Shown here: positions 1 through 64,000 of the stretch, one piece after another
Numbering within the stretch: position 1 is the first letter of the stretch
Layout of the letters: the number at the start of each line of letters is the position of its first letter
Source of the DNA: Pagrus major
Lineage: Eukaryota; Chordata; Actinopteri; Spariformes; Sparidae
Assembly: GCF_040436345.1 (NCBI RefSeq)
Contig: NC_133225.1
Coordinates: forward strand, 24,730,540 to 24,794,539
Reading direction: 5' to 3'
DNA length: 64,000 nucleotides
The notes under the pieces: generated by a model
The model's input: the letters and a program-made list of their open reading frames with translations, nothing else
What the model was told of the DNA's origin: nothing
The model's database searches: none
Program-made: the position numbers and the translations under genes

Positions 1-853
1 GGCTTTTAAGCTTGAAAAACAAATGAGTGGTTTGCTACCAAATGGCTGGTAGAATACAAAAACCAGTTGCAGCCAAATCTTTCCAGCATTCTGCTGGTTA
101 ATGGTTATTTTCCTGCCTTGGTAACATCCAGTTCGATTTCGAAATGTCTCCAGTAAGTACTGGAGTGGGGAACGTGATAAATAACTGGAATGGAAATACA
201 ATAGATAGACAGAAAGAAAGAAAATAGGGGGAAAAGTTAGAAAATACACATTTCTTTTGGGGTGCTCAAAGTGCAATAACAGGGAGCGGTCCCAACAGGA
301 CCACCAGACAGAAGAACCAGAGAGGAATTGGACATGTACTGGCATCGTGTCCTCCTTTAAATCTTCTTTCCTTTCTCACCCCTTTAGCTATAATGTGGAG
401 ACGGTACATGGGGAAAAAAACAACGGGTGAATGGACTGCTGATGCATAGAGACAACTGAACCATGAACACATTTTCTGACAATTAGATCATCCTTTTATT
501 ATCAGCAAAGCAATGCAGACAGAGAGAGTGGACAAAAAAGGAGGACATGGTTGGTCTTGGTATAGTAAAGCTACAGCCGCGGAGGGAGAGGACATGCTTT
601 GAGCTCTGAATGTCACATTTTAATGTAATGCAATTTTAATGTCTTTCAAATCCACTCAGCTGTGAGATAGTTGGCGGCTGTCTTTTACTATACAAGAGTA
701 CACACAGTAGTTTGTATGTACATGCAGAATGTACATGCAAAATACAAAACGAAAAGCAAAAAGAGGAAAAGAACCAGGTTGCAGCTCTATAAACACTACA
801 GTACTGAACAAATGCTACTTTTTGTGGTTGGAGAAGACAATGCTGGCACCTAC
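1..853 (-). other. dazap1 intron beyond the last visible coding exon
   Basis: The exon at 854-946 ends in a good donor (GTAGGT, minus strand), so this stretch should be intron leading to a terminal exon outside the window. I looked on the minus strand for the conserved C-terminus (GQGF..., ...HPYRR) and did not find it. Open frames here are short and unlike any known protein. Confidence 0.55.
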
Positions 854-3800
854 CTGCACTATATCCTCCCTGCTCATCCTGACCATAACTGTGAGAAGGA
901 CGCGTTGGTCCGTAGGCAGAGGGGTCCTGAGGGTAGTTACCCAAGCCTATCAGGGAGATGAGGAGACCAGGTTGACTGAACCCAGATACTGCTGGCCAAC
1001 TACTTTACATACTTCCCCCCTTACTGAGCTAACAGAGCTGTACATTTACACTCATTTACTGTGTCTGCACTATGCTTGGAGAGGCGACACTGCTCAGCTT
1101 CATCTGGAAGTCAAAACAAAATGGAGTGTGAGAGTGTGAGCTATCTGCTAGCACGCCTGACTTTTAAATCATGCCAGCCTGGTCTCATGAAATTTTGTGA
1201 AATGTGCATGATCTGCTAAGATGAAGGAATTATGTTTTCCAGCCAAGAAAATATTAGCAGAACGAAGCAACTAGAAACAGGAACTAGAACAACCATACAG
1301 CAGGTTTTTATTGGGTTGGAAATCTACCTGCCTGAAGTCAATTTTTACCTGAGCCTAAACAAATTGTTTTATTTATTAGCCGTAAAAACAACAACAAAGA
1401 CTTAAGTTAATTTTATCTGCCTCGCTCTCAATAGTCCTTTCTTAAAAATCCTTTAACGCCACCCAACTAAACTCCTTTTTTCAGGATAACTCATATGTTT
1501 GTGTGCGCTTCAGCTCATAAACACTTTTACTTGCGGGTGCCTGATCGATTTTGTACATGTGCAACTCTCAACAGAGGTGAGAAGGAAGCAAGATGGCTCA
1601 CTCTTTTGCTACTTCTATCACCAGCACTAGAAAAAAAAAAACCCAGTGTGTTCAATTCTTTATTCCCTCTTGCTAGTTTGGGCAAGTGAGATGCTAGATA
1701 TACTAGCATAATGCTGCATTTTGCTTGCCCCGGTCAGGCGGGCAATCCTTTTCATCGAGCCCTGACCAGTGGCTTTGCACAGGTTGTAAAATACGACTTA
1801 TATCTGGTACATTGTTGCCAATCATTTTCCAAAAATGGCTATACATTTCTGGACTGATTTCCCATCTTCCAAGCCGCCACTGGGCTCCATTACTTTTAGC
1901 TTAATGTGACAATCAACTTGAAATTAACTTGTAATTAACTTGAAACTCGTTTCATCTTTATGTCATAATACATTATTGTTTTGTGTACTCTAGTTATACA
2001 ATGCAATGTATGCATTGATTATGTATTTTTTTTAAAAACTTACTTGAGTAACTGCAGGTCAGAGTAACTTGATATCAGAACGAGTGCTAAGGGGACTTTG
2101 CTTGCTGGGTCATTCAAAGATGTTTAAAACATCCATAAGTTGCCAAAAAGCTCCTATGAGCTATATTGTTTAAAAGAAATCAAATCCAAAAATCCAACAT
2201 GGGCAAAACTCAGTTTCGTTCATGAAAATATGTTGCTCTTTAATTTAATTCTCACATTTCAGATGTCTCAGTGTCAAAATGTTTGGCATTGAATTAAACA
2301 TGTAGACCACTGGTTTGACCTTAAGCAAAACTATTTTCAAACTCCACATAAGCCCAGCTAAACTTTAACTGACACTAAATTTGCTTTGTCTAACCTCAAC
2401 CATTTACTAACCTTACACGGTTTAAAATGTCTAGTTCCTGCTACTGTCACAGTAGAGGTGTGTGATTTGTGTCCACATCATCAGCATTTCTGATCTTCTG
2501 CTCATTTCACAAAAACATTCCAAGACTGTGTCGTTACTACTGACTTGGACTACTGGACTCAGTGCCTGAACAGGCAGCGGACACTAAATGCAAAAGCTGG
2601 ATGGAAGATAAGCACAAGCAGGAAACACTGAACAAGATGAGCACCTGTCTTGACTGACAGCGATCACAGGACTGAATTTAAATGTGGATCCAGCAGTGTG
2701 ATGCAGTTGTAAGCCAAGTCAGAAGAAAAATAACCAGCCAGCCAACAAAACTGAATGTAGCTTCTAAATGAACATCTGACTCTTATCTGATAGTGTGCTT
2801 ATGTGACTGAAAGGCAGAGTGTTGAATAAAGACTGAGCTTGTTCCTTTTTCATGGATGCTGGTTAGTTTTCACAGTATCCGTCTTCATTTTGGTTCAGAG
2901 CTGAAGCCTTAATCCTGCAGGAGTATACAGTATGTCACATAGAATCTACATCCTAAATGTTTTAAATCACAGAACCTTATGAGAGACATCATTTTCTAAA
3001 CTGACACTAGAGCGGCTTAATGAAATGTCTTATTTTTTTAAAAATCCGTACATTTTAACAAAAATCTAGTTGAGCAAAGTCCAAAGATAATGTTAAACTA
3101 GACCAACAGTCCAGCTCAAAGACCACAAAAACACCCACCAGAAAGAAAAACCTACAGACACATTATCCAAAAACTCTCACTTATACCTGCATGTTTTTAC
3201 AAGGCAGAGGGGCAAAGTTCACATTTTGCAGACAAGCATGCAAAGCTCCGGAGTAATAAATTGATGGACATGTCGAATACTTTTTGATAGGTAGCTTGGC
3301 AGGTTGAACATGCCTAATTCCAGAAATAGGGTTTCATGGGCATAATACTGTCATGCTGGTGCTCTTCTACTGCGATCGTGCCAAGACCAGGAAAAGAAGC
3401 CAGCACAGTCATCAACAGGGAGGAAGAGGAGGAGGGAGCAATCAAAAGGTAGGAATATCTGAACCAAATGTCTAGTACAGTCCGTCAGGTGAAGGTTGCA
3501 CTCCCTTGAAAATCAAAATAAAATAAAAATGCAAAACAAGAAAAAAAAACATTGCAAGGCAGGATGATCTAATTCAAACCTACCAAGACCTACCAATCTT
3601 TTTCCCAATCCACAGCCCAGCTGGAAAAACTTGTCAGAAATGACTGCTGAAGACTCCTGGATATGGTGAAACTTCAGCAGCATCTTCACGGCAGAGCCAG
3701 AGGGGTTCATGTATGCAAGAAGCATGTATGCATGTGGAGCTGTTCAAGCTAAATGGTACCAAGAGCAAGCTCCTGCTTGTCTAAGGGTTGTAGATATGCA

Positions 3801-6800
3801 CTTATATAGGTGTAGTTGCATCCAATAAAATATCCAGGGAGATGGTCAGGGCTGAGGGGTGAATAAAATAGTAAATGGGAGAGAAAAGGGCAGCAAACTG
3901 CTTAATGCACAATGCTTTTCTTACCATACTGGCTATAAGGGAAGTCAGGCTGCCCAGTGGGAGCTTTGCTCAAGTCCTGAGTTGGTGTGGTGGCGGGGGC
4001 AAAGCCCAGAGGTGCAGTTCCTGGAGTGGTGGGCGGAGGAGGAACCTGTGGAGCATACTGGTCTGCTTGGGGTGTGCCGAAACTGTAACCTGTTGGAAAG
4101 TAATACAGTAATTTATAGGATTTTCCCCAAAGATCATTTGCTAGTGGAGCAGTATCACATATGGTTTACTATGCATGAGTACAAACGCCTTACACCAGTC
4201 CCTGAGTAAAACACAAAAGTCTTTGACTTCAGTCTTCAGTCGTATTTTAATACAGTACCATTTCATAAAAAAACACTACTAGTCAAGGTATTAATCTATT
4301 TCTTCTCCTCATTTTGGGCCATAAGACTACAAGCTGTACATCCACATGTCTTTGAAATATCAGCTGCCAGATCAGATTGGGACCACTCTGCCAACACACT
4401 TGTCACAGATGATTTTGGGCTTCATTCCAGTGGTTTTTCTAGTATTTTTCTATCAGTTGACAGGTTTAATAGCTGGAGGCTAATAATCTCCTCGCAGGCT
4501 CTTTTAAGCAACATTTCATGAAATGCTGGCTGTCTCTGAGTCACGCTGTCCATCTCTGATAAGGTGGAGGTTCCTCCCTGACCACAGCAAAGCTGCCTGG
4601 AAAACCTGACATAGATTCAATTACAAACACATTTTAGTTTAAAAAATGCTTCCTTCAGGAGTTAGGAGCTTAAAAGAAATATTGATTTAATAAACTACTA
4701 AAGGAACCTTCTAGGGATAAAAACACTTTTTGGCAAAAAAATATAATTTCAACACAGCAGATTATTTGTGACATTTGTCAAAGATCAATATCAGTTTTCA
4801 GAAACTCCTCATCTTCACCTAATTCAGAGTGTAATCCTTTACATATTATGCTACATTACCTGTAAGCACATTGTAGTGATGTCATAACAACTCCAGTCTC
4901 ATAATGAGTGAGCGTATCAGTATTACTGACCAAATTGAGGTGCTGTGCTGTAGCCCTGCTGAGGGTAGCCCTGAGGTGCAGCGAAGCCGCCTGCCGGGGT
5001 CGTGACCAGGAATGCGTTGAAAGGTGATGGAGGTTGTGTGGGGGTTCCACGACCTGCTGACAACGGAGGCCCATACCCGCCTGCTCCAACACAGAACAGA
5101 TCTATTTTATAGAAATGTTGTGACATAAATATCTGCACGTATTTTCTGAAATAATACCCATAATAATAACACTTTATATAAGAGAACTACGGCTGTAAAA
5201 TTAATCAAAATATAATTGAAATCGCAGTATGGCTAAGTGAAGCTGCAATCTTTTAATAAAAAGGTCAAATGTGTGACAGAACAGCTTTATAATGAAGTAC
5301 TGTAGTGCAACAGAGACGTATTTAAGATTAACAAGCCAGCGGCCTTAACTTCAACCATGACTCCAACACACGTCATGTTACAAAAGCCAGATGTTAGCGA
5401 GTGTTAGTGGGTTTTTTATTGAGTGTGAAATAAAAGGGGCATAAGAATTTTCCCCCATAACCTCCTAATCACTGCTTATTGATAGTAAGTCAGGTTTTTG
5501 TACATGAATTATGATCTCAATATGATTTGCTGAGTTAGCCTTATGTGGTAGTACCACAGTAATTACTAATAAATAGCCTATTGCAACCAATATGCATGCT
5601 TTTGAGCAAATAGTTAATGGTTAATATGTGTGCCCTAACATAAAGTGTTACCAATAGTAATAATTATTATAATAAATAATAATAATGATGAAAACATCTG
5701 ATCTGCATTATTTGAATGTCATTGTCTTATTGAACAGCTAAACATCTGACATAAGGTAGAAAACAGATTTTGCAGAACACAATCTGAAGCTGAATGAAAC
5801 TGAGTGAGCAGCACATAGCCGACACTGCAGTGAGAGTTGCAGGTCGACCCGGAGGTGGTGCTATGAAACCGAGCCTGACCAATAGCAGAGGGAGGCTGGA
5901 ATCTATTCAAGGCTGCCATCTGTCTCAAGCAGCAAATTATCAGCAGCCTCAGCCATTATGAATCAGTGATAACACGTGCTGTTAACTGTCATCAGCTTAT
6001 TGGCCACACAGACTGCAAGCCCATTTCTGTGACACAAGCACTTCAAGATAAGCACATGATCACATGGCAAAGACACAAAATCTATCTGCAATTTGATCAA
6101 CTCACAGTTATGCAACAACATACAAAAAAAAACTAATTCACTAAAATGGAAAGACAGGATCTTTTCTGTGTGTTGTCAAGTGGAGGTCGAACACCTACCT
6201 ATGGGTTGGCCGGTAGTCGACACCCACACTCCTTCAGGAAGAGAAAAAAAAAACTTTAGACTGTTGCCTAAAAATGTTATATGTTCACAGAATCCAGTGT
6301 AACATTCAACGGCAGCACAAGCAGTGACCAACATGCAAAAGGTTAATGTCAAAGCAGAGGGTTTAACACATTTAAACAGTTACTACTACGTTTTCCTCTG
6401 AACAGTGAGCCTCCCTCGCTGAGCTCTGGGACTTGTTCCCACTCACCCTGTGGCCCGTAAGGCTGTTGCCAGCCCTGGGCAGGCTGTGTTGTCCAACCAT
6501 TAGCTGCACTCAAGATGCCCCTGGGTGCCCACTGGCCAGGGCCAAGCTGACCAGGAGCTTTGCTGTCACGAGGTTCAGCCTTCTTCACTTCCACCTGGAC
6601 AAAGGGACAAGGAGGGCAGATTTGGCAACACCAGTATAAGGTCCATGAAGTCCCTCACCTAGACAGACCTGTCCTACCACTGATTATGTATGTACTGATT
6701 GGGCCAGTTTGGAGTCTTTCACTTTATGTTTATTAGAATAATAAGGGGCGACTATGTAAATTAATATTACTGTGTAGCCAGGAGAGCTGTACAGCTATGT

Positions 6801-9800
6801 GTCTCAGGTACTAATCATCAAGCGGGAATTTCACAGTGGAATGTAAATGGTAGAAAAGCTTCTGAAACCATCTCCAGATAACAGCCTCTTCAAATGTACC
6901 TGAGAGACATAGATTTCTTTCTTTCCTCGAATGAACTGCCCTATATAATGTATGATAGAGACATCTAATGGAAGGTCATGACTTACCTTTCTCCAGCTAA
7001 CGCTTATAAAGAATCTCATTTATATTGTATTTGGAATAAGTTTTAGGGGGTAAACGGATATAGAGAGAAATTTGTATCTGAGTTCTAACAGAATATATAA
7101 AAGGTAAACATGCAGATAATACAAATAAACAGTCTTTTTCAGTCAATCTATAATTGAATCTTCATACTGTGTCAAAGGTGAAACAAAATATTTCTATGGA
7201 GTACAAGTGGCTGATACACTTTGACCCCACGATAATGTCAAGTCGCTGCTGGAGGACATCGTCTTTCTACAACAAAACCTCATATCTAAAAATGCTGACC
7301 TCGAGTTTCTTTTTGATAATTAAATTATAATAATGAAGTACACTAATTGAATGAATTTCTGCCTTACACTGACGATTTTTAACCACTCAGAAATGGACTC
7401 TATCCATCCATTACAGTGCTTAAATTTGACTTTCATATATAGTTAACATCCAGCCCAGTAATAGCTCAATGCCTTGGGCCAAATTGCCCCAATAACAGAA
7501 CTTTCCTTCCTGTAACTGGGCAAAGCTACCAGCAGTTAACCAGAGCAAAGAAACAGGCTGAGACTAAGGGGGAGCCAACCAGAAATAGACTGAGGGGTTG
7601 AGTTATTGGGGTCACCTTGCAGGAGGAAAACGAATCACAAATTCCTCCCAGCCTTAAGGTGTTGCCACCTTCCCCAGCCTCCCCTCTTCCTTCTCTGTCG
7701 ACCTAATTACATGCACATGTTTCCGGCAGTGGCCCCGCCGCCGGCGGCAGCTACCTGAGCACTTTCTCCCGTGGGCATCACAGCTACGAGTGATGGATAC
7801 CATGACTTCTGTACAGTCCCCAACAGCAGAACTGGGATTTGTTCCACAGTTTGATGTGCTCCAATTTCTAATTTTGTAACTCATATCTCCCAGCCTCCCT
7901 CAAGTCCCACGGTAAGGTAATGTCAAGTCAAGAACAATGGATTAAGTCGAGCCTTGATTCCTGCTGGAAACCAGGGCAAAGTCAAGGGGGGTGCGCACCT
8001 CTGGAGAGTACACAGGTAGGGCTGAATCATTTACCAAGGAAATGGGATTCAGATAATCTTTTTAATTTAATAATCAGTGAGATTTTAATAGAAACGTCTT
8101 GTGTTGGTACTCTATATTATTGATTTGCATGATCAGCTTAAATCTGGGTCATGAAAGGTTTTTACCCAAAGTTCTCTTCAGGGAAAATATTTATTGGCAC
8201 ACAAGAAAATAACATGTTTTAATTAATGGTTTGATTAGAATAAACAAATGAGAGGCTCCCTGGGACTTGGGCGGTTTAAGGTGCTGAACACAAGCCATAA
8301 TGCGTAATGTGTTTTTAAAGCACAAAATTGCCTTAAAACATTCTTGACTGAACAACAAGAATCACCACAACAACTACCACTTTTCAGCAAAACTGGACGC
8401 TTAATCAAAGTCACAATACACACAAAAGGTCTTCTTAGTGTCAAGTGTCTCAGACTGATGTTCAAATATTTAAAACACTTCAGCAGCCATGTAAAAATCA
8501 AGGCTAGTAACAAGATACATGTGATGATATGATATGACCGAGTGTCTGACTTTGATCATTCTCTTATGCCCACAAATCATTAGTGTCAGCACGAAGGGGC
8601 AGAAAGGAGACCTTCTCTCTTCTGGTATCTCTATAGAGTGGTTTAAAAGCTGCTAATTACAAAATGTCTACTGGGGAAAAGGGGGGTTGTTTAATGAATG
8701 AGAGCTTTAAAAGTGCATTTAAAGCCCAAGAGTCAGGAGCAAACCTCGCCAGATATGTACCAAGTGGTACTTTATTTTACTAAAAATGTTTTAATGGTTT
8801 GTTTTACTCAGCTGAGATGCCAGGTGGGTGGTGTTTGCCACATGCAACAAAACAATAGAAGGAATGCCAGAAGGTTAGGAGGTGCGCTTGAAAATATAAC
8901 ACCACAGTGAATTTATTGTTTTCTCCCGGATGGACAGCTTACCTGACACTATCTGAATTGTCTTTGTGCAGTAAACCCCATCCATCTGGTACACACACTG
9001 AGATAAAACAAACACTAAGAAGTGACATGCAAGTATTATTGTTAGACTCATGTCTTATCCTGAGCAGCATTTTTGAGAGAGCTGCCATTTGTCATTTAGA
9101 GAACTGACAGACACAGTATGGAGATTCATCAACTGAGGTCACTGAGTTGAGCTTTTTCTTTAACTTTTCAAAAAGAAAAAAGAAAACATGTTGACGTGTA
9201 AGTGACCTGCCAACAAAATATCAGAAAACAAAAGAAACAGAACTGATTGGACCAGTCCTTTAGGTGCTTTATATTCAGTGAATTCTTTGAGCTTTGAAGT
9301 CTTAACTTCATCTTTTCTTTTGCTTCTCAAAAATCAGAAAATAATGTAACTTTAATATTTTAGGTGCAATCTAATACATCCTAAAGGAGTGGTCAGTTTA
9401 AACAAAGCCTTGGGCGACAATAAAATGTAAATATAACAGCATTTGTGAAGGATCAGCCAAAGCAAGTGTAAGGATAGTACGTGTTTAGAGCAAATAATAA
9501 AGATGAGTAAATTAATTTAGTGGCCTGATCATTTTATGATGTTAAAAGCTAACTTTGTGCTATATGATGCTAAAGTCACTAATGGCAAACCAATGTAAAA
9601 TGAGTCGTAAGTATAAAACAGCATCATATTATAATTCTGACTCTGTCGCCCAAGCCTCTGTTTGATCTTAAGGGTAAAATAAAACTACAACTACACACTT
9701 TTTTGCCCATGATGTCGTGAAAATGCATGTTGACAGCCTGGTCCACTGATTGTTCGGCCTCGAAAGTAATAAATCCAAAACCTAGCCAACGACCAAGAGT

Positions 9801-12800
9801 GAATCAAGGTAGCAGGGGGGGTTGTGACAACACAAGATGAAGAACAGTATTGGGCTTCAGCAGAGTGAGGATCCGTCAAGACTGAGCAAGAGGCTCCTGG
9901 GGTTCGGATGATGTCGCAGACTTGCAGAACAACACAAATCCAAGACTAAAGCCTGGGGGATCGAAGGGAACTTTTCTCTTTACTGTGCAGTGAAAAATGT
10001 TGTGAAGATAACAACAAAAGACTGCTTAACCGCTAAACATAAAGACTGATGAGTGAAGCATTTGATTTAATGTGAACTGTCACATGAAAAAGGTCAATTA
10101 AGTCCACCTTCCAACACTGATAAATGCCAATTGAACCAATACTACATTTTGTTACTTCATGCCGTTTCATCCAAACCCCACCTTGATCTGTCCCTTGGTA
10201 TATTGCTGTGGAGCACACACTCGCAGCAGCCATTGTTAATGCATCACAAAAATATGGAGAAACACAAACTGTAGAATGCCTAAAGCTTTCTCCGAGCTTT
10301 CCCAAATTCAGTATTTTACTTTTGAGTCAGCCAGGATAAGCCTAAAATGGACAATTAAAATATTGCTCACAATGGTAACACAAAGATATAGGCCAAAATT
10401 GGTTTCCCAAAGTGGCAGGTTGCTGATTTGATCAAGAGTTTTAATGGGAGATAAACAAAGTTCATCAACAGGAATGCAACTTTTTGGTCCAACGTTTTGG
10501 ACGCGCAGTTACGTTTTCATCTGACTATCTGGAACAGAACTTTTCAGAGCGTTAGCAGGCTGCAGCGCGCTGCCGTGATCTACTTTCAATTTGATTAACT
10601 TTCCGCTGTGGCAGAATTGGGTTGTGTGCACAACTCTACTTGGGGACCTAACCTGAATCCAATTAAACGTCCTGCGAGACAACTGAGATTTTAGAGACCT
10701 CTAGTATCATGCCAACCATTCCCAGGACTCATGATCTATTGCTATTAATAACATCTGTCAATGACCCGTCCTTAATCTAATTTTAAAACTAAGCTGACAC
10801 ATTAAAGAGTTTGACATATCATGGTTTCACGGATTTGGGGTAACAAGACGTGTTACCCCAAATCAGATAGCAACTACTGATTGAACCAATTTTTAAATGT
10901 TAGATGACAATAAAACCTAGTGTGGACTTCCTTTATCTTAGACTGATAGACATAAGACTGGGATCACTTACAGACCTGTAACAACTATTTGATAATTGAT
11001 TAGTTAATAGACAGAAAATTCATCGACAACAATTCTGATAATTGAGTAAATTTTGACAAAATATCAAGTTTTTATCTCTTATAAAGAAGTCACTAGAGAT
11101 CTCATGTCTAATAAGTCAGATGACTGAGTCTGTTTGAACTCTATTATTTTATTGCCTCTTTTACATTTTGTTTTATTTTCAATCATTTTTTTCTTATTTT
11201 TATTTTTTCTATTTTTTAAAAAAGACACATTTTCTTCAGTTGTTTAACTCCATATTTCCCCTATTATGCAGCTTTTTTATATCTTTTTTTCTTTGCTCTG
11301 TTTTGTTTGTTGCCTGAGGCTGACATGAGCCGGGGGTTGGGGTTCTGACAAAAAAAGTGAGCACTGTACGTCTGCTTTTTTGTATTTTTTTTTTTTTTTT
11401 GTGAATGTACAATTTCCGATGTTGATGCTCAATAAAAACATTTTGGAAAAAGAAAACATCACCATGGGCTTTTAGAAATTAACATTGAGTATTTTTCCGG
11501 ATTTGCTAATATTTTTTACACCAAAAATGTTATCCATTAAGCGTGGAAAGAATTTGTAGCTCAATCAATGATGAAAATGTTCCTTAGTTTCCGGCCTAAT
11601 CATTTACTGTCTATATAATTATGTTATCTGAAATTTCTCTGATAACAGTATTTATTTCTTTTAAGACACTAAACGAGCATTTGATTTAATGGTATGTGAT
11701 TTTGTGACATGCCTAATTTTGAGATATTGATGTGATATTTACCATGATATGACATTATATCCCTTTAACTAAACCTCATACATTTAAATAATAATAACCA
11801 TTCAGAGGATTTAGGAATAAAACGTCAATTGTTGCTTAACAATCGCTCAAATAACCTTGAGGAAAATTCTCTAATTAGAGAAATATCACAGTTTGATGTA
11901 ACTTTGTATACACCCCATTCTGACCAAGTTAAAAATTTGGGTTCTTTTACATTTGGCCTGTACCTCTGTGCTACCAGTCAATGCACAGTAACCTAAAGGA
12001 GAAAAGACAAATCTTAAGAGACACCGTTAATCACATTCAAACCATTCACAAGGAGAAGGGGGACAGAAGAAAGAAAAATAGAAAGGGCTTACTTACAAAA
12101 ATACTTAACTTTCTACATATGGGAAAACACAAACTATGCCATTTAAGATACATGTATCAGTTACGTCTAAATCAAGGTAAAGAAAACTTATTCCAATGTT
12201 GAAAGTCTAATGGTTTTAGTAAAAGAAACTGTTTACACCATCAAAAATTATGTAATGGTTGTTACTGGTATATAAGATCATGTTAAATTCCAATGACAAA
12301 CTATTCTGGGTTTCTCCCAATAGAGAATGAATGGGGGTTTTGAAGGGAGTGCAGTAATACATGTTGTGGGTCAGTGGCCGCTGCATCTTTACTATGTAGG
12401 ACAAATGCAGATGAAACAGCTGTGACTGTAACTCAGCGGGCAGAGTCTGACACCAACACTGCCGGTGGCATGGAGTCTGATTCCCAGTGAGGCCACCCGT
12501 GCTAAAAGTGTCGGCACATGTCATAAACTCATGATACATTTATGATTAAATGGAAAAACTTTCCAAAGATTTCTGGGTCTGTCATTTCTTCCTATATATA
12601 GGTTAGAGAGACTTCTGAAATAGCAAAGTAAAAAGCTTCTATTGTTCGAGTGATAACAATGTAATTTTCAACTTCAGCCTTTGGGCTGAAACCAGCCTCT
12701 TTGAAGGACAAATCCCCCCTTAGATACTCAAACTGTGCTCAATGTGCCAGTTGCATGTGGTGATAAAGTACTGTGTTTTTTGGAGCACCTACTTTCCTGA

Positions 12801-15800
12801 AACCTGCCTTCTCTCCTTCAGTAAGTGATTTCTTTCGCCTTTAACAACACCTTCTAACAACCTGCCAATTAGATTTTCATTAACTTCTTGCATTTATTAA
12901 GTTCCAAGAAGCAATTCAATTTCTAAATGTAAATATACATTTTTTATAGTTGTCACATATTATACTTTAATGCACACATTTTCTTTTTTCTTTTTTTTTT
13001 TACAGTTATGTCATATTCTATTACTTGTATATATATATTTTTTTACTTACTCTTATTTCTTATTGTCTTCTCTATTAATATCCTTTAATAATCTCTCTGT
13101 GGTGTGATATTTCTATTCTAGAAGAGATCAGTTAATTAGAGTCTAACAAGTCCTTTACTTTGAAAGATCCCAATTATATTTGTCTTATATAGAATGTTGA
13201 AGCCTCACATGAGCTTCAAATAAACACAGATACATTTTTGCTTAGAGAGAGGAATGTGGATTTTGTCCCTTATCTCATACCCTGGAAACATGTTAAAAAT
13301 GGATCCCTTAACAGCCAGTATGAACTGGAGGAATAATTATACTCAGAAGAAACTCTTTAAAAAACCTCTAACTATTGCTTTTTTAGACAAGACTTAAAAA
13401 ACAGTGAACTTCTCCTTTAGCACATCAGATGCTCGTGGAAAATTCTTCATAGATCCTAGAAACAAATCTGAATGCTTCACTGAGCCGCTTGAATCAGACA
13501 CATCTTCCTCAGAGGTTCAGAACATTTATGAGGGCCCTCCGTGTGCCATTAGCTATGCTAATTAATTTTGATGTAGTAAACATTATCACCCCAACAAGAA
13601 CACTACTCATGTAGTAAGTCTCAAGTCTTGTGGATGACCATTTTCACTATTTACACACCAAAGACGACCTTGTGAGGTCGAAAACCAGTCGGTGTTTAAA
13701 CCAATATTCTCGACTAAAAGCTTTCAAGATAGCTTCTCTCCTCGCTCTGCCTGAACAACACTTATCTTCTGAAAACAATATTTTGGCTGAGTAGAAATTT
13801 GTCCGTGGAACAGACTCACGTTTTCACACAAGGTCATGTCATGAAGGACACTGCATCAGTCCAAACCAGAACCTGTGATTTCTGAAACCCTTTGAGGCTG
13901 TGACAAAGGCTCAGACATGATTTTAAGGTGCCATCTACGGCTGTATTATGTGGATTATGTGCAGCATAGGACACATTTATAACCATCAGGTAAAGTGAAG
14001 GCACCGCCTCAATGTCTGTTTAAGTATTTAATGTATTTAACAGGAAAGAAGTGTATTTCACGTCACACTGAGCTTTTCATTCCACCTCTAGAAATGTCAA
14101 GTATCTTCCATTTTATGTACGCTCCAGTGACTTGGTATGAGGTTTTATTCAAAATGCTTATGTGTTTTATTGTGTGAATTTACCACACATAAAATTCATG
14201 TCATAGGAGACAAGTGTTTAAATTTAATTGAATTTCTGGGATTGAATGGGTTTTTTCTCTTTGGGCCATAATAGTTTGTCATGAGATTTAAGATGGTAAG
14301 GTATGGAGAGGGGAGAGAAAAAACGGGATCAGCTTTTACCTCGGGGCCTCTGCTTCTCCGCATCATAGATCATTACCACCTCTGTGACCTTGAATGGGAC
14401 AAAGGGAAACAGTGGCTCCATTTAGAAAACCAGACAGGGTCCCTTCTTAGTCCAATTAAATATTCTGCCTCAATTTGGACAAATAATTAATTATCCAATC
14501 CCATCCCACTATATTTCATTTTTTTTATATTGTAATATTGACCCTGCTCAATGTCACATCCATTCAAGCAGTCTTAATGACGACATGTACTGACTTGCAT
14601 TATGCACATGGCAATACTCACCACTCCGAATCTATTGAAATAGTCCCTGAGTTCAGGCTCGCCGCAGTTATGGGGGATTCCACCTACAAATATCTTCTTT
14701 GATTTATTGCTATCAGCTTTGCTGCCCTTCTGAAAGAAAACAGGGAGTGTATATGGATTTCAATGTCTGTTAAAGGATCACTCTGGGAAGGGGCCAGTTA
14801 GCCATCATCTATTCAGACAGTGCAGAAGAAATTAGGTTCTCCTCTTGCCCTGGGGTATAATTCTTAACATGTCATGTCAATGCAAACACTAGTCTCCACA
14901 GATCAGAGAGCACGGCTTCCTCCACTTTACTCTCCACCACTAAGCATTTCAACCATTGCTGTGCACTGCACTCATGCTGAAAAGGCTAGAGGCTGCTTAC
15001 GACAACAATGATATTTAACAATTACATCTTCTGCTTTGTTAGTAAAACATTGCGTAAAAGGAGTACCAGTAGAAGGAAAAAGGAACCTCATTTATAAAAG
15101 CTTCTGACTTACCATCTATGCTTGCAGCCAAATATGTGACTTATAAAAATGTTTTATTGACAGCAAAGGTGCAATAGCTAACATCTTTGCTGCCCAAAGG
15201 GACAAAATGACTATAATAGATCTACAGCAGCGTGATAGCATTGTTGATCGACCCACAAATTACCGAAGCTGGTGCAGAGATTTCTGCCTTTCAAAAAGAA
15301 AATCACTGCTGAAAGCAATTTTCTGCCCCACACCAGCCTTCTCCTCTCTAAGTCTACTAGTATTTTCTCAGATTTAGTCAATGAGGGAGGACGTTATAAG
15401 AACAACGTCTTTCAGCTGAGATGGCATGAAAATTTTTCTACAGTTCTACATTCAAACAAGGTCATGCAATAATTTTGAATATAATTCCAATATTTAGGCC
15501 GATGACGTCTTAGTATATTATTTTTTATACATCTGGGTAAATGTGACCTTGTTGTGTGCCAATCCCAGACAAGTGTAAGCTGTACCAGATATTTGCTGAT
15601 ACTGATGATCACAAATAGAGGTCGATGCAAGTCATGGATTCTTTAATGCTCCTGTAATTAAGGAAAAACCCCAAACCAATTTCTAGCATTGTCGAAGGTA
15701 TGATACTGTATACTGATCAATTTTGAAGGGGGGGGGGGGGGGTGGTGAATAAATCAGAAAATAAAATTTAGGTCAAAGTCAGAGTTTTTATACATGAGGC

Positions 15801-18800
15801 TCAAGGTCCCCTTATGGCCCTTGAAAAGCTAGAGTCCAGTCTTATTCCAGCAGAAACACCTAGCCTAGCCTCCCCAGCAGAAATCAGATTCCTCTTACCC
15901 AGCCCTCCTTGGTTCGAGACTTTTCAGGTTGCATTCCTCTGGGAGTGCATGGCTTCGGGTCAATCTGACAGCAGAGAGAGAGAAAACGTTTGACATTAGC
16001 CCCAAATAAAGGCACCTTGAAATGTTCTTCTTCACTGAATCCATTACAGTATATTGGCTCGCCTTGTACAACAGTGCAACATATGTGCTACTGACACACG
16101 TTAATTTAAATATATGGCCAATAAAATGTTATGCCCTTCTCCGCCTCTGTCAACAGAACAAAGGAGGCAATATGTCATTTATGGAGAGCTGACTGCATGG
16201 ATTAGATTAGCAGCAGTTTCTTTTCAGCCATCTCAGAGAAATCCAAGTTTAACTGCCACTTAGGCTTATTTGACTTTAAACAGGTAAGTCTTGTTCGGCA
16301 AACAAATGCCAGTCTTGCAAAATGCATCATCTGTACTAATGTCTGCAGGCAGGAACAATCCTAAAGCAAAACTGTACTTCTCCTTGAATAACTTCTAACT
16401 ACTTTAGATGATGAAATACAGGATGAGGCTTTCACATTGCTCACACAAAGCGCAGACTGATTACTCCAGATGATTTCACTATCTGCTCCTTTGATTCATA
16501 TACTCACATTTCTTCCATCAAGATTATGCGGCTTTGTCTCCAGCACTGTCCGTACACAATTGGGGTCTTTGAATTTGACAAAGCCGAAGCCTCGCGACTG
16601 ATTTGTAGTTTTGTCCTTCATGATGACACAATCTACTACTTCCCCGTACTGTGAGAAGTAGTTTCTCAGTGTCTCTGAGAAGAGAAAGAAATTACATAAC
16701 AGCACTGCTTCATAACAATAAGCACAGAAACATACAGCAATATTATGAATGTGAAATTATAATTGAGATAAAACTCAGCCAAGTTTGCCTCCTGAACACA
16801 AAGAAGTGATTTATAGAGCTCACGCCTTTATGGTGATAAATGATGCTAAGAAAATATCTTCAGCACTTCAACCTGCACTAAAACTGTAACTGGGACCAAA
16901 ACAGGTGTGGAGAAAAAAAAACACACACAAGCACCACTCCATGAAATCACACAGGGAACACTACAAGTCATTCAGTGACCTTGATTTTGTCTTATGGCAG
17001 AATGCTGAAATTTGTACTTGTGTATGTTTTACACAGAAAAATAAAAACACATTGCAGTCACATTCAAGTCACACACTCCAAAAGAGCAAACAAAGCACTG
17101 ACCAACTGCCATGTTACACAGCATTAAATGTACACCCAACTACTGTAACGCCCGCACACGCCCACAGGAGCAAGGCGTGCAAGTTTGAACAAATGAGGAG
17201 AGTTATCGTAATTGCTTTTCTAATTTCTGAGAAGCCCTGAGGCATCGCCAGGGAAACAGGCTGAGTTTTACGAAGCGCTGTGGTTCAGATATTAATGTTA
17301 ACAGTGCTGTTAATACAGGCGAGCCCTTGTGCAAAGTTACACAATGGCCAACCGAGCATGAGCCAGTAAAGTGCTTCAAACAAACTAGACCATCTCTGGG
17401 CAATTCTGAGTGAGAGGACCATGTGTACGCACAGTGGATGTAGAGTGTATAATGTACTCTGCCACCAGTGTTTACAGTGTGCAGGTGATCATCAGTAATT
17501 ATGACGTGTGAGAAAGGAGAAAGTAGTAATGTGCAGTACGGCTGAGTTCAGTGTTTTCTGCACTATAACATATTTCTCTGATTTGGTCCACTTAAAGGGG
17601 CTCTGAGTAACAATTTGTAGCAATTACGTGTATTAATCACTTTGTTATTAATCACTTTTTTATTGGCCATATGTGAGTGCATTGCTTGTACGAGCCTGTG
17701 GACGATTTGTTTAAGTTGTTTAATGTTGCTTGACTGTTGATTTCTTTCTAAAGGACTCGGGTTGGATTTTCGGGGACAGTCCAAAAGACGTTGCTTTATG
17801 CACGTTCTCCAGGGCCTCATCTCAGCGCCTCTCTCCGCTCAGCTAACAAAGAGCCACAGTAGCTAGCATTAGTTTAGAAATGGAGCCTGTTAACATAAAC
17901 CATTTACCAGTTTCCAGCACAACACAGTAGTTCCACAAGGGCCATTAATGTCAAATCAAGATATCCATGTTGTATCAGTACTATTAGCGGATATTTTATA
18001 AACATTTATCTGTAACAGTGGTGTTAAAGTGTCCACTCCATGTCATATCAGTACAGAAATATCACACAAAAGCTATTAAAACAGCTTGACATTAGGGCAA
18101 CATACTAATTAAAGTTTTACTTATACAATACCTACGTTTTCAGGCCCATACTAAAACTTTCAATACTTCAGTGAATACGAACACGTTAATCCACAAAGTT
18201 TTCATTCTACAAATCAACACAGCTTCTTGATATGCATCAGTGTCTAACTGAGTCTTAACACAGCACTTTGACTTAATGAGACACCACATTATATGAACAA
18301 AACAATAATTTAAATCAGGCAACATCTGATAAAAGAATAAATAAATAAACAAGACCATCTCTATTTGCAGGATCATCATAACGATGTTATAATTTGAATT
18401 GTCAGAGAACATATAACTCACCCTAATTTTAATTAATATATGACAACGGCAATTATCATATGCAAAAAATCATATAGTGATATCAATATCAAGGCAGCCG
18501 TAAAATACAGATTCTAGATATATAGTTTAATATTGAACAGCTCCACTCTGTATTAGATAGTTAAATGACATGATCATCTATAAACAATAGCGTTGCAGTG
18601 GTATGCTGTTTTCAAGGTATACCATAGCAAGAAAATTGATAATTATCATACCCTCTACATGTGCTTATCTAAGGAATTGAGTTCTAATGCGCTCATGCAA
18701 TGAAAAAAGTAATATTTTAAGTTTATATGAGGTTTCATGTCTGTCAGGAAATAATTTGTGAAATTATAATAAAAGCGCTTATAATAAAGACCTCTATTTC

Positions 18801-20400
18801 CATCCCTTTAAGGGTCATTGTACCTGATGATAGTAATTAAAATAATTGTGTAATACTGTGTACCATGATACCATGAAACCGTTATTTTTCTGGAGATGCT
18901 TATGGTACCATGAAAAACTCATACCACTGCAAACCTAATAGAGTTTGTTCATCTTTGATTCAAACTCCAAACAAGACTCCCCACAAGCTACCACAACAAA
19001 TCCACGCAGCTACATCAGTGTCACCAAGACAAATTACTGTTCATTAAAACCACTTAGTGCATAAAGTGACTGAGCCTTCACAGGTTAACCGGTGTGACCT
19101 ACCTTGTGTGGTGCTCCAGTCCAATCCACCCACAAAAAGTTTCCTGAGAAGAGTAGATAAATTACCATCAAGTCAGTCATTGGCATTCACTTTGAGTCAT
19201 AGTAAATGATACACTGTTATACAAGCATCAAATACAAAAGACATGGTAACAACCAAGGAAATAGTTTGCCTGTCAGGAGGACCTAGAAGACCTCAACAGC
19301 CGACTTGGTGAAGAAGATTGAAGGCACGGTTTCAGAGGCATTACAACGCTACAGCTGACTAAACAGCCAAGTACACAGATATTACACAACATGAGGCAAT
19401 GCTGCTACCAAAGCTCCTGCAGCTTAGGGATATATACTCACAGCTCCAGCTAAAAATGCCTGTGTTTTGTGTGACTCATGTTCATGCTCAGGCTCAGTCC
19501 TGGCCATGGATGTCACTTTGGTCCTCTAACACTGAATGCAATGGCCTCGACAATAATGGTCTTTTTATGAACCTCCTGCCACGTAAGTTACCCCTGGACA
19601 GAGCCATAGCGTTTAGCAAGCTAACCAAACACCCAGCTGACAAAACTGAGTCCAGATGCTGCAGCAGCCACTGTCTACCACCACATCCAGCCCACATAAC
19701 TGAAGCCCCGAGTATTTTACAGCCAGAGCGGAGCGGAGGAGAAGACAGGAGAGCGGCTGCTCGGCTGCCTGCATGCGGACCGGTGAACTCGGATGCTGGA
19801 TACAAAACTGGAAGTTTAACGGCAGTTCAAGCGGCACTGATATCAAACTAGCTTGAGAGATAACATTTGTCTGGCTGAATGTATGTAGCGGCTGTGGCAG
19901 AAGTGGAGGATTAGTTAGTGCAGACGAGACGAGGATGCTCCATCCTCCAGCAGTGCCCGCTAAATGTCCTCGCATCGGCGAAGTCAAGAAGAGGAGACTT
20001 TCGCTTCGCTGGCAAGCGTTAGCTAAGCTAGCTCAGTTGCTTCGAGCTAACTGGAAACAGCACTGAAATAAGTAACTACACTTTCACGCATTCCCATGAC
20101 AAGCTAAATGACAGCCCTCCAGACAAACACGGCCCGTTTGCCCGTAAGCGATAACAGAGACAACTCGGCTACTTTGAAGACTACTTTCACTTTTTGGCCG
20201 TCTTTCCTCAGGCTAGCGATCTCGCTAAGTTACTCCGGCTAGCTTAGCTTGCTAGCTAATGTTAGCTGTCAAATGACAGCTTGACAAGACAGCACGCTAA
20301 CTATAAGTAATAACGCAGTGAACAGTTTAATGCGTCTGCAGTAGAAGGCTTTATTAAATGGATCTTACCCGACTTCATCTCCGACTAAGTTGTTGTTCAT
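854..20400 (-). CDS. dazap1: DAZ-associated protein 1 (hnRNP-like RNA-binding protein), 3'-partial
   Basis: Twelve coding exons read on the minus strand: 20369-20400, 19103-19143, 16508-16674, 15899-15964, 14622-14729, 14340-14388, 9699-9781, 6447-6594, 6199-6231, 4931-5080, 3925-4089 and 854-946. All junctions are GT-AG and the phases agree throughout, giving 378 aa plus one base. The start is the ATG at 20398-20400. RRM1 begins near residue 12 (RNP2 LFVGGL, RNP1 RGFGFVKF). RRM2 begins near residue 115 (RNP2 IFVGGI, RNP1 RGFGFITF). A Pro/Gly/Gln/Tyr-rich tail follows, typical of low-complexity hnRNP tails. In mammals DAZAP1 binds RNA and acts in splicing and translation, shuttling between nucleus and cytoplasm. 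The final exon (about 57 residues in human) was not found and probably lies left of base 1. The exon at 854-946 encodes a segment, LGNYPQDPSAYGP, that I do not match to the main human isoform, so it may be alternative or lineage-specific. Identity is firm from the near-exact RRM match. Confidence 0.93.
947..3924. other. dazap1 intron 11 (about 3 kb), no gene seen
   Basis: This interval separates coding exons 11 and 12 of dazap1. I saw only ordinary AT-rich intronic sequence and no splice-compatible extra exon, RNA gene or inverted-repeat element. Short open frames on either strand (for example around 1495-1709 and 3513-3725) show no recognisable protein. Confidence 0.6.
9400..9663. mobile_element. 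264-bp MITE with terminal inverted repeats in dazap1 intron 6
   Basis: The ends are 20-nt inverted repeats. The left arm at 9400-9419 reads AAACAAAGCCTTGGGCGACA, and the right arm at 9644-9663 is its reverse complement with two mismatches (AAACAGAGGCTTGGGCGACA). The interior is AT-rich and non-coding. The right end lies only 35 bp from dazap1 exon 7 (9699-9781), which encodes RNP1 of RRM2. In the direction of transcription the element sits just downstream of that exon's donor site. Confidence 0.7.
10832..10864. repeat. Perfect 13-bp inverted repeat (hairpin) in dazap1 intron
   Basis: GATTTGGGGTAAC at 10832-10844 is followed by a 7-nt spacer and then its exact reverse complement at 10852-10864. 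No long T-run or conserved flank suggests a known RNA gene. It could be a tiny palindromic transposon remnant or an intronic hairpin. Confidence 0.75.
10980..11090. mobile_element. Degenerate dispersed repeat (ATTATCGATTAAT-type family)
   Basis: The stretch around 10985-11085, with its alternating TTTGATAATTGATTAG and TCATCGACAACAATTCTGATAATTGAG segments, resembles a dispersed repeat that is very common in teleost genomes. The copy is incomplete, has no visible terminal inverted repeats and is non-coding. The assignment is by remembered resemblance only. Confidence 0.3.
11100..11460 (+). mobile_element. Probable LINE 3' end (L1/Tx1-like tail)
   Basis: A T-rich, low-complexity stretch is followed by GTGAATGTACAATTTC and then a polyadenylation signal in CTCAATAAAAACATTTTGGAAAAAG near 11428-11452. 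This layout is usual for the 3' UTR of fish L1-like non-LTR retrotransposons. No reverse-transcriptase residue is left upstream, so the copy looks strongly 5'-truncated. The call comes from layout alone. Confidence 0.4.
12425..12545 (+). mobile_element. tRNA-derived SINE relic
   Basis: On the plus strand a tRNA-like head can be read. A box-A-like GTAACTCAGCGGGCAGAG (about 12428-12445) is followed by a degenerate box B around GAGTCTGATTCCCAGTGAGG (about 12473-12492), then GCCACCCGTGCTAAAAGTG. This order resembles tRNA-derived SINEs of teleosts. The cloverleaf does not close and box B is mutated, so it is not a working tRNA gene. Confidence 0.4.
15728..15742. repeat. Poly-G run
   Basis: Fifteen consecutive G in dazap1 intron 4, a homopolymer prone to sequencing error and to G-quadruplex formation on this strand. 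Confidence 0.9.
18592..18933. mobile_element. MITE with terminal inverted repeats in dazap1 intron 2
   Basis: The left end (18592-18605) and the right end (18920-18933) carry the same sequence in opposite orientation, TTGCAGTGGTATG. The match extends inward through a related GGTAtACCATA / GGTACCATA segment at about 18614-18629 and 18899-18911. The element is about 340 bp and has no coding capacity. Short TIR elements like this are usually non-autonomous DNA transposons. I cannot name the superfamily because no clear target-site duplication is visible. Confidence 0.65.
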
Positions 20401-20560
20401 TTCTGAGGCTAAGGCGGGGGACTATAGGAGCTGTGACCGGCTTATTGCTTCAGTGCTGCCCCTCTCAGACTGAGAGCGGAGGAAGGTCACTCCGCTTTTT
20501 GGTTCAAACTGTTCTGCGCAATGACGACGCTGCAGGGGGCAGCGGCCTTTAAAGGAACAT
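20401..20560 (-). promoter_or_regulatory. Probable dazap1 promoter and 5' UTR region
   Basis: This is the stretch immediately upstream of the dazap1 start codon, read on the minus strand. It is visibly richer in G+C and CpG than the flanks, for example around 20410-20480 and 20515-20550. No TATA-like box is obvious, which fits a housekeeping CpG-type promoter. The transcription start site cannot be placed from sequence alone. The assignment rests on position and composition only. Confidence 0.35.
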
Positions 20561-20879
20561 TACACCCAACTAGTCCGCACTCACTCTCTACACTATTTTT
20601 ATCTGTCCCACAGGGCCAGATAAATGCTTTACACCCGGAGGTCTTTTTATTTCCAACTTAGCTCATTAAGCGTTCCGCTCAGGAAATTGCTTTTACAAGG
20701 AAACATCACTCACAACAATAAATAAATGCCAATTAAAACAGCAAAACAATGAAAAGCAGACGGCCTTCTAAGAGATGGTCTGATTATTAGACTCACTGTG
20801 GGATCAGAGGAACGATAATGTGTTGACCAAAATCAATAGTTTTCTTCCTGTTGGAAGCATTCAGTCTAGATCAGAAGAT

Positions 20880-21190
20880 GTTATGTCTGTTGTTTTGTTT
20901 TGTTTTGTTGTGTTTATTATGTTATTTTGTTGTTATGTTTGTTGTATTATGTTATGTTTGTTATGTTATATTAAGTCTGTTGTTTTGTTGTTTGTTATGT
21001 TTTTTGTGATGCTGTTTGTTATGTTTTTTGTGATGCTGTTTGTTATGTTTTTTAGTGATGTTTGTTATTTTTGTTGTTCTTACTTTGTTGTTCTTTGTTT
21101 TTCTGTTATGATTATTATGTTATGTATGTCTGTTGTTTTGTTAAGTTTGTTATTTTGTGTTATGTTGTGTTATGTTATGTGGTGTTGTAA
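20880..21190. repeat. T/G-rich low-complexity block with a 24-bp minisatellite
   Basis: This strand-asymmetric block is built almost only from T, G and A on the plus strand, with many TGTTATG and TTGTT steps. Inside it a 24-bp unit recurs in tandem at 20990-21013, 21014-21037 and 21038-21060, the third copy slightly changed. It begins about 480 bp upstream of the dazap1 start codon. The 131-aa open frame across it encodes a run of Val/Leu/Phe/Cys. That is a composition artefact and not a gene. Confidence 0.8.
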
Positions 21191-21832
21191 GTACCCAAAA
21201 ATCATACTTGTGTAAAAATTATAAATATGCATATTTACAGATATGTATACACTCTATACAATGAGTCAACTGATTATCAGATCAGATATTCACCATTTTA
21301 CTGATTATCCAAATCAGTGTTTTAATAATATCACACTGTCTCCTATATATTCATGCATGTGCACAACAGATTTCATGCAAATCAGCCATTACTTCTCTGT
21401 TGCTGAAAGCAGGATTGAAATAATCACACAGCATCCACCCTTTGGCTGAGTTAATAACTCACCACACAAATGAAGTGACAAGCATTTAACAGTGACATTT
21501 AAATCATGAAATGCAAATTCAAGCAACACAGGTGACACATAATGTAGTGTGATTAATAGCACCTTTCAGGCACAATACCTATTCATTTACCTTTAAAAAT
21601 AGCCTGTGACAACATGAGCAACTGAAGTTTGAGTCTTCTGCACAATACAAAGTGTTTAAACTGTGCTCATGTTAACAAACCATAGATGCAGAATCCTGAT
21701 GTAGATAACAGATCTGAAGAATAACAGTACATACAAAGACAGTGACTATGTGTAAATTGAACATTAAGAAGAAAATCACATCCTGTCACATTTAGTACCG
21801 TAAAAGAAATGAGGTAAATACCAATAATGGAA

Positions 21833-22047
21833 CAGTAACTAAATTTATTTACTCCAGTACTGTACTTAAGTTAAATGTTGAGGTAGTTGTACTTTACTTG
21901 AGTTTCTCCATTTTCATTTCAGAAGATTTAAAATTCTACTTTTTATTCTACATATTCTGTAGCATTAATGGTGCTAATGGAGTATTTCGATGAGGTATTT
22001 CTACTTTTACTTTGGTAAATTTCCTAAATACATTTTCCACCACTGGA
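21833..22047 (+). mobile_element. Dispersed TIR element (AAGTA-rich family), copy 1
   Basis: The sequence runs from AACAGTAACTAAATTTATTTACTCCAG through GTACTTTACTTGAG to ATTTTCCACCACTGG. This AAGTAC-rich element ending in CCACCACT is widespread in teleosts. A longer copy of the same family lies at 61949-62343, and fragments in reverse orientation lie near 39228 and 51925, so the window itself supports the family. It is non-coding. Confidence 0.55.
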
Positions 22048-25000
22048 AAATAGAGTATATTTTTGTTGCAAATTATCCTAATCCTTTCTCCTATTAATAT
22101 TCTTATTTTCTTTTCAGTTATAGTTTAGTTAAGTTTGATCACAAACAAAAATAAGCCTTGTCTTTAAAAACTTTACTGAAAACACTATTTAAATGTAGAC
22201 ATAAACAGGAACACTTTCAGATGCAGAGTAGAAAACTCTTATTGTGTGAGAAGAACAGACTGAGGGGAGAGCAGTCTGAGAGCACATTTTTTCAGGTTTT
22301 GAATAGTTTAACATCCTATCATAGAAGTTTTATTGAATCAACGCCTCAACACTTCCTGAAGCCTCAACAATACCTGCATTCAAGTCATGTCACATTAAGT
22401 GAAAAAATGTTCTGCCAGATGGGAAAAACCATTTACATCAGCCTCTACTGGTACCAAGAAGTAGGTGAGTATTCCTCACACTATTTTATCCAATATGGCA
22501 TACACAGTCGGCTTTACTTACAAGATCTCTGAGAAGATACCTGGTCACAGAAATATAACTTAATTGAGTAAACTAGAACATCACATTCATACACGTTATC
22601 TCTCTGTCTCTGTGTATGTAGTGTCTCATTTAAGGCATATGCAAAGTGAAATACATGCAATGCAAATGCAGCTAATTAACAATAAAAATAGAAGTACACA
22701 GCTATCCATCTGGAGTTTTCCCCAAGCTTATACAGAGCTCCCAGTGGGGACTATAAATGTCAGAAAAGAGACTCACCCTGTCATTCAGTGTAATGTTTGT
22801 GTCTGAAGGATGCTCTTGTTTCTCTTTATCTGTTTAATGTCATTTTTGGAGGACAAAATGAGGTCACACATCAGCACGTCAAGATTTATAACAGTCTCTC
22901 CACTGGGACTGGAGTCCATCAAATTACAATGTATGTCGGGAAAAACGTCTTGTTCGTGTTTCTCAGAGGAAACTGGCTCGCCTGAACTGGTCGCTATATG
23001 TCAAAAAGGAGCAGGAGAAGGATGGTAATGTACTGATGGTGTGAGTACCTCGTGTCCTCTGGACTGTCAGGAACATGTCCCCGTGTGAGTGGGTTTTAAA
23101 CTCTGGTAATGTTAGAATGGCTGTTGGGTTATAATCAATTTATAAGCAGTTTAGCTACATTCACACACAGTTGCATTGTTAGAGATCATGTACAATACTC
23201 AGCATAAATGTCATGTTATCATTTCATATATTGTATCGTTAGCTTAATGCCAATCTTTATCTGCATCTTCAAGTTTTATTCCAATTGTTTAAGCCTGTTT
23301 CCTAAAACTACAGCTCAATATCTATGAAATCTCAACACAAAACTGTTCATAATTTTGTCAAGAATCGAACACTAAACACTGCACTAAAAACCATGTTCCC
23401 TTCTTGTCAAACCTGATTTTTTCCACCAGACCGAAAATACACAGCTATCATGTGAACATCTCTTACAGAGCATCAATTTAAACACTGGTGTGATAAACAT
23501 AAAACACTTCCGTCAAAATACTGTTTAAATACAGTATGACTTGGCTTCATGAGGCCGTGTTGTATATTCAAATGTATGAAATTGTATAGAAATTGTTTCC
23601 CTTCTCCTTTTATAAAATCTAGGGATTTTTGTGTTCCACAATAGGTTGCAATTTTGACTGTTGACAATTTTTTCAACACAATACTGTGAATATATAAGTA
23701 TTGCAGACACAATCATTGTGTCAGAATGGGAGACAATACACATTTGTCCATCCAAAGAGTGTAAAGTAGGCAAAACTCACAACCCAGCATCAAACTGTTA
23801 ATTTATAGTTGATACTGCAATATTGGTAGAGTTCAACCCACAGTTTCGCTCTTCCTCTTCATATCCATGCTGAAGTTGTTGTTTTTTTTACACTTGTGTG
23901 CATAGTTCCTGTTGTTGTGTACTTGAATTATCAATCTGGCTTTAAAGCCACTCTGCAACTCTTTGTGAAGAGGTAGCCAGATATTTTCCCTCACATGTGA
24001 CAAAGATACAGAGTTTTCTAATCACGGAGTCATATTGTAAAATTACATTCGGCTGTAGATAGATAATACAGTTCAATTCAGATCCTATTCAACCTACAGG
24101 CAACACTACAGTCTGTATGGAAAGACAGTAATAACATGTAATCTCATATCATCATCTGAGACACCCGCCATAAAACCAAAAAGCCACATTGCCATAAATT
24201 ATCTCTCAAGCATAAGGATTTGAAAAAACAGCACCCTCTTCCTGTTGTGTGCTGCACGGCAATCCATATGGAGTTATCCAGCACTCCATTTCCCCTCAAA
24301 TCTGAGTTTACATTACCATATCCCCTGGGGGACGATGACAAAATAAGAATTAGTAAAATGTATATTTGCCATCATCAGCATAGGTCAAACTGAGCTCACC
24401 AACCTGGTCTGCAAGGGTGCTGCATATCTACTTGTCTTTGACAGCATGAACATGGGTTACTACAGCAAGTGTGAAGTCACAACACTATAGTCACTAACCC
24501 TTACCCCTAACCATACCACCACAAAAGAGGGTCCATTTACCCAAACACACACTTTAACTTTTAGTAACAGGTAAGTAGTAGTACAAATTTCACAGCATTT
24601 TTGGCGATTGTTAATTCAATATCTGTGTACAAGAAATTGGAAAATCTAGACCAGATACAAATAAACAACACTCTAAAGAAGTCAGAGGGGTCCCAACTAC
24701 AATCATTACATCTGGGAAAAGGTGCAGTTTTGATGCCCACCACATTTATTTCGCTCAAGTGGTGCCCAAAACAACGTAGCTGCTGCAGGTGGGCCTTATA
24801 ATGAGAAGAAAAACACAGCTATAATCTTCTCAACATTATATGTAGTTAAAATCTGAACATTCACAGTTCACATGATCGTAACAAACATGACCTACATGTT
24901 CTGCAAGCAGTCTCAGTCTATATTAAGTTATGAACCACTACTGGTTTAAAATATTAATTACAACAATACATATTATAAAATCCTGTAATCCCCTCAAATT

Positions 25001-25959
25001 GCTAGAGGGTTTAAACTGATTACACTTACCTACACTTATGTCCATCTCTGTACTTTGTAAAACAGATCATTTTCATTCTTTTGTTTGGTGGATTTGCTGC
25101 AACCATCAAAGCATTTCTTTGACACATTTTCATTATTTGAGTTGCCATGTGAGAAACATGAAAACCATCACACATGTCTTCTAGTAACTACCACTAGGGG
25201 GCTCCGTCCAGGGTTCCTAATCATGTGTGAAAAGTCTGTTTTTGTAAAATATAACATACATTTATTTTTAAAGCCAAAAACACCGTCATGAACCTGATGT
25301 AAAATTAATCTCATAAATAACATGATGACATACTGTCATATTTAACTGTACAACTGTGTCCATGTGATCTCCTTCAGCAAAAATAAAGTTATTTTTCTCT
25401 ATCAAAGACTTACACAACCCAACCTTTCACCCCAATTCTCTGTAACTTTACAGCTTTTCCTTCAAAGGATTTATTTTTAAATGATAACATCTCATTTTGG
25501 GCCCAAAGTCATATTCTGGTAGAAATGATTTTGCTTCTTTGTGTTATTTCTGTAGTTAAAATCTGTTGGAATGTGAACTGGAAAACACGAGGGAACTCTG
25601 AACTGTCTGATAATGAAAATTATCTGGCTGATTTGCAGAAGATTTGCTCTGCCCTTTGACTCTGATTGCTGGACACTACCTTTCCTGTGAGCGGTCGGAT
25701 GGTCGGAGGAATATTGAAGACAGCAGCATGTTCTGTGGGAGGGGGAGACATTATAAACTGTGATGAAACAGGTCAACTAGGTTAACTAGTCTAACAACAA
25801 GATAAATGTGTGAGACAAGACGGTAGTGTGATAAAGTGCACTGAAGATCTGTGATATTGGTGGGACATTTTAAAAACAGAAACCAGTCACTGAGAAAATG
25901 ACTTAGAAGTTGAATACTTGAAGGATGACTGGGAGTCTATTTTAAAGCGAGTCCTTATG

Positions 25960-26500
25960 TCCTGTGTTTGCTCTTGACACATGCTCACGCAGTTTAAAGT
26001 GGCACATCGCCTTCACTTCTCAAATGAAAAGCTTTCCAAGATTTTTCCTGATTTACACCATGATTCTAACAGATGTGAATCGCACAAAGTCTCTCTTACT
26101 CACACTTTCTGGACTTGTCCCAGACTGTCCACATATTGAACCCCTGGTTTTGAGACATACAGAGTTATCTGAATACCATTTGAACCCTGCCCTCTAACAG
26201 GAGATCTTATGTAGTTTCTCCACATACTCTATGAGGCTCCACTGACAGGTTCTACAACTTATGGCAACCATTATTATCATATCTAGACAGACTAAAATGG
26301 CGCTCTTTCCTCATAGCTAAGGGTCCAGATGCAGTAGGCCTCATGTTGGTGTACAAGCTTCATTAAGCCTTTATCATTTGGATGGATTTTTTTTATAATT
26401 TACTTCTTTTTGGTATTCATTAATTTTTTTCTCCAATGTCAAATGTCTGCTCTTAACTTTATTTATCTTCTTTACTTCGATTGTGATTATAATGATTTGT
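25960..26500 (+). mobile_element. Relic of an L1/Tx1-like LINE (end of the ORF2 protein)
   Basis: Translation from 25990 gives a block containing QFKVAHRLHFSNEKLSKIF and, further on, a cysteine pattern ending THTFWTCPRLSTY before a stop. This arrangement (QFK..HR.H, K..., C..., THMFW.CP) is the C-terminal region after the reverse transcriptase in L1/Tx1-type LINEs. Frames are broken after 26140, and a T-rich tail follows to about 26500. The rest of the element is missing. It is a dead 3' fragment on the plus strand. Confidence 0.6.
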
Positions 26501-29500
26501 GCTACTCTCTGAAAAGGTACGCTGGATAACACTTTATAATAACCACCACTAATAAATGGTACATTTATAGTTAAACTTTAGTTAATAATTATTGCACTGT
26601 TTAAAAACACTGGAATGGTTTATAAGCAATTGTTTTTTGTGAAGTTGTACCTGATTTTTAACAATAGTTAAAATTAAATGGTTTATAAATACTGTGTAGT
26701 TAATCTACATCCGATTATTTGGATGGCCATTATAAAGTTGCAATTAATGTTTATAAACCTTTACAATTGCTTAAAAGGTGCACTACTTTTTATTAGAGAC
26801 GGTTATTATAAACTGTGTAGTGTACATCTTTCTTTTTTCTCGGTCTTGTCGTCTGAAGCAGCACGGTTGATACAAAGTTCCTGTGCACAACTTTGTATTG
26901 CATGTCAAATCTATAAAGTTAAAAAAACAAACAAACAGAAAAAACTGTTCGTACGATATATAATAGGAGGAAACTGTAAATGCTACTGAAATATCACAAT
27001 GCTATTACATTGAAATTAATAATGAGATACCAGAAGAGATTTACAGCACGTAAGGTTTGGAAGTTCTGAGTGGTCTTTGAAGGTGTTTTCAATGATGTCT
27101 TCTAGTTTTTGCAGGAGTTAAGGAGTAAATAAACCAGTAAATATATATATATAAGCTAGTAAATCTTTAAACGTCGAGAATATTTTAATTCTAATCCTTT
27201 CTTTTTACGATGCTGTTTGTAAACTGCTTTTTATTGGGTTTTTTTTCAAGATGAACAAACTGTTTAGACAAAGCTGTTTATATCAATGGTTTATGGGTTG
27301 TATGTTCTGATAATCACCAAAACATAAAACAACTTCCATGGTTTTACCAATGAATAAAGAACAGGACACCATTAATTGATGTACAACAATGAAAATATGG
27401 GTCTTAATATGTTGTGTGAATATTCTGCAGTGATTTAACCATCATGTCACTTTGGAAAATGTTAACCCAAATAGAGAAGGAAACCACAGCAAAGGCATGT
27501 TCACCTTGGACCAGTTAACCTTGTTTGAGAACCAGAGTGTCTTTACAGTGGTGTGAAGGGTGAGCAACTGCATAATGTTTTGCAAGTCCTATCATGCATT
27601 GAACTGACATCCTTGACAGTCCTGTAATTGAAATCACTGGAAATGATCCCAGTTTTCACTCTCATCTGCCCAAGTAGTTCTGCAATTCAATACCAACAAT
27701 TACAGAAGTGGGACATTTCCCAGAGCTAAATCTCATCAAAAGGTTCCTGATGGGCTTTTTTGGGGTCTGTGACATGACAACGTTTGAGAACTGCAGAAAA
27801 AAAGAGTAATGGTTTATTGTTTCCCATGTCAGAGTGCTGTGGTTGCCGCACGAATGTGAGCGTCTGTGGAAATCATTATTACTCAAAGGCAGTGCGAGTG
27901 AAGAGCCTCATATAAGGGTGGTAGGTGGATGAAAACCTGCGATTTGACGAGGACCCTCACTGAGGAGCCGGTCCCACTCAGCTTCATCTAATGGGACTGA
28001 AGTGGATGATGGGTAACCAGGGCAGAGGGGCTGTGAAGATGATCAGATGATCCCTTTTTGACTGTCGTTCTGTCTCATTGTGCAGTGAGTCATAAAACAG
28101 AAAGGAAAAGACTAAATGACATTGAAAAATAGAGAATTTATGGTTCATTGGGGGTTTGAGGGCAGAGTGGGCCTTGTTTTCAGATCCCTAAGCAAGATGT
28201 TTGACATCCTATATAAAAAGCTAAATGAAATATGATCCTAAAGCTTCAGTTTCCGTTCAAAGTACCTCAAACTTTTAGTCTCAGGAGCAAATTTTCAAGG
28301 AACTAAGGCTATGTTCACACTGCAGGAAAATCAGATTTGTTTCTCAAAACACATCTGACGAACGGAGTATTTGCAACATTATTTGTAAGTGATCAGATCA
28401 AATTTTAGTGCATGAGTGGCTGTAGTTACGAAATAGGCGTTAGTCACTACGTACGCTGAAACGCAGCTCTCCAACATAGAAGGATGATAATTGAAGAGCC
28501 ATCATCTCCCTCTCAAAACAATTAGCTGTCAAGTCACAGAGCAGACAGTATATTTCAGCTTCTGGCAGATGTGTTGTCCTCCATACTACTCTGCTAGTAG
28601 CAGCATGGTTCTCCTCAGTCGCTCTGATCCACTTCCTGGACTCTATGTCATCGTTGTGTGTTGTGCTGAGAGTGACACAAAAAACACTTTGAAATCCGAT
28701 AAGAGCAGCCAGAGCATTCAGACTGAGACTGTCTGTACTATAATCCAATTCATGCCGTTTTTTTTGCTCTCAAGCCGTCCTAAAATCAATCTGGATATAC
28801 AATAAAACTAATTTGGGCTGGCAGGCTGAACATAGCTTCAGCCTTCAACCCATCATTATCTGCATTTAAACAGCTGTCTAAACACCCACAAAGATTTGGC
28901 AAATTAGTCTGCTGGTGATTGAAAAAAGGACAGTGGTTTTTTTTATTATAATTTTTGGCGCAACTACACATAAAAGATCGCCGTTGGTCAAAAAACAGAA
29001 ACTGGTGGCAAGATTCGACCAATGCAATATTCATCTGCAGTGTATGTAGTTTACATTTTTTTTAAGAAAAAACACCTTCACCAGTCGTGTTTTTAAAAAA
29101 AAACAGTAGCAAAAATAATGTCAGTCAAAACAGCTGTGAACTCAACAGGTGCATTTACAAGACAGTTTAGATGTGAAGTGTTAATTATGAACAGCATGTC
29201 AGAAACATTTAGAGCAGTAATACAAAACATACTGTCTAATAAAGGCTCTTCTTAAATCACACAAGCTGCTTTAATAATGTTATGCAATAGGAGCAAACGT
29301 GAATGAGATCTGGTGCAATGGTTAACTTCAGCTGTATCTTCCAAGGCTCAGAGAGAAGAAACAAAGAAGAGCACTCACTCTGCTGCTCATTCTCGGTACC
29401 ACACAAGTTATCCACACAGGACTTTTACTCAAAACAGAAAACATGCCTTGAAAAGATGATCCAAACTTCCAGAGCTTTAAAAGGAGCTTTAGCTTAGCAT

Positions 29501-30842
29501 AAACAGTAGTGATTTTTGACACAACAGCCAGTGGATGGCACTCTTACCCTTGTACCATTAGCTTATGCAAAGATCCTGAGTAGCCTAACAATCAGACTAT
29601 GTAGCCTCTCACTGTGTAATATATAACATGCTATAGTCTTAATTTTCTAAACATTTACATTTGGTATCCTCCAAAAATGGCCGACTTGCTGTTGGATGAA
29701 ATCAATTCATGAATCTACTATCTAGACCTGAATCGGGCGGCACACGCAGCCTTGCTTCCAATTTTGCCCACTTGCCCCTCACGGTATTGCAAGCAAAGCA
29801 TTTCCCATGGCCCAAAAAGCATTTTCCCCATAAAGCACTATAACAGGGAGATGTAATTAAACGGGACACCTCGAACTACATACAAGGTCAATCATGACTC
29901 TTTCCATTATGAATTTTTGATCCGTGGAGGTTTTAAATTTGTAACACGTTCCTCAAGGCCAGAAAAGCAATTTAAAATTCTGTGACATCATCACAATAAG
30001 AAAGTCTACTGCGCATATTCAGTGGGCAACATAACCAGGAAGTTAACCCAGAAGCTAGAGGTTGTTTTGGGATATTTGCCAGGTGAGCAATTCTGATTGG
30101 ACTGAGTAGGTGGCATCTTTGCATTTAGTATCTATTTCTAATAAAAATCTATGTGTTAATAATCATTCCATATAGGATATATTGGCTATTGTATAAGTCC
30201 TCATGCCCCATATAGAGTGGTGTAGTTTGTAGTCCTAAACTGGGAAATCAGTGAGCATTTTTTGCACATTGGTCCCTTCGAGTTTTTTTACTTGGTTTTT
30301 GGTTAAATGTCTGAAATAAGGTCTGTGGTTACCACAAGCTTAATTTACATTATTTGTTCTACGACATAAGACATCTTTAAATTTCCCACAATTTAATCAT
30401 AAAGCGCTTACTTGTCTTAAAAACAGCATTTTAAAGAGACTCCTGTCCTGTCCCATATTGGTTACTCCACTAAAACTTCAGTTGTCCAAAAAGTATTAAA
30501 AAATAGTCCTACATAACAGCAACAACAGTGAAACTGCATGTTTTGATCATTGAAAATCTTCATGTCAGGCTTCACTGGGCATAAGACTTGTAAAATGTTG
30601 ACAATGACAATGAAGCACAGAGGAACTGAATATATTCACTACATAAGGACTACATCATCTGGATTCACAGGATTGACCCATGTTCCTTTAAAACATACCA
30701 ACCACAGGGAGGAAAGTGAGCCAGTTATTTGACGTGGAGTGAATCCTCTTCTCTCCAGAGGATCTCGGACGGCTCCTCTGGGACTGTTACCTTGTAGTGA
30801 CCCGGAATGACACTCCCGCCGTGTCAGCACTTCTGAGGCCGA

Positions 30843-30848
30843 TATAAG
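30843..30848 (+). promoter_or_regulatory. TATA-like box upstream of gamt
   Basis: TATAAG lies 93 bp before the gamt start codon, inside a GC-richer stretch (30740-30940), and is followed by a pyrimidine-rich segment where transcription could begin. The spacing would put the start site near 30873 and give a leader of about 65-70 nt. This is inferred from position only. Confidence 0.35.
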
Positions 30849-30940
30849 CCGCAGCTGGCCGCCTCTCACCCTCTTCTGTGTAGAGACACAGTCAGCCAAA
30901 CCGTTCACCAGAACCACTGCCTCCCCAGCACCACAACAGC

Positions 30941-33900
30941 ATGACCTCCGCCGCTCAGCCCATCTTCTCAAAGGGAGAGGACTGCAAGTCGTCCTGGCAC
31001 GACGCTAGCGCCGGCTACAATGAGACCGACACACACCTGGAGATCATGGGCAAGCCCGTGATGGAGCGCTGGGAGACCCCGTACATGCACTCTCTGTCGA
31101 CCGTTGCAGCCTCAAAAGGTAAAACTGGTCGTTCGAGTAAATGTCCGATGAGAGACATCCATTATCGGACGCAGCGCTCTGTTGAATGATGTGTCCGACA
31201 ATGGACTCCTGAAGTAGCATATTCCCTAGCCCATAATAGCAGTTTTGTTTGGGTGATTTAAAAGTATAAGAACAAGTTAATGCCACCGAGTTTCATGAAT
31301 TATTGATATGAGTTTTGTAAACAGTTACATGCCCTTCATATGATTCAAAACGTAGCTTGCTGTCAGGTCAACACAAACATTAGCAGATGTTACCAGTAAG
31401 CTAAATATTTGCTTCAGTACACAGTTTGCCCTAAAATAGTGAGTGATGTGTTAAAACTTGTAAAGATGTTGTTTAAAAATGGTGAGAGGGCAATAAAAAC
31501 ACATTTTAATCTTACGTTTGTATTCATACAACTTTATTAGTAAAAAAACAACTACAAACAACTACTATAACTACAATGAATATGAATAGATTTCTGATTG
31601 ATTAACAGAAACCATTCAATGACACACGCAGAATATGACACTGAACCATGCATAATGTTTTATAGGGCATTTTCAACAAGCTATTTGTAGTAACCTGCCT
31701 TAACATGATTCTCCAAGAATCCACCACAGTCAATTAAGATTTAGAGTTAAAAATAAGAGTCCTCTGATTCTTGTAAAAATAAATCAAAGTCTTCCAAGAA
31801 GTTCTTCCAAGAAGAACAAGTACCAAGTGGATATAAAGTCTTATAGGATTTTAAAAAAAACATTCATAGGAATCCTACGGGATTTTATTGTCACAGATAG
31901 TAAAAGACTGATTTCCAATAGGACTGTGGAAATCCTAAGAACCTAAACCCCGTCATGAAGAATTCCTATAGAAATGTATGGGAATCCTAAAGGATTTTAT
32001 TGGAACCAGAACATTTTTTCTTATAGTATTCATAAAAGATTGAAAGTTGAAAATCCTGTAAGACTTTTTGACAACAAACACAAACACACAACAAAATAGT
32101 CCAACTATTTTTTAGGGAAGCTGAAAAGAATCACAAAATATGTGTATTTTTTAAAAATGTGTTTATGAAAGTTTGTGCTGTTTTTAATTTATTTTTTAAA
32201 AACTATTTTAAAATGTTGGATAAGGAGTTTTCAGACACGTTAGCCTTTTTGGTTAATGATCTTGAGGACACGTGTGAGAGTGTGAGCAGCATGTTGCTCG
32301 GTGCTTTGTGAATACTACGGCAGCTGTTACTCTACTCACGGGAGCCGGCCAACAAGTCTGCAGGGGGACTCAGCTCATCTGCTCTTAGCTTTATGTGAAA
32401 ATAGACTGATCCACAAGAATGTGCACAGGAAGTGTCTACACAACACTGTACAAATACACATTTCTATTGCACTTGTAGTTTCATTGGGAAACGGAGAAAG
32501 TGTGTTTTCTTGCCATGATGTCGATGCATTATTTCTGCAGGTATATCCAAGATACATACTGGTACAGTTTATTTAGATTAATTCCTAAATTACAAGTTGA
32601 AATTGATTGAGACAAAACCAATATGCAAACCCCACTCATGAAAAGACACATGGTTTTTGGATGGTTGTCATTTTTCACATTCTAACTGAATATTTTAAAA
32701 TCAGACATTTCCCGAGGGAAACATGACTTTTTTTCTCTGTTGACTGTTTGTGTCTCACCTGAACTGATTTCAGCTCCGTGCATTTTGCATTGTGGATACA
32801 AAAAAATGAATGAAACTAAAATGTGAATATTACCCTGTGCTGCAAGCAACAATAAATAGCCTTCACCCCTCATCTATTTATATACTTCTCTGCAAGTAAA
32901 TGAAACCCTTTGGCCTTTCGGGCCACCACATGTTCCAGCCAACTGGCTTTCCCGCCACACCTTAAAAGAGGGGCAAAACTTTAACCTTAAACTGTTAAAA
33001 TCAGAGAATCTATGGCCATGCTAGTCCTATATTATCACTATGTTACTGAGCCCCAACAGCTTGCTTCATCAGAGTTGGGGTTTTACAAGTGGAACCCAAA
33101 TTTTAATGAGCTTTTTGGTATTTTATTAGTTATTAAACATTGTTGAAATGCATGTCTCTTGTTTTGTCTGGTAGGTGGTCGTGTTCTGGAGATCGGTTTT
33201 GGTATGGCCATCGCCGCCACTAAGATGGAGTCTTTCCCCATCGAGGAGCACTGGATCATCGAGTGCAACGACGGCGTCTTCGCCAGACTGGAGAACTGGG
33301 CCAAGTCTCAGCCACATAAGGTCAGTAGACCCGACCCAGTATTATCTGCCTGTATAAGTTTATCAGAGATATGTTTGCTTGGAACCTCTAGTTTACTGTC
33401 ATAGATGCAGATGAGTGAAGTTGGTGTTTATGTCGCTGCAGGTCGTCCCTCTGAAGGGCCTTTGGGAGAACGTCGTCCCCACTCTGCCAGACAACCACTT
33501 TGATGGTAAGAAGTCAAACCAGATGTTGGTTACATGTGGAGATGTTCAGTTTTGCTTGAGGTTACAGTTTGATGTGTTTTAAAGAAAATCAGAGCACACA
33601 GTTGGTACAAATCATCATAAGGGTCATCAGGGTAAAAAAAACATTACTGCCCCCTGGTTTGGCCACACTTTCTGAAAATCAGTGTGAGGATGGATAATCT
33701 ATTCAGATCAAATTTCACAACGCATGCAGAAAACTGAATGATTGACTTATTGTGTCTCTCCTCTCCCAGGTATCCTGTATGACACATACCCTCTGTCAGA
33801 GGACACATGGCACACTCACCAGTTTGACTTCATTAAGGTATGTAGTGAAAAACCACACAAACTCCTGAGAGGATTAAAATTCTGCAGAAGGATAATCCAT

Positions 33901-35733
33901 GAATACTCGGAATTGTTTGCATGAAAAGTGGATTAAAGATACTGAAAAATAGCATCATAATGGAAATAAATTGTCATCAGTCGTACAGTCTGTTTTCTTT
34001 AGGTTATGATCTGACAGGAGCTTGACTTAGAGCTGCGTCTCTGTCTGTCTGCAGGGTCACGCTCACAGGATGCTGAAAACCGGCGGCGTCCTCACCTACT
34101 GCAACCTGACCTCTTGGGGCGAGCTGCTCAAGACCAAATACAACAACATTGAGAAGATGTTTGAGGTATGTCTTAGTTATCATCCATGCTCTGCTGAAAG
34201 GAGAGGTGGTGTAACATATATGATGGTTCAAACAGTCCAAAACATTTTATGTGTCCCAATTCCACAATACATACAAATTATATCTATGTATATATGTAGG
34301 TATTGCATACAGTATGTACTTCATACAAAGCAAACATCATTTGCAAGCCAGCATGCTTTTCTGGCTATTCTGACCCACAATTCTCAGCACAGCGGAAGAT
34401 AAGTCACATTGACCTAGTCCCCAAGACGGCACAGACAGATGACAGCTCAATGGCTGCATTCCAAATCACACACTTTTTCTTTCAACTTAAAATTTCTTGC
34501 TAAAGACTTCAAGATGCAATGTTATGATGAAGTAGTATGTCCCAATTGTATGCATGCAACAGTACGTACTTTGTAAGGACAGCAACACACTTGAAGCTTC
34601 TACATATGAGATTTTGAACATCAGTTTAGCAGCAAACAACTACCTGCTATGAATAGATGTAGTGGAATAATGACATCCTGACTAGAGATAGTCTCTCTTC
34701 CAATGAGTGCGTTGTGATCCAAGCTTCTCTGCTCTTTGTTTGGTAGTCGGGTTTTCATTATGTGCATGTTGTGCACGTGAGTTACGATGTCACTGATAGC
34801 GTATATAGCACCTTTAAAGTAAAAAAAAAAGTTTTTGATTTGGAACGCAGCCTTATTTCTTTTGTGCAGTGCATTATGGGACAATTTTGTTGGTCAATAA
34901 AGAGAGCACACAACACACATGCACCGCTGCAGTGCCCACACAGCTCCACCTCCTCCAGAAGTAAATGAACTTAGATGCCGTTGTTGTTGACACACAGTAC
35001 ACAAGCGTTGTTATATTTATCTGTTAATAAAAAATCTAAAATGTTATGCCCTCAATATTGTGTCAGTATTTTCCCCATGTTATCGAATATCGATATTATT
35101 CAAGGTATTGTAGTGAAGTTAGAGGATGCAGCTATTGTCATTAATAAGTAAGCTGAAAGTAATTTCAACCACTATTCTTTGTCGAGATCATGATCAGGAT
35201 GTACATGTTTTAAAGACTTTCATCAGCTGGAGGACATAAGTTAAGGCTGTCTGTTTGATTTCATTGGAGCGTTTTATTGACCTGTGTCATAGTACAATAA
35301 CAGTGACAGTACAGTTAGAGTACAGTTAATGCATTATCCTACCACATAACAGTAAAATCATTCAGTCACTGATGTGTGGTATTGTACCTGTGACCGATCA
35401 ACATGTGTTTCAACAGGACAGTTTAGACTTTAGTGTTTATCCATGCAGCAAAGCACCGAGCTGACACCTCGAACAGGCCACATTTGAGTTCAACCTGAAT
35501 TGGTATGCCGCGATAATTTCAAGGTTAATGATGAACAGGCTTGTAGGAACCTGATAACCTCACACCGACCTCCGTCTGTTAATGATTTTCAGGAAACACA
35601 GGTGCCTCATCTGCTCCAAGCCGGCTTCAAGAAGGAGAACATTAGCACCACCACCATGGACATTGCACCGCCCAGCGAATGCAAATACTATTCCTTCAAT
35701 AAGATGATCACTCCCACCATCATCAAGGAGTAA
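30941..35733 (+). CDS. gamt: Guanidinoacetate N-methyltransferase
   Basis: Six exons, all GT-AG: 30941-31118, 33175-33320, 33442-33505, 33770-33837, 34055-34165 and 35593-35733. Together they give 708 nt and 235 aa (human GAMT has 236). The enzyme transfers methyl from S-adenosylmethionine to guanidinoacetate, the last step of creatine synthesis, in the cytosol. The SAM-binding glycine motif is residues 60-69 ([10 protein letters not shown]). The acidic residue for the ribose is E89 in IIECNDG, and the catalytic aspartate is D134 in LYDTYP. The N-terminal block [20 protein letters not shown], which closes over the substrate, is intact, so the enzyme should be active. The ATG at 30941 sits where the family starts. 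The gene is the middle member of the block shared with human 19p13.3. Confidence 0.97.
31869..32002 (+). repeat. Pair of 22-nt direct repeats in gamt intron 1
   Basis: Near-identical 22-mers occur at 31869-31890 and 31981-32002, 112 bp apart and differing at two positions. Each is partly palindromic (AATCCT...AGGATT). Looser relatives occur nearby (about 31925-31935 and 32052-32062). Together they look like a decayed internal-repeat transposon or a diverged tandem array, and no protein is encoded. Confidence 0.55.
35010..35130 (+). repeat. Dispersed repeat, copy A (gamt intron 5)
   Basis: The segment contains GTTATATTTAT...ATAAAAA...TGTTATGCCCTCAAT.TTGTGT, then a TATCGA-rich stretch and TTCAAGG. 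A matching segment in the same orientation is at 38345-38465. This is a non-coding dispersed repeat family of unknown class. Confidence 0.5.
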
Positions 35734-35836
35734 AGACCGAAGACAGCCTTTTTTTTTTTGGTTCTACCATGACGTGCCTTCTAAAATGACCCATGTGACC
35801 TCATCATTCTGTTTATAACACTGTCAGCCATGATTC

Positions 35837-35842
35837 AATAAA
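35837..35842 (+). terminator. gamt polyadenylation signal
   Basis: A canonical AATAAA lies 104 nt after the gamt stop codon (TAA, 35731-35733), in the order expected for a short 3' UTR. Confidence 0.7.
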
Positions 35843-36084
35843 TGCATCCAAAGTTACAAGGCTCTTGCATTTATTACACAGTTATCAGCTTTTGATGATA
35901 CATATAGCAGCAAAAGAATACATAAATCCATTTGATTACCACAGTATGACTTAACTTTGCAGGATATTTGAAATCACATTTCAAATGAACTGTCCAGTGA
36001 AAAAACTTTTATAAATCTACAGTTCATCTTGATAAAGAGCTGTTTCTCATCTTCCCTGCTCTTTCAATGTAACTAGCTAGTATG

Positions 36085-36330
36085 AATGTTTCATATGAGA
36101 ATAGCCAACTCAATGTGCATCATCCATATGTACAAAATCAACATTCGTTTTATATTTCTAAAAGTTCTGCGTAGTTCCCCATAAAAAAGGCAGAAGAAAA
36201 CAAAATGAAACTCATCTTCTATATCTGACGGACAACATGTTGAACAACTGACGTATCGTCCAGTTTCAACCAAGAAGCAATATACCAGGTCTCATCTGGC
36301 CACATAAAGATCTTTGCTATTAGATAAATT
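36085..36330 (-). mobile_element. LINE C-terminal relic, minus strand
   Basis: Read on the minus strand, the sequence gives GQMRPGILLLG and, after a frameshift, VETGRY...C..C...IEDEFHFVFFCLFYGELRR. The pattern (Q.R.G.L.L ... ETGR ... C..C ... E.EFHF...C..Y..LR) is the zinc-knuckle-like tail of a family of fish non-LTR retrotransposon proteins. The frameshift shows that it is dead. A second copy of the same region lies about 350 bp away in the opposite orientation. Confidence 0.5.
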
Positions 36331-36589
36331 CTATACAAATTCAAGTTTTATAATTCTAAACAGAAGAGCTTTTAGCTGTTCATAAGTCAGAAGTTTGGCT
36401 GATTTTGATTCCTGGTTTAATGGGCCAAAAAATGTGAAATGATGAGACTGTGGAATAGTTTGCTTAATTTGTCAGAAAACGGGCTCAATAAGAAAGTTTT
36501 TTCATTGGGGTAAATTGCACAACTCTCCATGTGTTACAGAGACTCACGCTGTTATTTTTAGCATGAGCACAATTAGAGGAAAGGTACTT

Positions 36590-37065
36590 GCTAGATTTTA
36601 AGAAAAATGGCCAAATGTAGTGAAGTATGGTGCTGAAGCGTATATTACAGCAAACTTATAAAACAATCGGAGGTCTTTGGTTGCACAGCTGAGAACAGGA
36701 ATCCTTCCTCTGGCCCTTGAAGTTGGCAGATTTGAAAATATCCAGGAGGACAGGTTGTCTGAATTATGCAAATTAAAAGAAGTTGAGAATGAATCACATT
36801 GTCTTCTGTATTGTCCTTATTATGATGAGTTAAGAATTCCTCTATTGAATGAAATGTCTGTTCAAAATCCAGAAATGTTCTTGTGAACGGATGATGACAG
36901 AACAGAATGGTTGTTTAATTTTGATGCTTATAAGTCGGCCGACTTTGTTTCTATAGTTAAAAACGTGAGGATGGTTTATTTGTTTAGTGTTATTTGTAGT
37001 TTATATGTTGCTGTTCTGGTTTCTCTGGTTGGTACATTGTGCACAATAATAAAATAAAATAATCA
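36590..37065 (+). mobile_element. LINE C-terminal relic, plus strand
   Basis: The frame at 36677-36886 encodes VAQLRTGILPLALEVGRF..., then a cysteine block and VENESHCLLYCPYYDELR, the same protein region as the minus-strand relic at 36085-36330. Downstream, a 3' tail ends in a run of AATAAAATAAAATAATC near 37050-37065, as expected for the end of a LINE. Upstream coding sequence is missing, so this is a 5'-truncated copy. Confidence 0.55.
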
Positions 37066-38344
37066 GTCGTCTAAATGTACACAGTTTTGGTTTAGTCCAT
37101 GTATCACCAGTCAGTTGCTCTTTATACTAAGTAAACTCTGATTCTCTAAACATATATAAATATCAACTTTTTCATTGTTAAGAAATAATTCATCATAATA
37201 CATTTATTTTAGCTTATGTTCTTTTCTAGTGTCGTTTAAATGTCAAATTTCCAGGCTATTTACAGACAAACTTCTGGAGTTGAAGTTTTGGTGTCCAGTA
37301 TGGTTGTAGCTGCTCTATCTCAGTCCACTGATACATTTTACTCAACACAGCAGCAAATATGCGAGACAGCAGCAGAGAGAAACCACATGAAACTACGACA
37401 AATGCATTCACACCCCACTGAGTCTCACCTGTTTCACTCCTTAAATCATCCTGTGTCTTTCTCTGCACGCATATCCCAATTTTAGACCAAGCTGAGTAGA
37501 TGTATCACTACATGTTGAAATGCTTAGTTTGTCAGGAACTTCAGAAAGTTTAGTCTAAGATTCAGATATCTTCTCCACTCTTAAACACTGCAGGCTCATG
37601 TTTCTCCTGTGGGAATTAATGGAAAATCACTCAGCAGCATGCATGTCAGGAGTGTGCCTTTCTAAACTCAGTGTGCAGTTTTTAAATTAAGCAATCAATC
37701 AGTCAAACTTTACAGCACCTTTGAAGCAAATTAAAATGCAATTCAAAGGGCTGCACAAGTGATTTAAAATAAATACTGTGATATATTAAGAAAACAGAAA
37801 ATGATTTAGAGACTAATGCACTCCATGACAGCAATGAAATATGGGTAGTTAAAATAATAAAAGATAAAACAAGCAATAAAAATAACAATAAAATGATATA
37901 CTACTACTTCTATTACTACTAATAATTATGTTACTAAAAACAGTTAAATGTTGATAAAATTGAATAAAATGTTCTGATCAAATAAAAAGATTTAAATAAG
38001 TAGACTAAAACCATGAAATTGTAAGACAGCATGTTTATTTAAGGGAAACATTGCCTCCTAATATGAATGTAAATCTGAGAAGACTGAGCCAGTTAACGGA
38101 CAAAAATCTTATTTTTACTTGTTTTATGAAACACCAATAAAGTGAGAATTAGACTACTGAATGATGTCGTCAAAATATATAGAAATATTGATTGATTTTG
38201 AATATTTGAAACGGTTTCAATACTCATTTTCTGCAGTATCGATACACTGTGCCACTTCCCGCTCTCTGTCTTACTCATACACATTATTTTTAAAGGCTTA
38301 ATCTGAATAGAAAAACACAAATGTTTCTAAAAAAGTGTTATTCC

Positions 38345-38465
38345 CTTGTTATATTTATGTATTGATAAAAATAAGACGTGTTATGCCCTCAATGTTGTGT
38401 CCAAACGATATCAAACATTGATATCTTTCAAGGGTTTTGTATCAAAGTTGAAAATTCCAGTATCG
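38345..38465 (+). repeat. Dispersed repeat, copy B
   Basis: This is the second copy of the family seen at 35010-35130. The shared core is TGTTATGCCCTCAATgTTGTGT followed by TATC-rich sequence and TTTCAAGG. The order of blocks is the same and spacing differs slightly. Confidence 0.5.
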
Positions 38466-39227
38466 TAACAACAATACGACTTACAATATGCATAAATGCA
38501 TAATACACAACATCGTTAATAAGTGTTTAATGTTGAGCTCTCTGCATAAAGAAGGAAAGCAATTTATGGCTGTAGATAACAGTGTGTGTGTTATCTGAAC
38601 ACGTAGGAATAAGTTGCCACCTGGCAAGGACCCATTAATCATTACATGGATGGATGATGCAACACCAGGCTGCAGTCAGGTGGGAAACTACAGCAGCTGG
38701 CGGCTCTCAGGTCTGAATCAGGAGCACATGACTCATATTTTAGGATAAGTCAACACTCTCATACAGAAAAATATGAAGAGGCAAAAACAGATCTCACAGC
38801 TAAGACGGCGAGAAGTTAATGAATCAATTAGTCAATTTGTAATTTTCAAAGCAACAAATACAAACATCTGCTGCTTTCAGCCACTCAAATGTGAGGATTT
38901 GCTTTTGTGTCACATCTGTTAGTACATATCAGAATATCTTTAAAGTTTAACTGCTGCTCGGATAAAACAGGATTTTTCTGGGGAAACAGGTGATAATTTT
39001 AAACATTTTATCGATAAAATTGATAAATTGAGTTGAGTTACATTTTAGAAGAAGGCGAAGATTCACCAGCCCGAGTTGTAAGAAGTACCCAAAAGTCACA
39101 CTTCAGCCTGGCCGATTATTGAAACCAACACTCAGCACTTTTTTGTTGGAGTCAAGTGTATGTTTTTTTTTTTATCTGATGACAGATAAAATAAATCAAT
39201 TTACAAATGGTCAGCATGCAAACGGCA

Positions 39228-39335
39228 CAGTAACTAAAGTTATCAGATAAATGTAATAATAAAAGTACAATATTTGCCTCCAGAATGTAGAGGAGTGGAA
39301 GTATAAAGTAGCAGAAAATGGAAATACACACGTAG
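39228..39335 (-). mobile_element. Dispersed TIR element (AAGTA-rich family), fragment
   Basis: Read on the plus strand, it carries GTGGAAGTATAAAGTAGCAG and AAAATGGAAATAC, the reverse of the family seen at 21833-22047 and 61949-62343. Only part of the element is present and it is non-coding. Confidence 0.45.
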
Positions 39336-40934
39336 ATTAAAAACTGGAATATTGACGTCACGCTGACACATATGATGATATCATCTGAATGATTCAGCGC
39401 GGATGTTAGGCCTCGTGCATCATTTGTTTATTTGTTCATCTGGTGGCTTTTTCACTAATAATTGAGTAGTTGATAGTAATTGTTCTTTTTGTGCACTTCT
39501 TTTTACAGTTATGACTACAGACTGTCTCTCCACCTCCCTACAATTGTATTCTGAGGGGAATTTATTTGCCAACAATGAGAAAAAACACACAGAAAACAAA
39601 GTTGGAGCCACGATAATCATGTTGCAAACATCTGATATCGTGACAGCCCTCGTGTGTATTAGAGCCTGATCTTTAACACATGATCATGGCAGATATTATT
39701 ACCAGATTTGAGCTATTTGAATATATAATGAAGACTATAAAATGGTATTAAGAAAATAAACAAAATGGCTAACTGAGGCCATGCTGGTGGGTTTTTTGTG
39801 TCTTTGGAGTGTCACTATAGTTCATAACATCTAAAAAAATCAGCAAATATGAGTCAAATACACGGAATTGTGGGAAAGAAAGTGTTGACACGTTTATTTC
39901 TCACCTGTAAAATGTTCCATTTAAATCAAAATTCCTTTTTTAATGTCAATATATTTGGTTTCATGTTAAAATATCAGATTCAATGAGACTAAATGTTCTT
40001 TAAAACACAGTAAATTCTGTATATGGTGGATTCTCCTCATTCATCTGTTTCAATGTGTAGATACAGTTTTAAAAGATCAATCTTTACCCAGTATATATAT
40101 GACTGTCAGCATGACAATGTCTCACTTTAACCTTTCTGGTACTGCACAGTCATCACAGCACGAGAGCAGTTATTCAGAGCAAATTAAGTGTAAGAAGGAA
40201 TTTTATGTTCTCACTCAAGAACCCTTCAACAGCACAGAGGACTGTAAAAATAATTCTGTTGATTCACACTTAAGATGCATAAAAGCAACTCTGCTTTCTC
40301 TCTCTGCATACATAATTATAGCAGCTGACATACATCTCAAGCTGAACACACAAAATACTGATTTTGTTCAGAGATTCGTTATCAGAAATTCAACCCTGGT
40401 ATATCACTATGTGGGTCTGCATAATGTTTAAGCAGAACATGATGTATTATTGAATAACAGTTAACTAACACACAGTAAAAATTCATTTTGCTTCTAACCA
40501 CCAGAGTGTGGACACAGTGAAGGTCAGACTCAGTGATCACAGGAGCCACCTAGTGGTTTAAACGTGGCTTCAGTGTCCACAGTGGAAAGAAAGACAAAAC
40601 AGATGTTCAGATAATGTATAATCATGTGAGCCAGGTTTATTTAAAATTTTACATAACATAATAACGGATGACACTCTGATCTAATGGTCATAACAGCTTG
40701 AGAGTTTGGTATTGTAAAGGAGAAACAATGCATGTGGCTATTTGAATAAAGATGAATTATAACGCTTAAATCTGACAGAAGCTCAAACCTTGTGCGTAAC
40801 AAGCTTACATGTTTTTCCTGTTACAGAAACAGGCTCAGATGTTACTATTGAGCTAAAGGAGCAGACAAACTGACCACTGCTATGTTTGGTTTAAAATAAG
40901 CAGCAGTGCACTGAGTATAAATTACAACAATGAG

Positions 40935-40940
40935 TTTATT
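40935..40940 (-). terminator. ndufs7 polyadenylation signal
   Basis: AATAAA on the minus strand lies about 92 nt downstream of the ndufs7 stop codon (41032-41034). That is a normal spacing for a short 3' UTR. Confidence 0.65.
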
Positions 40941-41031
40941 GAGTTCCTGCAGCTCTACATGGAGGAGGAGCAGCGCTCCAAATGAAACCAGAAATACATT
41001 TACATACCAGATACACACACATATAACACAT

Positions 41032-46604
<5,573 letters not shown>

Positions 46605-46618
46605 CTTTGAGATTCTGG

Positions 46619-46626
46619 TTACGTCA
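46619..46626 (-). promoter_or_regulatory. CRE/ATF-like site just upstream of ndufs7
   Basis: TGACGTAA on the minus strand begins about 15 bp before the start codon and is preceded by CAGGAAGC, an ETS-like core. CRE and ETS/NRF-2 motifs are common in promoters of nuclear respiratory-chain genes. The site is so close to the ATG that it would lie in the leader or at the initiation region, and function is not shown by sequence. Confidence 0.3.
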
Positions 46627-49600
46627 GACTGCTTCCTGTGCCTGTGTGAGCTCGTGCTGCAGAGGGAGCTGCTGTAACGTTGAATAACCGGAATAACCCA
46701 AACAGAGAAGAAGAAGGTCAAAACAATGTTTCTTTACTCATCATAAAGAATGTTTTAGGTTAAAAGGCAGTATGAGGTTTTATAAAGTAAATGTCAAATA
46801 GCCACATGAGGAGTTGAGGACAGTGACCAGACCAGAGCAGATGACCAGGCTGCCACTAAGCTTATTCAATGACAAGGCAGTCCAAAAACACCATGACAAC
46901 ATTGTTAAGAGAAAGTTAAACTCAGGTCATGAGTTCAAATGCCCTCAATCAACTAATCTCAGATCAATCTGACCGGTTAGGATACCACAAAATTACAAAT
47001 ATTTCATTTTTCATTTGTCATATTTACTGTAAGATTTTTTGTTCTTTTTTTTTTTTGTAGGTCTTATTTCCAAACATGAAGAACTAAATGTGTTTCAGTA
47101 CAGTTCTTTATTTTTGTGTTGGATTACAGTTAGACTTAATAGACGTGTTAAAATTGCAGAATGTAAATTCCCAGACAGATTCCAGAGGACAGGTCCTCGG
47201 CGTCAGAAAGGTATCTACAGTCCTGCATGTTTGGTTTCTTGGTTTGCAGAAAGGAGCCTCCTTCATATGAGAGGTGGTGGGGCTGTAGTCAAGATTTTAG
47301 AAATACTGATGTTTGCAGTGCAGTGGGACCAAGACCCACTTAGACATTTGACCCAAAAATAAAAAATAAGCCAAAATAAGATCTATATAATGTCCAAATC
47401 AAACATTTTGACTACTTTGGGGTATTTAGCTGTTAAAATAAAGGTTACTTTCTCTAAATGTTATCTCATACATGAAGATTTAAATGCTGCTTCAAAAATT
47501 TCTCAACAAGTCCATAAAATACTAAATGCAAGTTGCATATACCTGTAGAAGATGAACATTTTCTCAGGTTGTTAAAACTGTACGGCCCACTGACACTGAT
47601 AACTGGTATATAATATTTATCATACAATGTAATGGCAAACAGATGCACCAAATAGATGGATAGATACTCTTCTGGTTATATGGCTCCCTCCAGTGGAGTG
47701 ACTTTCATGGTCCACATTTTATTTTTCACATTTTTTATTTTTCAAGCAGATGTTTAAAAGTTCTCTATGATGACAACAAAAAAGATTAAACTAAACAAGA
47801 CTGCCAGGTGCTACAATTTTATGGAGGTTATGTTTATATAGTGTCTGCAGAGGTGTGCAGGAAGCTACTGAAGTATTGGCAGCCGGATATCAGGATTTAT
47901 TATTTTTAAAAAATGAAACATGTTTGCAGGATGTAACAAAAAAACAAAAAACAAAACATAAAATGACTCCATTTAGCTTGTCCAGCGTCATCCAAGTCAA
48001 CAGACGCCCTGGGATCCCAAATCTATTTGAAAAGATGTCATTTACAGCCCCTTTTTAAGCAGAAATCTTCACTGTATCTGCTAAGCTAAAACCAATTGCT
48101 TGCACCCTGTCTGTGGGAGCGAGAGCTTGAGCCTGTCGAGGGTGTAAATAACATCTTCTTCAAATCAATTTGGGATCCCCGGGCTGACGAGTTGAACAAA
48201 GCCATTTAATTTTTTTATTTTGGTTGCTTTTCTCACATTTTAGTCCCCATCTACTTCAGTTGTTGAGGAGAATGCTGGAACACTGTTTTGCTGTGAGGCT
48301 TCAGAAATGTTTTGTAGACTACATACATTCACATGACTTTCCATCAGCATGAGCGTGAGTAGATAATAACAGAATTTTCATTGATGAACTTATCCTTTAA
48401 GATGGCACTAGAGTGGTTCATGTGCTGTGCTGCCCTCCAGTGACCAAAAGCAGGAACACCGAGAGAAACATAAACCCTGCTGAACACTCCACACCTCTCC
48501 TGTTTTCAGTTTATTTATTGTTGTGCACTGCACTTGATCATTATGTACATCCTGTAACGGTCAACATAACTGAAAAGGAGCACATGAACAGAACTTTTAC
48601 ACAATTTAGTAATACTTGAACAGCAGACAGGCAAACACATAACGTACAGTAGTCTGTATCCAAATCGGACCACTTCCATACATACCACGACTTCAAACAA
48701 CACACATCCATTGACTACGATATAGAGGTTAGCTTTTTAACATAGCCGTAAGATTGCGGATAGAGAACTCGGTCAGCGAGGGAGCTAATGGAGGTTATTT
48801 CACATGTAAGTCCTCAGTGTAAATAGAGAAGCAGGTACTACACACCTCCTGTGTCTGTAAGTCACCAAAGAAAGCCTTTAGATCAGACGTTTTCAGGCCC
48901 AGTGTCTTATTCAGGGATGTGATCCAGCTGAAGAAACGGACATACTCTTTTTATCCACTCATCAGTATTCAGTTCTTAATGTAGATAAACAAACTGGTGA
49001 TCCTGGGCGATAATGAAGTCCAGCAAAGGGGGGAAACATGATGGTTAACATGGATTAAATGCAAAAAAATCATCCAATTCTTCATCTAAATCTCCAAATT
49101 AGAGAGATAAAGACTGAAATCAGTAAAGAAATAAAGAACAATCACATGAAGGCAACAATTCTGCTGAATTTGCATGTGTTAAAACTGATTATTAACACAT
49201 TTTTGAAGTGATAACAGCTGTCAAACATCAGGATAAAACAGCTCAAGAAGGTTTTTCACTAGAGATCTGTCAGTAACACAAAGCTGGAAGTTGAGGATGT
49301 TGTGAGATCGAATCAGTGTCCTTCCCTCAGTTTCCGCTTTCTAACAGGTAAATACATACATTTTGTTGTTGCATATGTTTGTCATTGGCCCACGGACCTA
49401 ATCCTAGGACTATTCAATACTTTTCCACACAAGAAGATAATGTCAGAAGTCAATTTCCATCATACGGAGGATCACATCAGTCAGCTTATAAGTGAAATTA
49501 CATGGAGAACAGCACCTGCAACACTCACAGCTGATGCTTTAAGACTGTGGGTTGTACCTCACTGTTGATATGTCAGTATTATTCATCCAGAGAGAAAGCT

Positions 49601-49874
49601 GCATGATAATTATAAATAAAAGTGTCAGTGGTGTGACAGAGATGTCAAACAAACTTAAATAAATTACATGAAGTGATACAAAAAACTTTCAATGGGTGCA
49701 AATCAGTGTTGCAATGACAGTAGAGATACAGTATGTAGGATATGAGTGAAATTAGAGATATGAAGCAGTGAGATACAGTAAAGCACATTAATTCAATCAT
49801 CAGTCTTACAGTTTACATATCATCTTATGAGATACAGTTCTGCAAAGAGAAAAATCAAAGGTGCAGCATTGCAG

Positions 49875-50507
49875 TGTTAAACCCTCAAAGACCTGAACAA
49901 TTTCTGGGGTGCCTGACTGTTTTTTCTAACAGCCAGCATCAAGTGCCGAACATCATTCGATTCAGGAGAACCTTAAGTTTTTGTCTTACTCATTTAACGT
50001 CCCAATTTTACATCTGCTTTGTCTGAGAAGGGATGGCTTTACTGGAATTTTTAAAAAACACCATTAAAAATGGGATGTTTTCTTCACTGTGAGCTCAGAC
50101 AGAACGTCAGGAAGTTCAGTTTTTTGAAAAAAAAAAATGTGTAGATGGTCGTTACAAAAGTATCTTGAAACTTGTGTAATTCTATATTTTGAATTTACAG
50201 ATCATGTAGATGTTCAAAGAGAGTAAATAGAAAGGTTTAAAATTAAAACAGAGGACACTGAAGCAGAAGTGACTTTTTTCAGAGCAATATATTATTCATT
50301 AAACATAAACAACAAAAGTAGCTCGGCTGCTGGTGGGTGTTCTTGACGAGTCAATGCTCAGAACGTGATGCGTATTCAGGTTCACTATGGTGCCCTGGAA
50401 TGCCAAAACAAGAAGTGTGTCACCACGCAAAAGCTGAGAATCTCTCATTTCAGAGCAATAGCTACTTTTAGTCGTCGATGGCTGTCTCGGTCTTTGAGGG
50501 TTAAACA
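49875..50507. mobile_element. piggyBac-like MITE (TTAA-flanked)
   Basis: The ends are inverted: TGTTAAACCCTCAAAGACC at 49875-49893 and its reverse complement at 50489-50507, with one mismatch. Both ends contain TTAA followed by a CCC-starting inverted repeat, which is the signature of piggyBac elements (TTAA target duplication, CCC ends). The left end has one extra A between TTAA and CCC. The 633-bp interior encodes no transposase, so the copy is non-autonomous. Confidence 0.65.
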
Positions 50508-51254
50508 CATTCGTGCAATTTCAGTCAGATGGAAACAAAAATTGTAAATGTTAATGGCCTGAGACACTGAAAATGTCCTTTACATACATTAGCTGATGAT
50601 ATGTGCAGTTGCTTTCAACCAAAATGCAGCAGGTCTATCACACAAAGCAACAAAATGAAGATGAACAAAACAAACTAATAATAAATAAATAACAATGGCA
50701 TTCCTTCAAAGCTGCACCAGGTAAAGTTTGTGCTTTCAGCGCTACCTTACAAAAACACACATATGAGTGAGTACGCATGAGGCTTTGATGTGCTTCATGT
50801 TCGAAACTGTAAACGTGCTAATCCTGAAATACAGCGTACAATCCCCAGTTCCCCAGAAACACACACGGCTTGATTACATCACACACACCGGTCAAAGATC
50901 TTTTTGTTAATCTGTCGCATGAATATTAAGTCAGGAATTTAAACTGCAGCAGCCTTCTGACCTGTGTTTTTTTAATTTTTTATTTAAGTTTAATTTTCAT
51001 TTATCTTTAGCGACTAAATTCGAAAGTTAATGATGATGAAACCAACCTGTAATCAGAGTTACAGTCAGAAACAGTAACAGCACTTTGCTTCCCATCTCTT
51101 TGCACTTTCATAACACTTCTAAATAACACAATAACAGGGACAGACTGATTATCAGCCTGGCCCATTATCAGGGCTGATATTCTGCATTTTTTTGCTAATT
51201 AGTAACGTTGTTTTTGGTGTCCGATTGCTGATAATTGCTCTGTGGTCTCAGTCA

Positions 51255-51700
51255 GTAGCTATGTTTACATGGACAATATGTCTTCAATCCGATTGAAGAT
51301 TTTGGGTCAACTGTTTACGTAGGATTGGATCAACAGGTCTGGTGTTTACATGCAGCAACCGATTTAATAGGAACAGCTGTATGACATGCTCAAGAGATAT
51401 GTTATGTCATGCATTCCTTTTCCTCATTCGATATTTGACCTCTTTCGGCACATGTCTTTATCAGCTTCCTGTCCTGAAGGTGAATATCTATTGTCTAGAT
51501 GTATTTAGAGTTCTTAAGTATTATCTTAAGTTTGTATTAAAAACAAACTCGCTGCAGTCCAATTCACCTTAGAAGCCACCATCTCTGTAAGTGGAGAAAC
51601 GTATGTCACTACGCATTTACGTCAAGATGATGGTCATGAGCAGAAAGAACGCAGCCAGAGAATATTCTGCTTATATCATTTACATGGGACAGTTTTCATT
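51255..51700. mobile_element. Possible MITE (TGTTTACATG-type)
   Basis: AGCTATGTTTACATGGAC near 51257 is followed by another GTGTTTACATGCAGCAACC at about 51341. A reverse relative, ATATCATTTACATGGGACAG, is near 51673-51692. The TGTTTACATG motif is usual at the ends of a common fish MITE. Pairing of ends is loose and boundaries are guesses. Confidence 0.3.
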
Positions 51701-51924
51701 TTGATCAGTTTATGAAAAAGCTATGTAATGTACAATGTAATTTTGGGGAAGAAATTTTAATCAGAAGACAAAGATCTTTATTGGCTGATTTTTCTGTGCC
51801 TGTTTAGGCTTTTAAACCGATTATAATCAGAATACATGGCTACTGTCTCACCCACAGCACTATCTGATTGGTTACATGTCACAAGTAATAGCCAATCAAC
51901 ACTGAATAATCTGAATCTGTAAAG

Positions 51925-52035
51925 TAACTAATACCTAAAGTTATCAAAACAATGTAGTGGTATGGAAGTACAAAGTAGCAGAAAATGGAAATATTCAAGT
52001 AAAGTACCTCAAATTTATAGTTAGTTACATTCAAT
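51925..52035 (-). mobile_element. Dispersed TIR element (AAGTA-rich family), fragment
   Basis: GTAACTAATACC, GGAAGTACAAAGTAGCAG, AAAATGGAAATA and CAAGTAAAGTACCTC occur in order. They are the reverse of the element at 21833-22047 and 61949-62343 and closest to the fragment at 39228-39335. Non-coding. Confidence 0.5.
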
Positions 52036-52681
52036 TTTGACACAAAGAGTTTTTTCTCTTCTTTACTAATAATCTTTATCAGTCGATCTCTAATTAGTTC
52101 TTTCTTTTGTGCTTGATTTTGACTGAGAACAGGTCTGGTTTTAGTTCACTTCCACTCCAATCAGTGAAAAACATTTAATAAATTAATGCTGCTGTTGTTT
52201 CGTGTATTTCTCACATGTTATTGCATTAAAATATGTATGACAGAACTGATCACGGACCCAATTTTCACTCAAAGTACAAATCAAAATCTATCTCCCTAAA
52301 AGAACGTGGATTGATTGCTGTTAAATGGTTTTTGTGCCTTACAGACTATCTGGCGCTCTGAATCCCGTCTTTCCAGCAGTCTGTGAAAAGCTTCTTCAGT
52401 TTTCTCCCTGATGTGTTTTTCTCTTATCATCGTCTTCTCTCTCTGTTTGATCTGACTCCTCTGAATCAAGCCTGTCTCTGTTTCTCTAGACATCCCGGTG
52501 ACATCTGCTTTGATCGGAGGGTTGGTTCAGAGCTAAGGACACTCAACAAGGAAGGACAATGTTGCACCACATACATACAGTAGGTTGGTACATCTGAGCT
52601 ACAGGGAGTCATCAGTTCAGTTACACTGTTAGTCTGGAGTTCTGTAGTCTGTTGCCGTCTTTGCAGATCAACTGGATGTTA

Positions 52682-52707
52682 TGTGTGTGTGTGTGTGTGT
52701 GTGTGTG
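52682..52707. repeat. (GT)n microsatellite
   Basis: An uninterrupted TG/GT dinucleotide run of about 26 nt, in the presumed auxilin 3' UTR. Confidence 0.95.
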
Positions 52708-52856
52708 AGAAGTACGGGTCAAAGCACAGGTATGAAGGCAGATGTTGTAGGGTTTGGTTGTGGTATGTTGACCAGAAGTGGTGACACGTTTTTTAGGATT
52801 AGATGACAGAATCAGCAGGGACGTCCTCTCCTCGCTCACGTCTTCTCACTGTTTGT

Positions 52857-55800
52857 TCAGTAGAGGGGTTTTTGTCCTTGGCTTTCAAATTCTGACCAGG
52901 CGTCATTTAGTTCCATGAAAATCATCTTGGCATATTGTTCATAGGGCTGTCCTGTCGCCTGGGCGGGAGAAACATAGAAGGAAATCAAATTAAAATATGT
53001 TGCACTTCAAACGAGTCATGCAAAGCAGGTGTTTTACCTCTGGCAAATCACTTGGATATAAAACACCTGCTTTGACATATCATCAAGCTGCATGTGACGT
53101 GAAAAAAAAGAGGAACCTGACATACAATCACCCACAATATCAATGTATTCTCACACAGGTGAGGAACCACTGAGGGAAAAAAGTAGGTGACAAATAACTG
53201 TGGCTTAATACAAACAATTCAGAGAGGGTGAAAACAACCAACAGGTTTAAATAACAGACTAAATAATGGACAAAAACCTACAAAAGATTCTCAAAGAAAG
53301 CTCACAGTTAAAACTACAAAATGCTCAAAATTGTCTTCAATTAAAAGTTTGAAGAACCTCCTGTTCTTGGCTCATTCCATGAAGTTATGAATGAAAAAAA
53401 AAGTCTCTAGTAATTTGTAATAATTTCGGGGGTAGACTCTGATGGATGCAGGAGGATGCAGAGGTTGTGTGATAATATTAGTCATGTGCAAATCAAAACG
53501 CCGGTGGTTCAGGGTTATTTCTTTTTAAACATCTGTTGTCAAAAATACTTTGCATATCTGTGTGAATATGGGACATGAAATCACATGAGGTCCCCTGTGG
53601 ATATTAGTCCTGTGTGACGAGGGCACAGGTCACCATTATTTTCTTATACCTGTTTTGTTTATTACTTTTTTATTGTGTTTCTATTTTATGCCTTACTTTT
53701 TAATGTGAAGCTGCTGATGACTTATTTAAGTCTTCATGTTCTACATTTTCCTCTTGCCAATAATCAACGTGTGTGTGTGTTTAAATGCTGGGAGTATAAC
53801 TATAAATGTACCGTTTGTTGCCTGTAAGTCTGAGTGAAATCCTGTTTGCTTGTAATGATTGATTAGCAGGTGTTTATCTTGTGATTCACTCACTGGACAC
53901 CTCTGGATTGGGTGCATTTTGGGTGCTTGTTCTGATAAAGAGGGGATGAATAGAGGAGTGAGAAGTCCTATATTTTCTCCTCGCATTCATGCTGGTGATG
54001 TCTACCTGCCATGAGCTCACGACAGATCCTCGAGACATAACCTGAATCCCCAGAAAGTAAAAAAAAAAAGGCTGCTCTGAAGACTGAAACCACAGGTGAG
54101 GTTATTTTACGGGCTGCTGTTATGATGTCTTTCTGTTGCCATTTGTAAGAACTTAGGTTTTCTGAGCTGTTGTGAGTGATTCTCTGTTCTCTGTATTCTT
54201 TCCACAGGTACAAACTGCCTTCAAGATGATGTTGATGGTGCTGGTTTTCTGCTAGAGCCTCTACATGACGCAAACACATCCATAAAAGTGCTCTAGCTTC
54301 CTCCTCTAACTGTGAAGATCCAGAGCCTTTGACTCCTATTGCAAGGATGCCCCTGATCATACCTGTCCTAACACTGATCTTGGTGGAGTCCATCCTGGGA
54401 GCTCCACAGGCGATAAAAGCACCAGACGTACGTGTAGACGATATCAATATTTTCCTGACTATGGCATGGCAAGTAGCCAACCACATAAACCCAAATTCCA
54501 GCTGTTATGTCTGCGGCCTAATGCCCAACACAGCTGGAGAAGGCTTACCTCTGATGGCCTTACCTGCCTCTGACTGTGACACCTGCCGCCTCATGCATAT
54601 TCCCTCGCCTCAGTCTTATTCTCACCCTGATTGTACCCGAGTCTCCAAAATGAGACCACTTAACTGTTCTGGACGACACACAAACTGCAACAGATGTCTC
54701 AAATCCCCAAAACCCGTTCCCATAAATATGATGCCTCAGCCGTTCCCGTGGTGTCTCGAGAATGATGGCAAGACACCCGTCGGACAATCCGACTGCCTGC
54801 GTACATTCAAATGGCAACCCAAACACACCAATATGGGCTTTAAGTCTCTGGATTCTGCACCTGAGCGCTGCTTGGCGGCAGCAGGCCAGGCTCGCCTCAG
54901 CGCTCTAGCTCACCGCACTGCTACCTGCTCCATCTCCTCTCCTGTGGGAATGTACTGGGTATGTGGAAACCTCGCATACCCGTATCTTCCTGTGGATTAC
55001 AAAGGACGCTGTGGCTTGGCATACATCATCCCGGCTATGAGAGTGGCTCACACCCTGCCTCACAAAAGTCCTCCTAAACGAGCACGACGTGGAGTTTCAG
55101 ACATCTTTGGGACTCATCATCAATCGGCTTTCAAGAATGCTCTCGGCCCCCTTCTTCCTTTTTACGGAGTTATGTCTGCGTTGGATCAAATCGCAGATCT
55201 GTCTCATGCAATTGAAGTCATAGCTAATGAAACCGGTAAGGCTCTCATGCTGATATCGAGTGAACTTGCCTCTGTTAGACTTCTAGCTTTGCAGAACAGA
55301 GCAGCTTTGGATTTTCTTTTGGCAGCTCAGGGAGGAACTTGTGCTGTTATCGGTTCTGAATGTTGTACCTTTGTGCCTGACTATAATGCTACGATTGGTG
55401 ATATAGTAAATCATCTTCATTCAACTGCTAACTCCGTTCACCAGGAGAGTAGTTCTTTATTTGATTGGTTGAAAACCACTTTTGGATCACTGAGATATCC
55501 CCTTACTGAAGTGATAGTTATTTTTGTTGTTATCATTGTTTTACTGTCTTTGTTTATATCATGTGTGAAAAAGTTCATATTCAACTGTTAACTTTGACAA
55601 CATTAATGATCGTTGGATGTTAAATGTCTCTTTGATCACAGTTAAATCAGCCTGAGACTTCATGACTTTTCCTAATTTTATGAGAATTGCTTATAAACAT
55701 GATTTTAAACCAAAAATAAGATGTCTGCCACCTTTTTCTGTTTGGGTTCTCAGAAACCAAAGGTGTAAACATAATAAAACATAAATACACTGGGTGTTCA

Positions 55801-58800
55801 TTTGCTCTGTATCTATGAATGGTGTTGAAAGAACTTTTTGGGCCACACAACCCCTCGGTTTTGCAACAGTTTGAAGTCTAACCTCTCAGGCGTCTAATTG
55901 AAACCAAAACATAAGTAATGTGCGTTGGCCCTGGAGCTCAGCGCACTGCAACTTAATAAAAACTATAGGTAGGTATAATGGTATACTATGAAGGTTATTC
56001 GGTTATTGACTGTGAGAAATATGTGTGAAATGATTTTGTGTCTTGTTAATGCATTCTTTCATTCATTCATTCATTCATTCATTCCAGGAAACCATTGATA
56101 AGTAATACTATGCCAGAATGTTTGACTGGTCCTGGGTTTGATACTATTTCTGTAATAAATCATCTGAAAGTAAAAACCCTATTAAATCAGGGTCTGTGGT
56201 TTAATTTGCGTCAGTTTGGGGCTCCTTGACCTTTGACAACCACTGCCCCATATAACATATAAACATTTCAAACTTTTCTATTTCCTTATTTGGTATAATA
56301 GCACCGCTTTATTATTAAGGGTAGAAGAAAAGAAAAGAGTGTCTGTTGGACCCTGGACAACGAGGAAGTAAAACCAACATCTACAAAACATGAGGGTTAA
56401 TAAAAGAGAACTTGTTCGGACAGAGACGCATTGTTTTCTCTCCCTTTATGCATACAGTTAAAGATCCTCACTTTCAGTCGACTAGTCTTTATCTGTCTCA
56501 CCTTATCTGGGTGGACGACCAGGACTGCTTTGCGGTAGACCTTCTTGACCTGCTCTGGAGTAACCAGGTCAGCCATGCCTACAGGCTTCCAGCGCGTCTC
56601 CCCCTCCCACAGAACAGTATGCATGGTGGACAGCAGAGCACGGATGTTACGCTCCTTCCCCTCGATCCAGTCCAGAATCTGGGTCACAAACAGGAGAGGG
56701 AGAGAAGCCATTAGCTGTTGATGACCAGATTTGGAACAATAATTAGCAGAAATGCTGTCAGTGATTTTGGCGGGTCTGGTGAAATGCTTTTAAAGGAGCA
56801 ATTAGAGCAACCAAGTTTGGTCATGGGAGACCTACATTGACCGCTTCGTTAATTCTGGAATAAACAGAAAGGCTTTTACAGCCAAAGGTTTTTGAGTGCA
56901 CCACCCTACTTTTGGGGATCACTGAATCACTTCTATTGTGCAACACAGGTTCAACAGATGACAAAAAACCCACTGAACTGAAGTCAAACTGTAATTCTGC
57001 TCTGATGTCGTGACACAAGTGTCATGGGACTTTATGTTGTTTTTACAGAAAGTTCAACAGCAAACACAGATGTTACTCAGTATCCCATCAGAAACACAAG
57101 CCCCTACCTTTATTTTCTCAGGGTCCATCTCTTTGGCCATCTCCTCCTTCCTCATCTCTGCTATAGTCCTGGGCCCTTTCTTCTCTTTGGTGCCTGCAAA
57201 ACCCTGACCGGACAGCAGGTCGTCAAAGTTGGCATCCGAGGCCTTGGGTTTAGTACCTGACAGAGAGGAATACAAACAGAAATACAGAAAACATTTATTT
57301 AAACTACTCATCAACTTTTAACCTTGAACTATTAGATGAAAGATCCTCTGAACGACTGACTGAGTGGGTCTACAGTTAATGTGTATTACAACTATCTCTC
57401 TGCTCTCTGTCCTCAATATATCTATTGTTATCTATTGCAGCTTATGTGACGTCGGGTTGAATTTATTTAAACTGTAAACTCTCATTCCTACAAAAATGTA
57501 ACAACTTCACAACCTGACAACATTTGCATCATCACAGACAATATGAAATCTAATCTCCTGCTCACCCATGCTAGCCTGTGCTTTGACTCCTGCGCTGGGC
57601 GAGCCCCCTCCCATTGCGGAGAAGCTGACGTTGTAGTTGGGTCGGTTCTGGGGCGATGTGTGAGGCATGGGGGTGTGGCTGGGGCTGGGCTTTGGCTGCG
57701 GGGCGGGTCCCTGTCCTTGGGGTTGCCATCCTCCAGCACCTCCAGCACCTCCAGCACCTGGCTGCCAAGAGGGGAAGCCGTGCTGGGGAGACGGAGGAGG
57801 TCTCGATGGGGAGCCCATGGGAGGGATGAAAGGGGTAGATCCAGTGGGAGTGGTGGGTTTGCTGGAGAAGCCAGAACCTGAAGAGAGAAAGGAGATTATG
57901 AAATAAAACATGTCATGGAAATAATAAAGATATCAGTTCATGTACTTCAGTATATCTTCAGTGACTGACCTCCAAGGCTTCCTCCAAGGTTGCCTATGTC
58001 AGCGAACGGGTCCAAGGTGTTTGGCTTGGTTTGGTGGGTGGGGGTGCTGTGGACTGAGCTTGTGGGACTGGTAGTGGCTGACCGACTGCCCATACCAAAG
58101 CCTGCTCCTGGATAAATCAACAGTGACAAGAGAAAACACTTGAATTTTAGTTCTTTTGATTTTTAGCATCCAGTTCCAAAAGCTTGCACTCATGTGAATA
58201 CATACTTCAGTGTTGTTTAAGTGTATGTGTGTGTGTGTGTGTATGTGTGTATGGTTGGGTTACAGGTTTCACCTGTGCTTGTGGTAGCGGTTCTGTTCCA
58301 GTCCCATCCTCCCATGGGGTTTTGCTGCTGAATGTTTACGGTCGGGGTGGTGGGTGGGACGGGGGAACCCCGGCCTATTGAAGCAAATAAAGGTTTGTCA
58401 CAGACTGAGCGCACAGTGAATGGGAGCTGAGCAGTGTGAACCCACACAGCCGGAGAAAATAATAGCAGGACTGGGTCTCATGTGAGGCGTCAGAGAGGCT
58501 GTCGGATGTCTAAACAGATCCAGTTGGTAGTTCTTGAAAATAAATATTTCTATGGATAATTTCTTGCTTGCCGTAAATAGCAACCTTTAATTTCACATTT
58601 AAAACATAATTGTCTCATCTGTATACTCTCTTTGTTTATCTAGCTTTTGTTTTTGCTTTTATGTTTGTTTTTTGTCTGCTGATACTAGATTTTCTTCCTC
58701 AGGTTCTCCGTCTTGTTACTTTTCTTTTCCTTTTTTCAGAATACAAATATGTATATATATATACTCACTGCAAACAAATGTAAAGGCCTACTGGGGTGGG

Positions 58801-61800
58801 CCTTGTTGGGTATTAATTGGGTTTTTTGTTGCCACTGGTCTGTGGAAAAATGTGTTGCCACCAATAAAAAAAGAAGAAGGATATTTCCTTGCTTAAAAAA
58901 CAGCAAAACTATATATACATACAAGTTTTAGGCCCAATCCACACTTGTTTTAGAAGCTTTACTGTGAGCTTAAGGTAGGTTCAGGCCAGCAATAAACATT
59001 AAAGGTGCAATATTTAAGTTATTAACTTAAAATTTACAAAAATTATCACCAAAATGAGAAGAAATTTTGATATTATGACATTTATGTATTGTGCTGCAGA
59101 GATCCACTGATGTTAACATGCCAACCAGCTAGCCCCAGCCTATCCTGGTCCAAAGCTCCTGAGCTAGCAGTATAAACATCTACATGTCCCCAGTGCTCCA
59201 AGCCACCAGTCCGGACCTGAGCTAACAAGCTAATGCCAGCTACAGTTAGCAGCAGTTAGCGGTTACTTGAGTGATATGCTGCCCGTTATTTGTCTTGGGT
59301 TGTGGCCAAGTTTTACACATTGAACCTTTAAATGTTACTGTCAATTTTACAATCCTACACTGATTGAAAAGCCCACTGATAATTTTTGCTTCATCGTGCA
59401 CACACTGCTCTGTAACAAAGTGAAGTCTAAAGAAATGTCGACATCTAATGTAGAAGAATTGTCCTGCCATGTATGAACTTACAATAATGGCTGTGTGAGG
59501 AGTTCAGGCTGATGGGGAATTATTCATGCTGGAAGTGAAATATGCAAGCTATGCTAACAATGCTAATCAGACAGGCTGACATACATCATGCAAACCCATT
59601 CATTGCCAAACATACAGCAGCAGTATAAAAAAGACTATCTCTAGCAAAGCTGGTGTGTGAGTAAGCTTATCAAAATGAAAAACTACATTAAAAACAGTGC
59701 AGTTAAATGATTCTTTGGACAACAACAAATAATAAAATGTGTTTCATGAGCGGAGATGATCACGATGCATGAGGCATTGCAGCAGATACTGTACAGTATA
59801 ATGTGCCTCACCCTGATGTGGACTCCTTAAGGTTTTATTGCATTCATAATGCTGTGAGAGAGTGCAGCAGAGCAGCAGAAGCATGCCTTACCCAAGCTTG
59901 TAGGCTGGAGGGTGGGTGATGGAGAGCGAGCAGCATGCAGGAAGGGGTCTGGCTGCCCCACGTTACCTGGTCCAAGGAATGAACCCATCATGTCCTGAGG
60001 TTTGGGCATGGGACCGGCCCCGAAGGGATCAAACGCTGAGGGAAACAAATATAATCACCTTTGTTATTGTCTTACTTGTTTGATTTTATTTTCTTTGCAT
60101 TTGCATTACAGAATGTGTCGCGTTTCTTAGTGTATTTTCAAATACTCTAGTTTTCCAAATGAAACAAGCAAAAAGAAAATATGTTAGTAGCGTGGGATCA
60201 TGGGAGTTGCTGTCCTCATTTTTAAACAACCACCACTGCCGATGAAAATCTCTCTATGTGACTCAGGCAGAAATGTTCACAGACGAGTTCATGTCTGAAA
60301 GTTTTATTGATGTTACTTTTAGTCACGTTTGCTGACTACCTTCCTCACTCTCTGACTTTCTTCAGCAAGTTATAGTGACAGGTGCCCAAATCAAACACAC
60401 CATTGCCCTGAATAAAATATGATATCTATACCTATAAAAAATGTTTAAGGTCCTCTCTAGAGTCCGTGTTTAGTTTTTCCTTTCTGGGCTACTGTAAAAA
60501 CATAACACACACACTGGACCTTTAAGATCCACTTCAGCTCTCATGAAGACCTGATTGAAAGCACCAGAAAAATCCAGTTGGTGGACCTTGACTTAAGATC
60601 ACTTCGTCAGGCTCTTTTTTTTAATTTCACGAATGATCTTTCATGCTTCATGAACTTATTTAGTCTCACCTGGCGGCGCAGGAGATGGACAAGGCGAGGC
60701 AGTGTTTGGGGCTACTTTATGTGGTGTGGACTGGGCCGACGACGGCCCACTGGTTGGCTGCGGTGGCCCCCCGAACAAGTCCCCCAGGAGGTCAGTGGCT
60801 GTGGCTGCAGCCTGCGGGGGCTGAGATGAAGGACACCGGGGGTTGATGTCCTCCCCATCGAGGCCAAGAAGATCCACTTCCTCAGCGGGTGCAGGGGCGG
60901 CCTGCGCTGCAGCAGGAGGGTCGGGTTTCTGGGGGGCCGCGCTGGCGTTGCTTCGCTGGCTGGAGAGAGAGAGCATCTCGTCGTCGGAGGGCTCGCTCTC
61001 CTCGCAATGGCCGCGACCATCTGGACCTCCGCCGGGCCGACTCGGCTCTGCAGAAAGAAAATGAAAGAGGCAACGAAAGAAGGAGACAGAATTGAGACAG
61101 AAGCATTCAAAGTGGAGATAGTAGAGCATGGAAGAAATAACAAAGCAGGAAATTAACTGGAAAGTCGACATAAATACAAACTAGTAGCTACATACGTTAC
61201 CTCCACCTCCTATTCTCCTACAGTCGTGTGAGCACATATTTCCAAAACAACCTTAAAAAATCTCTATTCACAAGAATCCAATCAGTAAAACATACAGTAT
61301 GCGTTAAAAGAAGGGATGGGATGTACAATATGACTATAAACCTCAGCTAGTAGCAATCTAGAGCGATATCTCACTTTGGTAGAATATTTTAAAGTTGTCT
61401 TCCTTCAGCTTTTAAAGCCCCCCCCCCCCCAGTTCTTTGTATCCACAAGGTTTCTTAGAAACTTTTCTCTGGATACTGAGTTGAGAAATCCACTGGTCTG
61501 CTTTCGTCGGATATCAAGAGACGTGTTTAAGGGGAATTATTTACAGTAGTAATTTATATATGCCCCCACAGAATAAAGATAGAGAAGAGAAGAGAAGAGA
61601 AGAGAAGAGAATAAAATCATCCACCAAAGTGATATATCACTCTGTAACAAGGATGGGGTTCTTTTCAATTCAATCGATACCGATTGTAAACGGACACAGC
61701 CAAGTGATTTTCCAATAACAGACGATGTATTCGTCAATAGAGTCAATCAGTATGATTGAATTGAGCCAAACCTGGTTAACTACTGTCACTGTACTGATCA

Positions 61801-64000
61801 GCTTCTCTAACAGGTCTGTGGTCTCCTCTACCGTCTTACCCTCCAGATCCAATCCCTCCATCTCATCTTGTAGGAACAAAAGTGAGAGTTGGTTCATTAG
61901 TTTGTTCATGTGTCTACATGTAAACATATGGCAGTGTGTTTTTGCATGTTAGTACTTTACTTGAGTATGTCTATTTCATGCTACCTTATAATATAATATT
62001 GCACCATATATTTTACTTTACATCTCACTTTTAAGATTGATGTTTTACACAAAAATGATATAATCAGTTTATAAAATATGATGGATTATTATAGATTAAA
62101 CTACCCAACAGTATATGAAGTAGCCTAGTTCAAATTAGCTCCATATTGACCCACTTAGTCAGAACATTAAGGTAGCGATTACATATTGATTCATCAATAA
62201 TGATCCAATAATATAATATAACACTGATGGGTGGCATTCTGCATAATTTGCACTTTTACTTTGACACTCTGAATAACCTACTTTTTTTTTAAATAGTATT
62301 TCTACTTTTACTTAGGTGATTTCAATACTTCTTCCACCACTAACTATCTTACAAATTCATGCATAGAAATGTGTGGCTGTGTATTGTTCACTTCTTTCTA
62401 TCCTGGTGAGAACAAGTCTATTTTTAGGCTGAGTGATAAAATCAATTATCACGATATTTCTGACCAAAATGCCTCGATGTTGGTACTTTCACAAAATATT
62501 AACACAATGAGATTTCTGACCAATAATCATCAGTAATGAGGATATAATGACTAAGTAGGTAAAAGCACAAGGCTTTTACAGCACTTTTGTGTCAGAACCA
62601 AGTAAGATCTTTTAATTAAATATCAACAATATAATCACTGTTATATTTTTGTTTAAATTCCAAGCATTTAGTAGCCACTGTGGACGTGGATACTTAACGA
62701 GCTCCCTGTATCATGATTGAGCTTTTCAGAAAGGCAGATGACAGAGAAAAACACACAAACGCTAATGACTCAAGTGTGTGTACAGCATGTTGTTGATTAA
62801 ACATTATGTGAGCAGAGGCAGTTTGTATAGTATTGTACCAGCGATTGCCAGTGCATCCTGATGCTCCTGGTGGCAGGAGAAGAGCACGTTGGGGCTGAGG
62901 TCTTTACAGGGGAACTGCTCCCATGGCGGCGTCAGGTCTTTTTGTTTGTCCACCCCCTCCACCTCTATATCCAGTATCACGTGGAAAAGCTGAGGATACT
63001 TCTCAGGAGAGTCGCACGCATCCAGCTCCGGTCTGAGAGGAAAGATGGATGAGAGAGAAAATGGAACGGGCAGTGTTGTTTTCAAAATATGTTTCTCTGA
63101 AAATTATGATTTTAGTTTTTCCTGCCATTTTCACACAAAACTGTGATTAAATAGAAGAAATGTCCTCACTTGTTAAACTTTAACATGGTGGTACCAGGAG
63201 CAATGAAGCCAGTGTGGAACTGGATCTGGAAGATCTGGGTGTTGGACACCTGACAACAGGAGAACAAATGTATTTAATATGTCTGCTGTTTCTCCCAGTG
63301 TTTCTGTTGGAGGAAAGCCACATCTTTCCATGAATTCAGGATGAACAAGTTCACTCTCACTTCTTTCCTCCTGACAGTTTGTGGGTTTGTGTTTGGATTC
63401 AAGATGCACAAATATTCAAATAAGTTGCAACCACATCCTGAGACAGTTTGATGGCTGATACATCAGCTTCTGGTGCCAATTAGATTATTTTCCCCACCAT
63501 TGTCATGTTGTTTTTGTCAAGTCTGATCAAGATGTTGACTTAATCAGTACACAGACATGTTTTGTAGAACACTGTTTCTAAACAAATGGGACGGGACGCT
63601 GTATAAAATTCATTTTCAAACAAACTGTTGGCTGACAATGACATTCAGTCTTTTGTTGCCCCTGTCTCGACTTGTTTAAAACAGTTTGCTGATATCAAAT
63701 TCAGAATAAGCATATATTAACAGAAACCAAATGATGTTGATGAGGAAAAACATTAAATATATTGTCTTTGTACTGTTTTTAATTGTGTAAATGTCAAAAA
63801 GGATTTGCAGATCACATTCTCGTTTATTTATGTTTTACAAAGCGTCCTAACTTGGAATTAGGGTTCTAGTTTTGTCCCTCCATGGATGCTGCTACTTGCA
63901 GTCAAAATACTCAGTAGGATGCAGAGTAGAGCACATGAAGTTTACCTTGGCTTGAAGACGCCCTCCAATGGTCGACCTCATGTGGTAGACTGAAACGACG
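52857..64000 (-). CDS. dnajc6: Auxilin (DnaJ homolog subfamily C member 6-like), 5'-partial
   Basis: Twelve minus-strand exons: 63946 to beyond 64000, 63170-63249, 62839-63032, 61795-61866, 60670-61047, 59892-60035, 58273-58374, 57970-58107, 57566-57877, 57108-57256, 56502-56678 and 52857-52958 (stop TGA 52857-52859), about 634 aa. Order: end of the PTEN-like C2 region ([31 protein letters not shown]), a long Pro/Ser/Gly-rich linker with adaptor and clathrin-binding type motifs ([35 protein letters not shown]), then the J domain with HPD at 56505-56513. Auxilin recruits Hsc70 to strip clathrin from vesicles, chiefly at synapses. The C-terminus GQKPLY and the [18 protein letters not shown] block fit DNAJC6 rather than the paralogue GAK. 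The region that would separate the two best, a kinase domain in GAK only, is outside the window. The donor at 61794 (A|GTACAG) was chosen because only it keeps frame into the next exon. Confidence 0.85.
53021..53074. repeat. Perfect 16-bp inverted repeat beside the last auxilin exon
   Basis: CAAAGCAGGTGTTTTA at 53021-53036 and its exact reverse complement at 53059-53074 are separated by 22 nt. The structure lies in the last intron, 62 bp from the acceptor side of the terminal exon (52857-52958), so in pre-mRNA it would form a stable hairpin near the branch-point region. Confidence 0.85.
54096..54207 (+). other. Predicted 112-bp intron in the leader of the env-like gene
   Basis: A good donor (CACAG|GTGAGG at 54096) and a good acceptor with a pyrimidine-rich tract (TTCTTTCCACAG| ending 54207) lie upstream of the env-like ORF and remove no coding sequence. 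A spliced leader would mean the ORF is carried on its own short mRNA. This is a prediction from consensus sites only. Confidence 0.45.
54226..54255 (+). other. Small upstream ORF before the env-like gene
   Basis: ATG ATG TTG ATG ... TAG encodes nine mostly hydrophobic residues and closes 91 nt before the env ATG. Another short ATG frame starts at 54265 and ends at once. Such uORFs could lower translation of the main ORF. The hydrophobic string may be chance. Confidence 0.35.
54347..55591 (+). CDS. Intact retroviral envelope-like protein (captured env gene)
   Basis: A single open frame of 414 aa. The first in-frame ATG is 54347; the frame is open upstream to a stop at 54266 without another ATG. 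Features in order: hydrophobic signal peptide (residues 1-18); a cysteine-rich surface part with CXXC (C53, C56); a furin-type site KRARR ending at 248; a transmembrane part with a helical heptad-like stretch (about 313-331) and CX6CC (C332, C339, C340); a membrane anchor (about 389-407) and a 7-residue tail. Sequons are at N50, N106, N294 and N347. CXXC with CX6CC is the arrangement of gamma-type envelopes, in which the two halves become disulfide-linked. At 414 aa it is short for a retroviral Env. I see no gag, pol, primer site or LTR nearby. It lies antisense in the last auxilin intron. An intact env without the rest suggests host retention, like syncytin genes. It may be percomORF of spiny-rayed fishes, which is unproven here. 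Polyadenylation signals follow at 55773 and 55955. Confidence 0.85.
   Translation: MPLIIPVLTLILVESILGAPQAIKAPDVRVDDINIFLTMAWQVANHINPNSSCYVCGLMPNTAGEGLPLMALPASDCDTCRLMHIPSPQSYSHPDCTRVSKMRPLNCSGRHTNCNRCLKSPKPVPINMMPQPFPWCLENDGKTPVGQSDCLRTFKWQPKHTNMGFKSLDSAPERCLAAAGQARLSALAHRTATCSISSPVGMYWVCGNLAYPYLPVDYKGRCGLAYIIPAMRVAHTLPHKSPPKRARRGVSDIFGTHHQSAFKNALGPLLPFYGVMSALDQIADLSHAIEVIANETGKALMLISSELASVRLLALQNRAALDFLLAAQGGTCAVIGSECCTFVPDYNATIGDIVNHLHSTANSVHQESSSLFDWLKTTFGSLRYPLTEVIVIFVVIIVLLSLFISCVKKFIFNC
55773..55778 (+). terminator. Polyadenylation signal for the env-like gene
   Basis: AATAAA on the plus strand lies 181 nt after the env-like stop codon. A second AATAAA occurs at 55955-55960. Either could end a short plus-strand mRNA inside the auxilin intron. 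Confidence 0.4.
56059..56084. repeat. (ATTC)n microsatellite
   Basis: A clean ATTC tetranucleotide run of about six units in the last auxilin intron, 3' of the env-like gene. Confidence 0.9.
58219..58252. repeat. (GT)n microsatellite
   Basis: GTGTATGTGTGTGTGTGTGT-type dinucleotide run with one or two interruptions, 21 bp from the auxilin exon at 58273-58374 on its donor side. Confidence 0.85.
58999..59331. mobile_element. 333-bp MITE in an auxilin intron
   Basis: Inverted ends TTAAAGGTGCAATATTTAA (58999-59017) and TTTACACATTGAACCTTTAA (59312-59331) pair as TTAAAGGT[G/T]CAATrTkTAA. The interior is rich in GCTAGC/GCTAACA-type words, as in the common teleost MITE with TTAAAGGT ends. No coding sequence. 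A separate piece ending CACACTGGACCTTTAAG at about 60508-60524 may be a related fragment. Confidence 0.65.
61418..61430. repeat. Poly-C run
   Basis: Thirteen consecutive C in an auxilin intron, an assembly-sensitive homopolymer. Confidence 0.9.
61582..61610. repeat. (AGAGA)n microsatellite
   Basis: Pentanucleotide GAGAA repeated about five times in an auxilin intron. Confidence 0.9.
61949..62343 (+). mobile_element. Dispersed TIR element (AAGTA-rich family), longest copy
   Basis: The copy starts with AGTACTTTACTTGAGTATGTC and ends TTCAATACTTCTTCCACCACTAA. Between them lie ATCAGTTTATAAAATATGATG and ATTATAGATTAAACTACCCAAC. It is the fullest of four family members in the window, sits in an auxilin intron and is non-coding. 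Confidence 0.6.

Follow-up and report, generated by a model that had tools for sequence, protein, structure and literature searches.

A gamma-type envelope gene, very probably percomORF, antisense within the last dnajc6 intron of Pagrus major

The env-like gene and its host intron

The window (the whole 64 kb stretch of Pagrus major DNA that was analysed) carries, at positions 54347–55591 of its plus strand, an ORF that runs from ATG to TAA and specifies 414 aa plus stop, within a stop-to-stop opening of 440 codons. No ATG ORF exceeded 188 codons when the 64 kb window was simulated 60 times with a first-order Markov model, so that this frame lies far above chance length. Pfam analysis of the product returned TLV_coat (8.9e-17), while its closest relative of solved structure was human Syncytin-2 (4.2e-15). 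The AlphaFold model was weak (mean pLDDT 56.5), its TM part being too weak for use, and a Foldseek search with the SU part only had no hit with E of 0.001 or below.

The predicted protein displays the organisation of a gamma-type Env, including the CXXC in SU and the CX6CC in TM. A putative signal peptide (residues 1–18, 54347–54400; the exact cut being a prediction) was assigned by hydropathy, with a 19-residue mean of 2.13 from residue 1, and is followed by the SU thiol motif CYVC (residues 53–56, 54503–54514), both cysteines of which are present in all 59 full-length homologues compared below. The cleavage site RARR occupies residues 245–248 (55079–55090), while an immunosuppressive-domain-like block together with CX6CC extends over residues 315–340 (55289–55366), the block beginning at residue 315 and CX6CC spanning residues 332–340. 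A membrane anchor was placed by hydropathy at residues 387–407 (55505–55567; start approximate), comprising a hydrophobic run at 389–407 with a 19-residue mean of 3.45 from residue 389, and leaves a very short predicted cytoplasmic tail of seven residues (408–414, 55568–55588). Four sequons were identified (N50, N106, N294 and N347).

Coding exons of dnajc6 (auxilin) lie on the minus strand on both sides of the ORF, which is consequently antisense within the last dnajc6 intron (about 52959–56501). The penultimate coding exon, which carries the J domain (56502–56678), and the last coding exon with its stop (52857–52958, coding 52860–52958) are bounded by AG/GT signals, and their joint match to auxilin J-domain structures scores 2.1e-58. 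In 47000–64000 an ungapped search, which old LTRs bearing indels could escape, detected no direct or inverted repeat of at least 40 bp that could represent an LTR pair, nor any such repeat common to both ORF flanks. The flanking region holds 85 stop-to-stop frames of at least 55 aa (frames over the ORF included), and in the 20 of these that were tested by Pfam no gag or pol domain was found, the only matches being two below the cut-off, namely the dnajc6 J domain (4e-4) and a stray CBX7_C (0.089). The ORF thus stands alone, in the parts tested, in an intron whose host gene is conserved. The intact frame, the gamma-type hallmarks, the antisense placement in an auxilin intron and the lack of an adjacent LTR, gag or pol had been proposed in the first-pass annotation and were all borne out within the scope just given.

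Among the candidates scored, matches to the flanks in the rest of the genome are confined to pieces of 42–144 bp, at about 69–94% identity. Short dispersed-repeat pieces flank the ORF at 53459–53540, 55646–55711 and 56092–56230. Scans for bacterial-type promoters, for Rfam families (gathering threshold) and for tRNAs yielded nothing useful in the window.

Relatives, shared insertion site and conservation

In the Pagrus major genome (786 Mb, 25 contigs) the ORF is present as one copy, a second not being found, among 58 gamma-type env matches, itself included. The nearest long relative, L002 on contig C6, is 43% identical over residues 33–409 and carries one stop, and stops are present in L003 as well. 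An env locus on contig C15 was recovered as two pieces (40% and 42% identical, five stops in one of them), and a partial relative on contig C8 is 53% identical over 119 residues. A frame-by-frame Pfam search of L002 and of L005 (C15) located RNase H above the cut-off upstream of env in both, together with a weak integrase match, below the cut-off, upstream in L002 (2e-4); the method therefore does detect pol beside ordinary ERV envs. L002 and L005 are decayed ERVs, the nearest long relatives of the ORF in its own genome, with envs 40–43% identical to it.

A protein search (7999 candidates scored) returned 75 relatives, 66 of which are 61–91% identical to the ORF (P0001 at 91%), while the remainder show 44% identity or less. 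The database is biased toward intact frames, and only proteins of 0.55–1.75 times the query length are admitted by the search, so that broken or lost orthologues would go unlisted. Species names are attached to 23 of the 66, and all 23 belong to Percomorphaceae (NCBI taxonomy), representing five major clades. In the gene tree the ORF and the 66 relatives form one clade with support of 100/95, in a tree whose bootstrap is not fully settled, which has several long outgroup branches and in which 16 of the 73 inner branches remain open. Some of the named species group as predicted by fish relationships: three gobies join a cardinalfish, the atherinomorphs fall together, and perch groups with stickleback, wolffish and sculpin; Paralichthys, standing apart from other flatfishes, and Epinephelus, from other Perciformes, are weakly placed. 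A scan of viral contigs returned no relative. Among the more distant proteins, P0068, P0069 and P0070 (39–42% identical to the ORF) share the GTHHQS motif behind the cleavage site but have a shorter SU, and may constitute a sister family.

The insertion site was compared by aligning the 75 proteins to the window and retaining matches beyond the ORF on its own strand. The C-terminal end of P0032 (Dicentrarchus) matches the antisense J-domain exon (56388–56708, E 2e-40), that of P0063 (Mola) the antisense dnajc6 intron beyond this exon (56812–56965, E 2e-5), and that of P0066 (Menidia) antisense dnajc6 at 57124–57195 and 57710–57895 (E 9e-9 and 9e-6, respectively). A weak dnajc6 match of P0054 (Xiphophorus, E 0.064) was left out of the count. 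On these alignments, at least three other species have the gene at the same dnajc6 site and in the same orientation, the site evidence coming from three of the relatives, while the models of 62 others do not extend into the surroundings. An orthologue at this site in other percomorphs, proposed beforehand as one part of a check on capture and retention, was thus encountered. The insertion is common to Eupercaria and to Ovalentaria, and a capture that was recent or independent is therefore disfavoured. The Dicentrarchus and Menidia models exit the ORF within HR2 or directly behind the cleavage site, then continue into antisense dnajc6. If real, these chimeric models may represent anchorless or SU-only forms, annotation artefacts being possible.

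Conservation was counted over 59 full-length rows out of 67, after eight partial or chimeric rows had been dropped (P0032, P0049, P0054, P0057, P0062, P0063, P0065 and P0066). In these, invariant columns number 110 of 414 when gaps are disregarded and 108 with no gap, and 18 cysteines (17 in the ectodomain plus C406) are kept in every row. The tree length amounts to 11.5 changes per column, at which, by our own arithmetic and with equal rates at all sites, essentially no invariant column would be expected. Constraint is distributed unevenly along the protein: block 313–345 stands highest, with a mean of 0.97 and 23 of 33 columns invariant; two SU blocks score 0.95 and 0.91, HR1 0.90, the fusion-peptide region 0.87 and HR2 0.78, and the pre-anchor stretch 373–386 has no invariant column among its 14. 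The bias of the database toward open frames affects intactness taken by itself, but does not explain the pattern of conserved sites. The cleavage motif RXXR is present in 67/67 rows and the stricter RX[KR]R in 55/67, the other 12 having weaker sites (RVQR, RAPR or RVPR), while CX6CC is found in 65/67, both misses being cut or chimeric models. Additionally, the sequon at N294, which lies inside HR1, is kept in 58/59 rows, heptad register aside; an N-glycosylation site at a heptad-repeat 'stutter' is given, in a passage of PMC8278194, as occurring in a subgroup of gamma-type Envs. The earlier suggestion that selection acts on a captured gene is supported by protein conservation across the 59 rows rather than by dN/dS, and on this measure selection appears to have kept the ORF as a host gene.

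Identity and possible function

Henzy, Gifford, Kenaley and Johnson reportedly described percomORF in 2017 (Mol Biol Evol 34:634-639) as an isolated ORF lying in the intron of a host gene that is widely conserved. The first-pass annotation had named this gene as its candidate, and the isolated intact gamma-type env, the intron of a conserved gene as its place, the percomorph clade and the site common to at least three other species all support that choice. We consider it very probable that the ORF is percomORF, captured before the sampled percomorphs diverged and kept by selection; a retroviral gamma-type env would have been captured once before these fishes split, the provirus being no longer visible. 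The identification rests on published descriptions of percomORF, rather than on a direct match to published sequences. As far as these descriptions go, both are intact gamma-type envs, isolated in an intron, found in spiny-rayed fishes and very old, percomORF is described as being under purifying selection, and no feature was found to separate the two. PercomORF is counted among the oldest vertebrate env captures that are still intact in parts of PMC8672886 and PMC10072453, its host function is listed as unidentified in a passage of PMC9967133, and it receives further mention in PMC12841672. The relevant passages of PMC9967133, PMC8672886, PMC10072453, PMC11575397 and PMC13431525, among which an age of over 100 million years is given for percomORF, contain no experiment on it, and literature searches combining dnajc6, endogenous retrovirus and fish, or retroviral envelope and Percomorpha, returned no further study of the gene. 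Pagrus major thus adds one more species to an already known gene, while the window supplies its exact locus and a leader whose splice acceptor is probably conserved. This leader, the locus in dnajc6 and the fixed short tail were derived in the present analysis.

The cytoplasmic tail is short throughout the family, measuring 6–14 residues in 59/59 rows and 6–8 in 57 of them (the other two having 11 and 14). By comparison, the tails of outgroup ERV Envs comprise 32–53 residues in the six of nine outgroups measurable by the tail rule (P0070 stops short of the anchor, and P0072 and P0075 did not yield to the rule), and gamma-type Env tails are usually of 25–35 residues according to a passage of PMC9967133. 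The C-terminal R-peptide that belongs to the tail of a gamma-type Env is absent from the ORF. Judged from its sequence, percomORF is derived from a gamma-type Env but has a tail without room for an R-peptide. The cited passages on percomORF do not describe a fixed short tail. The Envs of the ERVs L002 and L005 in this fish and that of Cololabis saira (P0067) are likewise gamma-type and 40–43% identical to percomORF, yet differ from it in having pol pieces upstream of env (L002 and L005) and in tail length, which is 43 residues in P0067 and long, by eye, in L002.

Translation would yield a type I membrane glycoprotein, which cleavage at RXXR would split into SU and TM, the two being joined by a CXXC–CX6CC disulfide. 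The R-peptide normally keeps gamma-type Envs inactive until the viral protease removes it. According to a passage of PMC9967133, truncation of this peptide restores the fusion activity of MLV. Since a tail cut to 6–14 residues lacks the R-peptide, the protein is expected to arrive at the surface in primed form, where a receptor could trigger membrane fusion between host cells. In our judgement, the most likely role of percomORF, on which we place about even confidence, is that of a cell-surface fusogen primed without a viral protease, and the fixed loss of the R-peptide makes this priming a testable prediction. The merely mild hydrophobicity of the TM N-terminus (median 0.79, versus 1.66 in Syncytin-2) was considered as a sign of a decayed fusion peptide; however, values in related ERV Envs are just as low (0.55–1.19) and this explanation was rejected. 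The weaker cleavage sites in 12/67 rows, together with the lower conservation of HR2 (0.78), fit a pure fusogen less well.

Syncytin-2, a captured human env, represents an independent capture of low identity to percomORF. PercomORF occurs in fishes that lay eggs, and placentation can therefore not be its general role; as the term syncytin combines cell–cell fusion with a placental role, we would not class the ORF as one on its sequence. That percomORF might be a non-placental fusogen used across the percomorphs, freed by early loss of the tail and maybe antagonised by spliced anchorless SU forms of the kind hinted at by two gene models, is a proposal that we advance as doubtful.

The two main alternative roles would involve the same captured gene. 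It is conceivable, though we think it unlikely, that percomORF is a restriction factor whose surface or secreted SU occupies the receptor and bars related retroviruses, given that ERVs with pol remnants and env in the same genome indicate that such viruses infected these fishes, and that the Dicentrarchus and Menidia models depart from the ORF ahead of the anchor, in keeping with a secreted blocker. However, those chimeric models may be annotation artefacts, and a blocker has no need of fusion machinery, yet RXXR (67/67), the fusion-peptide region (0.87), HR1 (0.90) and CX6CC have been kept. An immunosuppressive-type peptide in TM, or another signalling role without fusion, is improbable in our view: block 313–345 is indeed more conserved than any other part of the protein, but its motif is tied to the SU–TM disulfide, a common vertebrate immune target is hard to conceive (from a passage of PMC11575397), and the two SU blocks are likewise strongly conserved.

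The abundance of gamma-type env relatives in the genome (58 matches, the ORF included) is what an independent, lineage-specific capture or a young provirus remnant merely resembling percomORF might draw upon. This origin, the former part of which the first-pass annotation had kept as its alternative, found no support, and we regard it as highly improbable in view of the 91% identity to P0001, the single clade with 66 relatives, the same dnajc6 site in three other species, and the lack of a repeat pair, gag or pol domain beside the ORF in the parts tested.

Leader and predicted transcript

A short 5' leader intron is predicted on the plus strand at 54096–54207 (CAG/GTGAGG ... TTTCCACAG/GTACAA), its donor at 54096 and its acceptor ending at 54207 being consensus-like by eye. 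In the protein search, 13 upstream extensions were listed, of which two were too short and 11 were tested against 200 shuffles; three exceeded the shuffles (P0001, P0027 and P0041, the last narrowly at 7.8 versus a shuffle maximum of 7.6), while eight gave no match to the window leader beyond the 200 shuffles. The extension of P0001 matches the window just 5' of the ATG, whereas the upstream readings of P0027 (54175–54219) and, narrowly, P0041 (54201–54215) match it across the acceptor. The frames in which P0027 and P0041 match the leader differ from that of the ORF here, indicating that the frame is not kept in the leader. That the ORF is open by chance and under no selection is scarcely credible, as the database bias toward open frames and the reliance on proteins rather than dN/dS are outweighed by 414 codons against a simulated 188 at most, by 18 invariant cysteines and by a matching leader in which the frame was not kept.

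The minus-strand frame that overlaps the 5' end of percomORF (53971–54504, 178 codons, stop-to-stop) has no Pfam match. The pattern of matches suggests a leader that is conserved but untranslated, with a likely conserved splice acceptor at which splicing is predicted. A candidate polyadenylation signal, AATAAA, is situated on the plus strand 182 bp past the stop (55773–55778). The gene would thus be expressed from a plus-strand transcript, opposite to dnajc6, with a short 5' intron and a poly(A) site of its own.
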